64,000 nucleotides of DNA from assembly GCA_019115805.1 (NCBI GenBank), contig DXCW01000220.1, forward strand, positions 1 to 64,000. Reading direction: 5' to 3'. The notes under the pieces were generated by a model that was not told the DNA's origin, ran no database searches, and worked only from the letters and a program-made list of their open reading frames with translations. This document shows positions 1 through 64,000 of the stretch, piece by piece. Positions within the stretch are counted from its first letter, which is position 1; the number at the start of each line of letters is the position of its first letter. A program made the position numbers and the translations under genes. The DNA comes from Candidatus Sphingobacterium stercorigallinarum. GTDB taxonomy: Bacteria > Bacteroidota > Bacteroidia > Sphingobacteriales > Sphingobacteriaceae.

Positions 1-37
1 CCAATTCAGCTTCTTCAACTCAAGACATTGAATAAAA

Positions 38-1024
38 ATGATTAAGAAATTTGACGCCGTAAACTGGAACACCCCAGATAATGATTATGCGCTGATGTTT
101 TGGGAACAAAACATTCGTCAGTTTTGGATTGACACCGAATATATCCCTTCCAAAGATATCGATAGCTGGAAAGGTTTAAGTTGGGACATGAAGGAATGCT
201 ATAAAAAAGCTTTGGGCGGCCTAACGCTATTGGATACGCTACAAAGCCACACCGGCATGCCGAAGATCATTGACCATATTGATTCCCTGCAAAACAAAGC
301 CGTGTTATCGTATATGTGTATGATGGAAGCCATCCATGCTAAATCGTATTCTACCATTTTCACTACGGTATCCACCACCAATGAAATTAACGACGTGTTC
401 GGTTGGGTAGCCGATAATAAGTTCCTGCAATACAAAGCCGCGACCATTGATAAACACTACCGCGGAGTGGATAAAGAAGTAGTCAGCGATGAGGAGTTGT
501 TTATGGCACTCGGCGCTTCGGTATTATTGGAATCGTTCCTATTCTATTCCGGATTCTTTTTACCGTTATGGCTTTGCGGACAGGGTCAAATGGTCGCCTC
601 AGCGGACATCATCAAAAAGATTGTTGCAGATGAGTCAATCCACGGTGTGTTCGTGGGATTAATTGCTCAAGAGGTGTTTGCTAAATTACCAAACAAAGCA
701 GAAGTCAAACAACGACTTATTGATCTGTTAACGGATCTGTACGAAAATGAGATCAAATACACCGAAGAATTGTACACCGTTGTCGGATTAACAGCGGAGG
801 TTAAAGAATACGTGCGCTACAACGGGAATAAAGCTTTGATGAATCTAGGCTTCGAACCCATTTTTGAAGTCAAACAAGTCAACCCGATTGTACTAAACGG
901 CCTGAATACAGAAACGACACAGCACGATTTCTTCTCGAAGAAATCGACGAACTATGAAAAATCAATGGAGATCGTCCACTTAAGAAATGAAGATTTCCAG
1001 TTGGATGCGACCGTTGACATTTAA
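38..1024 (+). CDS. nrdF: Ribonucleotide reductase class Ib, beta (radical) subunit
   Basis: This is the small subunit of aerobic ribonucleotide reductase, which holds the di-metal/tyrosyl-radical cofactor that starts reduction of ribonucleotides to deoxyribonucleotides in the large subunit. All expected cofactor residues are visible: D66 (LTLLDTLQ), E97, H100 and the radical tyrosine Y104 in EAIHAKSYS, then a Glu in LLESFLFYSGF and the Glu/His pair in DESIHG. The E-x2-H-x3-Y spacing and the FLFYSGF segment resemble NrdF (class Ib) more than E. coli NrdB. The length of 328 aa is normal. The large subunit is not in the window and may lie just upstream of base 1. NrdI, the flavodoxin partner expected for class Ib, is not seen here. 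A strong hairpin terminator follows. Confidence 0.93.
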   Translation: MIKKFDAVNWNTPDNDYALMFWEQNIRQFWIDTEYIPSKDIDSWKGLSWDMKECYKKALGGLTLLDTLQSHTGMPKIIDHIDSLQNKAVLSYMCMMEAIHAKSYSTIFTTVSTTNEINDVFGWVADNKFLQYKAATIDKHYRGVDKEVVSDEELFMALGASVLLESFLFYSGFFLPLWLCGQGQMVASADIIKKIVADESIHGVFVGLIAQEVFAKLPNKAEVKQRLIDLLTDLYENEIKYTEELYTVVGLTAEVKEYVRYNGNKALMNLGFEPIFEVKQVNPIVLNGLNTETTQHDFFSKKSTNYEKSMEIVHLRNEDFQLDATVDI

Positions 1025-1052
1025 TAGCTGAATTTTCACACAAGACAAATGC

Positions 1053-1094
1053 AAAAGCCCTCATTTACCGCAACGCGATAAATGAGGGCTTTTT
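1053..1094 (+). terminator. Rho-independent terminator after nrdF
   Basis: A perfect 15-bp stem (AAAAGCCCTCATTTA paired with TAAATGAGGGCTTTT) closes an 11-nt loop and runs into a T tract. It lies about 30 bp after the nrdF stop codon. Confidence 0.85.
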
Positions 1095-1241
1095 ACTTCT
1101 ACTGTCCCCAAGTCAAATATTTGCCAACCGCGCCGTACCGCCCCAACTCCACCAGTATTCACCAATTTCTTTGCATTAAAATCATAACGATTTATACTTA
1201 TCAGAGCAAGAGACGTTGAATAAAGATCATTTACGAACATT

Positions 1242-1275
1242 AAAAAGCGGGTATACGCTAATGCATATACCCGCT
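1242..1275 (-). terminator. Terminator after the SusC/SusD operon
   Basis: A perfect 10-bp stem (AGCGGGTATA with TATACCCGCT) lies just beyond the SusD stop codon. Read on the minus strand it is followed by TTTTAA, fitting termination of the susCD transcript. Confidence 0.7.
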
Positions 1276-1296
1276 GAAATTCTGACCAAGGCGTTC

Positions 1297-2931
1297 TTAA
1301 TATCCTGGGTTCTGTTGCAAATTGGGATTGATTGCGATCTGCACCTGCGGGATTGGGAACAACTCTTTGTTCTCGTCATTGGTCGCTTCGTGGTCCCACC
1401 ACGATCCTGTGGTGAATTTACCGAATCGGATCAGGTCTGTACGGCGTTTGCCTTCAAAGATAAACTCACGCCCCCGTTCGGCCAACAGTTCATCCAGCGT
1501 TAAACTTGCCGTAGTGTACTTGTTTGCGCTCCAGTCTGCCTCGCTGAATGCCCGCTGTTTTGATGCATTGATCAAATCAACGGCTTCCTGATTTGCGCTT
1601 CCGCCATTCTTACGGATCAAGGCTTCTGCTTTATTGAAGTATACTTCTGTCAAACGATAGATGATATAATCGTTTTCCTGATAGTTTTCATCACTCAAAC
1701 GGCCAGATTTATATTTATGAAATCGAGCTCCCGAGTTTTCTTCTCCTTCCGCCATCGAGCCCTCCGAGCTGGTATCGCCCTCACTCTCGCGGCGTATCGA
1801 ATTCACAAATACCAAATCCTTGCCAGCGTATTCTTCCGTTCCTTGAACCGGTGTTTCGGTTCCGTATTTGTACTGCGGACCGAATAAGAACCAGTCTTGT
1901 TTACGCAAATCGGTCTCTTGGTACGCATCAAAAGCGGTCGGGATTACAACGAACGCATTCCACCCGCCGTAACCTACATCCAACACCTCTTTCATGTAAT
2001 CGTAGCTCATGTAAAAGCCGCCCCAATCAAAGGTAAAACCACCTTTACGACTGAATTGAAACTGGAACAGCGATTCAGGATTTGCACTATTGGTATTGCT
2101 GAAAATTGCATTGATATCTTCTGACAGCTGTGGCGTCCCTCCAATGCCACCTCCAGCACCAGAAATCACTTTATCAGCAGCAGCTATACTTTCGTCCCAC
2201 ATCGCTGTGCCGGACCATTTTTCTGCATTCAAATACAATTCGGAAAGCATAGCGTACCCCGCTGCGCGATTCACTTTACCTACCGATTCAGCATCCAACA
2301 ACGGTAGATTATCGACTTCGGCTTCCAGTTCGGACTTGACAAACTCAAAAACTTCAGCTCGCGGCCTGGTTTCAGGGTTATCTGGTCCCTCAGCGACACC
2401 TACACTAATGGGAACATTCCCCCACATATCGATAATCCGCATATAATGATAAGCACGAAGCACTTTTAGTTGAGATATCACCTCACTTAATGCCTCCTCT
2501 TCCATACCAACAGTTTCCGGATCCAACGCTTCTATGTCTTTTAACGCGTTATTTATAAAACCGACCCCAGTCCACATCAAATCCCAACCGGTGCGCATGC
2601 GATTCTCGTTATCGGTCCACGTATGGTAATGCATACGGAAGTGATCTCCGCCATCGTAACCGTGACGCCCCTTCTGTGGCCATGCAACCTGATCGGCAGC
2701 TAGCTCTGAGTGGTAATAAAATCCGTTATTCCCCGTTGGCGCTAGCCAGGCCTGCATATGCGTAAACGGACGCAAAGCCGCCTGTCTCACTTCCAATTCG
2801 TTTTTATAGAAATTAGATTCTTCAAGATTACTGTATAAATTCTCATCCAAATTGGTACAGCTCGAGAATCCAGCCGTCGCAACCAAAGCCGCGACTGCAA
2901 GTCGTATAGTTTGTTTTTTAATAATTTTCAT
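1297..2931 (-). CDS. SusD/RagB-family outer-membrane glycan-binding lipoprotein
   Basis: This surface lipoprotein acts as the lid and glycan-binding partner of the SusC transporter encoded just upstream. The ORF track starts 15 codons early; I choose the ATG at 2931 because it is preceded by a good ribosome site (GGAGGG) and begins a lipoprotein signal, MKIIKKQTIRLAVAALVATAGFSSC, with the lipidated Cys in FSSC. The body has SusD hallmarks: an early DLMWTGVGFINNAL helix, repeated TPR-like helices, LRAYHYMRIIDMWGNVPI, and a C-terminal RGREFIFEGKRRTDLIRFGKF segment ending in NPGY. The size (545 aa) is normal. SusC ends 14 bp upstream, so the two are co-transcribed. The glycan cannot be read from the sequence; mannan is suggested only by the nearby GH76 gene. 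Confidence 0.93.
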   Translation of the reverse strand: MKIIKKQTIRLAVAALVATAGFSSCTNLDENLYSNLEESNFYKNELEVRQAALRPFTHMQAWLAPTGNNGFYYHSELAADQVAWPQKGRHGYDGGDHFRMHYHTWTDNENRMRTGWDLMWTGVGFINNALKDIEALDPETVGMEEEALSEVISQLKVLRAYHYMRIIDMWGNVPISVGVAEGPDNPETRPRAEVFEFVKSELEAEVDNLPLLDAESVGKVNRAAGYAMLSELYLNAEKWSGTAMWDESIAAADKVISGAGGGIGGTPQLSEDINAIFSNTNSANPESLFQFQFSRKGGFTFDWGGFYMSYDYMKEVLDVGYGGWNAFVVIPTAFDAYQETDLRKQDWFLFGPQYKYGTETPVQGTEEYAGKDLVFVNSIRRESEGDTSSEGSMAEGEENSGARFHKYKSGRLSDENYQENDYIIYRLTEVYFNKAEALIRKNGGSANQEAVDLINASKQRAFSEADWSANKYTTASLTLDELLAERGREFIFEGKRRTDLIRFGKFTTGSWWDHEATNDENKELFPIPQVQIAINPNLQQNPGY

Positions 2932-2945
2932 GTTTCTTCCCTCCA

Positions 2946-5900
2946 TTAAAATCCAATATTCACTCCAAATGACCACGACTGTGTTCTAGGGTAAAAACCT
3001 CTGGAATCGATACCGCTTTCAAAGCCCGTATCCTGCAGTTCCGGATCAATTCCCGTGTAAGAAGTAATTGTCGCAAGATTTCTCGCTGTCAAATAGACAT
3101 AGAGATTTCTAACGTGTGGCGTGTTCAAATTGAAGTTATACCCCAAGGTCACGTTATCGATTTTAACAAATGAACCGTTCTCCAAATAGTAGTCCGAGTA
3201 TTGCGGATCATCATCCAATTGGTCGTGTTTGCCAAAAGCTGATTCCAAAACGTTGTTTGGCAACCATTTCTTGTTTCCAAAAAACATATCCGCCGTGTTC
3301 AAAATGTCGTACTTGAATTTACCACGAAGGAATACGGTCAAATCGAAGCCCTTGTAGCTCACTCGGTTTCCTAAAGAGGCCTGGAATTTCGGCACACCAT
3401 TACCAATGTAAGCCAGATCATTGTTGTTCATATCACCGGCATAGCCTGTGGACCCATCTGCCTTATAAAACAACCATTTTCCCGCATCATCAAATCCAGC
3501 GAACCGTTTACCGTAGAACGAACCGATCTCACCCCCCTCTTCAAGTCGGATAGATGACCCCAAGTTCCCAGGAGAAGGAAGTCCTCCAAACTCTAAGTAA
3601 TCACTTTGAAAGATATCGCTGGACAATTTAGTCAGTTTGTTGTTCTGATAATTACCGGTAAAATCGACTTGCCAGTGTACGTTATCGTTGCTGATGGGTG
3701 AACCGCTCAATTGCAACTCGATTCCTTTATTCACCACCTCACCTACGTTGTACCAAATTCGCGACTGCGGATAGGCAGGTTGTTGTGCTCGGTACTCATA
3801 CAATAAATCGGAGGTCTTCCGGTAATACACGTCAACCGCACCAGTCAATCGATTGTTAAATAAGCCGAAGTCCACCCCAATATTGGTTTCTGCCTTCTGC
3901 TCCCATTTTAAGTCAGGATTTGGATTACGTGAAATACCGTAGGTTTGATAATATATCCCACCCTGTGGATAAACACCCCCAGTACCTAGGGTAATCAACG
4001 ACAAGTAATTTGGAATTCCCTGGTTACCGGTCACCCCGTAGCCAGCGCGGATTTTCAAATCATTGACAATTTCTTTGTTGGTAAAGAAATCCTCATTGGA
4101 AATATTCCATCCCGCCGATACCGCTGGGAAATTACCCCATTTGTTGTTCGCCCCGAAACGTGAGGATCCTTCACGCCGTAGAATGGCCGTAACGAAATAC
4201 TTATCTGCGTAATTATAATTAGCACGGCCAAAAAATGCGATTAATGTATTGTCTTCTTTAAACGAACCCATCGTAGGTCGCGGAAGCGCATCGTTTGTGA
4301 GGGCTGTTCCCGATCCGAAATTCCAATCCAAGAAGCCATCGGTCGTGAATCCACTGTTGGACATATCAAACCATTCAGCGGTAGAATATTGGTAACTATA
4401 GCCCAATAACCCGGTGATTGTATGCAGGTCATTAAACGTTTTGTTATAATCAATGGTACTTTCGAACGTTTTCGTCCAGTTCATCTCATTTCGCTTATAA
4501 GCATAGGCGGTGCCTTGATACTCCGACGTTTCGCGTTGGTCCCAATCCAAGATCGAACGGTATTGTCTATCGTTCCAGTTGTCACGCACATAAGATCCAA
4601 AGGCCGACACACTCAGCTCATCTAAAATTTGATATTTCAAGCGCGCGTCCCCGGAGAACGTTTGTTGGGCTCTTTCATTGATACGATGTGCTAATCGGCT
4701 TAACGGGTTGTAGTTATTGTATTCTTGTGTCTGGTAAAATGACCCATCCTCATTAAACAACGGTGCAGTCGGATTCCGCTGAATCGCCTGTTCGAAATCT
4801 CCAGGCTGCCCACCTAGCAAGTCAGCTTTATTAAAATTCGCCGCAATATTCGCTGTCAAAGTGAGCTTGTCATTCAAGCCCGTTTGATTAAAGTTAATAC
4901 GCCCTCCAAATTGCTCTTTCCCATTTTGCTTAGCAATGCCTTGGGCTTCCTCATAATTGAAAGATGCTCTATAGGTGGAATTTTCTCCTCCTCCGCTCGC
5001 AATGAAGTTATGAAAATGAGAGAAATTATTTTTATTGACCAGCTCATCGTAAAGATCGGTGCTTGCCCCTAAATCGTAAGGACGACCGAGTCCATCAACG
5101 ACCTTCTCACGAAATTGACTCGCATTCAGCATCGTTGGCCTTCTGTTCACAATTTCTGTCTGGCCATAGGTTAAATATTCGAATTGAGGAGCTCCGGCTT
5201 TCCCTTTTTTGGTGGTAACTAAGATCACCCCTCCATTACCCCGCGTACCGTAGATAGCTGCGGCGGATCCATCTTTCAACACGTCGATGGATTCGATATC
5301 GCCTTGTTTAATCAGGTCTAGGTTTCCCCCAGGTATCCCGTCAATGACGACTAAGGGACTATTGGTTCCACTTAAGGAAGCCATACCTCTTAACTGAATA
5401 TTCGTTCCCGAATTGGGGTTGCTTCCCTGGGTACGGGTAATATTCAACCCGGCAACTTTTCCTTGAACGAGCTCCAACGGATTCCGCATTCCACCCCGGT
5501 TAAAATCCTCCTCTTTCACGGATGCAACCGCTGAGGTGATTTCTTTTCTCCTTTGGGTACCGTAACCCACGACCACGACCTCATCTAGGGCTTCTGAATC
5601 CGGGGTCAAACTGATTTGAACGGCTGCACTGCGTACGGTAACTTGCTGCGTGGCAAAACCGATAAAACTGACCTGCAAGACGTCTCCCGTCTCCGCGGCA
5701 ATCTCAAAATTACCGGCCTCATCGGTCTGAGCAACCGCATCTTTTCCTTGTACCCGAACCGTTACCCCAGCTAAGGGATCTCCTGTAGATGTGTTTCGCA
5801 CTGTACCTGTGATGGTTTGTTGCGACACCTCCAGCCGAGTCATTGCTGTTGCGTCGGAGTTCGGTCTGTTGTCCGCATAACCGTAGCTGCAGGCCAATAG

Positions 5901-5969
5901 AGCGAAGCCCAAAATGCTTCCTCTCACAAAGCCCGTCCGACACATTTTTGAACTGTAAATGTTTGGCAT
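2946..5969 (-). CDS. SusC/RagA-family TonB-dependent outer-membrane transporter
   Basis: This TonB-dependent transporter imports oligosaccharides captured by the SusD partner. After a signal peptide come an N-terminal carboxypeptidase-regulatory-like domain (about residues 53-130, TITGTVRNTSTGDPLAGVTV), the SusC marker EVVVVGYGTQRRKEITSAV, a plug domain with LRGMASLSGTNSPLVVIDG and VLKDGSAAAIYGTRGNGGVI, and a beta barrel ending in the usual terminal aromatic (VNIGF). There is no STN domain, so signalling to an anti-sigma factor is not expected. The length of 1007 aa is typical. The first Met is kept, but M9 (MCRTGFVRG...) would give a cleaner signal peptide. A TTAACGTTAA palindrome lies 5 bp before the start codon. 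Confidence 0.95.
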   Translation of the reverse strand: MPNIYSSKMCRTGFVRGSILGFALLACSYGYADNRPNSDATAMTRLEVSQQTITGTVRNTSTGDPLAGVTVRVQGKDAVAQTDEAGNFEIAAETGDVLQVSFIGFATQQVTVRSAAVQISLTPDSEALDEVVVVGYGTQRRKEITSAVASVKEEDFNRGGMRNPLELVQGKVAGLNITRTQGSNPNSGTNIQLRGMASLSGTNSPLVVIDGIPGGNLDLIKQGDIESIDVLKDGSAAAIYGTRGNGGVILVTTKKGKAGAPQFEYLTYGQTEIVNRRPTMLNASQFREKVVDGLGRPYDLGASTDLYDELVNKNNFSHFHNFIASGGGENSTYRASFNYEEAQGIAKQNGKEQFGGRINFNQTGLNDKLTLTANIAANFNKADLLGGQPGDFEQAIQRNPTAPLFNEDGSFYQTQEYNNYNPLSRLAHRINERAQQTFSGDARLKYQILDELSVSAFGSYVRDNWNDRQYRSILDWDQRETSEYQGTAYAYKRNEMNWTKTFESTIDYNKTFNDLHTITGLLGYSYQYSTAEWFDMSNSGFTTDGFLDWNFGSGTALTNDALPRPTMGSFKEDNTLIAFFGRANYNYADKYFVTAILRREGSSRFGANNKWGNFPAVSAGWNISNEDFFTNKEIVNDLKIRAGYGVTGNQGIPNYLSLITLGTGGVYPQGGIYYQTYGISRNPNPDLKWEQKAETNIGVDFGLFNNRLTGAVDVYYRKTSDLLYEYRAQQPAYPQSRIWYNVGEVVNKGIELQLSGSPISNDNVHWQVDFTGNYQNNKLTKLSSDIFQSDYLEFGGLPSPGNLGSSIRLEEGGEIGSFYGKRFAGFDDAGKWLFYKADGSTGYAGDMNNNDLAYIGNGVPKFQASLGNRVSYKGFDLTVFLRGKFKYDILNTADMFFGNKKWLPNNVLESAFGKHDQLDDDPQYSDYYLENGSFVKIDNVTLGYNFNLNTPHVRNLYVYLTARNLATITSYTGIDPELQDTGFESGIDSRGFYPRTQSWSFGVNIGF

Positions 5970-5974
5970 GTTTG

Positions 5975-5984
5975 TTAACGTTAA
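5975..5984. promoter_or_regulatory. Palindrome TTAACGTTAA at the susC start (candidate operator)
   Basis: A perfect 10-bp palindrome centred on CG lies 5 bp upstream of the SusC start codon, in the 239-bp gap before the GH76 gene. LacI-family operators often have such AACGTT centres, so it may be a repressor site. This is inference; similar AACGTT cores occur by chance inside coding DNA in this window. No convincing TAnnTTTG box was found in the same gap. Confidence 0.3.
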
Positions 5985-6208
5985 TGATAAATAATTTGAA
6001 GGTCTATAATGTTGAAAAACTAAATCGTTTTAGGTTAGAGACACAGATAACAGCGCCTCCACTCCAAAGGTTTATACGACGGTCCGTTTTAACACAATAT
6101 TACCTTTATAACTAGCTGCGAGGGAAAATTAGAAAAAATATGTTAAAAACCTAAATTTTCCCATCGAAAACTTTTAGGTAATACTTTGATGTACTGTAAT
6201 AATTGTCA

Positions 6209-7393
6209 CTAAAGTACTGCGATTCTGGCGTACATTTCCACCATAGCGCATTGATCCAAGAGCCATTTCTTAGCCGGCCGGCTCTGATTTTTCCAATCTT
6301 TATGAAACAATCCGTCCGTGTCACGGAGATTGTGCCATGCATACTGCAGGTTGTCCCGGAAGGTGTTTAAATAGGCCGCATTTCCATCCTGATTGTAAAG
6401 CTCGACATAACCGCGCAGCATGACCGCAATAAACCAAAGGTCTGAGTTCTTCAGTAATCGGAAGTCGCCCGAATGATGCTCCCCCGGTGGGTAGAAAAAG
6501 AAGTTATGCCCGGACTCAGCGATTTCTTGTGCTTCTTCCAAATACTTATCTTCCCCCGTTACCTGGTAAAGTAGGGTGGCCGCTTGCAACATTTGCCCCG
6601 AGTTATACGGATATTTTCGCTCGTCCACTTGACCGTCGAGTTTGATATTATCCCAATACAAACCATCTTCTGGGTCGCGCAGATGGGTCTTAGTCCACTC
6701 ATACAAAGCTATTGCTTGCGTTAAATAGTCCGTCTCATTGGTTGCTTGATGTAATTTAACTAAAAACACCACACCTGGTGCATTGGAGCAGGTGTTTTTA
6801 CTGGTCTTGTGTTGCTCGTACCAATAAATTCCGCCACCTAGCTTTGCATCCATCCCACTGGCTACAAATTCCCAAATTTCCTTGGCTTTGGTCAAATACT
6901 TTTGGTTCCCCGATTGGATATAAAGATCGGTGAAATCAATCCCCAACCAAACATTATCATCGTAGAACCGATCGGACTGCGGTGCAGATTGAATATACGA
7001 GGCATAGCCATGCGGAACACGTTTATCGTAGTACGCGTTCAACCCCGGCAACACACGCTGCTCGATTTGCTCCAGGATATCGGGTGCATTTTCCATTTCG
7101 TAGCGAGCCACTTGCGCCGAGAGTGAACCTGAAAATGGCCAAAGATACGAATATTGGTTCGGACGTTGATCGCCCTGACTTTCTTCTGCTAAGTAGGTGG
7201 CTTTATGACTCGCATCGAAAGGATAGGTTTCTCGCAATAAACTTTCGTCTGGGACGCCATAATGGACATAAATAGAATCCAAAGTTACTGCTGCCATGTC
7301 CTTGAAAGTCTGCGGATCGCTCTCTACGGTTTGTCCCTGAGCAAAGAGGACTGTGAAAATAAGTCCTAAGATTGAATGTAAACGTTTCTGCAT
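6209..7393 (-). CDS. Glycoside hydrolase family 76 (alpha-1,6-mannanase-like)
   Basis: This is probably a secreted endo-acting alpha-1,6-mannanase or related GH76 enzyme, cutting the backbone of yeast-type mannan. The ORF track starts 79 codons too early; the ATG at 7393 begins a signal peptide, MQKRLHSILGLIFTVLFAQG. The mature protein is an (alpha/alpha)6-barrel type sequence with the adjacent catalytic aspartates in FYDDNVWLGIDF, plus GGGIYWYEQHKTSKNTCSN and YPYNSGQMLQAATLLYQ, both typical of the family. The length of 394 aa is normal. It lies upstream of susCD on the same strand, 239 bp away, and downstream of a GMC oxidoreductase. The family call is firm; the exact linkage cut is inferred from the family. 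Confidence 0.87.
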   Translation of the reverse strand: MQKRLHSILGLIFTVLFAQGQTVESDPQTFKDMAAVTLDSIYVHYGVPDESLLRETYPFDASHKATYLAEESQGDQRPNQYSYLWPFSGSLSAQVARYEMENAPDILEQIEQRVLPGLNAYYDKRVPHGYASYIQSAPQSDRFYDDNVWLGIDFTDLYIQSGNQKYLTKAKEIWEFVASGMDAKLGGGIYWYEQHKTSKNTCSNAPGVVFLVKLHQATNETDYLTQAIALYEWTKTHLRDPEDGLYWDNIKLDGQVDERKYPYNSGQMLQAATLLYQVTGEDKYLEEAQEIAESGHNFFFYPPGEHHSGDFRLLKNSDLWFIAVMLRGYVELYNQDGNAAYLNTFRDNLQYAWHNLRDTDGLFHKDWKNQSRPAKKWLLDQCAMVEMYARIAVL

Positions 7394-7476
7394 GTATTGT
7401 TTGGTTTTATGGCAATAGCGTATCATTTGTTCGCGTCGGTGAAAACGCAGCAAATCGCCATTGCCTCGTATAAAGG

Positions 7477-9192
7477 TTAGATATTTTTCTTTTTCATTTC
7501 TCGGATCGCATAGTCTACCGCACGAGCCGATAAAGCCATGTACGTCAGCGAGGGGTTTTGCGTAGCGGTAGAGGTCATGCACGCTCCATCGGTTATAAAT
7601 ACATTTGGACAGGCATGTAGCTGATTCCATTTGTTCAGCATCGAGGTTTTTGGATCTCGACCCATTCGAACGCCACCCATCTCGTGAATATCCAATCCAG
7701 GAGCCTGTGAACTTTCATTCCTGCGAATGTTCGTAAAACCTGCCGCTGTGAACATTTCCTCCATCGTATCCAAATAGTCCTGTTTCATCTTCGCATCATT
7801 ATCATCATACTCGACTGAAATACGCAACTGGGGAATTCCCCATTCGTCTTGCAGTGAAGGGTCTAGAGCCACATAATTACTCGCTTTTGGGATGGTTTCG
7901 CCCATCATATGAGAACCTACTCCCCAATGAACTAGCTGTGGATTCAACACAGAATCTTTTAATGCTACGCCCAATCCCGACTCATCTGCATGCATACCTC
8001 GGTAAGCACTAAATCCTGCTGCATATCCTCGTAAAAAATTACTGTCTTGACGGTGCAAATTCCGGAACCGGGGGATGTATCCGCCTCCGGCAGGATTCCT
8101 TCCGTCTGTTTTATAATCCAAATGTCCATCGTGTTCAGCAGAGATACGCGCACTGTAGTTGTGAAACGCCACGTATTTACCCAAGGTATCGCTATCGTTT
8201 CCTAATCCATTAGGGAATCGATTCGATGTGGAGTTTAATAGCAATAAGTTCGTGTTTAATGCCGATGCATTTACGAAAATAATCTTTGCATAAAAATCAA
8301 TTTCCTGATGCGTCAATCGGTCCACTACTTTAACCCCTATGGCCCGCCCCTGCTGCTCATCGTAAAGCACTGAGTGTACTACAGAATCTGGACGAAGGGT
8401 CATGTTGCCTGTTTTTGCAGCCCATGGCAATGTCGAGGCATTCGAGCTGAAATAGCCTCCGAAGGGACAGCCTCGCTGGCACAGTGTTCGGTGTTGACAT
8501 TTTACACGCCCTTGCTGGATATGAATGGGCTCAGGCTCCGATAGGTGTGCGCAACGGGCCGCAATCAATTTACGTCCCGGATAGGTACGTTCCACCTGTT
8601 GTTTGAAATATTTTTCTACGATGTTGAGTGGATAAGCCGGCAAAAATTCTCCGTCAGGAAGTTCCGGTAAACCGTCCCGATCCCCTGAAATTCCAGCAAA
8701 ACGCTCCACATAGTCGTACCACGGTTGTATATCGCTGTAACGGATGGGCCAATCCACTGCAAAACCATCCCGAGCCGGTCCCTCAAAGTCAAAATCGGAC
8801 CAACGTTGCGTCTGTCTGGCCCATAGTAATGACTTTCCACCAACCTGATATCCTCTTATCCAATCAAAGGGTTGCTGCTGTACATACGGGTGTTCCTTAT
8901 CTTTCACGAAAAAGTGTGCGGCGTCTTCGTGGAACGCATAACATCGGTTGACGATCGGATTGTCCTGTTGAACCGCATAAGGCAACTCGTTGCGATGTTC
9001 AAATTCCCACGGGTATAGGTTAGTGGTCGGATAATCGGTGACGTGCTTGACATCGGGGCCTCGTTCCAATACTAGAGTTTTCAGTCCTTTGTCGCACAAT
9101 TCTTTCGCGGACCAACCGCCGCTGATTCCCGACCCGATAACAATGGCATCGTATTGGCGATCTTTTTTTGAATCTATATTGAAATTGGACAT
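7477..9192 (-). CDS. GMC-family FAD oxidoreductase (sugar/glucoside dehydrogenase-like large subunit)
   Basis: This FAD enzyme of the glucose-methanol-choline family probably oxidises a sugar hydroxyl group. The Rossmann motif AIVIGSGISGGWSAKELCDKG lies at the N-terminus. The C-terminal catalytic region has the His in DIHEMGGVRMG and the Asn in TQNPSLTYMALSARA. A cysteine-rich segment, CQHRTLCQRGCPFGG, resembles the [3Fe-4S] region of bacterial FAD-dependent glucose dehydrogenases. No signal peptide is visible, so export would depend on the partner. The next gene upstream, 3 bp away, encodes a gluconate-2-dehydrogenase-subunit-3-like Tat protein, the usual partner. No cytochrome c subunit lies nearby. 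Glucoside-3-dehydrogenase activity is plausible but unproven. Confidence 0.88.
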   Translation of the reverse strand: MSNFNIDSKKDRQYDAIVIGSGISGGWSAKELCDKGLKTLVLERGPDVKHVTDYPTTNLYPWEFEHRNELPYAVQQDNPIVNRCYAFHEDAAHFFVKDKEHPYVQQQPFDWIRGYQVGGKSLLWARQTQRWSDFDFEGPARDGFAVDWPIRYSDIQPWYDYVERFAGISGDRDGLPELPDGEFLPAYPLNIVEKYFKQQVERTYPGRKLIAARCAHLSEPEPIHIQQGRVKCQHRTLCQRGCPFGGYFSSNASTLPWAAKTGNMTLRPDSVVHSVLYDEQQGRAIGVKVVDRLTHQEIDFYAKIIFVNASALNTNLLLLNSTSNRFPNGLGNDSDTLGKYVAFHNYSARISAEHDGHLDYKTDGRNPAGGGYIPRFRNLHRQDSNFLRGYAAGFSAYRGMHADESGLGVALKDSVLNPQLVHWGVGSHMMGETIPKASNYVALDPSLQDEWGIPQLRISVEYDDNDAKMKQDYLDTMEEMFTAAGFTNIRRNESSQAPGLDIHEMGGVRMGRDPKTSMLNKWNQLHACPNVFITDGACMTSTATQNPSLTYMALSARAVDYAIREMKKKNI

Positions 9193-9195
9193 CTT

Positions 9196-9675
9196 TTAGA
9201 CACTTATTTTTACCGCACCGTTATATCGTCCCGGAACCAGTTCATAAATCAATTTATTTTTCATCACGTACGCTGAGTTCTTGTATCCCTGTAGGGCACG
9301 ACGTTTCAAAAAAGAATAGAACGTATCTTCCTTAGGAAGGTCGTTTAAATACGCACGTTGCTTATCCTCACCTTTATCCTTCACCTGTTCAGCTAAAGCT
9401 AACCCTTCGAGAAATTGTTGTTGTTGCTCGGGACTCGCGCAGTCGTCCAACATCTTCATCACAAACAGGTGCAAATTCAACTCGCGCCCACCAGGGCTAT
9501 CGGTTGTCGGGATAATCGCGTCTACCAATTGGCCGAGAAACTCTTCATCCGAACGAGTCAAATCAATATTTCGAAGTTCAATGCTGGGCGAATTCGGACG
9601 CGGATCACAGGACGTTGCCATCCACACCCCACCTGCCAGAATGAACAGCTGCCGTAATGCGGTCCGTCTATTCAT
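9196..9675 (-). CDS. Gluconate 2-dehydrogenase subunit 3-like protein (small subunit of the GMC enzyme)
   Basis: This small subunit is the partner and probable export escort of the GMC oxidoreductase 3 bp downstream. Its N-terminus, MNRRTALRQLFILAGG, contains a twin-arginine pair and leads to a Cys (ATSCDP), suggesting a Tat-exported lipoprotein. The rest matches the gluconate_2-dh3 family: FLGQLVDAIIPTTDSPGG, then helices ending in KLIYELVPGRYNGAVKISV. The length of 159 aa is normal. The gene pair is tight, so a stable two-subunit complex is likely. Confidence 0.85.
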   Translation of the reverse strand: MNRRTALRQLFILAGGVWMATSCDPRPNSPSIELRNIDLTRSDEEFLGQLVDAIIPTTDSPGGRELNLHLFVMKMLDDCASPEQQQQFLEGLALAEQVKDKGEDKQRAYLNDLPKEDTFYSFLKRRALQGYKNSAYVMKNKLIYELVPGRYNGAVKISV

Positions 9676-9728
9676 AGGTTGTATAATTTTCTGGTTCCTA
9701 ATTTACAAATAATCTCGAAAGTCGGTCA

Positions 9729-10388
9729 TCACTGTTTGGAAAGTAACGACTTTTTTGCTTGCTCTAAATCGTTTAAGAGCTCATCGGCCTGCCCTAACTT
9801 CCGTCTTTCGATCGTTTGCTGACTCACCGCCATGCAATACAATCCCGCACCTTTGGCGGCAGCGCATCCCGTATGGGTATCCTCTATCACTACGATCTGA
9901 TCGGCAGGCAATTTCAACTTATCGATAGCCAGCAAATAGGGTTCTGGATTAGGTTTAGGGTATTGTACGGATTCACGGGTGACAAAGAACTCAAAATAAT
10001 CGAGCATCTGGTGATGTCCGAGCACGATTTCCACGGTCGACAAGTGACTGGAGGTAACTAAAGCCACACGATAGCCATCTTCAGAAAAACTGCGTACGAC
10101 TTCTCTAGCGGAGGGCATAAGGCTGATATCCCGCATATCCGCCTTGGCGTAGGCGTCGGCTAATGCTTTACGCATAAATTCTGCTGTGATATCGACCTGG
10201 AAGGTTCTTTTTAACGTATCTAAGTTGTGCATCATGGTGTGTCCGGCGAAGTGATCAATCCAATCGGTGAAATTGATTTCTAAACCGGCTTGCCTTTTCA
10301 ATATCGGTGACCATGCGTCGAAATAAAAACGCTCTGAATCAATTAATGTCCCATCTAAATCAAATAGAATTGCTTTAAATTTTCCCAT
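9729..10388 (-). CDS. HAD-superfamily hydrolase (beta-phosphoglucomutase-like)
   Basis: This cytosolic HAD phosphatase or phosphomutase probably acts on a sugar phosphate. Motif I is FDLDGTLIDSE (nucleophile D10, acid/base D12), motif II is VTSSH, the motif III lysine is in YPKPNPEPY, and motif IV is VIEDTHTGCAAAKGAG. A helical cap sits between motifs I and II. The length of 219 aa fits the PGMB-like class. It is the first minus-strand gene before the GMC pair, 53 bp away, and may share their transcript. The substrate cannot be read from the sequence. Confidence 0.85.
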   Translation of the reverse strand: MGKFKAILFDLDGTLIDSERFYFDAWSPILKRQAGLEINFTDWIDHFAGHTMMHNLDTLKRTFQVDITAEFMRKALADAYAKADMRDISLMPSAREVVRSFSEDGYRVALVTSSHLSTVEIVLGHHQMLDYFEFFVTRESVQYPKPNPEPYLLAIDKLKLPADQIVVIEDTHTGCAAAKGAGLYCMAVSQQTIERRKLGQADELLNDLEQAKKSLLSKQ

Positions 10389-10492
10389 AGCCCAAAAGTA
10401 ACCAATTATTTAGACAGCGTCCCAAAAGCGAATAATCCGCCGAGAAGCTCGAAAGACTATTGTCAGTACTAGCGGCTTTTGTTAAGTTTGCT

Positions 10493-10500
10493 AAACAACA
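10493..10500 (+). promoter_or_regulatory. Candidate -7 box (TAAGTTTG) for the FAH-family gene
   Basis: This matches the Bacteroidota -7 consensus TAnnTTTG and lies about 40 bp before the next start codon. No clear -33 TTTG was found at the right distance. Confidence 0.35.
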
Positions 10501-10541
10501 GTCGGGCCGCATAAGCCAACGTAAATTCAGAACACCATAAG

Positions 10542-11153
10542 ATGAAAATAATCGCAGTAGGCAGAAACTATGTGAATCATGCCAAAGAATTGGACAATCC
10601 TGTACCGGAACAACCGGTTATTTTTATGAAACCGGACACCGCGATACTAAGAGACAATAAAGACTTCTACTATCCCGCATTCACTCAAGATTTACATCAT
10701 GAAGTAGAGGTGGTGCTTCGGGTTTGTAAAGAAGGTAAGCACGTCGCTAAAAAATTTGCGCACAAATATTATGATGCGATCGGACTGGGTATTGATTTCA
10801 CGGCACGTGATATGCAATCTCATTTAAAGGCCAAGGGATTGCCTTGGGAGTTGTCCAAAGCGTTTGACCATTCCGCAGTGATTAGTCCATTACTTCCCAT
10901 AACGGAAATTGGCGATCTGCGCGACATCGATTTCGCTCTACAGAAAAATGAGGAGACCGTACAACACGGAAACACAAAAAACATGATATTCGATTTCGAT
11001 ACCTTAATCACCTTTATATCTCAGTACATTACGCTTCGAAAGGGCGATTTAATTTATACCGGCACTCCCGAAGGGGTCGGATCGGTAGGTGTTGGTGATC
11101 GTTTGGAAGGATTATTGAATGGTCAATCCATGTTTACCTGTCAAATCAAGTAA
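10542..11153 (+). CDS. Fumarylacetoacetate hydrolase-family protein
   Basis: This FAH-fold enzyme belongs to a metal-dependent family that hydrolyses or decarboxylates acylpyruvate-type substrates, related to acylpyruvase and oxaloacetate decarboxylase. The metal-binding H-x-E-x-E pattern is visible in HHEVEVVLRV, followed by GLGIDFTARDMQ and the glycine-rich end IYTGTPEGVGSVGVGDRL. The length of 203 aa fits the short one-domain class. It starts a plus-strand run with the M23 peptidase (4 bp gap), bcp and glyS. The physiological substrate is unknown. Confidence 0.88.
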   Translation: MKIIAVGRNYVNHAKELDNPVPEQPVIFMKPDTAILRDNKDFYYPAFTQDLHHEVEVVLRVCKEGKHVAKKFAHKYYDAIGLGIDFTARDMQSHLKAKGLPWELSKAFDHSAVISPLLPITEIGDLRDIDFALQKNEETVQHGNTKNMIFDFDTLITFISQYITLRKGDLIYTGTPEGVGSVGVGDRLEGLLNGQSMFTCQIK

Positions 11154-11157
11154 CGCG

Positions 11158-12879
11158 ATGAAAAAACACATTTTCCTTTGGGCATTAGCTTGCCTCGCTT
11201 CCCCATCACTATGGGCACAACATAGCGACATTATCACTTCACAAGACTACCCACAAAACTATTTTCGCAAACCGCTCAACATTGCACCCGATGCCTCGGG
11301 GACCTTTGGGGAATTACGCGCCACCCATTTCCATGCGGGAGACGATTACCGCACCCAACAGCGAATTGGTCTGCCTCTACACGCTGCGGCAGAAGGTTAC
11401 GTCTCGCGGGTACGGGTGCAAATCGGTGGCGGTGGCAACTCGGTATACATCAACCACCCCAATGGCTACACGACGGTTTACCTGCATATGGATAGCTTTA
11501 ATGATGCCCTCACCAATATCGTTCGTGCCGAGCAATACAAACAGCAGCGGTTTGATGTCGACATGGAGTTGTCCAAAGACCAAGTCGCTTTGGAACAAGG
11601 ACAATTCATTGGCAACGCGGGGAATACCGGAGGGTCTGGAGGACCGCATCTTCATTTCGAAATTCGTGACACAGAAACGCAACACCCGCTAAACCCCCAA
11701 TTATTTGGCTTACACTTTAACGATAAGTTCGCTCCCACCATCAATGGTATCATGGTGTACGATTTGGAGCAAGGCCCATTCAACGAACATACCGGCAGGA
11801 GGTATTTGCAATTAAAAGCGTTGGGATCAAATCGCTATGCCCTAGCATCAGGAGCACCGATTTCGGTAAACGGAAAATTCGGATTGGGCATCAACACCAT
11901 CGACCGCCACCGAGCCGGCGGATTCCGAAACGGTGTGTATTCCATCGAGTTGTTTATCGATGGCCAGGCCGTCTCAACTGTTCTCTTTGAACGGTTGGAT
12001 TTTAACACCTCTAGCGCCATTCATTCGTACGTGGATTATCCCCATTATAAAAAAACGAAAGTCCGGGTGCAAAAAAGCTTTAAAGATCCGGGGAGCCCCT
12101 TGGAAATCTTCAAGCATTTGCATCAAGAGGGCATCATAGCGCTCCAGGATGACGCCATCCACGACGCTAAATATGTGGTCAAAGATGTACACGGCAACTG
12201 TAGCGAACTGAATTTTAAAATTCGTAACGATGCCGCGTATACACCAAAGACGCAAAAACCACAAGGGGAACAGTTGGCTTTCGATCGCGAGCATACCGTC
12301 AAAAAGGAAAATGTAGAACTCCACATTCCCAAAGGCGCTTTGTACGGAGACTTGGATTTCACCTATGCTAGAGGGGGCGCTCGGGCCGGCGCTTACTCCC
12401 CCGTCCACCAGATTCACAACACCCTCACCGCATTATTCAAAACGTATAATTTACGGATCAAACCCGAAGGTCTTCCTAAGCGCCTGGAAAGCAAAGCATT
12501 GCTAGCCTCGGTAGAAAACGGATCCTTAGGCGGACGCTTTGAGGACGGATGGGTCACGGTGAACACCAAGTTGTTTGGTTCGATTTACGTGACAGTCGAT
12601 ACGGTGGCCCCGAAGATTGTTCCACGAAATGTCAGTAATGGGAAAAACGTAAGCAAGCAATCCACCATTGATTTCACGATTTCCGACAACTTTTCTGGAA
12701 TACAATCATTTAATGCCTATATTGATGGGCAATGGGTGTTGATGGAGTACGACTCGAAGAACCGCCATTTATGGCATCGATTTGACGGCTCACTGGCTAA
12801 GGGCAAGCACGATTTTAAACTCATTGTCACCGATTGGAAAGACAATGAGCAGATTTATGAAACTACATTCATCAGATAA
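11158..12879 (+). CDS. Secreted M23-family (LytM) peptidase
   Basis: This exported protein has a zinc peptidase domain of the kind that cuts peptidoglycan cross-links or regulates cell-wall enzymes. The ORF track starts 13 codons early; the ATG at 11158 gives the signal peptide MKKHIFLWALACLASPSLWAQ. The M23 domain covers about residues 45-175, with first zinc motif ATHFHAGDD and second motif GGPHLHFEI (HxH). The remaining 400 residues have beta-rich sandwich-like sequence, including an Ig-like stretch near the end (STIDFTISDNFSGIQSFNAY), found in other Bacteroidota M23 proteins. The zinc ligands look intact, so it should be an active enzyme. Confidence 0.88.
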   Translation: MKKHIFLWALACLASPSLWAQHSDIITSQDYPQNYFRKPLNIAPDASGTFGELRATHFHAGDDYRTQQRIGLPLHAAAEGYVSRVRVQIGGGGNSVYINHPNGYTTVYLHMDSFNDALTNIVRAEQYKQQRFDVDMELSKDQVALEQGQFIGNAGNTGGSGGPHLHFEIRDTETQHPLNPQLFGLHFNDKFAPTINGIMVYDLEQGPFNEHTGRRYLQLKALGSNRYALASGAPISVNGKFGLGINTIDRHRAGGFRNGVYSIELFIDGQAVSTVLFERLDFNTSSAIHSYVDYPHYKKTKVRVQKSFKDPGSPLEIFKHLHQEGIIALQDDAIHDAKYVVKDVHGNCSELNFKIRNDAAYTPKTQKPQGEQLAFDREHTVKKENVELHIPKGALYGDLDFTYARGGARAGAYSPVHQIHNTLTALFKTYNLRIKPEGLPKRLESKALLASVENGSLGGRFEDGWVTVNTKLFGSIYVTVDTVAPKIVPRNVSNGKNVSKQSTIDFTISDNFSGIQSFNAYIDGQWVLMEYDSKNRHLWHRFDGSLAKGKHDFKLIVTDWKDNEQIYETTFIR

Positions 12880-12890
12880 ATTTAAATTAT

Positions 12891-13355
12891 ATGTCAGTAT
12901 TAAACGTCGGAGACCATGCGCCTGATATTGTCTCCCAAGACCAACATGGCAACCAGATACGTCTTTCAGATTTGAAAGGAAAAAAGATCATTCTCTATTT
13001 TTACCCACGAGACAATACACCCGGATGCACAACTGAGGCTTGTAATTTTAGAGACAATTACCAACAGTTAACCCAGGATGGATTCCAAGTTATTGGCGTA
13101 AGTACCGATAGCGAGCAATCGCACCAGAAATTCATTGCAAAGCACGATTTGCCCTTTACCCTGCTGGCGGACGAGGATCAAAAGATCGTAAATGATTATG
13201 GTGTTTGGGTCGAGAAAAACATGTACGGGAAGAAGTTCATGGGAACAGCCAGAACCACCTTCATTATCGATGAAAACGGTGTAATCGAGCACATTATCAA
13301 GAAAGTAGACAATAAAAACGCAACGCAACAAATTAGAGACTTATTGGCGAAATAA
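12891..13355 (+). CDS. bcp: Thioredoxin-dependent thiol peroxidase (Bcp/PrxQ)
   Basis: This cytosolic peroxiredoxin of the Bcp/PrxQ class reduces hydrogen peroxide and organic hydroperoxides using thioredoxin. The peroxidatic Cys46 and the resolving Cys51 appear in PGCTTEACNFRD, the five-residue spacing typical of two-cysteine Bcp. YFYPRDNTPGC precedes it and MGTARTTFIID follows. The length of 154 aa is normal. It lies 11 bp after the M23 gene and 29 bp before glyS. A second unrelated thiol peroxidase, tpx, is at 21.8-22.3 kb. Confidence 0.95.
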   Translation: MSVLNVGDHAPDIVSQDQHGNQIRLSDLKGKKIILYFYPRDNTPGCTTEACNFRDNYQQLTQDGFQVIGVSTDSEQSHQKFIAKHDLPFTLLADEDQKIVNDYGVWVEKNMYGKKFMGTARTTFIIDENGVIEHIIKKVDNKNATQQIRDLLAK

Positions 13356-13370
13356 GTCGATCCAATACCT

Positions 13371-13378
13371 TATATTTG
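13371..13378 (+). promoter_or_regulatory. -7 box (TATATTTG) six bases before the glyS start
   Basis: This is an exact match to TAnnTTTG, with TTGG 23 bp upstream as a possible -33 element. Transcription would begin at or next to the glyS ATG, giving a leaderless or nearly leaderless mRNA. Confidence 0.5.
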
Positions 13379-13384
13379 CCCCCT

Positions 13385-14854
13385 ATGAGCAAGCAGACAG
13401 ACGATTTCTTTAAAAATATCATCTCGCATGCGAAGGAATATGGTTTTGTTTTTCCTTCCAGCGAAATTTATGACGGCCTGAGTGCTGTATACGATTACGG
13501 CCAATTGGGCGCTGAACTTAAAAACAACCTGAAAAGTTACTGGTGGAAATCAATGGTCCAGTTACATGAAAACATCGTCGGCATTGATGCCGCGATTTTC
13601 ATGCATCCCACTACTTGGAAAGCATCAGGACACGTTGATGGATTCAACGACCCGATGATCGACAACAAGGATTCTAAAAAGCGGTATCGTGCCGATCAGT
13701 TGATTGAGGACAAAATCTATCGTTACGAGAAAGACGGAAAAACAGACAAAGCCAAGCAGCTTCAACAAGATCTAGACGCCGCACTCGCCGTGGATGACTT
13801 AGCAAGACTCAAATCAATTATTGAGGAACATGCCATTGTCTGTCCGATGTCGGGAACGAAAAACTGGACGGAAGTCCGGCAGTTCAATTTGATGTTTGCC
13901 ACACAGATGGGCGCCATGGCTGATGGTGCTGAGCAGGTCTACCTTCGCCCCGAAACTGCTCAAGGTATTTTTGTGAATTTCTTAAATGTACAAAAAACCG
14001 GACGGATGAAGATTCCATTCGGCATCGCTCAGATTGGTAAAGCGTTCCGTAATGAGGTCATCGCGCGCCAGTTTATCATGAGAATGCGCGAGTTCGAACA
14101 AATGGAGCTTCAATTTTTTGTTCGTCCCGGTACAGAACTTCAATGGTATGAGCACTGGAAAGAAATGCGTTTAAAATGGCACTTAGCTTTGGGTGCAGAT
14201 AAGGCTAAATACCGTTTCCACGATCACGTGAAGCTAGCACACTATGCCAATGCCGCCGTTGACGTAGAATATGAGTTTCCATTCGGCTTTAAAGAAGTCG
14301 AGGGTATCCATTCTCGTACCGATTTCGATTTGAAACAACATCAGGAATTTTCTGGAAAGAAATTACAATACTTTGATCCGGAAATTAACCAGAACTATAC
14401 ACCATACGTGGTCGAAACGTCTATTGGCCTAGACCGCCTATTTTTATCGGTACTTGCCAATAGTCTCGTGCAGGAAGACTTATCGACAGATGAGAAGTCA
14501 GATTCTCGAGTGGTTTTAAAATTCCACCCGGCAATTGCGCCAGTAAAAGCGGCCGTTTTACCGCTGACTAAAAAAGATGGATTACCTGATAAAGCAAGGT
14601 CCATCATGAATACATTGAAATTAGATTATAACGTGCAGTACGATGAAAAGGACTCCATTGGCAAGCGTTATCGTCGCCAAGATGCCATCGGCACGCCGTT
14701 CTGTATCACGGTAGACCACCAAACCTTAGAAGATGATACGGTTACCATTCGTCACCGTGACAGCATGCAACAAGAGCGCGTTGCCATAGGTGAATTGGAA
14801 CGTATTATTGGCGATTTGGTGAGCTTGAATAAGCTGCTAAAACAACTGATGTAA
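13385..14854 (+). CDS. glyS: Glycyl-tRNA synthetase (dimeric, single-chain class II type)
   Basis: This enzyme charges tRNA-Gly with glycine. It is the single-chain homodimer type rather than the two-gene alpha2beta2 form. The ORF track begins at a TTG; the ATG at 13385 (MSKQTDDFF) is better. The class II motifs are clear: motif 2 FRNEVIARQFIMRMREFEQ and motif 3 SIGLDRLFLSVL, with YLRPETAQGIF between. The C-terminal anticodon-binding domain starts around KFHPAIAPVKAAVLPL. The length of 489 aa is normal. A terminator follows. Confidence 0.96.
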   Translation: MSKQTDDFFKNIISHAKEYGFVFPSSEIYDGLSAVYDYGQLGAELKNNLKSYWWKSMVQLHENIVGIDAAIFMHPTTWKASGHVDGFNDPMIDNKDSKKRYRADQLIEDKIYRYEKDGKTDKAKQLQQDLDAALAVDDLARLKSIIEEHAIVCPMSGTKNWTEVRQFNLMFATQMGAMADGAEQVYLRPETAQGIFVNFLNVQKTGRMKIPFGIAQIGKAFRNEVIARQFIMRMREFEQMELQFFVRPGTELQWYEHWKEMRLKWHLALGADKAKYRFHDHVKLAHYANAAVDVEYEFPFGFKEVEGIHSRTDFDLKQHQEFSGKKLQYFDPEINQNYTPYVVETSIGLDRLFLSVLANSLVQEDLSTDEKSDSRVVLKFHPAIAPVKAAVLPLTKKDGLPDKARSIMNTLKLDYNVQYDEKDSIGKRYRRQDAIGTPFCITVDHQTLEDDTVTIRHRDSMQQERVAIGELERIIGDLVSLNKLLKQLM

Positions 14855-14874
14855 CCGGCTATTCAATCGCTATA

Positions 14875-14909
14875 AAAAAGGTCTGTATACGAAACATACA
14901 GACCTTTTT
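14875..14909 (+). terminator. Rho-independent terminator after glyS
   Basis: A 14-bp stem (AAAAAGGTCTGTAT with ATACAGACCTTTTT) with a seven-base loop ends in T residues, 20 bp after the glyS stop codon. Confidence 0.85.
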
Positions 14910-14986
14910 CACATTTCAAGAAGAGCGTTTTAGCATTTTTTGGTTCGACCGATCTGCTACTCGGCTGAAGTACACCGCGTAGTTTA

Positions 14987-16048
14987 TCAACCTAATGTGG
15001 TCATTTTTTCCCAGCCCGCGGCACCAAATCCCAGCTCCCGGTCCACTACTGTCCGAAAATGCCGGTTCGAGCTGAATCCCGCCAAACGAATAAGACGTTG
15101 CAATAGCGCAACATCCTGAAAATCATCATCCAAGTGGTCCAATACGTATTTTAATCGTTTGCTATCGAGATAACTGGCCCAGCCCGTAGGCAAATAGGTA
15201 TCGGTTAATTGCTGTAGATCCCTTAAGGGCATCACGGTGTAGAGTTGCATATCCGAAATACTGAAGGTTTTATGCAAATACAATTTTCGTTCATCAATCA
15301 ATCGGTCAATACGCTGCCAATCCTCCAGCGTGAGAAGAGGATCTTCCTGCTTGGCGCGCCTGTTTTCAGGAAACCGCTCGCGCAAATGAACCAGTGCAAA
15401 TCGAAGTCGCGAAGAACACAGAAACAAACTGATCACAATAAACGTAAGCATACCAAACGGCACTTCGAAATCAATGGCGGGGAGATCGTCCAGCCATGCG
15501 GATTCACGAACGGAAAGCGAGCTAAAAAACACGATTTTTAAAACGCCTAAAGAACGGGCCAATTGCCCGTCCAGTGACGCTGTAAACACCGCGGGGCGCC
15601 CGACCTGCCGCAACACCAGAAAGTCATACCATATCGATGTCGCAAAAACGATGAGAAAAATGGGGCCAGAAAGTAGGGCGCTTGCCTCATACAATAAACT
15701 ATCGGCACCTTTGAAGGCAAGCACCTTCCCCCAGAGGTAACAGATGACAAATAAAATAAAGGGAAACAGCGCCAAAAGAAATAGGTAGCGCGAGGTTTTG
15801 CTTTCCGTCTGAATATTTCGGAGATATAGAGAAATCAAAAAAGCCAGACAGAGCTGCATGGAACTCGAAAAAATGGGGTCCAATTCCGGACCAAAAACCG
15901 CATGAGCAGATTGACCAATTAGTGTAGCAATTGCCGTCACGACAAGAAGTTTAAGCAATTGCTGCCGTTCATCGCGTACGGTCCGAATCCCCACGCACCA
16001 TAGCCATAGAACGAGGATCGTAATGATGATGCTCAATATATCAGCCAT
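14987..16048 (-). CDS. Seven-helix membrane protein with AraC-type DNA-binding C-terminus
   Basis: This is probably a membrane-embedded transcription regulator. The ORF track starts at a GTG; the ATG at 16048 (MADILSIII) is preferred. The first ~220 residues contain about seven hydrophobic segments (for example SIIITILVLWLW, YLFLLALFPFILFVICYLW, GMLTFIVISLFLC). The last ~100 residues look like an AraC/XylS double helix-turn-helix, with LQRLIRLAGFSSNRHFRTVVDRELG matching the second, most conserved helix-turn-helix. There is no periplasmic sensor domain, so sensing would occur in the membrane or through a partner. It lies 92 bp downstream of two fucosidase genes on the same strand, so it may control them. 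Confidence 0.75.
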   Translation of the reverse strand: MADILSIIITILVLWLWCVGIRTVRDERQQLLKLLVVTAIATLIGQSAHAVFGPELDPIFSSSMQLCLAFLISLYLRNIQTESKTSRYLFLLALFPFILFVICYLWGKVLAFKGADSLLYEASALLSGPIFLIVFATSIWYDFLVLRQVGRPAVFTASLDGQLARSLGVLKIVFFSSLSVRESAWLDDLPAIDFEVPFGMLTFIVISLFLCSSRLRFALVHLRERFPENRRAKQEDPLLTLEDWQRIDRLIDERKLYLHKTFSISDMQLYTVMPLRDLQQLTDTYLPTGWASYLDSKRLKYVLDHLDDDFQDVALLQRLIRLAGFSSNRHFRTVVDRELGFGAAGWEKMTTLG

Positions 16049-16140
16049 AATACAAGTATATCGCACTTGTGTTAACTCATCACCAAGCCTATGTTAAGTT
16101 TCTCTTATTTTAACGATTCCGCTGCTTACCCTCCCCACTC

Positions 16141-18471
16141 CTAATCGATTGTATAGGTCACGCGTTCTCCATTTTTCAATACCGTGACCGGCTCCCCTTT
16201 GCGGCCCGAGATATGGAAGTCAATGACCTGCCCTGCTGCCCATTTCACGTCAACCGTATAGTTCCCTCTAGCCTTTAATCCTTTAACCTCACCGTCGGGC
16301 CACGCGTCGGGTAATGCAGGCAATAAGTGAATATAGCCGTCGTGACTTTGCAACAGCATTTCGGCAATACCCGCAGATCCGCCGAAGTTTCCGTCAATTT
16401 GGAAAGGAGGATGGGCACAAAAGAGATTCGGGTAGGTCCCAGCTCCAGCTTCCTGATCTTCCGCTTCTTCATTTAAAGCAGGTTCCAGAAGCCCTCTTAA
16501 AATCTCCAATGCGTGATTCCCATCATGCAAGCGAGCCCAAAACAAAATTTTCCAAGCTCTTGACCACCCGGTACCGGCGTCTCCGCGGGATTCCAACGTC
16601 CGCCGGGCGGCATCAGCCCATTCTGGAGTAGTAACGGGAGAAATAAAGCTCGCTGGATACAAGCCGTATAGGTGTGAAACATGACGATGGGTCGGCTCCA
16701 CCTCGCGATAGTCTTCCAGCCACTCCATCACACGTCCACTAGCACTAATTTGTACGGCCGGAGGCAATTCTTTTAGCTGCTCGGTTAATTCCTCAGCAAA
16801 TGGATCGTTACGTTGTAGAATTTCGTTTGCCACTACCACGGATTCGTATAACTCGCGGACGATCTGATTATCAATGGTGGGCCCCATAACCACCGATGCC
16901 GTCCGACCATTTTCCATATAGAAACTATTTTCTGGAGAAACGGACGGAGAGGTCACTAACCAGCCCGTCTTCGGATCACGAACCATCATCGCCTGATAGA
17001 ATTGGGCCGCCGCTACCAGTATCGGATAGACCTCATTCAAATAGGTTTCATCCCGAGTGAACTGATAATGCTCCCAAAGGTGATTACACAACCAGCCTGA
17101 TGCCGTACTCGCCCCCCACGAGGCTTGTTCTCCGGGCGCGGTATATCCCCAAATATTGGTCATCATATACACCACCCAACCTGGCGCACCATAATACGAA
17201 GCAGCTGTTTCCTTTCCCTGAACCGAGAGCCGTTTAATCAGCTGAAGGAACGGCTGATGGTACTCCGACAAGTTGCCGGTCTCCACCCCCCAATGATTCA
17301 TTTGAGCATTTATATTCAAATGATAATCTCCATTCCACGGGGTCTGAATTTGATGCGCCCATAGGCCTTGCAAATTCGGCGGAAGCGCACCGGAAACCTC
17401 AGGCGCCGTACTCGAGAGCGTGAGATACCGACCAAACTGATAATACAATACGGCTAAACCGTTATCGCTGGAAGGGTCCCGATAAAAATTAGCCAATCGC
17501 TTATCCACCGGGACAAGTTGGTGCGGATCGCTACCGCCAATGTGCAAATCCACGCGATTAAAAACAGGTTGATAGTTCTCCAAATGGGCCTTCACCAGCT
17601 GCGCGTAGGTTTGCTCTTCGGCAGCACGCATTTGCTGGGATAGATAAGTCAATGGTTCATGATCGTAATAACTTGTCGTTGCCGAAAACAAAACAGTGGC
17701 CTCATCGGCACCTTTTACGATAATTTGGTTATCGTAGTTGCTGAGTTCTCCGCCCGGTGCAAGGACTTTAATTTTCGCAGCAAATTTAAGCCCATCGCCT
17801 CCCCGTCCATCAGAGAGATATCCTTGAATCTCAATTTCATTGCCATTGATGTGATAAGAATGAATCCGCTCGTCTCTATAAAAATGAAGCGCAAAGCCGA
17901 TGGCGCCTTTTTGATCGGCCGTCAACCGCACCACGCCCACATTATCAGCAAATGAGGTCAGGTATTCACGTCGAAATTCGACACCATCGCTCTTGAATGT
18001 GGTCACGGCTTTAGCCTCATTTAAATCTAACCAGCGCTGATAGTCGTGGGGGGCTTGTTGGTTAAAATGAATAAAATTCAAAAAGCCGAAATTTTGAAAA
18101 GCCCCATAAGGGACCTCCGCTCCGTTTCCATATCCGGATCCTTCTCCTGCACACACGAAGTATTGATTCACCAACTCTTCGGCCTCATCGTTTCTGCCTT
18201 GGAAAAGAAATTGCTGAATCGAATCCAAGTGCTGGTGAGCTTCGGAATTATTGGCGTTTTGAGGGGATCCTGACCACATCGAGATCTCATTGAGCACGAC
18301 ACTTTCCTCCTCCACTTTTCCGCTGGGCATCATCCCAATTAACCCATTGCCCAAAGGAAGCGTTTCCTCCCAGCGCTCAGCGGGTGCATCGTACCATAAC
18401 TTAAGCTCTTGCTCCTGTCCGTTGACCAAGAGCACCATCGACATCAATATGCCGAGCAACGTTGTTCTCAT
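16141..18471 (-). CDS. Glycoside hydrolase family 95 (alpha-L-fucosidase/galactosidase type)
   Basis: This secreted enzyme is probably an alpha-1,2-L-fucosidase; some GH95 members prefer alpha-L-galactose. The signal peptide is MRTTLLGILMSMVLLVNGQ. The family start KLWYDAPAERWEETLPLGNGLIG is clear. Active-site residues of the inverting mechanism are visible: the Asn pair in YHLNINAQMNHWGVE, the Glu in TSPSVSPENSF and the Asp in FQIDGNFGGSAGI. The length of 776 aa is normal. It starts 3 bp after the GH29 fucosidase, so both come from one transcript and together could strip fucose of different linkages from plant or animal glycans. Confidence 0.92.
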   Translation of the reverse strand: MRTTLLGILMSMVLLVNGQEQELKLWYDAPAERWEETLPLGNGLIGMMPSGKVEEESVVLNEISMWSGSPQNANNSEAHQHLDSIQQFLFQGRNDEAEELVNQYFVCAGEGSGYGNGAEVPYGAFQNFGFLNFIHFNQQAPHDYQRWLDLNEAKAVTTFKSDGVEFRREYLTSFADNVGVVRLTADQKGAIGFALHFYRDERIHSYHINGNEIEIQGYLSDGRGGDGLKFAAKIKVLAPGGELSNYDNQIIVKGADEATVLFSATTSYYDHEPLTYLSQQMRAAEEQTYAQLVKAHLENYQPVFNRVDLHIGGSDPHQLVPVDKRLANFYRDPSSDNGLAVLYYQFGRYLTLSSTAPEVSGALPPNLQGLWAHQIQTPWNGDYHLNINAQMNHWGVETGNLSEYHQPFLQLIKRLSVQGKETAASYYGAPGWVVYMMTNIWGYTAPGEQASWGASTASGWLCNHLWEHYQFTRDETYLNEVYPILVAAAQFYQAMMVRDPKTGWLVTSPSVSPENSFYMENGRTASVVMGPTIDNQIVRELYESVVVANEILQRNDPFAEELTEQLKELPPAVQISASGRVMEWLEDYREVEPTHRHVSHLYGLYPASFISPVTTPEWADAARRTLESRGDAGTGWSRAWKILFWARLHDGNHALEILRGLLEPALNEEAEDQEAGAGTYPNLFCAHPPFQIDGNFGGSAGIAEMLLQSHDGYIHLLPALPDAWPDGEVKGLKARGNYTVDVKWAAGQVIDFHISGRKGEPVTVLKNGERVTYTID

Positions 18472-18474
18472 ACG

Positions 18475-20373
18475 TTATTTAGATAATTCAAATTCAGCCA
18501 CCGAAAACACATCCCCTTCACCGAGAAAGGCTTTGGGAAAAAAGCGGATAAACTGCACATTTTCCCGCTGAGAGAGCTCAATCACTTGTTCAGTGGCATT
18601 TGCTTTAATATTCGAAAACTCACCTGCTGCCAGCGATCTCCATTCCTTTCCGTCCAAGCTGCCCTGAATCTCATAGCGGGTAGGAACTCCCGTTATCTTT
18701 CCGTCTTGGCGAGGCCAGTAATGTACGCGACTAATTTGCTGGGCTACATCCAATTTCATTTCCACATAGCCAGTCCCTGCCAATCGGGTTTCCCATACCG
18801 TTTGCTTATCGCCATCCAGAGCACGTTTCGCCTGTTGATCTGCATGGATGATCGACAGCTGCTTGGGATCAACAATTTGTCGACCACTTTTCGTTAACTG
18901 AAATTCGGAAGAAGCCTCCTTGAACAAGGCGAACTCACTCAATGTAGGCGCTACTGGCGCAAATAAAGCGACACGTAGCTTGGATGCCCTGACCGGAGCA
19001 TCCAATTTGATCAATCGGTTCGCTCCAATACTGGTAGCTCGAGCCAAGGGTTGCCAACGCTCCTCTTTCCACACATCAATGCGGACACTATCTAGACGTT
19101 GTCCCAACTTGATGTTTTCCCGGAGGCGAATCAAATCAAATTCTTGCACACCGTCAAGTTCCATTTCAATCACCGGATTCAGTACGTGGTCATCCGAAGC
19201 ATAGTAGCTGTAACGATCGGCATCGAACAGATTCGCTTCCGAGAAAAGCGCATGGTCTTGGCGCACATTGTTTGCCGTAGCCACCGCACCCTGAGCTAAA
19301 TTAGCTGCAAAAGTTTCCTTTATTTTTTTCCCAAACCCTTCTAGAGAGCGCACATCATTGTCATGGAGAATCCCTTCAGGCATAGGTGCTAACCCTAGGT
19401 TCATTCCCCCTCCTCTCCCTACAGAGTTTATATAAATTTCGAATAACTCATCGGGTGTCTTTACTTGGTCGTTTTGATTTTCATGATAAAACCAGCCCGG
19501 TCTTTGGGGTACATCACATTCCGCCGGAATCCAAAATTCGCCGTTACGATCACCTGTGGGTAGATTGGCATTATCAACCGATCCGGGCGTTGGTGGCCCG
19601 CCGTCCTTTCCTTTTGGTGTCAGGGTAGACCAACTGGTTTCCGCAGCCATCCCTTTTTCATTGCCCACCCAACGCATATCAGGCCCCACGTCTGAAAATA
19701 TCATGGCCATGGGTTGTAAGCGCCGAACGATCGGCCAGGTTTTTTCCTCCCACTCATAATACGTCGTTTGGTCAATCACTCGCTTCTCATTTCTACCACC
19801 ATAATAACCATCGCCGCCATTCGCCCCATCATGCCACGAGGTGAAGATCGGACCATAATTGCTCATGAGTTCGGTCAATTGTTCCCGATAAGCCTCTGTA
19901 TAGTCTTCCGTTCCGTAACGCGTATCGTTTCGGTCCCAGGCAGAAAGGTAGACACCAAAAGCGAGCCCATGATCGTGAGAGGCTTGCATGAATTCGCGTA
20001 CCATATCGCCTTTCCCATCCTTCCATGGAGAACTTTTTACGCTGTAATCTGTGGTTTGTGTTGGCCAAAGACAAAAGCCATCATGGTGTTTCGCTACCGA
20101 AATAAGGCCACGAAAACCACCGGCCACGGCTGCACGGGCGATTTGGTTGGCATCGAAGCGATCGGGATTAAAGATTTCAGGAGCAGCATCTCCGTACCCC
20201 CACTCTTTGTCTTGAAAGGTAGTGGGCGTATAGTGGATCAACGTATACAGCTCCATTTCGTGCCACCGCAATTGCCGCTCAGAGGGCAGCGCACCATACG
20301 GCTCCGGTTCGGTCTGTCCAAACGAAAAAAAAGGGCTAAATAGGAATAAGGAAAGCAAAGTTTTGCGGTTCAT
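18475..20373 (-). CDS. Alpha-L-fucosidase GH29 with C-terminal F5/8-type (discoidin) domain
   Basis: This secreted retaining alpha-L-fucosidase may act on alpha-1,3/1,4-linked fucose. The ORF track starts 20 codons early; the ATG at 20373 opens the signal peptide MNRKTLLSLFLFSPFFSFGQ. The GH29 barrel shows LYTLIHYTPTTFQDKEWGYG, AKHHDGFCLWPTQTTDYSV and the nucleophile region FTSWHDGANGGDGYYG. Residues ~500-630 resemble an F5/8 type C/CBM32-like carbohydrate-binding domain (VHYWPRQ, TRYEIQGSLDGKEWRSLA). The length of 632 aa fits this two-domain form. It is the first gene of the fucosidase operon, divergent from metZ. Linkage preference is inferred. Confidence 0.92.
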   Translation of the reverse strand: MNRKTLLSLFLFSPFFSFGQTEPEPYGALPSERQLRWHEMELYTLIHYTPTTFQDKEWGYGDAAPEIFNPDRFDANQIARAAVAGGFRGLISVAKHHDGFCLWPTQTTDYSVKSSPWKDGKGDMVREFMQASHDHGLAFGVYLSAWDRNDTRYGTEDYTEAYREQLTELMSNYGPIFTSWHDGANGGDGYYGGRNEKRVIDQTTYYEWEEKTWPIVRRLQPMAMIFSDVGPDMRWVGNEKGMAAETSWSTLTPKGKDGGPPTPGSVDNANLPTGDRNGEFWIPAECDVPQRPGWFYHENQNDQVKTPDELFEIYINSVGRGGGMNLGLAPMPEGILHDNDVRSLEGFGKKIKETFAANLAQGAVATANNVRQDHALFSEANLFDADRYSYYASDDHVLNPVIEMELDGVQEFDLIRLRENIKLGQRLDSVRIDVWKEERWQPLARATSIGANRLIKLDAPVRASKLRVALFAPVAPTLSEFALFKEASSEFQLTKSGRQIVDPKQLSIIHADQQAKRALDGDKQTVWETRLAGTGYVEMKLDVAQQISRVHYWPRQDGKITGVPTRYEIQGSLDGKEWRSLAAGEFSNIKANATEQVIELSQRENVQFIRFFPKAFLGEGDVFSVAEFELSK

Positions 20374-20536
20374 AATCAAAAAATTGAGTGCTGAAGATAC
20401 AGAATTAACCCATAGCAGCAAAGCAAATTCCACAGATTTAACCGCTATAACCTAATAAACAAGGAATCCATGGTGTTTCCCCTTCTCTTTATAGAAATAT
20501 ATGAAGGGAGATAGGGAACTTTGTGTAAAAAAGAAA

Positions 20537-20544
20537 TAAATTTG
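20537..20544 (+). promoter_or_regulatory. Candidate -7 box (TAAATTTG) before metZ
   Basis: This matches TAnnTTTG and ends six bases before the metZ ATG. No good -33 box is at standard spacing (a TTTG sits only 13 bp upstream), so the call is tentative. Confidence 0.35.
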
Positions 20545-20550
20545 TTGACC

Positions 20551-21723
20551 ATGAATAAAGAACAATCCAAAATCATACGCGAGCAAGCTGAACGTTCTTC
20601 CTCACGAGAACATTCAGTTCCTTTATACCTTACCTCAAGTTTTATCTTCGACAATGCCGAACAAGGAAGAGCGGTGTTTGCAGAAGAAGAATCCGCAATG
20701 GTCTATTCTCGATATGCCAACCCGAACACGACGGAGTTCATCAACAAAGTGTGTGTCATGGAGGAAGCAGAAGCGGGCCTAGCGTTTGCCTCTGGTATGG
20801 GGGCTGTTTTCGGATCGTTGGCCACTTTTATTAAACAAGGTGATCATATTGTATCGTCAAGGGCTATTTTTGGTTCTACACACCAGCTGTTTACACAGTT
20901 GTTTCCTCGGTGGGGGGTCACCACGAGTTATGTCGACGCGGTGGATCAAAAAGCTTGGGAAGAAGCCATTCAACCCAATACGAAAATTATTTTTTTGGAA
21001 TCGCCCTCTAATCCGGGTTTAGAACTGGTCGATTTGGAGTGGTTAGCTGGCTTAAAACGCCAACATCCCGATATTATCTTTATCATCGACAACTGTTTTG
21101 CTACGCCCTACTTGCAAAAGCCACTGCCTTACGGCATCGACCTATCAATACATTCTGCAACCAAATACATGGATGGACAGGGTCGTGTCTTAGGTGGGGT
21201 CGTGGTAGGTAAACAAGAGCTAATTGATCAGATCATGTTTCTCATCCGTCATACAGGTCCAGCAATGTCACCATTCAATGCCTGGATTCTATCGAAAAGC
21301 TTAGATACGCTAGGCCTGCGCATGGATCGGCACTGTTCGAATGCGTTGGCTGTCGCAGAAGCTTTGGAGGCGCACAGCGACACGATGCAGGTAAAATATC
21401 CGTTTTTACCTTCTCACCCGCAGTATGAACTCGCTAAATCCCAAATGAAAGGCGGCGGGGGTATCGTTACTTTTGAAATCGAGGGGGGACAAGCGCGTGC
21501 CTTTCGTTTTATCGATGCCTTAGAAATGATTTTGTACACGTCCAATTTAGGCGACTCGCGCAGTATAGCAACTCATCCCGCTTCCACCACGCATTCCAAA
21601 CTCAAAGAAGAAGAACGTTTAGCGCTAGGTATTTCACCAGGTACCATTCGCTTGTCGATTGGTCTGGAAGACCAAGAAGACATCATCGCTGACATTTTAC
21701 AGGCTTTACAAGCCAGTCGATAA
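20551..21723 (+). CDS. metZ: O-succinylhomoserine sulfhydrylase-like PLP enzyme
   Basis: This PLP-dependent Cys/Met-metabolism enzyme probably makes homocysteine directly from O-succinyl- or O-acetylhomoserine and sulfide. The ORF track starts at a TTG; the ATG at 20551 (MNKEQSKIIREQ) is preferred. Family signatures include YSRYANPNTTEF, FASGMGAVFGSL, the PLP lysine in IHSATKYMDGQGRVLGG, and SLGDSR-like NLGDSRSIATHPASTTH. The length of 390 aa is normal. Cystathionine gamma-synthase and methionine gamma-lyase are close relatives; the overall sequence best fits MetZ. It is transcribed divergently from the fucosidases and convergently with tpx. Confidence 0.85.
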   Translation: MNKEQSKIIREQAERSSSREHSVPLYLTSSFIFDNAEQGRAVFAEEESAMVYSRYANPNTTEFINKVCVMEEAEAGLAFASGMGAVFGSLATFIKQGDHIVSSRAIFGSTHQLFTQLFPRWGVTTSYVDAVDQKAWEEAIQPNTKIIFLESPSNPGLELVDLEWLAGLKRQHPDIIFIIDNCFATPYLQKPLPYGIDLSIHSATKYMDGQGRVLGGVVVGKQELIDQIMFLIRHTGPAMSPFNAWILSKSLDTLGLRMDRHCSNALAVAEALEAHSDTMQVKYPFLPSHPQYELAKSQMKGGGGIVTFEIEGGQARAFRFIDALEMILYTSNLGDSRSIATHPASTTHSKLKEEERLALGISPGTIRLSIGLEDQEDIIADILQALQASR

Positions 21724-21730
21724 ACAGACA

Positions 21731-21754
21731 GGGCAGGTTAATGAACACCTGCCC
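21731..21754. terminator. Hairpin between convergent metZ and tpx
   Basis: An 8-bp stem (GGGCAGGT with ACCTGCCC) lies between the convergent genes. The T tract is poor on both strands, so it is a weak terminator at best. Confidence 0.45.
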
Positions 21755-21792
21755 CGTTTCGCTATTTCCACTGATACGTGCCAGCAGACGCA

Positions 21793-22290
21793 TTAAAGCG
21801 CTGCAATCGCTGCATCGTAATTCGGTTCCTCCGCAGTTTCAGCCACCTGTTCGGTATAGGTCACTTTTCCATTGGGATCGATCACGACGACTGAACGACT
21901 CAACAAGCCTTCCAAGGGTCCGTCGGTAAACCGTACGCCGTAATCCTCTGAAAAGGATCCGCCTTTAAAGTCCGATAAGGTCACGACGTTATCCAATCCT
22001 TCGGCGGCACAGAAACGACTGTGAGCGAAGGGAAGATCTTTAGAAATACACAATACCACGGTGTTGTCCAAGCTGCTCGCTTTTTCATTAAATTGACGTA
22101 CCGACGCCGCACAGGTCCCCGTGTCGATACTGGGAAAAATATTTAGAACAACCTGCTTGCCCTGAAAATCTTTCAGCGATTTCTGTGACAAATCCGCAGC
22201 TGTTAAATTGAAATCAGGAGCCACGGCTCCCACCTGGGGTAAATTTCCTACGGTATGGACCGCACTTCCTTTAAATGTAACTTGAGCCAT
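21793..22290 (-). CDS. tpx: Thiol peroxidase (Tpx)
   Basis: This atypical two-cysteine peroxiredoxin reduces peroxides with thioredoxin. The peroxidatic Cys60 is in [15 protein letters not shown] and the resolving Cys94 is in [10 protein letters not shown], the standard Tpx positions. The length of 165 aa is normal and no signal peptide is seen. The ~200-bp region upstream, shared with the divergent fadL-like gene, is AT-rich and includes the small inverted repeat GTTAGCATACTAAC at 22446-22459. Confidence 0.95.
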
Positions 22291-22488
22291 AATTTTATAC
22301 TTGATTGTGTTCTACTTAAACAACCAAGTTACTCCATTTATGTTTGTTATGAAAACATTTTGCTAAATCCTACGAATAAATGACGCGGACCAGCTTTTGT
22401 TAAAATGAACGAACTTTATTATTATTTCAATTTTTTTTACTATGTTAGCATACTAACCTGAAACAGAGACGCTAATCAATTCAACTAG

Positions 22489-23709
22489 ATGAAACAACTA
22501 CTCCTTAGCTTATTTCTCCTCTCGCCTGCATTGATTTGGGCGCAAGGTTCGCAGGTAAACACGCAGAGTCAAAAAGCCGTTGGAATGGCGGGTGCGGGGT
22601 CTGCCCTGTTTATTGACGAGTCCTCGATTGTCTACAATCCGGGAGCACTTGTAAAAATGGATCACAACGCTGTGCAAATTGGTGGGAGCGCCATAATGTA
22701 TCGTTCGGCCTTCCGAGAAGCAGGAAGCGCTGATGTCCACCATACTAAATTTCAGATCTCACCGCCTTTCGGTGCCTATGCCGTGTTCGGACCGAAAGGG
22801 TCATGGTGGAAAGCTGGAATTGGCGTATATACGCCTTTCGGCGGAGCAGTAGATTGGGGAAGGGACTGGCCTGGCCGGTATTCGCTCACCCATTTGTCTA
22901 TGCGAGCGATTTATATACAGCCCACCTTGAGTTTCAAAATTACCGATGAGTTTAGTGTGGGGGGTGGTTTTGTTTACAACATCGGCTTGGTCGACTTAGG
23001 CCGCGCATTGCCGGTGTTCCATCCCGATGGAACTGCTGGACAAGCCACTTTAAAGGGCACAGGAACCGGCATGGGCTACAATATTGGTGTACACTATAAC
23101 CTGGCAGATCAATTTTCATTATCATTGAACTACCGGTCGCAGGTCACCACAACCTTAGAAGGAGGCGATGCGAGCTTCGATGTGCCAAGCGCGTTGGCTA
23201 GCAGTTTTCCGAATGGAAAGTTTGATGCGGAACTTCCCTTACCCGCCTCATTTAATATCGGCTTGGCTTTCCCGATTTCCGAGCGAGTAGATCTCGCACT
23301 TGACGGCTCGTTCATTGGCTACAGCATTTATAAAGAGTTGGCCTTTGATTACCACACCAACACACCGGTATTGGAAGATACGCGTTCGATCAAAAAGTAC
23401 GAAAATGCTTTTTCAGGAAAGGCAGGGATCAATTACGAAGTCAACGATAAGCTGGATCTCCGTGTAGGGGCGGGTTATGTATACACTCCCGTACCGGCGA
23501 AGTACGTCTATCCAGAAACCCCAGACAACAACCGGATGATGGCAGCAGGTGGTTTGACCTATAGGTTCTCTCCCAACTGGTCCATGTCGGCAGCTTATGT
23601 TTTCCAAAAGATACTAAAACGTACGACCACGAATGCAGAAACACAACTGCGCGGATCTTATGAAACCAATATCCACGCGCCTGGTCTTTCGGTTTCCTAC
23701 GCGTGGTAA
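22489..23709 (+). CDS. FadL/OmpP1/TodX-family outer-membrane channel
   Basis: This outer-membrane beta-barrel probably lets hydrophobic compounds such as fatty acids cross the outer membrane. The signal peptide is MKQLLLSLFLLSPALIWAQ. The family's N-terminal hatch is visible in QKAVGMAGAGSALFIDESSIVYNPGALV. The rest alternates short beta strands (GLAFPISERVDLALDGSFIGY) and ends in VSYAW, a terminal aromatic. The length of 406 aa is normal. An SGNH-hydrolase lipoprotein gene follows after 22 bp, a pairing common in Bacteroidota that suggests lipase release plus uptake. Confidence 0.9.
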   Translation: MKQLLLSLFLLSPALIWAQGSQVNTQSQKAVGMAGAGSALFIDESSIVYNPGALVKMDHNAVQIGGSAIMYRSAFREAGSADVHHTKFQISPPFGAYAVFGPKGSWWKAGIGVYTPFGGAVDWGRDWPGRYSLTHLSMRAIYIQPTLSFKITDEFSVGGGFVYNIGLVDLGRALPVFHPDGTAGQATLKGTGTGMGYNIGVHYNLADQFSLSLNYRSQVTTTLEGGDASFDVPSALASSFPNGKFDAELPLPASFNIGLAFPISERVDLALDGSFIGYSIYKELAFDYHTNTPVLEDTRSIKKYENAFSGKAGINYEVNDKLDLRVGAGYVYTPVPAKYVYPETPDNNRMMAAGGLTYRFSPNWSMSAAYVFQKILKRTTTNAETQLRGSYETNIHAPGLSVSYAW

Positions 23710-23731
23710 GTCTCTATTTAAGCAGAATACA

Positions 23732-25042
23732 ATGAAAAAGAACTTCAAATTATATACCGCGATCTTGAGTATTGGCGTGCTAACCGGATGCGCACCCGAT
23801 ATGGACGGTGATTTTCAAGCAGAAAAAGGCACGGCTGATTTCTCCACGTACATCGCTGTAGGAAACTCACTAACAGCCGGATACGCCGACGGGGGCTTAT
23901 ATCTAGAGGGGCAACAAGTCGCATTCCCAAACTTGATTGCCGAGCAGCTTGCCTCGGTAGGTGGCGGCGAGTTCACCTCACCCTTTTTCAGCAGAGAGCA
24001 GGAAAACGGCTCCGGATATCTACAATTAATCGCTCTAGATCAGGGAAATCCGGTGACCGAACCGGTGACCGACAAGCTCGCCCTGCGCGGTCAAAACGAT
24101 CAGGGAGGCCCACTGTATACCAAACATCTTGAGCCCATACAAAATCTCGGCGTGCCGGGTATGCGTCTGGATTTAGCGATGGTCCCCGGTGTAGGATCAA
24201 CCCTAGGAAATCCCTTTTTTGAACGGTTACTTCCAGATGAGGTCGCGTCCGCTACTCGGTATATCGATTTCGCGGCAGGACACGATCACACATTTTTTTC
24301 GTTTTGGCTTGGCAATAATGACGTATTGGGCTATGCGACCAATGGCGCGGTGTCACGTCCGGACGATCCCACCACACGGTTAATTTCGGTACCTGAATTT
24401 GAAGGAGCGTATCGTACTTTCATAGAGGCGTTAACCGTAAAAAGTCAAAAGGGCGTGGTCGCCACTATTCCAGATGTCACCGCTGTCCCTTTTTTCAACA
24501 CAGTCACCACGGCATTGCTAAACGCTGCCGTAGAGGAAGCTTCCGGAGGACAAGCTAACACCGTCTACATAGCGACCAAAACAGGAGCCCGGGAAGCCTC
24601 CACCGATGACTTGTTTATCTTGACTTTTCCCAGCGATTTGTTAGCCCAACCGAACCAGCAGGGCATTCCTTACGGTCTGCATCCCGCAAACCCAATCGAG
24701 GATCATTACGTACTGGATAGCGATGAGGTAAAAGAGGTAGCCGCTCGCGTGAAGCAACTCAATGCTAAAATCATGGAGATTGCCGAGGAGAACGACTTGG
24801 CCGTAGCGGATGTATATGCATTTCTAAATAAAGTCAAAACAGGCTATGTCTATAACGGCATCGCCATCAGCTCCGCTTACATTACCGGGAATGCATTTTC
24901 TCTGGACGGCATACATCTCACACCAATTGGAAACGCGATCGTCGCAAACCTGTTTATTGATGCGATTAATAAACAGTATAAAGCAGACGTACCAAAAATT
25001 GACATTACCTCCTATCGAGGCATCAAGTACCCGAATAATTAA
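23732..25042 (+). CDS. SGNH/GDSL-hydrolase lipoprotein
   Basis: This surface or periplasmic lipoprotein esterase or lipase belongs to the SGNH fold. The ORF track starts 33 codons early, inside the previous gene; the ATG at 23732 gives a lipoprotein signal (MKKNFKLYTAILSIGVLTGC). Block I carries the catalytic Ser as VGNSLTAGY (GNSL instead of GDSL), block III is FWLGNNDVLGYA, and block V is SLDGIHLTPIGN with the Asp and His. The length of 436 aa includes a large insert between blocks. It is probably co-transcribed with the FadL-like channel and may supply it with released acyl chains; this is inference. Confidence 0.85.
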   Translation: MKKNFKLYTAILSIGVLTGCAPDMDGDFQAEKGTADFSTYIAVGNSLTAGYADGGLYLEGQQVAFPNLIAEQLASVGGGEFTSPFFSREQENGSGYLQLIALDQGNPVTEPVTDKLALRGQNDQGGPLYTKHLEPIQNLGVPGMRLDLAMVPGVGSTLGNPFFERLLPDEVASATRYIDFAAGHDHTFFSFWLGNNDVLGYATNGAVSRPDDPTTRLISVPEFEGAYRTFIEALTVKSQKGVVATIPDVTAVPFFNTVTTALLNAAVEEASGGQANTVYIATKTGAREASTDDLFILTFPSDLLAQPNQQGIPYGLHPANPIEDHYVLDSDEVKEVAARVKQLNAKIMEIAEENDLAVADVYAFLNKVKTGYVYNGIAISSAYITGNAFSLDGIHLTPIGNAIVANLFIDAINKQYKADVPKIDITSYRGIKYPNN

Positions 25043-25058
25043 TGCGCTAACACGCGCT

Positions 25059-25089
25059 GGGGGTTGACAGATGACAACCCCCTTTTTTT
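25059..25089 (+). terminator. Rho-independent terminator after the SGNH gene
   Basis: The stem GGGGGTTG with CAACCCCC is followed by seven T residues, 17 bp after the stop codon. Confidence 0.85.
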
Positions 25090-25485
25090 ATTATGAATTG
25101 TGATTTTTATCTGGGCGCCGGTTCGATTGTGCCCGTGTATGCACAACCTCAAATCTGTGATAAAACGATCTGTACAGGTTTATTGATCTCGTGCCCCCCT
25201 TTCCAGCGCGGGGCGCGTTGTTCTGAGAAACATTTGATAAGAAACGTCCGTAATCTGCACCTTCTTTCCCTTCTTCTTGTTCTTCTTCGAATATACCTTT
25301 ATCAATAGATACATCGACGTCCTCTGATGATCAACAGCTCAGTTAAATAGGTGAACACGTGTCTAATTTGCCGAAGCATTATCGTTTTCCCAACCGATGC
25401 GTTACATCTCATTAACAATTGGTAAAGAGAACAACGATCGAGCAGTTAGCTATCAGCGTTTCACCTGCCGTACACCTTTGATGTA
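25090..25485. other. Gene-free stretch before the insertion sequence
   Basis: About 400 bp hold no convincing gene. The only ORF (71 codons at 25093-25308) begins against the terminator, has no family-like sequence and no visible ribosome site. No tRNA or clear structured RNA was recognised. Confidence 0.6.
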
Positions 25486-25490
25486 TATTT
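25486..25490. repeat. Target-site duplication, left copy (TATTT)
   Basis: These five bases directly precede the left end of the insertion sequence and match the five bases that directly follow its right end. Confidence 0.85.
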
Positions 25491-25508
25491 CCTTAAATCC
25501 GCAAATAG
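25491..25508 (+). repeat. Left terminal inverted repeat of the IS
   Basis: CCTTAAATCCGCAAATAG pairs with the right-end repeat with three mismatches. The CCT start fits IS1380-family ends. Confidence 0.88.
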
Positions 25509-25519
25509 ATAAATAAAAA

Positions 25520-25574
25520 GAGCCGAAATAGGCCTGAATTTATTGGATTCAGGCTTTTCCGGCTCATTTTTTTT
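25520..25574 (+). terminator. Terminator-like hairpin inside the IS left end
   Basis: A long two-part hairpin (outer GAGCCG/CGGCTC, inner GCCTGAAT/ATTCAGGC) is followed by eight T residues, ahead of the transposase gene. It would stop transcription entering from outside, a common way for insertion sequences to limit their own expression. Confidence 0.75.
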
Positions 25575-25613
25575 CACTTATTTAGATGATACCACTCAGA
25601 TAAATAAGTTGGC

Positions 25614-26903
25614 ATGAAAGTAACCAATTCATCAGAAAAAATCACACCCTTTGGCGGCTTTAATTTTGTTTTCAATTCGTTTAAAGATTCCGGCCTTCCG
25701 GATCTGATAGATAATCAGCTGGGGATGAGGGTAAAGACCTTCGGCTTTTCCTATAGCGATATTTTCACCAACCACCTTGCCATCTATTTAAACGGAGGGG
25801 ACTGTACAGAGGATGTCAATGACCATCTCAGGGAACATCTGCGCAATGTCAGGGGTATTCAGGTGTGCAGTGCGGATACCATCCTCCGGGGCATCAAGGA
25901 ACTGGCCACTGCTACCGAAGTCTTTGAAAATCCTGTTACCGGGGTAAAGCACGGCTTCAACCTGAATCCTAAACTCAATGACTTACTGGTAAAGGCATTA
26001 AAGCTGACCGGCCAGCTCAGGGAAAACAAACGGTATGACCTTGACTATGACAACCAGGTCCAGCCGACAGAGAAATACGATGCTGGAATGACTTATAAAA
26101 AGACATACGGCTACCAGCCGGGAATAGCCTCCATAGACAACATGCCGGTATACCTGGAGGGCAGGAACGGAAACAGTCCGGCAAAATACCTTCAGGCAGA
26201 GACGCTGGAAAGGGCGTTTGCCAGCCTGGCCGGTAACCGGATCAGCATAGGCAGGTTCAGGGCCGATTCGGCTTCTTACCAGAAAGAGGTAGTGGACATG
26301 GTGGAACAGAACTGCAGGTCTTTTTACATCAGGGCAAACCGATGTGCAAAGATGGATGGGATGATCGGATCTGTCCCCGAAGGGGACTGGGAGAAGACCC
26401 GCCTGGGCATCCAGGAGATGGAGGTGGCCGACATCCCCGGTTACAGACCGTTTGGCGGGGACAACCCCTACCGGCTGGTCATCAGCAGGATAAAGAGAAG
26501 GGATGCACAGACCGATATGTTCAGCGGTGGGGCCTATACCTACAGGGGCATCCTGACCAATGACTTGGAGAGTCCCAATAAGGAAGTGGTGGCCTTCTAT
26601 AATGCCAGAGGGGAAAGCGAGCGGATTTTCGATGTGATGAACAACGACTTCGGTTGGGCCAAAATGCCCTGCTCTTTTTTATCGGAGAATACCGCCTTTA
26701 TGATCATGACGGCCATCTACGCCAATTTTTACAGTTACCTGGTCGGAGAATATTCCAAAAAGCTTTCCTGGCTGAAACCCAACTATAGGCTGAAAAAATT
26801 CATCTTCCGTTTCATAACAGTGGCGGGGAAATGGATCAGGACGGGAAGAAACTATGTGCTCAAGCTATATACCGAAAAGGACTACTCGCCTTTATTGACC
26901 TAA
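25614..26903 (+). CDS. IS1380-family transposase
   Basis: This DDE transposase moves the surrounding element. Candidate acidic residues are D142/D144 (RYDLDYDNQ), D218 (RFRADSASY) and a Glu in YNARGESERIFDVMNNDFGW near residue 334. The C-terminal ENTAFMIMTAIYANFYSYL and RLKKFIFRFITVAGKWIRTGR segments are typical of the family. The length of 429 aa is full size with no frameshift, so the enzyme is probably functional. The ribosome site is weak and the gene sits behind a terminator-like hairpin. Confidence 0.93.
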   Translation: MKVTNSSEKITPFGGFNFVFNSFKDSGLPDLIDNQLGMRVKTFGFSYSDIFTNHLAIYLNGGDCTEDVNDHLREHLRNVRGIQVCSADTILRGIKELATATEVFENPVTGVKHGFNLNPKLNDLLVKALKLTGQLRENKRYDLDYDNQVQPTEKYDAGMTYKKTYGYQPGIASIDNMPVYLEGRNGNSPAKYLQAETLERAFASLAGNRISIGRFRADSASYQKEVVDMVEQNCRSFYIRANRCAKMDGMIGSVPEGDWEKTRLGIQEMEVADIPGYRPFGGDNPYRLVISRIKRRDAQTDMFSGGAYTYRGILTNDLESPNKEVVAFYNARGESERIFDVMNNDFGWAKMPCSFLSENTAFMIMTAIYANFYSYLVGEYSKKLSWLKPNYRLKKFIFRFITVAGKWIRTGRNYVLKLYTEKDYSPLLT

Positions 26904-27100
26904 AGCCAAATAAGCAACCGTGCAACCTGTTGAAAATCAATAACATTACAGGGAAGCTATGTCTTAGCCTGCCAGAAAACGACAAAAAAACCGGAAAAAC
27001 CTCCTCTGTACCAGTTTGGCCCAGCAATTCACACTGACTACTTCCCGGCACCCGGTCAGTAACGACCCAAAAGGGACAAAAATAAAAGCAAAATGGTTGC

Positions 27101-27108
27101 TATATTTA
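27101..27108 (+). promoter_or_regulatory. Outward-facing -7-like box (TATATTTA) at the IS right end
   Basis: This near-match to TAnnTTTG points out of the element towards osmC, ~40 bp inside the right end. No good -33 box was found, so outward promoter activity is only a possibility. Confidence 0.3.
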
Positions 27109-27129
27109 ATCTTTAAACATCCTAATTAA

Positions 27130-27147
27130 CTACCTGCGGATTTTAGG
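27130..27147 (-). repeat. Right terminal inverted repeat of the IS
   Basis: Read on the minus strand it is CCTAAAATCCGCAGGTAG, matching the left end at 15 of 18 positions. Confidence 0.88.
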
Positions 27148-27152
27148 TATTT
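27148..27152. repeat. Target-site duplication, right copy (TATTT)
   Basis: This matches the five bases left of the element. It lies about where the -33 element of the osmC promoter would be. Confidence 0.85.
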
Positions 27153-27176
27153 ACAAAAACTTTATTTTAAAATCAC

Positions 27177-27184
27177 TAGATTTA
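27177..27184 (+). promoter_or_regulatory. Candidate -7 box (TAGATTTA) for osmC
   Basis: A one-mismatch TAnnTTTG box lies 20 bp before the osmC ATG, with TTTA 23 bp upstream as a weak -33 candidate that overlaps the IS target duplication. Confidence 0.35.
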
Positions 27185-27204
27185 CCACATCAAGTTTAAA
27201 AATC

Positions 27205-27627
27205 ATGAAAATTGAGTTAACCAGACAGAACCAAGGTGTGCATTTTCAGGCCTCTAGCGAAACATCAGATATCAAGGTTCAAATCGACGGTCCTGAGTCT
27301 ATTGGCGGTGAAGGTAAAGGCGTCCGGCCAATGGAGATGGTCTTGATGGCCTTGGGTTCATGTAGCGTCTTTGATTTAACCACCATTCTACAGAAGCAAC
27401 GTCAACACGTGGAAGACATTCATGTAGAGGTAGAAGGGCAACGCCGCGAGGAAATACCCAATATTTTCACTCACATCCATATTGGCTTCCGTCTGACAGG
27501 GACAATTGATAGAGAAAAAGCAGAGCGGGCCGCTGAGCTTGCCGTTAAAAAGTACTGTTCTGTACACGACATGTTGGCACAGGGTGGTGTAGAGATCACC
27601 TACAGCTTGCAAATCGATTCACAATAA
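27205..27627 (+). CDS. OsmC-family peroxide-reducing protein
   Basis: This cytosolic OsmC/Ohr-fold protein belongs to a family that reduces organic hydroperoxides through a pair of cysteines. The two conserved Cys are in ALGSCSVFDLTTIL and VKKYCSVHDML, and the family signature RPMEMVLMALGSC is clear. The length of 140 aa is normal. The insertion sequence ends 57 bp upstream, so its regulation may have changed. It is convergent with the LacI regulator gene. It resembles the YhfA-like OsmC branch, whose substrate is not well defined. Confidence 0.9.
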   Translation: MKIELTRQNQGVHFQASSETSDIKVQIDGPESIGGEGKGVRPMEMVLMALGSCSVFDLTTILQKQRQHVEDIHVEVEGQRREEIPNIFTHIHIGFRLTGTIDREKAERAAELAVKKYCSVHDMLAQGGVEITYSLQIDSQ

Positions 27628-27686
27628 GCGGCGCGAGGCGTAAATCATCAAAAGTCACGAACCTGCTTACCCCTGCTCGTGGGGAC

Positions 27687-28694
27687 TTACTTCAGCACCA
27701 GCTTAGAAGGGAAAACGACTTGTTGCGGCTTCTCTTCCTTCTTATCGATTAAGTCAAACAGGATTTCGGCTGCCTTCTGCGCCTGTTTTTCTGGGTATTG
27801 CTCAATGCTACCCATTGGGGGATTATCCATGTATTTCCACAACGGATAATTCGCATAGCTGATGAAATACATATCTTGATTGAGCACGATACCACGCTGC
27901 TTCGCATAGTGAATCAGGTCCAATGTGACAAAGTCATTAAAGGAGACGACGGCGGATGGCCGATCGGCAAGATTACAAATCTGCTCCATGGCCTGCTCAT
28001 TTCCGGCTTCGGTCAGGTCGGTGTTAACGATGAAGCTTTCCTGTTCCGAGATACCTTGCAAGACCAACGCATTACGAAACGCAGCAGCTCGCTCTTTGGA
28101 AGCCAGCAGCGCCTCCGGTCCATTGATCATCGCTATTTTACGGTGTCCACGCTCAACGAACGCGGCAATCGCTTCGGTCATTCCCGAAGACAGATCACAA
28201 AACACTTTGTTCACATCAGGCAGGTCCGGTACGCAATCGAAAAAGACAATGGGAATATCGGTCTTGGTGAGCATTTCCAAAAAGTCCGTATCCTTCGTGT
28301 TTTTACTCATGGACATCAGGATACCGTCTACCCGATGTTTCTTAAACGTTTGGATAATATTCAATTCCCGACCCGCGTCGTCTAACGATTGGCCTAATAG
28401 TACGGTATATTTCTTATCCTCGGCCACGCTTTCCACCATACTGATCGCTTCGGAGAAAAACGGCTCGGACAATTTGGGTAAAATGACCCCAATGGTAAAG
28501 GTTTTACGTTGTTTAAAAAATATGGCCGTTTGATTCGGCTCATATGCCATCTCTTCTGCCATTTGCTTTACACGCATTGTGGTCACCAATCCTATACTAG
28601 GGTGATCATTTAGAGCACGAGACACGGTAGAAGGAGAGATTTTTAACTTTCTTGCAATTTCCTTAATCGTCGTTGGTTTATTCGTTCCCGCCAT
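27687..28694 (-). CDS. LacI-family transcriptional regulator
   Basis: This DNA-binding regulator is probably controlled by a sugar or related small molecule. The N-terminal helix-turn-helix is TIKEIARKLKISPSTVSRAL, followed by the hinge helix VKQMAEEMAYEPNQTA. A periplasmic-binding-protein-like effector domain fills residues ~60-335. The length of 335 aa is normal. It starts 28 bp after the S41 operon on the same strand, so it could be read from that transcript or its own promoter. Its targets are unknown; no sugar-use genes lie directly beside it. Confidence 0.93.
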   Translation of the reverse strand: MAGTNKPTTIKEIARKLKISPSTVSRALNDHPSIGLVTTMRVKQMAEEMAYEPNQTAIFFKQRKTFTIGVILPKLSEPFFSEAISMVESVAEDKKYTVLLGQSLDDAGRELNIIQTFKKHRVDGILMSMSKNTKDTDFLEMLTKTDIPIVFFDCVPDLPDVNKVFCDLSSGMTEAIAAFVERGHRKIAMINGPEALLASKERAAAFRNALVLQGISEQESFIVNTDLTEAGNEQAMEQICNLADRPSAVVSFNDFVTLDLIHYAKQRGIVLNQDMYFISYANYPLWKYMDNPPMGSIEQYPEKQAQKAAEILFDLIDKKEEKPQQVVFPSKLVLK

Positions 28695-28722
28695 ACCGGT
28701 AAAGTTAACAATTATATCCTGA

Positions 28723-30180
28723 TTATTTCTGTTTTTTCATCCCACGAATGGGTCTAGCATTGATTTTACGACTGGTTTCCGGATCGGATATGCCGCTTCT
28801 AGCATCCGCCTTCTGCGCGGTCGTCCGGCCTGAGAACACCCCTTTAGTAATGTGGTCAATTGCCGATTTGGTCATGTTTTCATTGGGATCGCCAAAATCA
28901 AGATAGTAGTTATCAAATACGCCACTTTTGGTCGCCGGTATCCCGTCCCAGTAATCGGTAAATCCATCGGCGTTGACGATTTTAAACGATGCAGCCCACA
29001 AGCCCAGATCGTCGGAGATATCCTCTCGGAAAAAGCCCACAGGTTTTCCATAGGTCGCCCGATTATCCGCAATAATCTGTACGTCCATATAGGGCATCAG
29101 CGCGGCGATGACAATCTCGCTGGCCGACGCCGTATTATCGGTAACTAGAAAATACACGCGACGCAAATCGAGTTGACTTTTGCGGGCAAAAATTTCGTCG
29201 GCAAACTCCTTATCGCCTCGGTCCCGTTCTTCAGCAAGTCTTTGGTTCACATCGTAACTGAACATCGTCTTTTTATCTCCCGCCACATTGATCACTTTAT
29301 TCGCGAAATGAACGGCCGTACTCACGTATCCCCCCACATTATAGCGAAAATCGAGAATCAACTCGTCGATCCGATCCGGCCCGGAACCAAATCGATCGAA
29401 AATAGCTTCCAAATTATCATAGAGCGGTGTAGTCGCTCCGCCCTGTCTATACAGCTCCTCAAATGAGGACAAGGCTAAATAGCCAATCCGGTCCCCACCC
29501 CGATGGTATACAGTATCGCGAACAAGGGGATCTATTTCATAGCTGGTATACGTCATGTCGAATTCCTTTTCGCCTCCACTCTCGTCATACACAACCATGT
29601 TCAACTGGTCCTGCAGCACGTACCGCTCCACATTGGGCACATTAGCACCGACCATATCGCGGTCACCTTGCATTTCAATAACCCGTTGCCCTCGCCGCAT
29701 ACCGGCTTCGGCAGCCGGCGACCCTCCCTCAACGAAATACACGTATATGCTATCGGTGCGGCCACCACCCGCAGCGAGATAAAAACCATAGCCTTCGGCC
29801 CGATCGGCACGAGCAGCACTGCTGGATGCATCGCTTAAATCTTCGAGCCAGGAAAAGCGGTCTAATGGCCCGCTATAGTCCGGGTGATAGACAAAATCAG
29901 TCTTCTCTGGAGTTTGCGATTTTAAATAAGCGAGTAATCTCTCCGGATCAGTATAATTATCCGTTAGATCAGAGATTGGGTCGACCACTTCGATTGAAGA
30001 CGCCCAATAAGAAAGTTGTTTGTACTTACTGTACACACTGTCCAGTACTTGCTCAGCGGCGGTTCGGTCTCCATCCTCCCCAGGTCGCGGCGGAGGACTA
30101 ATTTTCCCAGGATCCTTTTTGCATCCGACAAGCGCTACCAGCAAAAGAACCGGAAGTAATCCAAAACTATATTTATTCAT
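28723..30180 (-). CDS. S41-family (C-terminal processing) protease lipoprotein, copy 1
   Basis: This envelope serine protease of the Tsp/CtpA type is anchored as a lipoprotein. The ORF track starts ~18 codons early; the ATG at 30180 (MNKYSFGLLPVLLLVALVGC) gives a lipobox. A PDZ-like segment (GGSPAAEAGMRRGQRVIEM) precedes the S41 core. The catalytic Ser is in DNTASASEIV and the Lys in ATYGKPVGF, both intact. The tail is basic (RKINARPIRGMKKQK). It is a paralogue of the next upstream gene, with which it shares the whole domain order, 59 bp away. Its substrate is unknown. Confidence 0.88.
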   Translation of the reverse strand: MNKYSFGLLPVLLLVALVGCKKDPGKISPPPRPGEDGDRTAAEQVLDSVYSKYKQLSYWASSIEVVDPISDLTDNYTDPERLLAYLKSQTPEKTDFVYHPDYSGPLDRFSWLEDLSDASSSAARADRAEGYGFYLAAGGGRTDSIYVYFVEGGSPAAEAGMRRGQRVIEMQGDRDMVGANVPNVERYVLQDQLNMVVYDESGGEKEFDMTYTSYEIDPLVRDTVYHRGGDRIGYLALSSFEELYRQGGATTPLYDNLEAIFDRFGSGPDRIDELILDFRYNVGGYVSTAVHFANKVINVAGDKKTMFSYDVNQRLAEERDRGDKEFADEIFARKSQLDLRRVYFLVTDNTASASEIVIAALMPYMDVQIIADNRATYGKPVGFFREDISDDLGLWAASFKIVNADGFTDYWDGIPATKSGVFDNYYLDFGDPNENMTKSAIDHITKGVFSGRTTAQKADARSGISDPETSRKINARPIRGMKKQK

Positions 30181-30239
30181 CATTTGTTGTCCATAAAAAA
30201 AGGGTATTACCTGATTTGACCGCTCGTACGACAAAAGGA

Positions 30240-31733
30240 TTAGCGACTCTTCGACAAATTTGGAGCCACATCCCCGCCAAACCGGTACATATTATTTCGA
30301 TGCGGGTGAGTTTCGGGGGTGCGGATACCACGCAATGTGTTGCGGAGCGTCGATCTATTGCTCGATTTAGCCCCGTTATAGGTCCGGTAGCTCCCCTGCT
30401 GAATATGATGCAAGGCCTCAGCCAACATCGACTCATCCGGGTCCCCGAGCTGCTGCAGAAAACCGTCCTGCGCATCATTTTTTTGCCCCATGAGACCACT
30501 AAAGTAGTCTCCAAAGCCTGCACTATTTAACATTTGAAAGGAGGTTATATAGAGGTCAGCATAGCCGTTCACGACGGGATAACCAAAAAAGCCAACCGGT
30601 TTCCCAAACGTGCCCTGCCGATTCGTGGTGATCAGCTCCACATCCATATATGGCTTCAGCACATTGATCACAAGCTCACTAGCCGATGCCGAACTCTGTG
30701 TGGCAAGAAAATAGACACGAGACAAATCTAAAGCATTCGGCTTTTGGAAATGAACCGGTACAAATGGCGCACCGGATTTCGATACATCGGTAAATCCCGC
30801 TTCCTCTAAATACTGATTGACCTTATAGGTATACATTCTGTCCTGACCGTTGGCTACCGGCACGATTAAACTAGCCATTAGTTCGGCCGCATTGGTGGCC
30901 CCACCTCCATTGTAGCGCAGATCCACGACCAATTCGTCGATTTGCTGTTTTTCGAAGTCACGAAACAGCGCGAGTAAATATTCGTGATACGCATTCGGGT
31001 TTCCGTGGCTATCCCATACATTGAGAAAACTGGTATAGGCAAAATATCCCACTTTATGTCCATCCAAATCGATCACGCGAGCGTCTATAACAGGATTCAG
31101 ATAATACGCACTTCCGGTTACCGTGATGGTCTCTGTGGTTTCCGCCCCAGGCTGCTGCACGATCAATTCAAGCGTTTCTCCAGAAAAAAAAGCATAGAAA
31201 TTACGGAGTGATTGCTGCTGATCGGTCAAATAATCGAGCTGGGTGTCGCCGTTTAAGCTGAGCACCCGCATACCTCGCTTCAAACCGGCTCGCTCCGCCG
31301 GAGAGCCGCGTTGCACCAATTTAATGTACAAATCACCGTTATCGCTCCCGTCACTACTCAGATAAATGGGGATTACACCCGTTTCTTCATACACGCCTTC
31401 CTGTATTTCTTCGCTCACCTTTCCGGCTCGATCAACAAAACTAAACCGGTCTTCATTTGCGTATTTCCGTAGATCGACCAGCACTTCCTCGGCATCTTTG
31501 AATTTTCCGGTATAGGCCTGTAAATCGAGATCATCACCACGTCCTTCGGGCTGTGGCAATTGGTTGGTCCATAAGGAAAATAAGATCGAATAAAAGTACG
31601 TCGAGTCACGTAATAACGTTTCCTCATCTTGCGGGTCTTCCGACGGTGTTGGTCCGTCCGATTTTTTGCATCCCCAGATTCCCATTACTAGCATGGAAAT
31701 CAACAACAATGTAGGTAATCGGTGCATCATCAT
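30240..31733 (-). CDS. S41-family protease lipoprotein, copy 2
   Basis: This second S41 lipoprotein is similar in layout to copy 1: signal and lipobox (MLVMGIWGC), N-terminal domain, PDZ-like part (RGSPAERAGLKRGMRVLSL), then the S41 core with Ser in SSASASELV and Lys in GTFGKPVGF. The length of 497 aa matches the paralogue. The C-terminal ~45 residues are basic and of low complexity. Its start codon directly abuts the stop codon of the HAD-like gene (TAA-ATG), so translation may be coupled. MMM at the start leaves three possible ATGs. Confidence 0.88.
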   Translation of the reverse strand: MMMHRLPTLLLISMLVMGIWGCKKSDGPTPSEDPQDEETLLRDSTYFYSILFSLWTNQLPQPEGRGDDLDLQAYTGKFKDAEEVLVDLRKYANEDRFSFVDRAGKVSEEIQEGVYEETGVIPIYLSSDGSDNGDLYIKLVQRGSPAERAGLKRGMRVLSLNGDTQLDYLTDQQQSLRNFYAFFSGETLELIVQQPGAETTETITVTGSAYYLNPVIDARVIDLDGHKVGYFAYTSFLNVWDSHGNPNAYHEYLLALFRDFEKQQIDELVVDLRYNGGGATNAAELMASLIVPVANGQDRMYTYKVNQYLEEAGFTDVSKSGAPFVPVHFQKPNALDLSRVYFLATQSSASASELVINVLKPYMDVELITTNRQGTFGKPVGFFGYPVVNGYADLYITSFQMLNSAGFGDYFSGLMGQKNDAQDGFLQQLGDPDESMLAEALHHIQQGSYRTYNGAKSSNRSTLRNTLRGIRTPETHPHRNNMYRFGGDVAPNLSKSR

Positions 31734-32297
31734 TTAGTTCGTCCAGGGCTTATCAACAAAAAAGATATCCTCTGGTGAAATTTGGTTCTCTTGGGCAATA
31801 TAATTAAAAGGCTCAATATTACGGAATTCCAATTCATCTAAAAAGTAAACCCGCACTTGGCGATCCAAGCCTTGCCAATCCAAATGCTTCAGTTTGTTGA
31901 GTTGTGTGACGGGGTTTCCTTTGGTCAATACCCCCAATTTTGCCTCCTGTTCTATCAGTGTGGCCAATAAGAGTTTGGCAGCGTTACTAAGGTATAGTTT
32001 GAGTGGCAAGTGCGCATTAGCCAGTAAACGCTCAAAATTTTCGGAGTAATCCGATTGAAATGTAAACGCCTGTTCGACCGTTTGGAAAACCGCATCATGC
32101 CCTTTTTCCAAATACGTTTCTTTCATGAAATCGGTCAGCGCGGCTGCAATAGCGCGCCCTTCTGTGAATTCCACAAATTGGGCGAATAAGTAATAAACTT
32201 GTAATACATAATCCTTCTGGGGAAAAAGCACCTCGTCTAGCTCGAAGAGATACATTTTTTTATCCAGAGGAATAGAAGAGATTTCGACCATTTTCAT
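31734..32297 (-). CDS. HAD-like protein with the catalytic nucleophile replaced
   Basis: This HAD-fold protein resembles pyrimidine-nucleotidase-type members, but motif I reads YLFELDEVLFPQKDY, with Glu where the nucleophilic Asp should be. The second Asp of motif I is kept, motif II-like LTKGNP is present, and a late Asp lies in FFVDKPW. It may be catalytically dead and act by binding. The ORF track starts at a GTG inside the previous gene; the ATG at 32297, 4 bp after that gene's stop, is preferred. It sits between the pre-ATP-grasp-like gene and the S41 pair. Confidence 0.7.
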   Translation of the reverse strand: MKMVEISSIPLDKKMYLFELDEVLFPQKDYVLQVYYLFAQFVEFTEGRAIAAALTDFMKETYLEKGHDAVFQTVEQAFTFQSDYSENFERLLANAHLPLKLYLSNAAKLLLATLIEQEAKLGVLTKGNPVTQLNKLKHLDWQGLDRQVRVYFLDELEFRNIEPFNYIAQENQISPEDIFFVDKPWTN

Positions 32298-32301
32298 TGA
32301 G

Positions 32302-32769
32302 TTAAACAACACATAAAGCAGATTGACCTCCAGAATCCGAGAACGTATACAGCCCCGTCAATACATTTTTTCCGGGCGAATTTCCCAGCAACACCTCCCC
32401 GTGAAGCAGCAGACAGATATCGACCTGCGCCGGAGGACGTTCGATCAAGAGCACCTCCTCCAGGTCCTCCCGATCGGGGCAACAGACCTGGATGCCATAC
32501 TCCTCGAATAGCTGTTTGGCTTCGGCCAATGATTGAATCTCGGTCCAGCCTAGTGGCAGCAAATAGTCCACCTGGTGGTCCAAGCAAAATGCCAGCAATT
32601 GATGTGCAAAACTCGCTTCGGAACCGGTTGGAATTCGTGAAAAACGATGCTCCATAAAAGAAGGTACCGGCTCACAAGTGGCGTAAATGACGTTGTAGCA
32701 CGGTTGTAGTTGGTGACCGACGCGTTGAGCCAGCGACGAAGAACCGAAGGTAATTAACACATTTCTCAT
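32302..32769 (-). CDS. Unrecognised protein with pre-ATP-grasp-like fold signature
   Basis: The product cannot be named. Its first ~100 residues resemble the nucleotide-sugar-like N-terminal domain that precedes ATP-grasp enzymes: MRNVLITFGSSSLAQRVG, then VDYLLPLGWTEIQSLAEAKQ and a strand EEYGIQVCCPD. The ATP-grasp domain that should follow is absent; the protein stops at 155 aa. So it is either a stand-alone domain or a degenerate enzyme. It lies 3 bp after the ABC ATPase gene and 4 bp before the HAD-like gene, so co-expression is very likely. Confidence 0.6.
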   Translation of the reverse strand: MRNVLITFGSSSLAQRVGHQLQPCYNVIYATCEPVPSFMEHRFSRIPTGSEASFAHQLLAFCLDHQVDYLLPLGWTEIQSLAEAKQLFEEYGIQVCCPDREDLEEVLLIERPPAQVDICLLLHGEVLLGNSPGKNVLTGLYTFSDSGGQSALCVV

Positions 32770-32772
32770 CGT

Positions 32773-33426
32773 TTAATAAATTTGACCGTCTCGCATTTGT
32801 ATCGTGCGATCTGAAATATGAGCAAGTTCTTCGTTGTGTGTCACAATAATGAATGTTTGTTGCATTTGATCACGAAGATCGAAAAACAGCTGATGTAAAG
32901 CCGTGGCGTTTTCCGAATCTAAATTTCCTGAGGGTTCATCAGCCAAGACCAAGCTGGGATTGTTGATGAGTGCACGAGCCACGGATACCCGCTGCTGCTC
33001 TCCACCGGACATCGCCGAGGGCTTGTGCTTTGCGCGATGGCTTACACCTAATATGTCCAATAACTCGGCGGCAGCAAGCTCTACTTCCTTCCGGGGTCGT
33101 CCGGCAATAAAGCCCGGTATACAAACGTTTTCCAAAGCTGTAAATTCTGGCAGCAAATGGTGAAATTGAAAAATAAAGCCGATTTCTTGATTTCTGAAAT
33201 CACTCAATTGCTTCTCTTTATAGGAAAAAACATCTTGCTGGGCGATCATCAACGATCCCTTATCGGGCCGATCTAAGGTACCTATAATATGAAGCAAGGT
33301 GCTTTTACCAGCACCCGAGGCTCCTACAATCGACACGATTTCTCCTTTTTGAACCGACACACTCACTCCTTTAAGGATCTCCAATTTACCGTACGATTTA
33401 AAAATATTATTTGCCTTCAAGATCAT
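32773..33426 (-). CDS. LolD-like ABC transporter ATP-binding protein
   Basis: This ATPase belongs to the MacB/LolD/FtsE group that powers lipoprotein transfer or other envelope tasks with membrane partners. The ORF track starts 11 codons early; the ATG at 33426 ([13 protein letters not shown]) is normal. Walker A is GASGAGKST, the signature is [15 protein letters not shown], Walker B is [12 protein letters not shown], and the switch His is in [10 protein letters not shown]. The length of 217 aa is normal. No permease gene lies nearby, so its partner must be elsewhere. It is the first gene of the operon leading into the two S41 lipoproteins. Confidence 0.9.
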
Positions 33427-33596
33427 GACACGAAAATAATAAAAATAAGGAAAGAACAATTTATTTCGTGTAGCTGATGCACCTGCTCACCTGATAAAAG
33501 GACGGTATGCGCCACGAGCGACCCGGCCTGGTTTCGACAAATCAGGAACGTTTCCATCACAATCCCATCAAAGAACAATTTTATCCGGGCAATAAC

Positions 33597-33627
33597 TTGA
33601 CCCTTACGATTAAATACGTTATTTTTA
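33597..33627 (+). promoter_or_regulatory. Promoter for sucC (TTGA-N19-TATTTTTA)
   Basis: A -33-like TTGA and a one-mismatch -7 box TATTTTTA are 19 bp apart and lie 17 bp before the sucC ATG. Confidence 0.5.
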
Positions 33628-33644
33628 CATCAAATTTTTTATCA

Positions 33645-34844
33645 ATGAACATTCACGAATATCAAGGAAAAGAAATACTTAAAAGTTTCGGAGTACGAGT
33701 ACAGGAAGGTATTGTTGCCGAAACGCCGGAGCAAGCAGTAGATGCTGCGAAGAAGTTGAAAGAAGACCTCAATTCAGACTGGGTTGTCGTTAAAGCTCAA
33801 ATTCACGCCGGTGGACGTGGTAAAGGAGGTGGTGTCAAATTGGCGAAAAACCACGACGAAGTGAGACAACGTGCAAGCGATATCATCGGCATGCAACTCG
33901 TCACTCCGCAAACCGGTCCAGAAGGAAAAAAAGTCAGCAAGGTCTTAATCGCACAAGACGTTTACTATCCTGGCGAAAGCGAAACCAAAGAATTCTACAT
34001 GTCGGTATTATTGGACCGTACAACGGGACGTAACATCATCATGTATTCTACTGAGGGTGGTATGGACATTGAAGAAGTTGCCGAAAAAACACCACACCTG
34101 ATCTTTAAAGAAGAAGTAGATCCCAAAGTTGGACTTCAGGGATTTCAAGCGCGTAAGATTGCCTTTAACTTAGGTTTGTCTGGTGCCTCGCATAAAGACA
34201 TGGTGAAATTTGTGTCGGCGCTGTACAAAGCGTATGACGCTATTGACGCATCATTATTCGAAATCAACCCGGTTTTAAAAACCTCTGATGATAAAATCCT
34301 GGCCGTTGATGCTAAAGTAGACTTGGATGAAAATGCGCTATATCGTCACAAAGACCTAGCGGAGCTTCGCGATACAGCTGAAGAAGATCCAACGGAGGTA
34401 GAAGCTGGAGAATCTAACCTAAACTATGTAAAGCTTGACGGTAACGTAGGCTGTATGGTGAACGGTGCAGGATTGGCAATGGCCACCATGGACATCATCA
34501 AGCTGGCGGGTGGAGAACCGGCTAACTTCTTAGATGTAGGTGGAACGGCAAATGCAGAAACGGTGAAAGCCGGTTTTAACATTATCCTAAAGGATCCGAA
34601 CGTTAAAGCCATTTTAATTAATATCTTCGGCGGTATCGTACGTTGTGATCGTGTTGCGCAGGGAGTCATTGACGCCTATCAGGAAATTGGAAACATTCCG
34701 GTTCCTATTATTGTACGGCTTCAAGGAACCAATGCAGCAGAAGCGAAAGAATTAATTGATCAATCTGGTCTACAAGTCTATTCAGCTATCTTATTGAAAG
34801 AAGCCGCTGAATTGGTAACAAAAGTACTTAACGAAGGCAAATAA
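33645..34844 (+). CDS. sucC: Succinyl-CoA synthetase (ADP-forming), beta subunit
   Basis: This TCA-cycle subunit works with SucD to convert succinyl-CoA to succinate while making ATP or GTP. The ORF track starts 46 codons early; the ATG at 33645 (MNIHEYQGKEILKSFGV) is the classic start. The ATP-grasp domain includes KAQIHAGGRGKGGGVKLA, and the C-terminal CoA-ligase domain has NFLDVGGTAN and NIFGGIVRCDRVAQG. The length of 399 aa is normal. sucD is not adjacent, which is common in this phylum. A terminator follows. Confidence 0.96.
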   Translation: MNIHEYQGKEILKSFGVRVQEGIVAETPEQAVDAAKKLKEDLNSDWVVVKAQIHAGGRGKGGGVKLAKNHDEVRQRASDIIGMQLVTPQTGPEGKKVSKVLIAQDVYYPGESETKEFYMSVLLDRTTGRNIIMYSTEGGMDIEEVAEKTPHLIFKEEVDPKVGLQGFQARKIAFNLGLSGASHKDMVKFVSALYKAYDAIDASLFEINPVLKTSDDKILAVDAKVDLDENALYRHKDLAELRDTAEEDPTEVEAGESNLNYVKLDGNVGCMVNGAGLAMATMDIIKLAGGEPANFLDVGGTANAETVKAGFNIILKDPNVKAILINIFGGIVRCDRVAQGVIDAYQEIGNIPVPIIVRLQGTNAAEAKELIDQSGLQVYSAILLKEAAELVTKVLNEGK

Positions 34845-34863
34845 GTCGTCGAAGTGATACAGG

Positions 34864-34896
34864 AAAGAGGGGCCTTTTTTAGGAGCCCCTCTTTTT
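34864..34896 (+). terminator. Rho-independent terminator after sucC
   Basis: The stem AAAGAGGGGC with GCCCCTCTTT ends in a T run, 20 bp after the sucC stop. Confidence 0.82.
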
Positions 34897-35038
34897 CTAT
34901 TTTCGGCGGGATGTAAGAACCGACTGATGATCTTTTATAAGCAGTAGGTCATTTTTCACCCGCCCCACCCGGTGCCTGCGCCGTACATTCGATTTCCAGC
35001 TACGGAAATCCTATTTTTGATTAAACAATATCATCACT

Positions 35039-36352
35039 ATGACAGCAACAACAAAGGATATTTCACGTGAAAAATCTGCCGAATTATTTGAGCAGGCGAA
35101 AACATATTTCCCAGGCGGAGTGAACTCACCCGTTCGCGCGTTCAAATCGGTGCACGGCACGCCCCTGTTCATCGATCGCGGCGATAAAGCCCATTTGTGG
35201 GATGCCGATGGAAACGAATTCATCGATTTCTGCTGTTCCTGGGGGCCGCTAATTTTGGGGCATAATACCCCTGAAATCCGAGAAGCCGTGGCATCTCAGT
35301 TGTCCAAAGGACTCAGCTTTGGTGCACCGACGCGATTGGAGAATGAATTGGCCGACCTTATTTTAAGCCGAAATCAAAAAATCGATATGATTCGATTTGT
35401 AAGTTCAGGTACCGAAGCGGTGATGTCAGCCATTCGCCTAGCACGCGGGTATACCAAAAGAGATAAAATCGTCAAATTTGACGGTTGTTATCACGGGCAC
35501 TCGGACTCACTCTTAGTAAAAGCAGGGTCTGGACTGGTGACTTTTGGCGAAACTTCTTCTGCAGGTGTACCCCATGCCTTTGCCCAAGAAACCATTGTGA
35601 TTGCATTAAACGATCTCCCGGCTTTGGAGCGTGTTTTTACGGACTTTAAAGACGAGATTGCAGCCGTGATTATCGAAGGGATACCGGCTAATAATGGCCT
35701 TTTGATTCAGGATAAAGATTATTTACACTTTCTATCGGATATCACCAAACGCAACGGCGCACTCTTGATCATGGACGAGGTGATCACCGGCTTCCGTTTA
35801 GGCTTTGAGGGGGCCGCTGCCTATTATGATATACAACCGGATATCATTACTTACGGAAAGATTATCGGAGGCGGTATGCCTGTTGGCGCGTACGGTGCAT
35901 CAAAAGAGCTCATGCATTGCATTTCTCCCGACGGTGCGGTATACCAAGCTGGGACCCTGTCTGGAAATCCCGTCGCTATGGCTGCAGGTATCGCTGCATT
36001 GCGTCTGTTGGCTCGCCCGGGATTTTATGAGGCACTGCAGCAGAAAACCGAAGGCTTCGTCAATCAAGTTCGTCAGCTTATTCAGCAGAACGACTATCCG
36101 ATGCAAATCACGACCGTAGGTTGCATCTTCTGGATTGCCTTCGATACGAAGGGGCCGAGCCATCGTGCAGACCAAATTGATCCGGCTTCGATGACCCATT
36201 ATAAAGTATTACACCGTGAACTCTTGAATCGTGGTATTTATTTTGGACCATCGGGTTACGAAGTGGGCTTCGTCTCTGCTGCTCATACGGAAGAAGACTT
36301 ACAAAAAACAGCGGGCGCGATCGAAGAAGCCCTGAAAGTGGTATTTCCATAA
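35039..36352 (+). CDS. hemL: Glutamate-1-semialdehyde 2,1-aminomutase
   Basis: This PLP enzyme makes 5-aminolevulinate from glutamate-1-semialdehyde in the C5 haem pathway. Signatures are AKTYFPGGVNSPVRAFKSV at the start, FVSSGTEAVMSAIRLARG, CYHGHSDSLLVKAGSG, the PLP-phosphate region LLIMDEVITGFR and the PLP lysine in ITYGKIIGGGMPVGA. The length of 437 aa is normal. It stands alone between sucC and a lipoprotein gene; other haem genes are not in the window. Confidence 0.95.
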   Translation: MTATTKDISREKSAELFEQAKTYFPGGVNSPVRAFKSVHGTPLFIDRGDKAHLWDADGNEFIDFCCSWGPLILGHNTPEIREAVASQLSKGLSFGAPTRLENELADLILSRNQKIDMIRFVSSGTEAVMSAIRLARGYTKRDKIVKFDGCYHGHSDSLLVKAGSGLVTFGETSSAGVPHAFAQETIVIALNDLPALERVFTDFKDEIAAVIIEGIPANNGLLIQDKDYLHFLSDITKRNGALLIMDEVITGFRLGFEGAAAYYDIQPDIITYGKIIGGGMPVGAYGASKELMHCISPDGAVYQAGTLSGNPVAMAAGIAALRLLARPGFYEALQQKTEGFVNQVRQLIQQNDYPMQITTVGCIFWIAFDTKGPSHRADQIDPASMTHYKVLHRELLNRGIYFGPSGYEVGFVSAAHTEEDLQKTAGAIEEALKVVFP

Positions 36353-36373
36353 ACGATTAAAACATTTAAAGAC

Positions 36374-36381
36374 TATATTTG
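36374..36381 (+). promoter_or_regulatory. -7 box (TATATTTG) for the His-rich lipoprotein gene
   Basis: An exact TAnnTTTG match lies ~41 bp before the start codon of the next gene. The -33 region is not clear. Confidence 0.5.
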
Positions 36382-36422
36382 TTATCAGTTAATAATATAA
36401 ACACTCGACTAAACGAATCATT

Positions 36423-37235
36423 ATGAAAAATTTCAAATCTGCCATAGCGGTACTTGCTGCAACAGCATTGTTTGTTTCCTGTAACACGTCGACGACGAAC
36501 CAAGACGGGGACCCACAAGACTCTACTGCGGTTAGCGATTCCGTGGGCACGCTTGCAGTAAATCCTTTAGACCATGCGAAAGAATTCCCAGGAGCGACAT
36601 TGAAAATTGCAGAAATGACTGCGGAAAAAGTCGGATCGGACTCGGCGAAAATCACTGTGAAATATGATATCGAGAATTTTAATTTGACCGAACAAACCGA
36701 CCATTCCCATCATATGGCGAATTCCCACGAGGGGCAACACATTCACTTTATTTTAGATAACACGCCATATGTGGCTCTATACGCACCTGAACACACCTTT
36801 ACCGTGCCGGTAAATTCAGAACATTATCTGTTATCGTTCCTTTCTCGCTCGTTCCACGAGTCGATTAAGACAGAGGATGCCTCGAAGTTAATCAAGTTCA
36901 AAGTAGAATCCGATGCCACCATTTCTGAATTGCCTACACCAACGGAGCCCTCGTTATTCTATAGCCGCCCTAAAGGGGAATACAAAGGTGACGATACCAA
37001 TGTGGTGTTATTAGATTTCTTCGTGGCCAACACCACCCTAGGAGCAGATGCACACCAAGTTAAAGCCGAAATAAATGGTCAAGAGTTTATCTTGGATCAG
37101 TGGGTACCTTACGAAATCCAAAACTTACCACTTGGCGAAAACAACGTGAATCTGACCTTAGTAGATCAGGACGGGAACGCCGTTACGGGCGATAATGTAT
37201 CGATCGAAAGCACAATTAACTTATTGGAACAGTAA
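36423..37235 (+). CDS. Lipoprotein with a histidine-rich segment, function unknown
   Basis: This is an exported lipoprotein; the signal MKNFKSAIAVLAATALFVSC ends in a lipobox Cys. A low-complexity Asp/Ser/Thr linker follows. Residues ~90-110 have a cluster of His (TDHSHHMANSHEGQHIHFIL), reminiscent of DUF4399-like domains with a GQHxH pattern, and could bind metal. The C-terminal ~90 residues look like a beta-sandwich (VVLLDFFVANTTLGADAHQV). I do not recognise a named function, and no neighbour gives a clue. Confidence 0.75.
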   Translation: MKNFKSAIAVLAATALFVSCNTSTTNQDGDPQDSTAVSDSVGTLAVNPLDHAKEFPGATLKIAEMTAEKVGSDSAKITVKYDIENFNLTEQTDHSHHMANSHEGQHIHFILDNTPYVALYAPEHTFTVPVNSEHYLLSFLSRSFHESIKTEDASKLIKFKVESDATISELPTPTEPSLFYSRPKGEYKGDDTNVVLLDFFVANTTLGADAHQVKAEINGQEFILDQWVPYEIQNLPLGENNVNLTLVDQDGNAVTGDNVSIESTINLLEQ

Positions 37236-37288
37236 AAACACCAGATCTCAACGGATGGCGTGTCCGTCTCAACAGGAGATCAACGATA

Positions 37289-37321
37289 AAGGGCTGTATT
37301 CGATTACCGGATACAGCCCTT
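37289..37321. terminator. Hairpin terminator between convergent lipoprotein gene and argC
   Basis: A perfect 11-bp stem (AAGGGCTGTAT with ATACAGCCCTT) lies between the two convergent genes and could serve both directions. Confidence 0.7.
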
Positions 37322-37347
37322 ATTTATAGGTGTTATGCAAGAATATA

Positions 37348-38376
37348 TTAAAAGGCACTTGGTTTTAGGCGCAAACCCGCCGATTCGTCAAGCCCATACA
37401 TCAAATTCATATTCTGTACCGCTTGTCCCGAAGCGCCTTTTATAAGATTGTCTGTCGCACTCAAAATCAACAAGGTGTCACCCTGCTTTTGCAGTTGAAG
37501 CAATCCTTTATTGGTATTCACGACCTGCTTTAAGTCAATATCCATATCAGACAGATGGGTGAATGGGTGTCCGGCATAATAATCACGGTACAACTCGGAC
37601 GCTTGCTCCAGACTCAGGTCTGTCTGTAGATAAACCGTTGCGAAAATCCCCCTAGGAAAATCACCGCGTTGCGGGACAAAGTTAATCCGTTTGGCTGCAC
37701 GTTGCACGAGTGTCTCAGCAGGATCGGCCGGCGGAGGTAAAAAGCCGGCTTGCAGTTGGTCTAGGGACTCTGAAACCTCTTGTAAGTGCCGATGGACAAA
37801 GGCCTGGTAGATGGATAAGTTATTGTTACGCCATGAAAAATGCGTCGTTCCTGATGGCCGTTGACCCGCTCCGGTTGAACCTGTCGTTGCGTGCACCTGC
37901 ACCTGCTCAGGCAACAAAGCCTGCTCTGCCAGTGGCAAGAGTGCTAGTTGAATGGTTGTTGCAAAACAACCGGGATTCGCGATGTAATGCGCCGACTCGA
38001 TCTTCGCCCGATTTAGTTCCGGCAGCCCGTAGATAAACTGACGCCCCTGGAAATCACTATTTTCTCGTAGCCTAAAATCCTGGGATAAATCAATGATGCG
38101 CACGTCTGGGTTGAAGGGATCAGCCGCTAGAAATTTTCTCGCATCACCATGCCCAACACACAAAAACACGACATCGATATCGGAATGAAAAGATTCCGAG
38201 AAGGTGAGCTCCGTATCTCCAAATAAGTCCTGATGTACCTGGTAAACTTTATTACCTGCATTTGACGCACTGTGCGCAAACACGATTTCAACTTGAGGGT
38301 GATGAATCAATATCCGAATCAGTTCCCCTCCGGTGTATCCGGCTGAGCCGATAATACCTACTTTAATTTTTTTCAT
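37348..38376 (-). CDS. argC: N-acetyl-gamma-glutamyl-phosphate reductase
   Basis: This enzyme carries out the NADPH-dependent third step of arginine synthesis, making N-acyl-glutamate semialdehyde. The NADP-binding motif is VGIIGSAGYTGGELIRIL and the catalytic Cys is in IANPGCFATTIQLALLPL; the later STGAGQRPSGTTHF fits the family. The length of 342 aa is normal. It is the third gene of a GNAT-argG-argC run, separated from argG by 61 bp containing a hairpin. argB, argD, argE and argF are not in the window. Bacteroidota may use N-succinyl instead of N-acetyl intermediates. Confidence 0.94.
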   Translation of the reverse strand: MKKIKVGIIGSAGYTGGELIRILIHHPQVEIVFAHSASNAGNKVYQVHQDLFGDTELTFSESFHSDIDVVFLCVGHGDARKFLAADPFNPDVRIIDLSQDFRLRENSDFQGRQFIYGLPELNRAKIESAHYIANPGCFATTIQLALLPLAEQALLPEQVQVHATTGSTGAGQRPSGTTHFSWRNNNLSIYQAFVHRHLQEVSESLDQLQAGFLPPPADPAETLVQRAAKRINFVPQRGDFPRGIFATVYLQTDLSLEQASELYRDYYAGHPFTHLSDMDIDLKQVVNTNKGLLQLQKQGDTLLILSATDNLIKGASGQAVQNMNLMYGLDESAGLRLKPSAF

Positions 38377-38393
38377 CGCAAATTCACTTCGCT

Positions 38394-38430
38394 CACGCCT
38401 TGGCCGCCATTCAAGCGTCGGCCTCGGGTG
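38394..38430. other. Intercistronic hairpin between argG and argC
   Basis: An imperfect stem (CACGCCTTGGCCG with CGGCCTCGGGTG, one bulge and a small internal mismatch) spans most of the 61-bp gap. It has no T tract and may affect mRNA stability or relative expression. Confidence 0.5.
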
Positions 38431-38437
38431 ACTCCAA

Positions 38438-39625
38438 TTAGCCGTTCTGATTTACTTTATGCCAAATGATGGTTTGGTTGCCAAAAATTTTAGAGAAGCC
38501 CTTCACATCGTCTCCGGTGTACCCTTCATTCATCTCCCCATAACTTCCAAACTCGTTCGACATCAAGTCATGCGCCGAATCAATTCCGAGAATTACGAAA
38601 CGATGCGGATGCAATTCAATATAGACTTTCCCACTGACCGTTTGCTGAGAGCGCTGCAGAAACGCTTCAATATCGCGCATAACCGGATCATGCATTTGAC
38701 CTTCGTGCATATAATTTCCGTAAAATGCAGCCAACTGATCTTTCCAGGACAGCTGCCATTTAGTAAGTGTATGTTTCTCCAAAGTATGGTGTGCTTTGAT
38801 CAAAATCAGCGGAGCGGCCGCCTCAAATCCAACGCGTCCCTTGATCCCGATAATCGTATCACCTACGTGGATATCGCGCCCAATCCCGTACGGTTGGGCC
38901 AAAGCTTGTAAATCTTGAATAACACGAACCGGATCTTTCCTTTCTCCATTCAGCGCCACCGGCTCACCTTGCTCAAAGTCAATCGTAATTTGTTGCGGCG
39001 TTTCAGCCGTAACAGGTGTGGGCCAAGCTGACTCGGGAAGATATTGATTGGAGGTCAACGTTTCCGCTCCCCCTACCGAAGTTCCCCATAAGCCTTTATT
39101 TATTGAGTATTTCGCTTTTTCCGCTGAATAGGCGACGCCATGTTGGTTCAGATACGCAATCTCATCCTCTCTAGAAAGTTTTTGATCCCGAATTGGGGTA
39201 ATGATTTCGACGCCGGGAATCAGTGTCTGAAAAATCATATCAAACCGAACCTGATCATTACCAGCACCAGTGGAGCCGTGCGCTACACATTCCGCTCCTA
39301 TGCTTTTTGCATAATTTGCGATGGCGGTCGCTTGGCAGACCCGTTCAGCTGACACCGATAAAGGATAGGTCGCATTCTTCAACACATTCCCAAAAATCAG
39401 ATATTTGATCGTGTCCCGATAATAATCGGAGGTTTCGTCAATTGTAGTATGTGACTGAACGCCAAGCTCATAGGCACGTCGCTCAATACCCTTTAGCTCA
39501 TCTTCTGAAAAGCCTCCTGTATTGACAATGACTGAATGTACTTCTAAACCTAGGTCACGCGATAGATAGATACAACAGAACGAAGTATCCAATCCACCAC
39601 TAAATGCTAATACTACTTTTTTCAT
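38438..39625 (-). CDS. argG: Argininosuccinate synthase
   Basis: This enzyme joins citrulline and aspartate using ATP to form argininosuccinate. The ATP pyrophosphatase P-loop is VLAFSGGLDTSFC, and AHGSTGAGNDQVRFD, a core family motif, is present. The length of 395 aa is normal. It is the second gene of the minus-strand arginine operon, 57 bp after the GNAT gene. Confidence 0.95.
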   Translation of the reverse strand: MKKVVLAFSGGLDTSFCCIYLSRDLGLEVHSVIVNTGGFSEDELKGIERRAYELGVQSHTTIDETSDYYRDTIKYLIFGNVLKNATYPLSVSAERVCQATAIANYAKSIGAECVAHGSTGAGNDQVRFDMIFQTLIPGVEIITPIRDQKLSREDEIAYLNQHGVAYSAEKAKYSINKGLWGTSVGGAETLTSNQYLPESAWPTPVTAETPQQITIDFEQGEPVALNGERKDPVRVIQDLQALAQPYGIGRDIHVGDTIIGIKGRVGFEAAAPLILIKAHHTLEKHTLTKWQLSWKDQLAAFYGNYMHEGQMHDPVMRDIEAFLQRSQQTVSGKVYIELHPHRFVILGIDSAHDLMSNEFGSYGEMNEGYTGDDVKGFSKIFGNQTIIWHKVNQNG

Positions 39626-39682
39626 ATGCTTAATGTTGAGTTATGATGATGACAAACTAAATTGTATTTAACGGATTGACCG

Positions 39683-40375
39683 TTACGAGGAAATCACTGC
39701 AGCCACCATTTTCTTCGTGGATTTCCATATTTTAGCTTCAATACGTTTCAATAAAGACTGCTTTTTGGCAATCCGCTCCAACCGCTCTTTCGCTTCCGCT
39801 CGACGTTGGATCTTCTCCTTAAGCTCTCTCTCCTTTTCAACAGGATCCCATAACATAGCTGTGCACATGCAGTTTTTGCGATCTTTAGACACTAAAATAT
39901 CGTAATTAACACACGATTGACAGCCCTTCCAGAATTCCTCATCCTGCGTTAATTCCGAATAGGTTACCGGTTCATACCCCAGATCGGAGTTGATTTTCAT
40001 CACCGCTAAGCCCGTCGTCAAGCCGAAAATCTTAGATTTAGGATAGCGTTCCCTCGATAATTCGAAGATACGTTTTTTTATGACCTTCGCCAGCCCCACC
40101 TTCCGGAAAGCGGGATTTACAATCAGACCGGAATTCGCCACATAATCGCCATGTCCCCAGGTCTCAATGTAGCAAAACCCTGCCCAGGTTCCGTCTTTGT
40201 GAAGGGCGATTACGGCCTTCCCTTCTTCGATCTTACGCGCTACATATTCCGGTTTGCGGCGCGCAATGCCGGTTCCACGAGCTTTCGCAGATTCGAACAT
40301 CTCGTTACAAATAGCCTCCACATACTTTACATGTTGTGCTTCGGCGGGAATAATCAAAAAATCAGAGATTGTCAT
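39683..40375 (-). CDS. GNAT acetyltransferase with Cys cluster, first gene of the arginine operon
   Basis: This GNAT-fold acyltransferase probably performs the first arginine-pathway step, acylation of glutamate; that is inferred from operon position. The acyl-CoA-binding region is around residues 83-100 (GLIVNPAFRKVGLAKVI). After the GNAT fold comes a compact Cys set, C152-x2-C155-x13-C169-x1-C171 (WKGCQSCVNYDI, KNCMCTAM), which could bind zinc. The last ~50 residues form a strongly basic helix. It is not related to classical ArgA or ArgJ in visible sequence. argG follows after 57 bp, then argC. A palindrome 23 bp before the start may be an operator. Confidence 0.75.
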   Translation of the reverse strand: MTISDFLIIPAEAQHVKYVEAICNEMFESAKARGTGIARRKPEYVARKIEEGKAVIALHKDGTWAGFCYIETWGHGDYVANSGLIVNPAFRKVGLAKVIKKRIFELSRERYPKSKIFGLTTGLAVMKINSDLGYEPVTYSELTQDEEFWKGCQSCVNYDILVSKDRKNCMCTAMLWDPVEKERELKEKIQRRAEAKERLERIAKKQSLLKRIEAKIWKSTKKMVAAVISS

Positions 40376-40398
40376 TGAATAATGTCGACCTAAAAATT

Positions 40399-40415
40399 AA
40401 TACTCATTGAGCATT
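40399..40415. promoter_or_regulatory. Inverted repeat AATRCTCAWTGAGYATT, candidate arginine-operon operator
   Basis: A 17-bp near-perfect palindrome (AATACTCATTGAGCATT) lies 23 bp before the GNAT start codon. Its place suggests a repressor site, perhaps for ArgR, although it does not match the E. coli ARG box. Confidence 0.45.
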
Positions 40416-40863
40416 TATACCATTTGTTTACTTGGTGGGCCATACGTCGAGCCCGACGGATAGCAAAACGGAGAATTTGTCTGCCTTGGTTATCAAGCTC
40501 GAGGCAGAATAGGTCGTCGGAGCCGAAGAATCGGGCAGTGGAATAAACGCAAATACATATACCTTCTCCAGCCCATCATCTTATCGATGGCGGTACGTAC
40601 GGGAGGATATATTTTATTACAATTCATTTTCTGCTTAATCCTTTTGTAATCAGACGCTGCAAAACTAATCAATAGTTTTTTCTTTTATGCAATAATAGTG
40701 TAGTTTTTTTACTTTGCTACCCACTTATCCCCCTGTTTAATTGAAATCGTTCCAATTTCGCACCCTGCTCTTTAAACGAATAACAATTCACATTGTTTTG
40801 TCAACTTCCGTCACAGGGAGATAATCGGTTCGAGATGAGGAAGGGACATTAAAAAAAAATCAG

Positions 40864-40871
40864 TAATTTTG
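40864..40871 (+). promoter_or_regulatory. -7 box (TAATTTTG) for the small membrane protein gene
   Basis: An exact TAnnTTTG match lies 22 bp before the start codon. No clear -33 box is present. Confidence 0.45.
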
Positions 40872-40893
40872 CACAAAATTAATCTCATAAAAT

Positions 40894-41145
40894 ATGGTCG
40901 GCCCAGGAATCGCATTCTATCTTATATTTGTTATCCCTTACATCTTATTTATGTACTGGCTCGTTAAACAAGATAAAAAAAAATACATGTGGGGCGTTAT
41001 TGTGGTGTCTGTCATTGCGGTATTCGGTATCGTCGTCTCACAACGCGCTAGTCGGGTGGCGGTTCAGAACTACAAGCAGCATCAGATCGACGCCAGAGAG
41101 GCGGAAGAGAAAAATCGCTTAGACAGCTTGAATACGGAACAGTAA
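40894..41145 (+). CDS. Small two-helix membrane protein, unknown function
   Basis: This 83-aa protein has two hydrophobic segments (IAFYLIFVIPYILFMYWLV and GVIVVSVIAVFGIVVS) with a lysine-rich link between them, then a charged helical tail (REAEEKNRLDSLNTEQ). It is framed by a -7 promoter box and a perfect terminator hairpin, so it is probably a real single-gene unit. I do not recognise its family. Confidence 0.7.
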   Translation: MVGPGIAFYLIFVIPYILFMYWLVKQDKKKYMWGVIVVSVIAVFGIVVSQRASRVAVQNYKQHQIDAREAEEKNRLDSLNTEQ

Positions 41146-41173
41146 TCCTGTTTATATTCTGCGTAAACATATT

Positions 41174-41207
41174 AAACAGGGGACCGATCTATATCGGTCC
41201 CCTGTTT
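41174..41207. terminator. Perfect 15-bp hairpin after the small membrane gene
   Basis: AAACAGGGGACCGAT pairs perfectly with ATCGGTCCCCTGTTT around a 4-nt loop. The T tract is short (TTT). Confidence 0.75.
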
Positions 41208-41296
41208 GCGTCACGGCGCTATAGGGATCACAAGGACAAGATGATTAGGTGAATACTATTTTAAATTAATTAACATATCGGACAGGTGGAAAATAG

Positions 41297-41304
41297 TAAA
41301 TTTG
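41297..41304 (+). promoter_or_regulatory. -7 box (TAAATTTG) for the S8 peptidase gene
   Basis: An exact TAnnTTTG match lies 25 bp before the start codon. The -33 region is not clear. Confidence 0.45.
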
Positions 41305-41329
41305 TGAAAACTATAAACAAAACGAATAT

Positions 41330-42949
41330 ATGATACAACTGAATAAATGGCTCTCCTACCTAGCTATAGGTGTATTGCCGACTCTTGGCCTAGCACAAGA
41401 CAAGAACGACACCCCGCCCGAAAATTGGTACAACTTAGATCCTCAAACCGACGGTGTGATGGGAATCAGCACGGAAAAAGCATATGGGCTGCTGGAGGGG
41501 AGAAAATCAACCCCCGTTATCGTGGCGGTGTTAGATGGCGGAGTGGACGTATCCCATGAAGATCTTGAAGACGTACTATGGACCAATCCCAAGGAAATAC
41601 CGGGGAATGGAATAGATGACGATGGCAACGGTTATATCGATGACGTTTACGGATGGAATTTCATCGGCAACGCGAATGGCGAAAATGTGGATGAGGACAA
41701 TCTAGAGGTAACGCGATTGATTCGTATCTATGAACCCAAGTATGTCTCTGTCTTACCGAGCACCCCCCTATCCGAGCGTGAAAGAAGAGAGTTTGTAGCC
41801 TACCAAAAAATGATTACCGACTACACCTCTAAAATGGACGAAGCTTCCTTTGGCAAACTCAATTATGGTCGCTTAAAAGAGGAACTCGATAGCATCGTAA
41901 AAACGATTGGAAAGGCCCCTAAGGACATCACCAAGGAGGACCTTGATCGCTTCGATCCGGAGAGCGATCGACAAAAAATGGCCGTCCGGATTGCAAGAAA
42001 AGAAAGTGCAGACAACTCGTTCGAAAAATTCCTAGGAGATATTGGGGATGCTGCGGATTATTTTTCGGATCAAGTGGATTTTCATCTAAACAAAGACTTT
42101 GATCCACGCCATATTGTGGGAGACGACTACGAAGACTCCTCTGAACGTCACTATGGAAACAACGACGTCAAAGGACCGGATGCCGATCACGGCACGCACG
42201 TGGCTGGAATTATTGCAGCCAAACGTAACAATGACAAGGGCATCAACGGCGTCGCAGATCAAGTAAAAATTATGTCGGTGCGGCTTGTTCCTAATGGTGA
42301 TGAGCGCGATAAAGATGTCGCCAATGGCATCCGTTATGCGGTAGATAATGGTGCCAAAATCATCAACATGAGTTTTGGGAAAGGATATGTATACGACAAA
42401 GAGGCCGTCGATGAGGCGGTTAAATACGCCGAATCTAAAGATGTTCTATTAGTCCACGCCGCAGGAAACGATGCATCAGACAACGATGTGGTAGAGAACT
42501 ACCCGACGAAGTACTTTACCGATAGCTTAGATGCAGTCATCAGTGAGGCCAGCAACTGGATTACAGTAGGCGCTACCTCCTGGCAAGAAAACAGCGATTT
42601 ACTGGCGTCCTTCTCCAATTATGGATACCGCAGCGTCGATGTATTTGCACCGGGAGTAAAGATCAACTCCACCATGCCCGACTCGCAGTATAAAGAGCAG
42701 CAGGGAACCAGTATGGCCGCACCGGTTGTTTCGGGACTCGCAGCTCTGCTTCGAGCCTACTACCCTGAGTTGACTGCTCCTGAAGTAAAAGATATTATTA
42801 TAAAGAGCGTCACTAAAGTAGACCAAAAAGTAAAAATTAAAAAAGACGGCGCAACCAAACGGGTCTATTTAGACGAAATCAGTGTAGGTGGAGGAATTGT
42901 AAACGCGTACAAAGCCGTTGTAGAGGCAAACAATGTAGTTTCCAATTAG
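41330..42949 (+). CDS. Secreted S8-family (subtilisin-like) serine peptidase
   Basis: This exported subtilase has the signal peptide MIQLNKWLSYLAIGVLPTLGLAQ. The catalytic triad is complete: D69 in VAVLDGGVDVSHEDL, H287 in DHGTHVAGIIAA and S461 in GTSMAAPVVSGLAALLR. Between D69 and H287 lies an insert of roughly 180 residues, much longer than in classic subtilisins; it includes the Asp/Gly loop NGIDDDGNGYIDDVYGWNF and a charged helical part. No pro-domain or sorting domain is obvious. It stands as a single gene followed by small inverted repeats. Confidence 0.92.
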   Translation: MIQLNKWLSYLAIGVLPTLGLAQDKNDTPPENWYNLDPQTDGVMGISTEKAYGLLEGRKSTPVIVAVLDGGVDVSHEDLEDVLWTNPKEIPGNGIDDDGNGYIDDVYGWNFIGNANGENVDEDNLEVTRLIRIYEPKYVSVLPSTPLSERERREFVAYQKMITDYTSKMDEASFGKLNYGRLKEELDSIVKTIGKAPKDITKEDLDRFDPESDRQKMAVRIARKESADNSFEKFLGDIGDAADYFSDQVDFHLNKDFDPRHIVGDDYEDSSERHYGNNDVKGPDADHGTHVAGIIAAKRNNDKGINGVADQVKIMSVRLVPNGDERDKDVANGIRYAVDNGAKIINMSFGKGYVYDKEAVDEAVKYAESKDVLLVHAAGNDASDNDVVENYPTKYFTDSLDAVISEASNWITVGATSWQENSDLLASFSNYGYRSVDVFAPGVKINSTMPDSQYKEQQGTSMAAPVVSGLAALLRAYYPELTAPEVKDIIIKSVTKVDQKVKIKKDGATKRVYLDEISVGGGIVNAYKAVVEANNVVSN

Positions 42950-43024
42950 TTCACTTATAAAAGTGAAAAAATGTTAAATTTTTCACAATAATGCTAAGTA
43001 TCTTGCGTTTAGGTAATAAACAAG

Positions 43025-43222
43025 ATGCTTATGGTCGAAAACTCTACTAAAACTAAAGAATTAAACGAAAAGGATGGGGAGCCGAATGCTATCGAAGAAA
43101 ACGATATAGCAAAAGCATTTGAGGAGAAACTAAAAAATTGCATCCAGCAATTGTCAAAAGATCCAAGTGATAAAACAATCAGACACCTTCTCAATTACTC
43201 CAAAACCATTCGTAACGTTTAA
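43025..43222 (+). CDS. Small acidic/helical protein (65 aa), unknown function
   Basis: This is a short ORF with a charged N-terminal part (STKTKELNEKDGEPNAIEEN) and a helical C-terminal part (FEEKLKNCIQQLSKDPSDKTIRHLLNYSKTI). The end of the type 'xxLLNYSKxx' resembles other small Bacteroidota proteins, but I cannot name it. A perfect 12-bp hairpin directly follows the stop codon, which supports a real transcription unit. It may start at either of two early Met codons. Confidence 0.6.
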   Translation: MLMVENSTKTKELNEKDGEPNAIEENDIAKAFEEKLKNCIQQLSKDPSDKTIRHLLNYSKTIRNV

Positions 43223-43223
43223 G

Positions 43224-43254
43224 ACAAAGCCGCTCCACAAAAGAGCGGCTTTGT
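43224..43254 (+). terminator. Hairpin terminator after the 65-aa ORF
   Basis: The perfect 12-bp stem ACAAAGCCGCTC with GAGCGGCTTTGT starts one base after the stop codon. The T tract is short. Confidence 0.7.
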
Positions 43255-43340
43255 TCTGAGCGGTATGTCCCCACGTCTTCTGCTTCTGGACAACGTCAAG
43301 CGATTATCCTGAATTGCCCGCAGAAATAAAAAACTTCATG

Positions 43341-43348
43341 TACCTTTG
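43341..43348 (+). promoter_or_regulatory. -7 box (TACCTTTG) four bases before the nth start
   Basis: An exact TAnnTTTG match, with TTGC 23 bp upstream as a possible -33 element. It would give a leaderless transcript for nth. Confidence 0.45.
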
Positions 43349-43352
43349 TCCT

Positions 43353-44021
43353 ATGCTTATTAAAGATCGCTACAAAGCTTTTGTGGAGTATTTTTCCACA
43401 CATAATCCGGAAGCAGAAACAGAGCTTCATTATGGTAATCCGTTCGAACTGCTCGTGGCAGTAATTCTTTCTGCACAATGCACCGACAAGCGAATCAATC
43501 AAGTTACCCCAGCACTATTCGAACGCTTTCCAGATCCCGAATCCCTGGCCGCCAGTACCCCAGAAGAGGTATTTACCTACATTCGATCGGTAAGTTACCC
43601 AAATAACAAATCAAAACACCTGGTAGGTATGGCCAACAAACTACTGCACGAATTTGGAGGTGTGGTTCCAGAAAAAATAGAGGATTTAGTCAAACTGCCC
43701 GGGGTCGGACGAAAGACGGCGAACGTCATTTCTTCAGTGGTTTACGAAAATCCTGCTATGGCAGTCGATACGCATGTTTTCCGTGTAGCCGATCGATTGG
43801 GCTTGACCACCCGAGCAAAGACACCTCTAGCGGCCGAAAAACAGCTCGTCAAACACCTACCTAAAGAAACGATTGCTCGGGCCCATCACTGGTTAATTCT
43901 ACATGGAAGGTATGTCTGTTTAGCCAGAAAGCCCAAATGTGAAAGCTGTCCCATCACCTATTTTTGTCGTTATTTTGAAAAAACTTATCGGGCCAAACCA
44001 ATAGTTCCAGCGAGACCATGA
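43353..44021 (+). CDS. nth: Endonuclease III (base-excision repair glycosylase)
   Basis: This DNA glycosylase/AP-lyase removes oxidised pyrimidines. The ORF track starts at a TTG; the ATG at 43353 (MLIKDRYKAFVEYF) is preferred. The helix-hairpin-helix is KLPGVGRKTANVISS with the catalytic Lys in GRKTAN, and the catalytic Asp is in AVDTHVFRVADRLG. The C-terminal [4Fe-4S] motif C-x6-C-x2-C-x5-C is complete (CLARKPKCESCPITYFC). The length of 223 aa is normal. recA is the next gene, with its own promoter. Confidence 0.95.
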   Translation: MLIKDRYKAFVEYFSTHNPEAETELHYGNPFELLVAVILSAQCTDKRINQVTPALFERFPDPESLAASTPEEVFTYIRSVSYPNNKSKHLVGMANKLLHEFGGVVPEKIEDLVKLPGVGRKTANVISSVVYENPAMAVDTHVFRVADRLGLTTRAKTPLAAEKQLVKHLPKETIARAHHWLILHGRYVCLARKPKCESCPITYFCRYFEKTYRAKPIVPARP

Positions 44022-44073
44022 AGCTGAAAAGGAAAAGCGAAGTTACATTAAAACTAATTTTATTAGCAAATCA

Positions 44074-44105
44074 TTTGGCTATCTGAAAATCAATCGTTAT
44101 ATTTG
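44074..44105 (+). promoter_or_regulatory. recA promoter (TTTG-N20-TATATTTG)
   Basis: Both Bacteroidota promoter elements match exactly: -33 TTTG and -7 TATATTTG, spaced 20 bp apart and ending 19 bp before the recA ATG. No LexA-like palindrome was recognised. Confidence 0.75.
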
Positions 44106-44124
44106 ACCACAACATACTAAAAAC

Positions 44125-45150
44125 ATGAGCAACTCAGACAAACTAAAGGCATTACAGTTAACCCTAGATAAATTAGAAAAAAGCTATGGCAAGGGGACCA
44201 TCATGAAGCTGGGTGATACCGCAGTAGAACCTATCGAAGCCATTTCCACGGGCTCATTAGGTTTGGATATTGCACTAGGTATCGGCGGTGTACCCAAAGG
44301 TCGTATTGTAGAGATTTACGGTCCGGAATCTTCAGGAAAGACCACCCTTGCCACTCACGTTGTTGCAGAATGCCAAAAAAAGGGCGGGATAGCAGCTATC
44401 ATTGACGCAGAGCACGCTTTCGATAAATATTATGCACAAAAACTGGGGGTTGATGTAGAAAACTTATTGATATCTCAACCGGATAATGGTGAACAAGCAT
44501 TAGAAATTGCGGATAACCTTATTCGTTCAGGAGCAATCGATGTACTGGTGATTGACTCTGTAGCTGCATTAGTTCCTAAAGGGGAAATCGAGGGAGAAAT
44601 GGGGGATTCTAAAATGGGCTTGCAAGCTCGCTTAATGTCCCAAGCGCTCCGTAAGTTAACCGGAACAATTTCAAAAACGAATTGCTGCTGTATTTTCATC
44701 AACCAGTTGCGCGAGAAAATCGGCGTCATGTTTGGTAATCCGGAAACAACGACCGGTGGAAATGCCTTAAAGTTTTACGCATCAGTCCGCCTGGATATCC
44801 GCAGAACATCACAAATTAAAGATGCGGACGAGGTCGCCGGGAACAGAGTAAAGGTAAAAGTTGTAAAAAACAAAGTTGCTCCTCCTTTTCGTATTGCGGA
44901 ATTCGATATTATGTTCGGAGAAGGAATTTCGAAAGCCGGAGAGGTCATCGACCTTGGAGTGGAATACGGCATTGTGAAAAAATCGGGATCCTGGTTTAGT
45001 TACGGAGACACTAAATTGGGACAAGGTAGAGACTCGGTAAAAAACCTACTATTGGACAATCCGGACTTAATGGATGAGTTGGAAACAAAAATTCGAACAG
45101 AGGTTTCGGGTCAGGATTTAGATGAAAGTGTGTTAAAAGAAGAAGAATAG
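44125..45150 (+). CDS. recA: Recombinase RecA
   Basis: RecA forms filaments on single-stranded DNA for homologous recombination and repair. Walker A is [10 protein letters not shown], Walker B is in [21 protein letters not shown], and loop L2 is in [19 protein letters not shown]. The length of 341 aa is normal, with the usual acidic C-terminus (DESVLKEEE). It has a strong own promoter and a terminator, so it is a single-gene unit. Confidence 0.98.
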
Positions 45151-45173
45151 TTCACGCATATATGTTGAGGAAA

Positions 45174-45205
45174 GGGCAATGTTAGTATAGCATTGCCTTT
45201 TTTTT
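45174..45205 (+). terminator. Rho-independent terminator after recA
   Basis: The stem GGCAATG with CATTGCC is followed by a run of eight T, 23 bp after the recA stop. Confidence 0.82.
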
Positions 45206-45283
45206 GATGGTCGTAGTGGTTTTGCTGTTCCTCTTTTCCTTAGAAAACCTTACATTTAAGGTGTAAGATCAACCAACTATACC

Positions 45284-46471
45284 ATGACATTCAACAGAAG
45301 ACACTTTCTGAAAGGTTTGGGAATTTTAAGCTTAGCGCCAAATACATCCCTAACGGCGCAGCCTAAACCGACGATGAGTAATCCAGCGTTTCAACTCGCA
45401 GCCCCTCCTTACCTACAAAATTTAACATCAGACGCGGTGACCGTCGGTGCAATTTTCAACAAACCGTGCTTTGCTTGGCTAGAACTTCTGAATCAGTCGG
45501 GACAGCCTATCGCCACGAAGTACCAAGTCGAAGACGGTATGCGTCGTGCTAACAGCACCAATTACTTATTTGTCGTCGACATTCCAGAAGACCGTACGCT
45601 ACGTTATCGCGTCGTGGCGAAAGAAATCGAAAAATTTGAAGCTTATGACATTCAATATGGGAAAACCGTCATCTCGGACATTATAGAAGCCAAGCTGGCT
45701 AAAGAAGATCAAGCGGAGATTCACTGTTTAATCCTAAACGATATTCATGAGCGCAAAGAAAGCTATGCCGAGATGATCGCAAAAAGTACCCTCGCGCACA
45801 AAGACCTCATTTTCCTAAATGGAGATTCCTTTCATTATGTAACCACATCGAACGATTTAACGGAGAAGCTCTTTTCGCCGCTAGGGGAAGTTCTCGGCGG
45901 ACGCACTCCTTTTGTTATGGTGCGGGGTAACCATGAAACACGCGGCGCATTTGCGCGAGATATCAAGCCGTATTTCGATTATCCGGGAGGAAACTTCTAT
46001 CATTCTTTCAAATTCGGGCCTGTGTACTGGATTGTACTCGATAGTGGGGAAGACAAGCCCGATGATCATGAAGTATATGGTGGAACCGTTGACTACGATA
46101 CCCATCGACTAAACCAGCGAACGTGGCTAGAAGACGTTCTTCAATCGGCGGAACGACGTGCTGCCACCCATACCATTGTAGTCGCACATATACCGTTTCA
46201 TCACTCCGACGATTGGCACGGAACGCAACACAGCCACCAATGTTTCCACGACGTGCTTCAAGCAAATAAGGTCGACGCGGTGATTTCTGGACATACCCAT
46301 CGGTATGCGTTTCATCCGCCTGGGCCCAATCACAACTACCACGTCATTATCGGTGGGGGGCCAAAAGTCGGCCAGCGCACTTTCGTAGACATTCACGCGA
46401 CGCGCTCTACCTTGCAGATCCAATTAAACCACGAAAACGGGGAGGTGCTTGGTCGCCTAGATAAAGCGTAG
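45284..46471 (+). CDS. Tat-exported calcineurin-like metallophosphoesterase
   Basis: This is a probable periplasmic phosphoesterase with a binuclear metal centre. The N-terminus MTFNRRHFLKGLGILSLA is a twin-arginine signal. An N-terminal beta-sandwich domain (like purple acid phosphatases) covers about residues 40-130. Metal motifs follow: LNDIHE (with the first Asp-x-His), LNGDSF, RGNHETRG, a His in VAHIPFHHSDD, and SGHTHRYAFHP. The length of 395 aa is full. It is convergent with the ABC exporter genes, 16 bp apart. The substrate is unknown. Confidence 0.9.
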   Translation: MTFNRRHFLKGLGILSLAPNTSLTAQPKPTMSNPAFQLAAPPYLQNLTSDAVTVGAIFNKPCFAWLELLNQSGQPIATKYQVEDGMRRANSTNYLFVVDIPEDRTLRYRVVAKEIEKFEAYDIQYGKTVISDIIEAKLAKEDQAEIHCLILNDIHERKESYAEMIAKSTLAHKDLIFLNGDSFHYVTTSNDLTEKLFSPLGEVLGGRTPFVMVRGNHETRGAFARDIKPYFDYPGGNFYHSFKFGPVYWIVLDSGEDKPDDHEVYGGTVDYDTHRLNQRTWLEDVLQSAERRAATHTIVVAHIPFHHSDDWHGTQHSHQCFHDVLQANKVDAVISGHTHRYAFHPPGPNHNYHVIIGGGPKVGQRTFVDIHATRSTLQIQLNHENGEVLGRLDKA

Positions 46472-46487
46472 ATACGAGAAAAGCCAT

Positions 46488-47186
46488 TTATTGGTGGTGA
46501 AAGAAAGCAGTCAGCTCTTCTAATGTTTCTGGATTCGTATACAGATCCTTCTCTATGCGACCAGCACGAAGGGCGATAATTCTATCGGAGATTTCCACAG
46601 TATGGCTCAAGTCGTGGCTCGAGATGAGAAAGGTGATGTTTTGCTGTTCACGCAACGTGTTAACCAAGCGCTTTAGCTGATACTGAGAACTGGGATCTAA
46701 ATTCGCAAAAGGTTCGTCGAGCACGATCAAGTCGGGGGCGCCTATCAACGTCGAAATTATGCCAACTTTTCGCTGGTTTCCTTTCGATAAATCTCTAATG
46801 AAGACCGGTTGACTCAGTGTAGCAGCCGGTAAAAACTCTTCATATCGTGCGATCACTTCCTCCACCTGAACGGCGCCAATTCCTCGAAACTGCCCCAATA
46901 AATAGAAGTATTCCCAGGCCGTCAGGTAGCCAATCAAAAATGATTCGTCTATAAAAGCGCAGGTAAAGTGCTTCCATCGGTCGTCTCCTCTCACCGGCAC
47001 CTGCCCCAGCGCAACCGTCCCCCCATCGGGCTGTATCAGATCTAGCAGAAGGCTCAATAAAGTGGTCTTACCCGCACCGTTATTTCCCACTAACCCCACG
47101 CTCTCTCCACGTTTGATATGCAATTCGGGTACATGCAGCACCTCTATACCGTGATAACTTTTTCTGAGTTCCGTAATTTCAATCAT
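46488..47186 (-). CDS. ABC transporter ATP-binding protein (exporter type)
   Basis: This ATPase powers the membrane protein encoded 18 bp upstream. Walker A is NNGAGKTTLL, the signature is DLSKGNQRKVGII (an LSKGN variant, common in ABC-2 exporters), Walker B is LIVLDEPFANLDPSS, and the switch His is in LISSHDLSH. The length of 232 aa is normal. The exported compound is unknown. Confidence 0.9.
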   Translation of the reverse strand: MIEITELRKSYHGIEVLHVPELHIKRGESVGLVGNNGAGKTTLLSLLLDLIQPDGGTVALGQVPVRGDDRWKHFTCAFIDESFLIGYLTAWEYFYLLGQFRGIGAVQVEEVIARYEEFLPAATLSQPVFIRDLSKGNQRKVGIISTLIGAPDLIVLDEPFANLDPSSQYQLKRLVNTLREQQNITFLISSHDLSHTVEISDRIIALRAGRIEKDLYTNPETLEELTAFFHHQ

Positions 47187-47204
47187 CCGTTTTACGTCTT
47201 AATT

Positions 47205-48680
47205 TTAGTCGGTCTGTGCAAAGCCCTGTAAAAGTTCATATTTTCTCATGCCGTACCGACTCGCAATTTTCCGAATGAGGAAACCGCGCAACAGCATCCC
47301 CAGCACACCGCACAACAACAGCATTCCATTCGCCACAAGAACGCCCCCCACCCCGTATCCAATCCCCCAACAGGCCAAAGGACCCACCAGCAGCGGTATA
47401 CCCACCAACCATTGCGCTGCACCGGTTCCTTGATAATTAAAATAATTACCGCTATTCAAATCGATACGTTTCCGATTCCAAGAACCGAACCAGAGTATAA
47501 CCGGAACATTCACGCCCATATTGTAAACCGCACAAGCAAAATTCACAGCCAGAACCTCCCATCCAAAATAACTATAAGGCGTACTCAATAGAAACATAAT
47601 TCCAATAGAAATGTACATTAAAAACGCCTTTGATTCCAAGTAACGTGCAAGGGAGAAAGGCAATGTCATCAAAAACGGGTAATAACTACCATCCCACGAC
47701 GGTATAAATTGTCCATAGTTGATAACCAAAATGCCCGTGATAAAAATGCCAACAAAAACATAGGTAATACTTTTAATATCAGGGTCCGGATAAAAGATCA
47801 AGCCATAACCTAAAAACAATAGGGCCACGATCAAGACACTGCGAGCCCGTTTAGTGCGCCGTATTAAATGAAGATCCATTTGTAAAAACGGCGCCAATGC
47901 GCCCAAACGATTGGTCCAACCTAAAGCCAGGGAATGGAATTCTTCACGTTGATTCTTCAAATACGCATCTAGGTATAACTTGCTTTTCAAATCCGAATAA
48001 AGCCCAGCGTACGACACCCCACACAATGCCATGGGCGCCAAAACCAAAATTGGGGCTTGGAGCAAAAACTGAAAAAACTCGCCAAAGTACCTGGAAATCC
48101 TAAATCTTGTCAGGTATTCCACCAGTGCAATAGCAAGCAGCAAGCCGATGGCTGGCCAGATTCGTCGAATTTCGCCACGACCGAGGCTTTGCAGGTAAAG
48201 CGCGACATAATTCAATGCCATATCAATCGACCAAATCGCCAAAAACCAGGGAATAAGCTGTCCATACCCAAGCGCAGTTTCATGCAATGTGACAACGGCA
48301 AAAGGCACGAAAAACACCACGGTAAGCCAATTGTTAAATGCGAAGCTGGATTTCAACAACGTGTGATGCACTAGTGTTCCCCGTTTTACACACTGCACCA
48401 ATAAGGGTTTGACGTTCATCACCGGTAGTTTCTGGAAAACCATCCGCAGTACAAAGGTGAAGAGGAACCAAATCAAAAGAAACTGATTAACCGTCACAAT
48501 CGGTTCGACATTGGGAACGGCTTCGGCTAAGAGTCCCGGCAACATCATCCCCAGCGAAAGAAAAGAAACCATAAAGTAAAGCCCGAACAATGCGAGCAAC
48601 AACTTCACAGCAATGCTCTTACCCAAGTCGGCACGGCGAGTAAAGGATTTCCATTCGAGTAAAAAAAGTTCTCTTAACAT
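47205..48680 (-). CDS. DUF5687-family ABC exporter membrane protein
   Basis: This polytopic membrane protein, about 12 predicted helices (for example SIAVKLLLALFGLYFMVSF and VLIVALLFLGYGLIFY), is the permease of a two-gene ABC exporter with the downstream ATPase. The N-terminal LFLLEWKSFTRRADLGKSIA and overall layout match the DUF5687 family found in Bacteroidota. The length of 491 aa is normal. What it exports is not known. Confidence 0.82.
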   Translation of the reverse strand: MLRELFLLEWKSFTRRADLGKSIAVKLLLALFGLYFMVSFLSLGMMLPGLLAEAVPNVEPIVTVNQFLLIWFLFTFVLRMVFQKLPVMNVKPLLVQCVKRGTLVHHTLLKSSFAFNNWLTVVFFVPFAVVTLHETALGYGQLIPWFLAIWSIDMALNYVALYLQSLGRGEIRRIWPAIGLLLAIALVEYLTRFRISRYFGEFFQFLLQAPILVLAPMALCGVSYAGLYSDLKSKLYLDAYLKNQREEFHSLALGWTNRLGALAPFLQMDLHLIRRTKRARSVLIVALLFLGYGLIFYPDPDIKSITYVFVGIFITGILVINYGQFIPSWDGSYYPFLMTLPFSLARYLESKAFLMYISIGIMFLLSTPYSYFGWEVLAVNFACAVYNMGVNVPVILWFGSWNRKRIDLNSGNYFNYQGTGAAQWLVGIPLLVGPLACWGIGYGVGGVLVANGMLLLCGVLGMLLRGFLIRKIASRYGMRKYELLQGFAQTD

Positions 48681-48783
48681 AGGGATATATTGCAGGTCGT
48701 GATGCAGCCTCTTCCGTCAAGTATCGCAACAGCGACTGCGTATCCAAATTACGGAAAAACAGAAACAATCGAAATAGAAAAAA

Positions 48784-48819
48784 GAAATAGCCTGAGCGAT
48801 GAAGTGCTCAGGCTATTTC
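48784..48819 (-). terminator. Rho-independent terminator after pruA
   Basis: A perfect 14-bp stem (GAAATAGCCTGAGC with GCTCAGGCTATTTC) is followed, on the minus strand, by a T-rich run (TTTTTT). Confidence 0.82.
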
Positions 48820-48847
48820 CTTGTTTTCCTAAAAAGCGTGACAAATG

Positions 48848-50485
48848 CTATTTATCTTCGCCTAGAAAAGGATAACGATAATCCGTATCGGCGACAAATG
48901 TTTCCTTGATCGTTCTCGGCGAAACCCACCGAAGTAGATTGATCATCGAACCGGCTTTATCATTGGTTCCCGATCCTCTCGCCCCCCCGAATGGTTGCTG
49001 TCCTACAACCGCTCCAGTACACTTGTCGTTGATATAGAAGTTCCCTGCACAGTTTCGAAGTGCATAAGTGGCTTCATCGATAGCATAACGGCACTGCGAG
49101 ATAATCGATCCGGTTAAGGCATACGGCGAGGTGGAATCCACCAATTTCAACGTTTCCTCCCAGTTTGATTCCTCGTAAATGTAAATCGTTAACACCGGCC
49201 CAAAAAGTTCTTCCTGCATGGTTTCATAATCTGGCGTTTTGGCCAAAATTACCGTCGGGTGAATGAAATACCCCTTTGCCTTATCGTATTTCCCTCCGAT
49301 AATCACTTCGGCATCGGCAGATGCTTCTGCTCTATCGATATACTTGGTAATCTTATCGAAGGCTTTTTCATCGATAACCGCATTGATGAAGTTTCCGAAA
49401 TCTTCCGTACCACCAATCTTAAAAGATGCGATATCGCGCTCCATACGCTTTTTCAACTCCGGCCAAAGCGACTTTGGAATATACGCTCTAGAGGCTGCCG
49501 AACATTTTTGGCCCTGAAACTCAAACGCACCTCGCACCAGGGCGTTATTTAACACGTCTATATCAGCCGACTCATGAGCTAAAATAAAATCCTTTCCTCC
49601 TGTCTCACCGACAATACGTGGATAAGACTTGTAAAGGTGGATGTTTTCCCCTATCGTTTTCCAAATATCCTGGAAAACGCCTGTTGATCCTGTAAAGTGA
49701 ATCCCAGCAAAATCACGGTGCTTGAAGATAACCTCCCCTGCATCCGGTCCAGATACATAGACTAGATTAATCACCCCATTGGGTACACCAGCTTCGCGAA
49801 ATACTTTCATCAATACATTTGCCGAGTAAACTTGGGTATTGGCTGGCTTCCATACCACCACATTTCCCATCATCGCGACACTGGTTGGCAGATTCCCAGC
49901 AATAGCTGTAAAGTTGAACGGCGTCAGCGCAAAAACAAAACCTTCTAGGGGACGCTGTTCCACCCGGTTCCAAAAATTCTTCGGACTGATTGGTGGCTGC
50001 TGTTGATAAATCTCGGTCATGTATTGGACATTAAACCGAAGAAAATCCGCAATTTCGCAAGCCGAGTCAATTTCAGCCTGGAAAGCGTTCTTCGATTGGC
50101 CCAGCATGGTCGCGGCGTTCAATTCGTAACGGTATTTGGTGGAGATCAGTTCTGCGGCTTTAAGAAAAATAGCAGCACGTTGCTCCCAAGGTAATTTTTC
50201 CCAATCTTCTTTGGCCGCCAACGCTGCATCGATCGCATCGGCGACGTGCTGCTTGGTTCCCTGGCTAAAATACCCCAGAACGTGTTGATGGTCGTGAGGA
50301 GGAGCTAACTTCACCTTCTTCTCGGTATGGACTTCTTGATCCCCAATGTACATGGGTATATCAACCTGCGCCGATCTTGCTGCCTCGATAGCAGCCTTCA
50401 GAAGTGTTCTTTCCTTTGTTCCTGGAGCATAGGAATAGATCGGTTCATTGACCGCTTCTGGAACATTAAAAAATCCCTTTAACAT
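48848..50485 (-). CDS. pruA: L-glutamate gamma-semialdehyde (1-pyrroline-5-carboxylate) dehydrogenase
   Basis: This NAD-dependent aldehyde dehydrogenase oxidises glutamate semialdehyde to glutamate, the second step of proline breakdown. The catalytic Cys is in EFQGQKCSAASRAYIP, the general-base Glu is in IVGETGGKDFILA, and the NAD region is HFTGSTGVFQDIW; TPFNFTAIAGNLP is typical of this subfamily. The length of 545 aa matches the single-function, eukaryotic-like form. No proline dehydrogenase (putA-type) gene is near. A strong promoter lies 176 bp upstream, leaving a long leader with a stable hairpin. Confidence 0.95.
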   Translation of the reverse strand: MLKGFFNVPEAVNEPIYSYAPGTKERTLLKAAIEAARSAQVDIPMYIGDQEVHTEKKVKLAPPHDHQHVLGYFSQGTKQHVADAIDAALAAKEDWEKLPWEQRAAIFLKAAELISTKYRYELNAATMLGQSKNAFQAEIDSACEIADFLRFNVQYMTEIYQQQPPISPKNFWNRVEQRPLEGFVFALTPFNFTAIAGNLPTSVAMMGNVVVWKPANTQVYSANVLMKVFREAGVPNGVINLVYVSGPDAGEVIFKHRDFAGIHFTGSTGVFQDIWKTIGENIHLYKSYPRIVGETGGKDFILAHESADIDVLNNALVRGAFEFQGQKCSAASRAYIPKSLWPELKKRMERDIASFKIGGTEDFGNFINAVIDEKAFDKITKYIDRAEASADAEVIIGGKYDKAKGYFIHPTVILAKTPDYETMQEELFGPVLTIYIYEESNWEETLKLVDSTSPYALTGSIISQCRYAIDEATYALRNCAGNFYINDKCTGAVVGQQPFGGARGSGTNDKAGSMINLLRWVSPRTIKETFVADTDYRYPFLGEDK

Positions 50486-50527
50486 AATAATAACGATTTA
50501 ATTAAATAATCAAGCGCCCTGGCCACG

Positions 50528-50571
50528 CGCGGGGGTGGATGGTCGTCTTCATGGACCGATTTAAACCCGCG
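50528..50571 (-). promoter_or_regulatory. Stable hairpin in the long pruA leader
   Basis: In the ~165-nt predicted 5' leader of pruA, CGCGGGT pairs with ACCCCCGCG (two-base bulge), enclosing a smaller GGTC/GACC stem. It does not match a riboswitch I know and ends ~43 nt before the start codon. Confidence 0.4.
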
Positions 50572-50660
50572 GCTGACGATGGGAAATTCGCTAATCAAAA
50601 GTAAGATAAGCGGCGACGTTGGAAAAAACATATCTCCGCCAATAATAAACCTATTTTGTC

Positions 50661-50693
50661 CAAATATATTGAAAACTGATAAAATACAACAAA
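50661..50693 (-). promoter_or_regulatory. pruA promoter (TTTG-N21-TATATTTG)
   Basis: On the minus strand both elements match the Bacteroidota consensus exactly with 21-bp spacing. Predicted transcription starts ~170 bp before the pruA ATG. Confidence 0.65.
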
Positions 50694-50734
50694 ATAAAAG
50701 TTTACTTTAAACCAAACGAACACTTCTAAAAATA

Positions 50735-50764
50735 GAAAAAGCGGTTCTGACGAACCGCTTTTTC
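50735..50764 (-). terminator. Rho-independent terminator after the superoxide dismutase gene
   Basis: A perfect 13-bp stem (GAAAAAGCGGTTC with GAACCGCTTTTTC) with a 4-nt loop is followed on the minus strand by TATTTTTA. Confidence 0.83.
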
Positions 50765-50789
50765 CTCATCTTCGAAATGGAAGAAAATA

Positions 50790-51398
50790 TTATTTCGCTT
50801 CTTGATAGCGTTTAGCCACTGCGTCCCAGTTCACTACATTGAATATAGCTTCCAAATATGCCGGGCGCTTATTTTGATACTTCAGATAATAGGCGTGCTC
50901 CCAAACATCAATTCCGAAGATTGGAGTACCTTTTACCTCAGCCACATCCATCAATGGGTTGTCCTGATTCGGCGTCGAGGTGACCGCCAATTTGCCATCT
51001 TCTCCAACGATTAACCAAGACCATCCTGAGCCGAAACGTGTAGCTCCAGCTTCTTGAAGTTTCTTTTTCAATTCATCAAAAGACCCAAAAGCAGCGTCGA
51101 TCGCTTCGGCCAACTCGCCCGTTGGTGTTCCGCCTGCATTGGGGCCCAAGACTGACCAAAACAACTGATGGTTGAAATGTCCTCCACCGTTATTTCGAAC
51201 GCCCGGTCCATAGTTACTCACCTGACGGAGAATGTCCTCCAAAGATTTGTTTTCGGCATCGGTTCCAGCGATTGCTTTGTTCAAGTTATCGACATAAGCC
51301 TGATGGTGCCGCCCATGGTGAATTTCCATGGTTTCTTTGTCAATATGTGGTTCTAATGCATCTGATCCGTAGGGTAATGCTTCTAATTGAAATGCCAT
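50790..51398 (-). CDS. sodA: Superoxide dismutase, Fe/Mn type
   Basis: This enzyme converts superoxide to oxygen and hydrogen peroxide. Metal ligands appear at the standard places: His in [15 protein letters not shown], His in [11 protein letters not shown], and the Asp and His of [17 protein letters not shown]. The length of 202 aa is normal and no signal peptide is present. Metal choice (Fe, Mn or either) cannot be fixed from sequence alone; the symbol sodA versus sodB is therefore tentative. Single-gene unit with its own terminator. Confidence 0.94.
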
Positions 51399-51490
51399 AA
51401 TTATAGTATTTTATTTTATTATTAATCGATACACGAATATAACGAAAAAACGCCAGAATTGTTTCCTAAAGCACGCTATTTGTGGATAAA

Positions 51491-51964
51491 TCAACGTTTA
51501 TTACGAAAAAAAGACATCATGAGCTCCGCACAGTCGGTCTCCAGTACGCCTGAGCGAACCGCCGTCTTAGGATGAAGCAACCGGTCTGTGATCTTAGAGT
51601 AGCCACGCTTTTGATCCCAGGCCCCGAAAACGATTCGGCTGATCTGTGACCAGTAGCTGGCACCAGCGCACATCACACAAGGCTCCACGGTCACATACAG
51701 TGTGCAATCTCGAAGATATTTCCCACCTAGATAATTGGCGGCCGCAGTAAAGGCTTGCATCTCGGCGTGCGCGGTCACATCATTCAACCGCTGTGTCAGA
51801 TTGTAGCCCTTTCCAATAATTTTGCCTTCACAAACGACAACCGCACCGATCGGGATTTCTTCCTCCTGATAGGCGATGCGCGCCAGCTTTAGCGCCTCCC
51901 GCATGTACAATTCGTCTGGATCCAAAGCGGCCCCGTCGGGCTCGTCAAAATGATATACTTGCAT
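51491..51964 (-). CDS. tadA: tRNA-specific adenosine deaminase / nucleoside deaminase
   Basis: This zinc deaminase probably converts A34 to inosine in tRNA-Arg. The active site is HAEMQAFTAA (zinc His and catalytic Glu) and PCVMCAGA (two zinc Cys). The length of 157 aa fits TadA. Guanine deaminase-like relatives share the fold, so a nucleobase role is not fully excluded. Its start overlaps the csaA stop by one base (TAATG), suggesting translational coupling with the tRNA-binding protein gene. Confidence 0.85.
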   Translation of the reverse strand: MQVYHFDEPDGAALDPDELYMREALKLARIAYQEEEIPIGAVVVCEGKIIGKGYNLTQRLNDVTAHAEMQAFTAAANYLGGKYLRDCTLYVTVEPCVMCAGASYWSQISRIVFGAWDQKRGYSKITDRLLHPKTAVRSGVLETDCAELMMSFFRNKR

Positions 51965-52302
51965 TACATTAATTTTGTTCCGTTAGGCACCTGTTGATCA
52001 ATCCCAACCAGCACGATATCGCCATTATCGTCCGCCACTCCCGTAACCAAGCACTCCGACATTCGGTTCGCAATTTGTTTGACGGGTAAGTTCACTACCG
52101 CTAAAATCTGACGCCCGATTAAGCTGGATTTATCATACCGCACGGTAATCTGTGCGGAAGATTTCCGCAGCCCCAGATCAGGCCCAAAATCGATCTCCAA
52201 CCGATACGCCGGGCGCTTCGCTTCTGGAAAATCTTCTACGCGTGTAATCGTACCCACCCGCAGATCGACTTTTTGAAAATCGCCCCGTTCAATAGTTTCC
52301 AT
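51964..52302 (-). CDS. csaA: CsaA-like tRNA-binding-domain protein
   Basis: This is a stand-alone OB-fold tRNA-binding domain of the CsaA type, described as a chaperone/secretion-related protein that can bind tRNA. The sequence DFQKVDLRVGTITRVEDFPEAKRPAYRLEIDFG and KSSAQITVRYDKSSLIGRQILAVVN closely follows CsaA, ending in PNGTKLM. The ORF track begins at a GTG; the ATG at 52302 is preferred, 5 bp after the upstream stop. It overlaps tadA by one base, consistent with a tRNA-linked role. Confidence 0.9.
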   Translation of the reverse strand: METIERGDFQKVDLRVGTITRVEDFPEAKRPAYRLEIDFGPDLGLRKSSAQITVRYDKSSLIGRQILAVVNLPVKQIANRMSECLVTGVADDNGDIVLVGIDQQVPNGTKLM

Positions 52303-52307
52303 TATGC

Positions 52308-52523
52308 TCACAGCCGGTTCGAATCCAAATCCTTCAACTCCTTACTCAAGGTGAACAAAACGTAGTCTCGATCACGCTTCAATCGCGTAGCCAGACGATT
52401 CAACAGCTCCTCTTCTTGGCCTTCCTGAAACTGAAGCTCGTCGTTGGTTAAATGGATATATTTACGTTGCAGTTTACGCTTCAATATAGGCCATTCATTG
52501 GCACGAATCTTGAAATTGTACAT
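52308..52523 (-). CDS. Small CsbD-like protein
   Basis: This 71-aa protein resembles the CsbD-like stress-protein family: ANEWPILKRKLQRKYIHLTNDELQFQEGQEEELLNRLATRL follows the common 'W..LK.KL..KY..LTddDL.y..GqedELl.rl' layout. It is first in a three-gene minus-strand run with csaA and tadA, the next gene starting 5 bp on. Function is unknown beyond the family's stress link. Confidence 0.75.
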   Translation of the reverse strand: MYNFKIRANEWPILKRKLQRKYIHLTNDELQFQEGQEEELLNRLATRLKRDRDYVLFTLSKELKDLDSNRL

Positions 52524-52595
52524 ATAGCTTATACTATTTATGGAATAAAAACTCTACTTTAGTAATTGTAAACAGTAAATATAGAAAAATTTGAT

Positions 52596-53180
52596 ATGAA
52601 AAAATTTTTACTTGGCTTAGCCGCTCTATTCCTTTGTGTTCAAGCCTCTCAGGCACAATTGCTTCCAAGCTTAAAGCTGGGCGTAAAGGGGGCTGTTAAT
52701 TTTTCCAGTTTAAAATCAGAAGGTCAGTGGCTAGATTCCGATACGAAAGCCGGCTTTCAATTGGGGGTATGGGGTCGCATCGGTGCTGCCGGCTTCCATG
52801 TACAACCTGAACTTTACTATGCACAGAAAAAAGCGGGTTATCAGAAAGACGACGGAACGTCTGCTGAAGCTACGTTTAAAAGTTTAGACCTACCTGTACT
52901 ATTGGGAACGCGTATTGGGCTCGGGCCGATTGGTGTACGAATTCAAGCGGGTCCGGTCTTCTCTTTCGCTCAGGACGGAAAAGTCTCCCTGTCTAATCTA
53001 ACGAATACCGAGAACTACAAAAAGACATCCACCGGTATCATCGGAGGAGTCGGTGCTGACATCAGCAAGTTTACGGTCGATTTGCGCTACGAGCACGGTC
53101 TGAACAACATTAGCCACGATAACAATCACAAGCAGCGTATCAGCATGTGGTCATTAGGAATCGGCTACTCTTTCTTATAA
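52596..53180 (+). CDS. Outer-membrane beta-barrel protein (PorT/OMP_b-brl family)
   Basis: This small outer-membrane barrel has the signal peptide MKKFLLGLAALFLCVQASQAQ. The body has alternating strands (GVKGAVNFSSL, AGFHVQPELYYAQKKAGYQ, VRIQAGPVFSF) typical of the Bacteroidota 8-strand barrels, ending in IGYSFL. The length of 194 aa is normal. It is a single gene with a terminator, divergent from the CsbD-like operon. Specific function unknown. Confidence 0.85.
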   Translation: MKKFLLGLAALFLCVQASQAQLLPSLKLGVKGAVNFSSLKSEGQWLDSDTKAGFQLGVWGRIGAAGFHVQPELYYAQKKAGYQKDDGTSAEATFKSLDLPVLLGTRIGLGPIGVRIQAGPVFSFAQDGKVSLSNLTNTENYKKTSTGIIGGVGADISKFTVDLRYEHGLNNISHDNNHKQRISMWSLGIGYSFL

Positions 53181-53200
53181 AATAGCAGTAATTCACACCA

Positions 53201-53232
53201 TAAGGCCCGATTTTGACAAGAATCGGGCCTTA
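53201..53232 (+). terminator. Terminator after the barrel gene
   Basis: The perfect 12-bp stem TAAGGCCCGATT with AATCGGGCCTTA has an eight-base loop and a short T tract. Confidence 0.75.
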
Positions 53233-53309
53233 TTTCGTCCCTTAACCTTAGAACCATTCTAAATTAGTTGTTTTTACACATAAAACTTATGAATGTGTTA
53301 TCAATTAAA

Positions 53310-53317
53310 TAGATTTG
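53310..53317 (+). promoter_or_regulatory. -7 box (TAGATTTG) for sdhCAB
   Basis: An exact TAnnTTTG match lies 26 bp before the sdhC start codon. The -33 region is weak. Confidence 0.5.
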
Positions 53318-53343
53318 CGTACTAAATAAATTTCACATTCATA

Positions 53344-54123
53344 ATGAGTAAATCAAAGCCAGTATTAACATCTTCGCTAGGGAAGAAACTGATCATGAGC
53401 TTGACCGGATTGTTCTTATGTACATTTTTGGTAGTTCATTTGATCGGTAACCTGCAACTTTTCAAGGATGATGGAGGATATGCATTCAACACGTATGCAC
53501 ACTGGATGACCAGTTTCCCACCCATCAAAGTTGTTTCTTATCTACTTTACATTTCTGTGATCGTTCACGCTATTTTCGCCTTGATTTTGACGACGAAAAA
53601 TAAAGCGGCGCGTCCAATTGGTTACAGCCAGTACAACGGCAAGGCTGGTAGTGCTTGGAGTTCCCGGAACATGGGAATATTGGGCACCGTATTACTAGTA
53701 TTCATTATTACCCATATGCAAAATTTCTGGTACCCCTACAAATTCGGATCCACTCCATATGTGGAATACCGTACTGAAGTAGCTACCGGAAATCAAGAGA
53801 TCATCACTTCAGATGAATTGCCTTCAAGCTACAACGGTTATGTGCAAACCGAAGGTAATGGTATAGAAACCATAAAATCCAAAGACCTTTACCGTCAGGT
53901 GGCCACGACATTTCAAAACCCGCTTTTGGTTCTTTTGTATCTCGTAGGAATGGCTGCGCTATCCTTTCACTTGATTCACGGTTTTAAATCCGCTTTTCAA
54001 ACCTTGGGCTGGAGTCACCGCAGGTATAATGTCATCATTCGGTGGGTGGGCGTCTGGATTTTCGGAGTCGTTATTCCGATTCTATTTGCGTTGATGCCCT
54101 TGTATTTTTATTTTGTAAAATAG
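53344..54123 (+). CDS. sdhC: Succinate dehydrogenase/fumarate reductase cytochrome b subunit
   Basis: This membrane anchor of the B-type succinate:quinone oxidoreductase has about five helices and carries haem b. Hydrophobic segments with conserved His include GLFLCTFLVVHLIGNLQLF, YLLYISVIVHAIFALI, VLLVFIITHMQNFWY, VLLYLVGMAALSFHLIHGF and IFGVVIPILFALMPLYFY. The length of 259 aa is typical for the single-protein anchor. It leads the sdhCAB operon; an imperfect hairpin lies in the 49-bp gap before sdhA. Confidence 0.93.
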   Translation: MSKSKPVLTSSLGKKLIMSLTGLFLCTFLVVHLIGNLQLFKDDGGYAFNTYAHWMTSFPPIKVVSYLLYISVIVHAIFALILTTKNKAARPIGYSQYNGKAGSAWSSRNMGILGTVLLVFIITHMQNFWYPYKFGSTPYVEYRTEVATGNQEIITSDELPSSYNGYVQTEGNGIETIKSKDLYRQVATTFQNPLLVLLYLVGMAALSFHLIHGFKSAFQTLGWSHRRYNVIIRWVGVWIFGVVIPILFALMPLYFYFVK

Positions 54124-54132
54124 GTTATTTAC

Positions 54133-54155
54133 AGACGTAGCGTTTAGCGAAGTCT
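54133..54155. other. Imperfect hairpin between sdhC and sdhA
   Basis: The arms AGACGTAGC and GCGAAGTCT pair with mismatches. It has no terminator features and may be chance, but each gap in this operon contains a hairpin. Confidence 0.3.
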
Positions 54156-54172
54156 TATAAATAAATTAGCAT

Positions 54173-56107
54173 ATGTTAGATTCAAAAGTACCCGCAGGCC
54201 CTTTGGCCGAGAAGTGGTCAAAACATAAATTCGATATGAAGCTGGTTAACCCGGCCAACAAACGTAAATTCACCATCTTGGTAGTGGGAACGGGGTTGGC
54301 AGGTGCATCAGCTGCAGCTTCACTCGCTGAGTTAGGCTATAACGTGAAGACATTCTGCTATCAGGATTCTCCTAGACGTGCACACTCGATCGCGGCACAG
54401 GGGGGGATTAATGCAGCAAAAAATTACCAAAACGATGGCGACTCGGTGTATCGCTTATTCTACGACACCATTAAAGGGGGAGATTACCGAGCACGTGAGG
54501 CTAACGTATATCGCTTGGCGGAGGTTTCCGTCAACATTATCGATCAATGTGTGGCGCAAGGTGTGCCATTCGCACGTGATTATGGCGGTTTATTAGACAA
54601 CCGTTCGTTTGGTGGAGCGCAGGTCTCCCGTACCTTTTATGCACGGGGTCAAACGGGACAGCAATTGCTTTTAGGAGCGTATTCAGCGCTTAACCGCCAA
54701 ATTAAGAAAGGCAAAGTGCAATCCTATACCCGCCACGAGATGTTGGATTTGGTGAAAATTGATGGCGAGGCTCGTGGAATCATTACTCGGGATTTAATCT
54801 CCGGCAAAATTGAATCGCACGAAGGACACGCCGTTCTGTTATGTACCGGTGGTTATGGGAACGTATTTTTCCTTTCGACCAATGCCATGGGGTGTAATGT
54901 CACCGCGGCTTGGCGCGCACATAAACGTGGGGCATTCTTTGCCAATCCATGTTATACGCAAATTCACCCTACCTGTATTCCAGTAACTGGTGATCATCAG
55001 TCTAAGCTGACGCTGATGTCAGAATCACTTCGTAATGATGGTCGTGTATGGGTTCCGAAGACTGTAGAATTAGCGGAAAAACTACGTAATGGACAGTTGA
55101 AGCCGCGCGACATTAAGGAAGAGGACAGAGATTATTATTTGGAACGTAAATATCCTTCTTTCGGTAACTTAGTTCCTCGTGACGTGGCGTCTCGTAATGC
55201 CAAGGAGATGGTGGATGACGGGCGCGGTGTAGGAAAAACGGGCGTCGCCGTCTATCTCGATTTCGCGGATGCTATCCAACGTTTAGGTCGTGATGTCGTA
55301 GAGGCGAAATACGGAAACCTTTTCGACATGTACTTCCAGATTACAGACGAGAATCCGTACGAGCAACCGATGCGTATCTACCCAGCGGTACACTATACCA
55401 TGGGCGGTCTATGGGTTGACTACAACCTGATGAGTACGGTTCCAGGACTGTACTGTTTAGGTGAAGCTAACTTTTCAGACCACGGTGCGAATCGCTTAGG
55501 AGCTTCGGCTTTGATGCAGGGATTATCGGACGGGTATTTTGTGATTCCGTATACTGTTGGTGACTACTTGGCAAAAATCGGTAACTTTAATCCGGTAGAT
55601 AAAAATCATCCAGCCTTCGAACAAACCCGTAAGGAAGTGGAAGATCGGATCAACAAACTGCTTTCACTTAAAGGCAGCAAAACGGTTGATGATATCCATA
55701 AAAAACTGGGGCACATTATGTGGGAATATTGTGGAATGGCGCGTTCAGCGGAAGGCTTAAAAAAAGCAAAGGGTCTGATTGCGGAACTTCGAAAAGAGTT
55801 CTGGGAAGACGTCTCTGTTTTAGGTCAAAATGAAGAACTGAACATGTCATTGGAGAAAGCCGGCCGTGTGGCTGACTTTTTAGAACTAGGTGAACTGATG
55901 GTGGACGATGCCCTTAACAGAGCGGAATCCTGTGGTGGACACTTCCGTTTAGAATCGCAGACGGAAGAAGGTGAGGCAAAACGTAATGACGAGGAATTCA
56001 CTTACGTTTCCGCTTGGGAATACCAAGGCGATGACCAAGCCGCAGTGCTTCATAAAGAAGACCTGGTATTTGAAAATGTCGAATTAACACAAAGAAGTTA
56101 TAAATAA
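54173..56107 (+). CDS. sdhA: Succinate dehydrogenase/fumarate reductase flavoprotein subunit
   Basis: This catalytic subunit interconverts succinate and fumarate. The FAD-binding site is [19 protein letters not shown], and His71 in [13 protein letters not shown] fits the covalent FAD attachment. Active-site parts include [17 protein letters not shown] and [12 protein letters not shown]. The length of 644 aa is normal for the B-type enzyme. sdhB follows after a gap containing a perfect hairpin. Confidence 0.96.
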
Positions 56108-56110
56108 TGC

Positions 56111-56137
56111 CAAGAGACTCGTCTATCGAGTCTCTTG
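56111..56137. other. Perfect 11-bp hairpin between sdhA and sdhB
   Basis: CAAGAGACTCG pairs perfectly with CGAGTCTCTTG around a 5-nt loop, just after the sdhA stop. No T tract follows, so it is more likely an RNA-stability or processing element than a terminator. Confidence 0.7.
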
Positions 56138-56155
56138 ACACTCAATTATATTATC

Positions 56156-56926
56156 ATGAGTGCACATATGAATTTAACGCTAAAAGTTTGGCGTCAAAAA
56201 AACATAAATGACAAAGGGCAATTCGTGACCTATCAAGCAAAAGATATTGCTGACGACATGTCGTTTCTCGAAATGCTTGATGTGGTAAATGAAGAGTTGA
56301 CTCGCAAAGGAGAAGATCCTATTTATTTCGACCACGACTGTCGCGAAGGAATTTGTGGCATGTGTTCATTGGTAATCAATGGACGCCCGCATGGTCCTAA
56401 ATACGGCATTACTACCTGCCAATTGCACATGCGATCGTTCCACGATGGCCAAACGATCGTCATTGAGCCTTGGCGTGCCGCTGCGTTTCCGGTATTGAAA
56501 GATTTGGCGGTAGACCGCACTTCTTTCGAACGCATCCAGCAAGCTGGTGGATACGTGAGTGTGAATACGGGAGGTGTTCCCGACGCCAACAATATACCGG
56601 TACCTAAGCGCATCGCTGATGAGGCCTTTGAAGCGGCAACCTGTATCGGTTGTGGAGCTTGTGTTGCGGCTTGTAAAAATGCATCGGCTATGTTATTTGT
56701 GTCGGCTAAAATCTCTCAATTTGCCTTATTACCGCAAGGACAGACCGAACGCTACGAACGTGCCATGGCGATGATCGATCAAATGGATGCGGAAGGCTTT
56801 GGAAACTGTACCAACACCGGTGCATGCGAAGCCGAATGTCCAAAAGGGATTAAACTGACAAATATTGCACGTATGAATCGGGAATACCTTACGGCTAAGC
56901 TTTTCCGTCAAGAAGAAGTACATTAA
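56156..56926 (+). CDS. sdhB: Succinate dehydrogenase/fumarate reductase iron-sulfur subunit
   Basis: This subunit passes electrons from FAD to the quinone site through three clusters. The [2Fe-2S] Cys set is in [18 protein letters not shown] plus a later Cys in GITTCQLHM. The other clusters use [16 protein letters not shown] and [13 protein letters not shown]. The ORF track starts 7 codons early; the ATG at 56156 ([12 protein letters not shown]) is chosen. The length of 256 aa is normal. Confidence 0.95.
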
Positions 56927-56962
56927 GTGGAGGTAACCGTCAACTAGACGGGCAATATATCC

Positions 56963-57010
56963 AGCAATAAAAAACTCTTCGTCTATCTAGACGAAGAGTT
57001 TTTTATTGCT
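56963..57010. terminator. Perfect 23-bp palindrome / terminator after sdhB
   Basis: AGCAATAAAAAACTCTTCGTCTA pairs perfectly with its reverse complement around two bases, forming a very long hairpin with a T run inside the second arm. It ends the sdhCAB operon and could act in both directions. Confidence 0.85.
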
Positions 57011-57139
57011 ATAGTCTCATCTTCTCCGCCCCCCTACTGTGTAAAAAATTAACGTTTCGCCAGAAAAAAATTGTAATTTACGTTTTTCAAAGACGCAATA
57101 AAACGAACAAAAACCTAAAGCCTTCTAGACTGTACAGCG

Positions 57140-60100
57140 ATGGGCAATAAAATAAGAATTCTTCTACTCATATTAACTGTGTCCTTTCTAGCAACCGCCA
57201 TCATGATAAATAACATGGTGACCGACGATGATATGCTGGAACTGGACACCCGGACACTGGCAAAAAATGTCCATAAGCAGGAGGATCTAATCGACAAGGT
57301 ATTTGCCGATTCATCGTTGATGAAAGCTTTCGTCAATGTGGAGGTATATCCTTCGCAGGTTCTAGAACTCACCAAAGCATATCGAGACAAACACCGGATT
57401 TTCTTCTACATCTATAAGGATCATAAACCCGTCTTTTGGAACACCAATATTTATGTCCCGCATACCGATGTAGGAATACAGGCTGACGCCGTTTATATTC
57501 AAGAAGACGGCCGATCGTTTATCGTTAAACGTAAGATTCTGACTAGGAATACCACCGTACTCGCGCTGATTCCCGTGAAAACACATTTCCCGGTTAGTAA
57601 CGAGTATTTGCCAAACTCATTTTCTTCCCGTCTGATCAAGACCAATAACCTGACTATCGCGGATTATACAGATTCCGAACAGATACGAAACATTTACAGC
57701 AAGGATGGGTCCTACTTGTTTTCTGTTCGGCTCAACCAGGGTAAACACGATAATATTTTTATGGATATCCAGTTTCTCTGCTGGATTTTCGCATCCATCT
57801 GCTTTATCATTCTGGTGAACAATATTTGTTTAATGTGGGCCAAGAACGGTCATCCCTGGGCCTCAGTGGTGCTGTTCACGCTGACCTTAATTTTCACCCG
57901 CTATATCGATCTGAACACCAACTGGCTCGCCTCTACGTCCAGTTTAGGCTTATTTGACCCGAAATATTATGCCTATAATCCGGTATTGCCGAATCTGTGG
58001 GCCTTTTTTATGACGACTGTCTCCATTGGTTGGCTCGTTCTGTACTGTCGAAGCATCTTACCGCATCTCAAAGAACAACTCAATCGCATTCCATTAAAGT
58101 TCGCTTCCATCGTGTCCTTTCTGGCTTTATTGAGTGTCTACTTTATCAGTAATCTCCTGTTTTTCCATATCGCTACACTGATCACTAACAGCACGGCGGT
58201 CAATATGGATTTGACTAATTTACTCTCCTTCGACGGATACAGTTGGCTGAATATGTTGATATTCTGTATCAATATGGTCATCCTGCTCTATTTTATCGAG
58301 ACCGTAGTCAGTATCCTTCGATCCCTGCTTCCCAATAAGATTTCCTTTTTAAATGTTCAACTCATTACGTTGGTCACCGCCATTGTACTGAATGCACTTA
58401 TCATAGGTGATAACGTCATTTTCAACATTTTTTTGGGCGGCATTATTATGCTCCGAGCCTACAGCAAAGTAACCGTTAATTTGGCCGTTTCCACCTTTAT
58501 CCTAACCTTGGTATTTCTAGCCTTTATGACCACCTCGGTCTACATGTTAGCCATCAAGGATAAAATGCAGCGGGAGATGCAAATCTCCGTCAACCAATTG
58601 GACGCAGAAGACGACTTAAATGCCACCGCGTTGTTTGCAGAAATCGAAGAAGATCTCATCAACGATCGACGGCTCCGACAATTGTTCGCCATCAGTTTAC
58701 CTCATACCCAAACGGATATTATCAACGAATACATCAAGACAAATTATTTTAGCGGTTATCTCTCCAAATTCGAGTTCAACGGGTATTATTATTTCAATGA
58801 TCGGCCTTTAGCCGATTACCCGAACGATAAAATCGGTGAATATCGCGAAAAAGTCATCAACAACTCGACCAAAGTTCAACAAACAGAGAACTTCTATCGA
58901 GTTCGGAGTGAACTGGGCACGCATGAATACTTTCTGCAATTCGACATCCCCTTTAGTGACGCCAATAATGAACAGATCGTTCAAGTATTTGTCAATTTGA
59001 AAAATAGAGCGTTTGGGACGGCGATGCCCTACCCGGTTATTTTATCCGATAGCAAAACAGAGTTTATTCGAAATTACCAAAACAATTCCTCTTCATTCGC
59101 TCTATATAGGGATGGGAATCTGGTGACGCAAAACGGCCCGTTTACTTACCCCAATACAGATGATGTATTTGGAGGGCGTATGCAACAGTACGTCACGCTA
59201 GAGGATTACAATGGCTATTTCAACGTGATTTACAAACCGGATGAGCACACCACATTGGTTGTCAGCACAGAACAACTCAGCTTGTGGCAGTCGGTCGCCG
59301 TATTTTCATTTCTATTTTTATGTCTATATATCTATTTCCTCCTATTCGGCGCAACCACTTACGCGATCGGACTTGTTACCCACAAATCGTTTAGTCTACG
59401 TAGCGTCCGCTACCAGTTCAAATTGATCCTCAATCGCATTCAGTACAGTACGCGTATTCAGACCATGATCATCGGAGTCGTCATTTTTTCGGTGCTCACC
59501 TCCGGCCTCATCTCTTTCATCAGTATCTCCGGACAACTGGAAAAGTCCAAAGTACAGCAACGATTGAATTATGTATTGGATGTGGCCAAGAAGATTGAAA
59601 ACAACACCGCTACCGCATTTAGCAATTCCGAGAGCCACATTCGGGAGATTGTAAAGCAATTATCCGAGAGTTCGGTAACGGACTTTAACTTGTATAATAA
59701 AAATGGCAAACTGATTTACACTTCGCAACCGCGCATTTACGACATGGGATTGCTGTCGGAGTTTATCAACCCCGTCGCTTTTAACAATTTAAACGTATTG
59801 AAAAAGACGGATTCATTTATTAAAGAGCGGATGGTTTTCTTTGAGTATAATTCCAGTTACGCGACCATCAAAAACAACGAGTACAATACCGTTTTGTTCT
59901 TGAACATCCCGTATTTCACCTCTAGCGAAGAGGAAAATGAAAGCCAAAACCTGCTACTCAACACCTTATTGAACATCTATACCATCATTATCTTGGCTTT
60001 AGGGTTTTTAACTGTAATGATTGCCAACGCCATTACGAAGCCGCTGAGCCTGATCGGTCAGAAACTGTCCCAAACCATGTTCAGCAACAAACCCAATGAG

Positions 60101-60904
60101 CCGTTGTATTGGCAACGAGACGACGAGATCGGGGCACTCGTCAAGGAGTACAACATCATGATCGTAAAGCTGGAAGAAAACGCGAAACAGCTGCGAAATG
60201 CCGAGCGTGAGTATGCGTGGCGAGAGATGGCTAAGCAGATTGCGCATGAGATCAAGAACCCCCTCACGCCGATGAAATTAGGCATACAGCAACTTACCCG
60301 AAGTTACAAAGAAGACGATCCTCGTTTTGAGGAACGTTTCACCAAAATCTCAAATTCATTTATCGAGCAAATCAATAGCCTGTCTCGAATCGCGACTGAG
60401 TTTTCCAACTTTGCTAAATTGCCAGACACCAACGTGGTAAAAATTGATGTGGTGGAAAAAATTAACAAATCCGCCAATGTGTTCCACAATAGTCATAATA
60501 CACATATAAAAGTTATCAACAACACGGATTTTGAGCACCTATACGTATTAGGCGATAAGGATCAACTCCTGCGAACCTTTAATAACTTGATTAAGAATTC
60601 GATCGAGGCATCTATTGGCCGAAAAAAGCATTTGATTAGTATTATTCTGGAACACCAAGATGAACAGCATCTTAGAATCATGATCAAGGACAATGGGATG
60701 GGCATACCGTCGGAGGTGATTCCGAAGATTTTCCAACCGAATTTCACTACAAAAAGCTCAGGCACAGGACTGGGTTTAGCCTTCGTTAAAAAGACCATCG
60801 AATCGATGAATGGAGATATTTCCTTTGTTACATTCGAGGGGGTTGGCACCACGTTCACCATCGTACTGCCCATCTATCGAGAACAGGAGGCAGATAAAGA
60901 TTAG
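57140..60904 (+). CDS. Giant multi-pass sensor histidine kinase
   Basis: This membrane histidine kinase of 1254 aa has roughly 12 transmembrane segments. Helix 1 (residues 5-22) is followed by an extracytoplasmic part, then about eight helices (residues 210-470), a second extracytoplasmic sensor region (470-710), further helices near 715-795, a third extracytoplasmic region and a last helix near 940-960. A HAMP-like linker follows (NAITKPLSLIGQKLSQ), then the kinase core: H1036 in AHEIKNPLTPMKLGIQ, N-box LIKNSIEAS, and ATP boxes DNGMGIP and GTGLGLAF. The core resembles NtrY-like kinases. No response regulator gene is adjacent, so its partner is elsewhere. Confidence 0.88.
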   Translation: MGNKIRILLLILTVSFLATAIMINNMVTDDDMLELDTRTLAKNVHKQEDLIDKVFADSSLMKAFVNVEVYPSQVLELTKAYRDKHRIFFYIYKDHKPVFWNTNIYVPHTDVGIQADAVYIQEDGRSFIVKRKILTRNTTVLALIPVKTHFPVSNEYLPNSFSSRLIKTNNLTIADYTDSEQIRNIYSKDGSYLFSVRLNQGKHDNIFMDIQFLCWIFASICFIILVNNICLMWAKNGHPWASVVLFTLTLIFTRYIDLNTNWLASTSSLGLFDPKYYAYNPVLPNLWAFFMTTVSIGWLVLYCRSILPHLKEQLNRIPLKFASIVSFLALLSVYFISNLLFFHIATLITNSTAVNMDLTNLLSFDGYSWLNMLIFCINMVILLYFIETVVSILRSLLPNKISFLNVQLITLVTAIVLNALIIGDNVIFNIFLGGIIMLRAYSKVTVNLAVSTFILTLVFLAFMTTSVYMLAIKDKMQREMQISVNQLDAEDDLNATALFAEIEEDLINDRRLRQLFAISLPHTQTDIINEYIKTNYFSGYLSKFEFNGYYYFNDRPLADYPNDKIGEYREKVINNSTKVQQTENFYRVRSELGTHEYFLQFDIPFSDANNEQIVQVFVNLKNRAFGTAMPYPVILSDSKTEFIRNYQNNSSSFALYRDGNLVTQNGPFTYPNTDDVFGGRMQQYVTLEDYNGYFNVIYKPDEHTTLVVSTEQLSLWQSVAVFSFLFLCLYIYFLLFGATTYAIGLVTHKSFSLRSVRYQFKLILNRIQYSTRIQTMIIGVVIFSVLTSGLISFISISGQLEKSKVQQRLNYVLDVAKKIENNTATAFSNSESHIREIVKQLSESSVTDFNLYNKNGKLIYTSQPRIYDMGLLSEFINPVAFNNLNVLKKTDSFIKERMVFFEYNSSYATIKNNEYNTVLFLNIPYFTSSEEENESQNLLLNTLLNIYTIIILALGFLTVMIANAITKPLSLIGQKLSQTMFSNKPNEPLYWQRDDEIGALVKEYNIMIVKLEENAKQLRNAEREYAWREMAKQIAHEIKNPLTPMKLGIQQLTRSYKEDDPRFEERFTKISNSFIEQINSLSRIATEFSNFAKLPDTNVVKIDVVEKINKSANVFHNSHNTHIKVINNTDFEHLYVLGDKDQLLRTFNNLIKNSIEASIGRKKHLISIILEHQDEQHLRIMIKDNGMGIPSEVIPKIFQPNFTTKSSGTGLGLAFVKKTIESMNGDISFVTFEGVGTTFTIVLPIYREQEADKD

Positions 60905-61160
60905 AAGGAGACGGCACGTGAGCGGTTCATTCAACGTTCAAACAGAATTAGAGAATAAGACATGCGATGACGCCATGAGCTGCTCATAACGCTACAAAAT
61001 TGATCGTCCATCGCTGTTTGACATACATGGACGTGCTCGGGAATCCTTGTGAAACTATTCCGGTGCTACACACGGTCCCTGATCGGCTAGCCCATTTCGT
61101 TTCGAGAAGGCATCAAATCTCTATCTCTTCTCTAGTTAAAGGAAACCCCGTTCGCACCGT

Positions 61161-62105
61161 TTATTTGAGTACCACAGATGAGCGCCCCATAATCGCATTA
61201 TCTGCGTAAAGCAAAACGGTATACGCGCCTTTCTGGAAGCGGTGTTGGTCATCCGCCCAATTCATCTGATATTCCCGGCCATTATTGGTGAACTGAATGT
61301 CCTCTTTGAAAGTATATTGCAGCTTTTCACCGTGTACATAAAATAAATCCTCCGAGTTGGCGATTAAATTCCCTTTGGGATTAATAATACGGACAAAAAT
61401 ATCTTTCTCTCCTACCTCGGCGATGGGATTATCTGCAATGGTAAAGTTGATTTGAAGTTGGTCAATACGCTTGGCTCGCGTTTCGTGCTCAAGCACACCA
61501 TCCTTCTTCACCTGAACGCCGGAAATATGAATATTGGAAGCTTTGATAGACGAGGCTTGTACAATTTTATCATTTAATGCTTCGCGTTCGGAGGTGAGTG
61601 CTTCAAGTTTCGCTTGGTTTTCGCGTGCTTGTTGCGAAAGTTCAACGTTGTTCTCTGCCAGTAATTGGTTTCGAATCCGCAGGGTACTCACTTCGTCTTT
61701 GATGAGGAATACTTGGTCTTTCAGCTGCGCCACTTCCAACTTCGCCGACTCTATCTGTTGGTCGTCGATTTCATTGTTGTCCAAATCCGTTCTCAATCCA
61801 TCGATTTGTGCCCGCGCTGACTGTTCGGCAGCGACCAATGAGGTGGTCGTATTGATGCCGCCCAATTGTATGTTATCCAATTCTGCCTCAATCCGGTCAA
61901 TCTCTATCTGCAGGCTTTCTTTTTGCAGCGTGATGGTATATAGCTTCTCTCCCGAAGACTTATACTTTACATAAAAATAAATGTTGGTTGCCAGTAGCGC
62001 CGAAATCGCGATAATGAAAAAGTAAATTTTCGAGTTACTCTTCTTTTTCTCTGGCTCACTATGTATTATTTCTCGTTCTTTTATTTCCTTAATATCTGAA
62101 TTCAT
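61161..62105 (-). CDS. Single-pass membrane protein with long coiled coil, unknown function
   Basis: The ORF track starts 21 codons early; the ATG at 62105 (MNSDIKEIKEREIIH) is chosen. A charged cytoplasmic start is followed by one membrane helix (IYFFIIAISALLATNIYFYV, residues ~28-47). Residues ~55-195 form a long coiled coil (KESLQIEIDRIEAELDN, LEVAQLKDQVFLIKDEVSTL). The C-terminal ~110 residues are a beta-rich domain (GVLEHETRAKRIDQLQINFTI). Similar proteins in Bacteroidota are sometimes labelled as chromosome-segregation-like, but that only reflects the coiled coil. Function unknown. About 250 bp between this gene and the kinase hold no clear gene. Confidence 0.8.
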   Translation of the reverse strand: MNSDIKEIKEREIIHSEPEKKKSNSKIYFFIIAISALLATNIYFYVKYKSSGEKLYTITLQKESLQIEIDRIEAELDNIQLGGINTTTSLVAAEQSARAQIDGLRTDLDNNEIDDQQIESAKLEVAQLKDQVFLIKDEVSTLRIRNQLLAENNVELSQQARENQAKLEALTSEREALNDKIVQASSIKASNIHISGVQVKKDGVLEHETRAKRIDQLQINFTIADNPIAEVGEKDIFVRIINPKGNLIANSEDLFYVHGEKLQYTFKEDIQFTNNGREYQMNWADDQHRFQKGAYTVLLYADNAIMGRSSVVLK

Positions 62106-62204
62106 TTGTCCACCATCTCTTTGAAAACTTCTCGCTCCGTTTCTAATCCTCAAATGCGATTTACGCACTCGATTGAACTATGCAAAAATTGTTCCAACAT
62201 CTAT

Positions 62205-63356
62205 CTATTCGAAGTAATTCAAAATATCGTAGCCACCTTTTCGTAAATATTCCTCTCTTTGCATCAGTTTGAGGTCTGACAAGACCATCTCATTGACTAA
62301 CATATCCAAGCTATAACGCGGTGTCCAACCTAAATTACGGTGGGCTTTGCTGGGATCGCCAATGAGTAAATCCACTTCTGTCGGCCGGTAATATCTGGGA
62401 TCAACCTTCACTATAGTTTGTCCCAGTTTGACATGCTCGTCTTCCAGCCCTAACTCTTTAAGCCTTTCGGTTTGAATGTCAATGATAACGCCTTTCTCGG
62501 CCTCCCCCTTCCCAGAAAATTCCACTTCGATGCCTAACTCCGCAAAGGTTAGTCGGACAAAATCACGTACAGTCGTGGTGATACCGGTTGCGATCACATA
62601 ATCCTCTGGCCTGTCTTGCTGCAAAATAAGCCACATCGCTTCGACATAATCTTTCGCGTGTCCCCAATCTCGCTGGGCCGACAGATTGCCCAAGAACAGC
62701 CGATCCTGTAGCCCCAATACGATTTTGGCAGCTGCGCGGGTAATTTTTCGGGTAACGAAGGTCTCTCCTCTAACCGGGCTCTCGTGATTAAATAAAATAC
62801 CATTACATGCATACATGTTGTATGCTTCACGGTAATTGACGGTAATCCAATAGGCATAAAGTTTCGCAACCGCATAGGGGCTTCGCGGATAGAATGGTGT
62901 GGTTTCACTCTGTGGGACGTGTTGAACCATCCCGTAAAGTTCGGAGGTCGATGCCTGATAGATCCGTGTGCGTGCATTTAATCCCAGTAAACGAACGGCC
63001 TCCAAGATGCGCAACATGCCAATACCATCTGCGTTGGCGGTATATTCCGGGGTATCGAAACTTACTTTCACATGCGACTGTGCCGCCAAGTTGTAAATCT
63101 CGTCGGGTTGCGTTTCTTGTACGATGCGAATGAGATTCGTCGAGTCGGTCAGATCGCCGTGGTGCAATATGAAATTTCGTCCCAATTCGTGCGGATCCTG
63201 GTACAGATGGTCTATTCTATCGGTATTGAAAAGAGAACTGCGCCGCTTCAGCCCGTGAACGATGTAGCCTTTTTTTAATAAAAACTCCGCTAAATACGCA
63301 CCGTCTTGTCCGGTTATACCCGTAATCAAGGCGACTTTTCTACTTGAGTGACTCAT
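62205..63356 (-). CDS. gmd: GDP-mannose 4,6-dehydratase
   Basis: This short-chain-dehydrogenase-type enzyme turns GDP-mannose into GDP-4-keto-6-deoxymannose, the first step to GDP-fucose and related sugars. The NADP motif is [18 protein letters not shown], the active-site Tyr/Lys is in [15 protein letters not shown], and [17 protein letters not shown] is a GMD signature. The length of 383 aa is normal. The next enzyme, fcl (GDP-fucose synthase), is not in the window. It may feed capsule or surface-glycan synthesis. Confidence 0.95.
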
Positions 63357-63412
63357 ATTCTTAGTTATCTGAACAAATATAGGGTTTTAGCGCAAACCTG
63401 AATACATAAAAA

Positions 63413-63443
63413 TAAAGCCGCAGAATACATTTCTGCGGCTTTA
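63413..63443 (-). terminator. Rho-independent terminator of the terminal lipoprotein gene
   Basis: The perfect 13-bp stem TAAAGCCGCAGAA with TTCTGCGGCTTTA is followed on the minus strand by TTTTTA. Confidence 0.8.
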
Positions 63444-63460
63444 AATTCCCGAATAAGAGG

Positions 63461-64000
63461 TTATTCTCCGGTTCGTGTAAACTTCAATACCAAACTGCCT
63501 TGTCCGTCCTCTAATGCTACAGGAAGACGCATCTCCAGCGCGGTTTCATCCGCGTACGATAAATCAAGCCGGTATCCGCTTGTGACGTTTGCTGGACGAT
63601 CGCCCGCGTAAATCTTTTTGAACTGGAAGGCCGGCTCGCCCATGTTTTTTCCAGGATTGTAGATCGACCAAACGATCGTACGCACCGTCCCGCTTGCACA
63701 AAGCTGTCCATCGGCATTAAACGAGATACTTCCGCGGTGATTGCCTCCCGGTAAGTCCCAGACCGATCCGATAAAACAATCTACTGGAGCCTCATCAAAG
63801 ATATTTTTGACGGTGTAGGATTCCGGGATATTTTCTCGGGTTACTGAATTCAACACCCATTTACCCTTTACTCCTGCTCGCCATTGAGAGGCCGTTGGGC
63901 CCTGGTTGGAGACTCCCGTACTTGGGGTTCCGCCCATGCCGGACTTTCTTGGCGCACCACAACTGCCCAAAAACAGCAATACCGTCAAAAAAGACACACA
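63461..64000 (-). CDS. Lipocalin-like lipoprotein, cut off by the window edge
   Basis: The 5' end of this gene lies beyond base 64000; the reading frame is open to the edge, and the GTG used by the ORF track is probably not the true start. The visible part begins in a lipoprotein signal (SFLTVLLFLGSC) followed by a Gly/Ser/Thr-rich linker. The mature part resembles small Bacteroidota lipocalin-like proteins: VKGKWVLNSVT near the start, then beta strands with GSISFNADGQL and a C-terminal LVLKFTRTGE. Function is unknown; a ligand-binding surface role is possible. Confidence 0.75.
   Translation of the reverse strand, partial: CVSFLTVLLFLGSCGAPRKSGMGGTPSTGVSNQGPTASQWRAGVKGKWVLNSVTRENIPESYTVKNIFDEAPVDCFIGSVWDLPGGNHRGSISFNADGQLCASGTVRTIVWSIYNPGKNMGEPAFQFKKIYAGDRPANVTSGYRLDLSYADETALEMRLPVALEDGQGSLVLKFTRTGE

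Follow-up and report, generated by a model that had tools for sequence, protein, structure and literature searches.

What does a sensor histidine kinase of 1254 residues, with some 12 membrane segments and no response regulator gene at its side, sense and control? The question is raised by a gene of Candidatus Sphingobacterium stercorigallinarum, located in a contig stretch of 64,000 nt (hereafter, the window, i.e. the whole stretch of DNA analysed). Bacteroidota have many orphan kinases and regulators, and for most of these the wiring has yet to be worked out; a search of the open literature found no description of this kinase in the phylum. We propose that the protein probably serves as the sensor in a two-component system of the NtrY/NtrX type in Bacteroidota, and that this system is split, with the regulator gene elsewhere in the genome.

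The kinase gene, its surroundings and its distribution

The ORF is a real gene, with full-length orthologues in all 36 other Sphingobacterium genomes (41–77% identity), and a re-reading of the sequence gave the same coordinates, strand and length as the original prediction (Table 1). The kinase was found in 184 of 197 genomes of the class and in 94 of 148 genomes of the phylum. In most of the class it occurs at 26–32% identity, as a rule in a single copy and usually with about 1190–1300 aa. Of the 23 families sampled outside the genus, 18 show a (nearly) uninterrupted frame of 1194–1294 aa; among the other five, two have a form of ∼485 aa, one has a frame of 807 aa, one a partial gene near a contig end and one none. 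In other classes of the phylum the frames are ∼1250–1400 aa long (one of 1501). A fusion artefact was rejected, as the full-length kinase is present in many families. The size, called unusual along with the topology in the original prediction, is indeed so among histidine kinases generally, but throughout Bacteroidota it is what this single-copy family normally has.

Short forms of ∼490 aa (485–508 aa) start near residue 755–775 and thus consist of the last sensor module and the core; they were seen at G040:C6 and G057:C3 and are common in one family (f26). The truncation to ∼490 aa looks derived, since the full-length kinase is found in this class and in others alike; its presence in those other classes of the phylum disfavours the short form as the ancestral one.

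Comparison of orthologue neighbours showed that within the genus the kinase gene is usually located 3′ of sdhC-sdhA-sdhB. Between sdhB and the kinase gene we found, by direct reading, a perfect 21-bp inverted repeat with a 4-nt loop and A/T-rich ends, which was absent from the list produced by a consensus scan. The repeat looks like a (two-way) terminator and, as such, would set the kinase gene apart from the three genes upstream. Coupling to succinate dehydrogenase was rejected, since sdhCAB adjoins the kinase gene only within the genus and the perfect inverted repeat lies in between. Outside the genus the neighbours vary (mutS, a gene for a B12-binding subunit and other genes), hence they give no functional hint. 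On the reverse strand of the window, positions 61161–62168 encode a coiled-coil membrane protein without a Pfam match; it is conserved in Sphingobacterium (308–335 aa) and its gene adjoins gmd.

Table 1. Features of the kinase gene and of the region upstream of it (positions in the window; residues of the kinase)
Feature	Position	Strand	Evidence
Sensor histidine kinase, 1254 aa, 12 TM segments, whole ORF	57140..60904	+	ATG start, ORF translation, Pfam, orthologues
Inverted repeat (perfect over 21 bp, loop of 4 nt, ends rich in A/T) in the sdhB–kinase gene interval	56964..57009	.	Read from sequence
TM1, residues 5–23	57152..57208	+	Family-mean hydropathy; AF2 helix 2–26
Periplasmic domain 1, residues 24–207, helices then beta strands	57209..57760	+	AF2, hydropathy
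8-TM block without known family, residues 208–471	57761..58552	+	Hydropathy, AF2
Periplasmic domain 2, residues 472–718	58553..59293	+	AF2, hydropathy
TM10 and TM11 with positively charged cytoplasmic loop, residues 719–796	59294..59527	+	Hydropathy, loop charge
Periplasmic domain 3, Cache/PDC-like, residues 797–942	59528..59965	+	Weak Pfam matches in orthologues; AF2
TM12, residues 943–963	59966..60028	+	Hydropathy
HAMP-like linker, residues 964–1015	60029..60184	+	HAMP in 22/29 orthologues
DHp domain, H-box AHEIKNPLTPMKL	60200..60424	+	HisKA Pfam match
HATPase_c catalytic domain	60551..60874	+	Pfam E 2.4e-23

Topology and domain anatomy

Family-mean hydropathy (34 orthologues), residues 1–800 as modelled by AlphaFold (mean pLDDT 81, pTM 0.70) and the K+R charges of the loops all agree on 12 transmembrane segments, at approximately residues 5–23, 208–228, 240–258, 287–305, 322–343 and 370–391 (TM1–TM6) and 402–420, 423–441, 450–471, 719–740, 774–796 and 943–963 (TM7–TM12). 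Counted for each orthologue by hydropathy, the number has a median of 12 and a range of 10–13 (n = 34), with a crude cut-off that may fuse neighbouring helices into one or take an ATPase-domain strand for a helix. The predictions stay near 12 and in no case fall to far fewer helices; with them, the expected number of membrane segments, the three extracytoplasmic regions (24–207, 472–718 and 797–942) and the multi-helix block (208–471) were all borne out. Helix parity places the three sensor domains outside and the kinase core inside.

Above the Pfam cut-off this protein has only HisKA (residues 1027–1094), HATPase_c (1138–1245) and related ATPase models. The core motif AHEIKNPLTP contains a HEIKN(P) H-box with the predicted phospho-accepting residue His1036 (codon at 60245–60247) and a conserved Asn at H+4; positions H1036, E1037, I1038, K1039, N1040 and P1041 are invariant in 28 orthologues and all catalytic boxes are conserved. 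A model of residues 762–1254 made with AF2 has a pLDDT of 80. For domain 3, weak matches to sCache_3_3 or Cache_3-Cache_2 models were obtained in as many as 14 of 29 orthologues (14 with sCache_3_3), and none of significance in this sequence; similarly, Pfam recognises the HAMP region in orthologues (Table 1) and not in this sequence itself.

For residues 1–760 no consistent Pfam or NCBIfam match was obtained, either in this protein or in 28–34 orthologues, only scattered single weak hits. The model of the N-terminal part has no PDB match at E ≤ 1e-3 in sequence and fold searches, with PAS-like or chance-level similarities as the weak remainder, and across residues 1–800 of 34 orthologues W100 and G666 are the sole invariant positions. 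An 8-TM block of no known family, without a consistent Pfam match in the 34 orthologues or a solved fold, could suggest that the 760 residues make not additional sensor domains but a transporter-like or enzyme module (a transceptor) sensing flux or a membrane intermediate. We consider this unlikely: the sequence shows no conspicuous charged or catalytic motif, only the two invariant residues, and the ∼490-aa forms, where the N-terminal part is wholly missing, still co-occur with the regulator described below.

Search for the partner regulator

No receiver domain gene adjoins the kinase gene in the window. Of ∼147 orthologue loci, whose flanks were examined over 1.5 to ∼10 kb, three showed some receiver-like match, with no consistent placement, and the gene for the NtrX-like regulator introduced below was never within the flanks; in one genome (G037) the two genes are on one contig, about 52 kb apart. 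The absence of a response regulator next to the kinase gene thus holds both in the window and in the orthologue loci, and the comparison of neighbours brought up no partner gene beside the orthologues.

The genome of the strain itself (G000) has 26 receiver matches and 21 HATPase matches, some of the latter being GyrB, HSP90 or MutL. Two kinases have no regulator nearby: the giant kinase and a PorY-like one (L105, G000:C112). The orphan regulators include PorX (L083), an OmpR-type (L069, C201), a NarL-type (L084, C51) and an NtrX-like regulator (C144), with perhaps a LytTR-type receiver on C191 as well. The OmpR-type gene has no kinase gene in its 1.5-kb flanks. Orphan PorY-like kinases, in which an A-HQLGTP H-box replaces the usual HE-K-P, were observed at G000:C112, G053:C213 (L384) and G322:C17 (L385); in G053 and G322, two very reduced genomes, this kinase is kept along with an orphan PorX.

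The NtrX-like regulator (459 aa, G000:C144:5599-6975) is made of a receiver, a Sigma54_activat domain, an AAA lid and a Fis-type HTH (HTH_8). Its best NCBIfam model is NtrX, at 444.2 bits over the full length, which is below the equivalog cut-off of 600 bits (NF051870). NtrX naturally pairs with kinases of the NtrY type, which makes this regulator a candidate partner of the giant kinase. The sigma-54-contact loop G[SA]FT[SG]A is present in 59 of the 59 regulators checked, so the contact with sigma-54 seems to be kept. In many families of the class the regulator has 387–408 aa, stops ∼30–40 residues past GN[IV]REL and has no HTH (e.g. G042:C88); regulators from Sphingobacterium and from other classes do carry the HTH. 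A regulator of the HTH-less form may act from solution, without binding DNA. Wherever a short kinase has a listed regulator length, it is paired with a short, HTH-less regulator; the converse is not true. At 11 of 19 loci in the class the regulator gene is located 3′ of dnaJ (grpE) and of genes for an ABC ATPase and an ABC permease, often with Ppx/GppA. In other classes its neighbours are folD and a gene for a D-Ala-D-Ala carboxypeptidase-like protein, or else a gene for a LolD-like ATPase.

A match at E ≤ 1e-120 was taken as an orthologue of the regulator; the next matches, at 6e-107 or weaker, are well separated from these. Among 148 genomes of the phylum (five of them scored from earlier searches), 94 have both kinase and regulator, none has the kinase only, one has the regulator only and 53 have neither (phi 0.985). 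In the class (197 genomes) the respective counts are 181, 3, 2 and 11 (phi 0.80). Loss of both genes in these 11 genomes maps to families f61, f71, f79 and f88 and to f25, where other members hold both. Fisher's P-values of 9e-40 (phylum) and 8e-14 (class) are overstated, as the genomes are related. The co-occurrence is partly phylogenetic, related genomes not being independent, and the losses were tallied by family; the separate family-level losses and the contrast with PorX, described next, make a better argument than the P-values. Of the six exceptions overall, four are in assemblies that are 95–97% complete, while two (G067 and G283) are in genomes rated 100% complete.

As a control we used PorX in the same 197 genomes of the class. 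PorX is present in 189 of them and its co-occurrence with the kinase is weak (phi 0.36 versus 0.80 for the NtrX-like regulator), which disfavours it as the partner. The near-universal presence of PorX, as well as the several orphan receivers of the strain that could be targets, would be in line with the kinase signalling to another orphan (PorX or the OmpR-type regulator on G000:C201), its co-occurrence with the NtrX-like regulator then reflecting just that both are core genes. We find this very unlikely, given that, of the 11 class genomes lacking the kinase as well as the NtrX-like regulator, 8 retain PorX, and that PorX already has a proven partner, PorY (PMC4800418), with a PorY-like kinase present in the genome of the strain and in G053.

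The small genome G053 (2.0 Mb, rated 100% complete) keeps the kinase, and its receivers, as found, are two: the NtrX-like regulator and PorX. It has four HATPase matches, namely the giant kinase (1194 aa), a 398-aa kinase with the motif AKETAHQLGTP, GyrB and MutL; this inventory uses PF00072 and PF02518 only, so kinases of divergent families could be missed. By size and H-box motif the 398-aa kinase resembles PorY. If it is matched with PorX, the giant kinase and the NtrX-like regulator are left for each other. The pairing is also directly testable in this genome, which has two detected kinases and two detected receivers.

Orphan two-component genes often sit in branched networks. The kinase could accordingly be a node with several outputs, or one of several inputs to the regulator, and the genomes having the regulator without a detected kinase (G067, G043, G233 and G255) would fit such wiring. 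The near one-to-one presence and absence of the two genes speaks against it, and three of the four genomes (G043, G233 and G255) are only 91–95% complete, so that the kinase gene may be unassembled there. We therefore regard a branched node as improbable, though less so than signalling to another orphan.

Taken as a pair, the kinase and the NtrX-like regulator very probably work together, judging by gene content across genomes. The original prediction of a kinase with no partner is correct as far as adjacency is concerned; elsewhere in the genome, the sigma-54 regulator co-occurs with the kinase near-perfectly, and because of this co-occurrence the kinase is better called one half of a split pair than partnerless.

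Proposed pathway and comparison with known systems

In the proposed system, signals from the envelope would be read by the kinase with as many as three periplasmic domains plus the 8-TM block. The signal would pass via the Cache-like domain 3 and the HAMP-like linker to the HEIKN-type DHp/ATPase core, which would phosphorylate the NtrX-like regulator (G000:C144:5599-6975) or, by means of the conserved Asn at H+4, dephosphorylate it. For PlrS, a kinase of the NtrYX family, HEIKN with Asn at H+4 has been described as a mark of kinases with dual kinase/phosphatase activity (PMC13001219). The phosphorylated regulator would drive sigma-54 genes, most likely those of envelope or protein-folding stress. 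We rate output via sigma-54 as likely. A role in the envelope or in proteostasis is put forward more tentatively, at slightly less than an even chance, on the basis of the periplasmic sensor domains, the proteobacterial NtrYX precedent and the position of the regulator gene 3′ of grpE-dnaJ-ABC transporter genes; the cell envelope of Rhodobacter is under NtrYX control (PMC7240162) and sigma-54 is generally tied to the cell exterior (PMC3162934). More speculative, and on balance doubtful, is an extension of this scheme to a core, phylum-specific envelope system, in which the 12-TM, three-domain kinase controls a sigma-54 activator and the HTH-less activator of many families, working from solution, sets the total sigma-54 activity genome-wide rather than that of single promoters.

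The sensor architecture is real and conserved and probably belongs to a split NtrYX-like pair. The two genes, never neighbours in the genomes examined, are linked in hundreds of genomes by being present or absent together. Should the pairing hold, Bacteroidota possess an envelope-to-sigma-54 pathway that is almost universal, with a spread comparable to that of PorX, and a sensor whose first 760 residues belong to no named domain family.

Three known systems invite comparison. AtoS, ZraS and other NtrB-type kinases serving sigma-54 regulators have a HisKA/HATPase core of the same broad class, and among NCBIfam models AtoS ranked first for the giant kinase (152 bits), with HK_LIC11548 also at the top and no NtrY model in the best 25; however, the scores are far below the curated cut-offs. 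Kinases of the AtoS/ZraS type are conventional short sensors, usually encoded beside their regulator.

PorY and PorX likewise make a split pair, widespread in the phylum: in Porphyromonas gingivalis PorY was proved to phosphorylate PorX though their genes lie apart (PMC4800418). The giant kinase is not PorY, however. PorY has ∼394 aa (porY is 1185 nt long; PMC4800418), whereas the giant kinase is about three times longer, has the H-box HEIKNP in place of the AHQLGTP of PorY-like kinases, and is accompanied in its own genome by the separate PorY-like kinase L105. PorX differs from the NtrX-like regulator in having a PglZ domain and lacking a sigma-54 domain.

The closest resemblance is to NtrYX (NtrY/NtrX; PlrSR of Bordetella). 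Shared with it are the core with the HEIKN H-box, a periplasmic PDC/Cache-like domain followed by HAMP, and a regulator with receiver and sigma-54 AAA+ domains that best fits the NtrX model. The NtrY-like core named in the original prediction is borne out by the H-box. In a plasmid collection, an unannotated Azospirillum match (5e-31) and Sinorhizobium NtrY (2e-30) had the best E-values among the matches listed; NCBIfam, as noted above, ranks AtoS first. In contrast to NtrYX, the genes of kinase and regulator are unlinked, the kinase is longer at its N-terminus by ∼760 residues, which hold two additional periplasmic domains and ten additional TM segments, and the regulator in many families of Bacteroidota has no DNA-binding domain. 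While PlrS has the order HAMP, PAS, kinase (PMC13001219), Pfam searches gave no PAS hit in the giant kinase or its orthologues, and HAMP (to ∼1015) is followed too closely by DHp (from 1021) to leave room for this domain. As PAS and gene linkage are features of NtrY, we consider the giant kinase to be a variant of NtrY rather than a member of the NtrY family.
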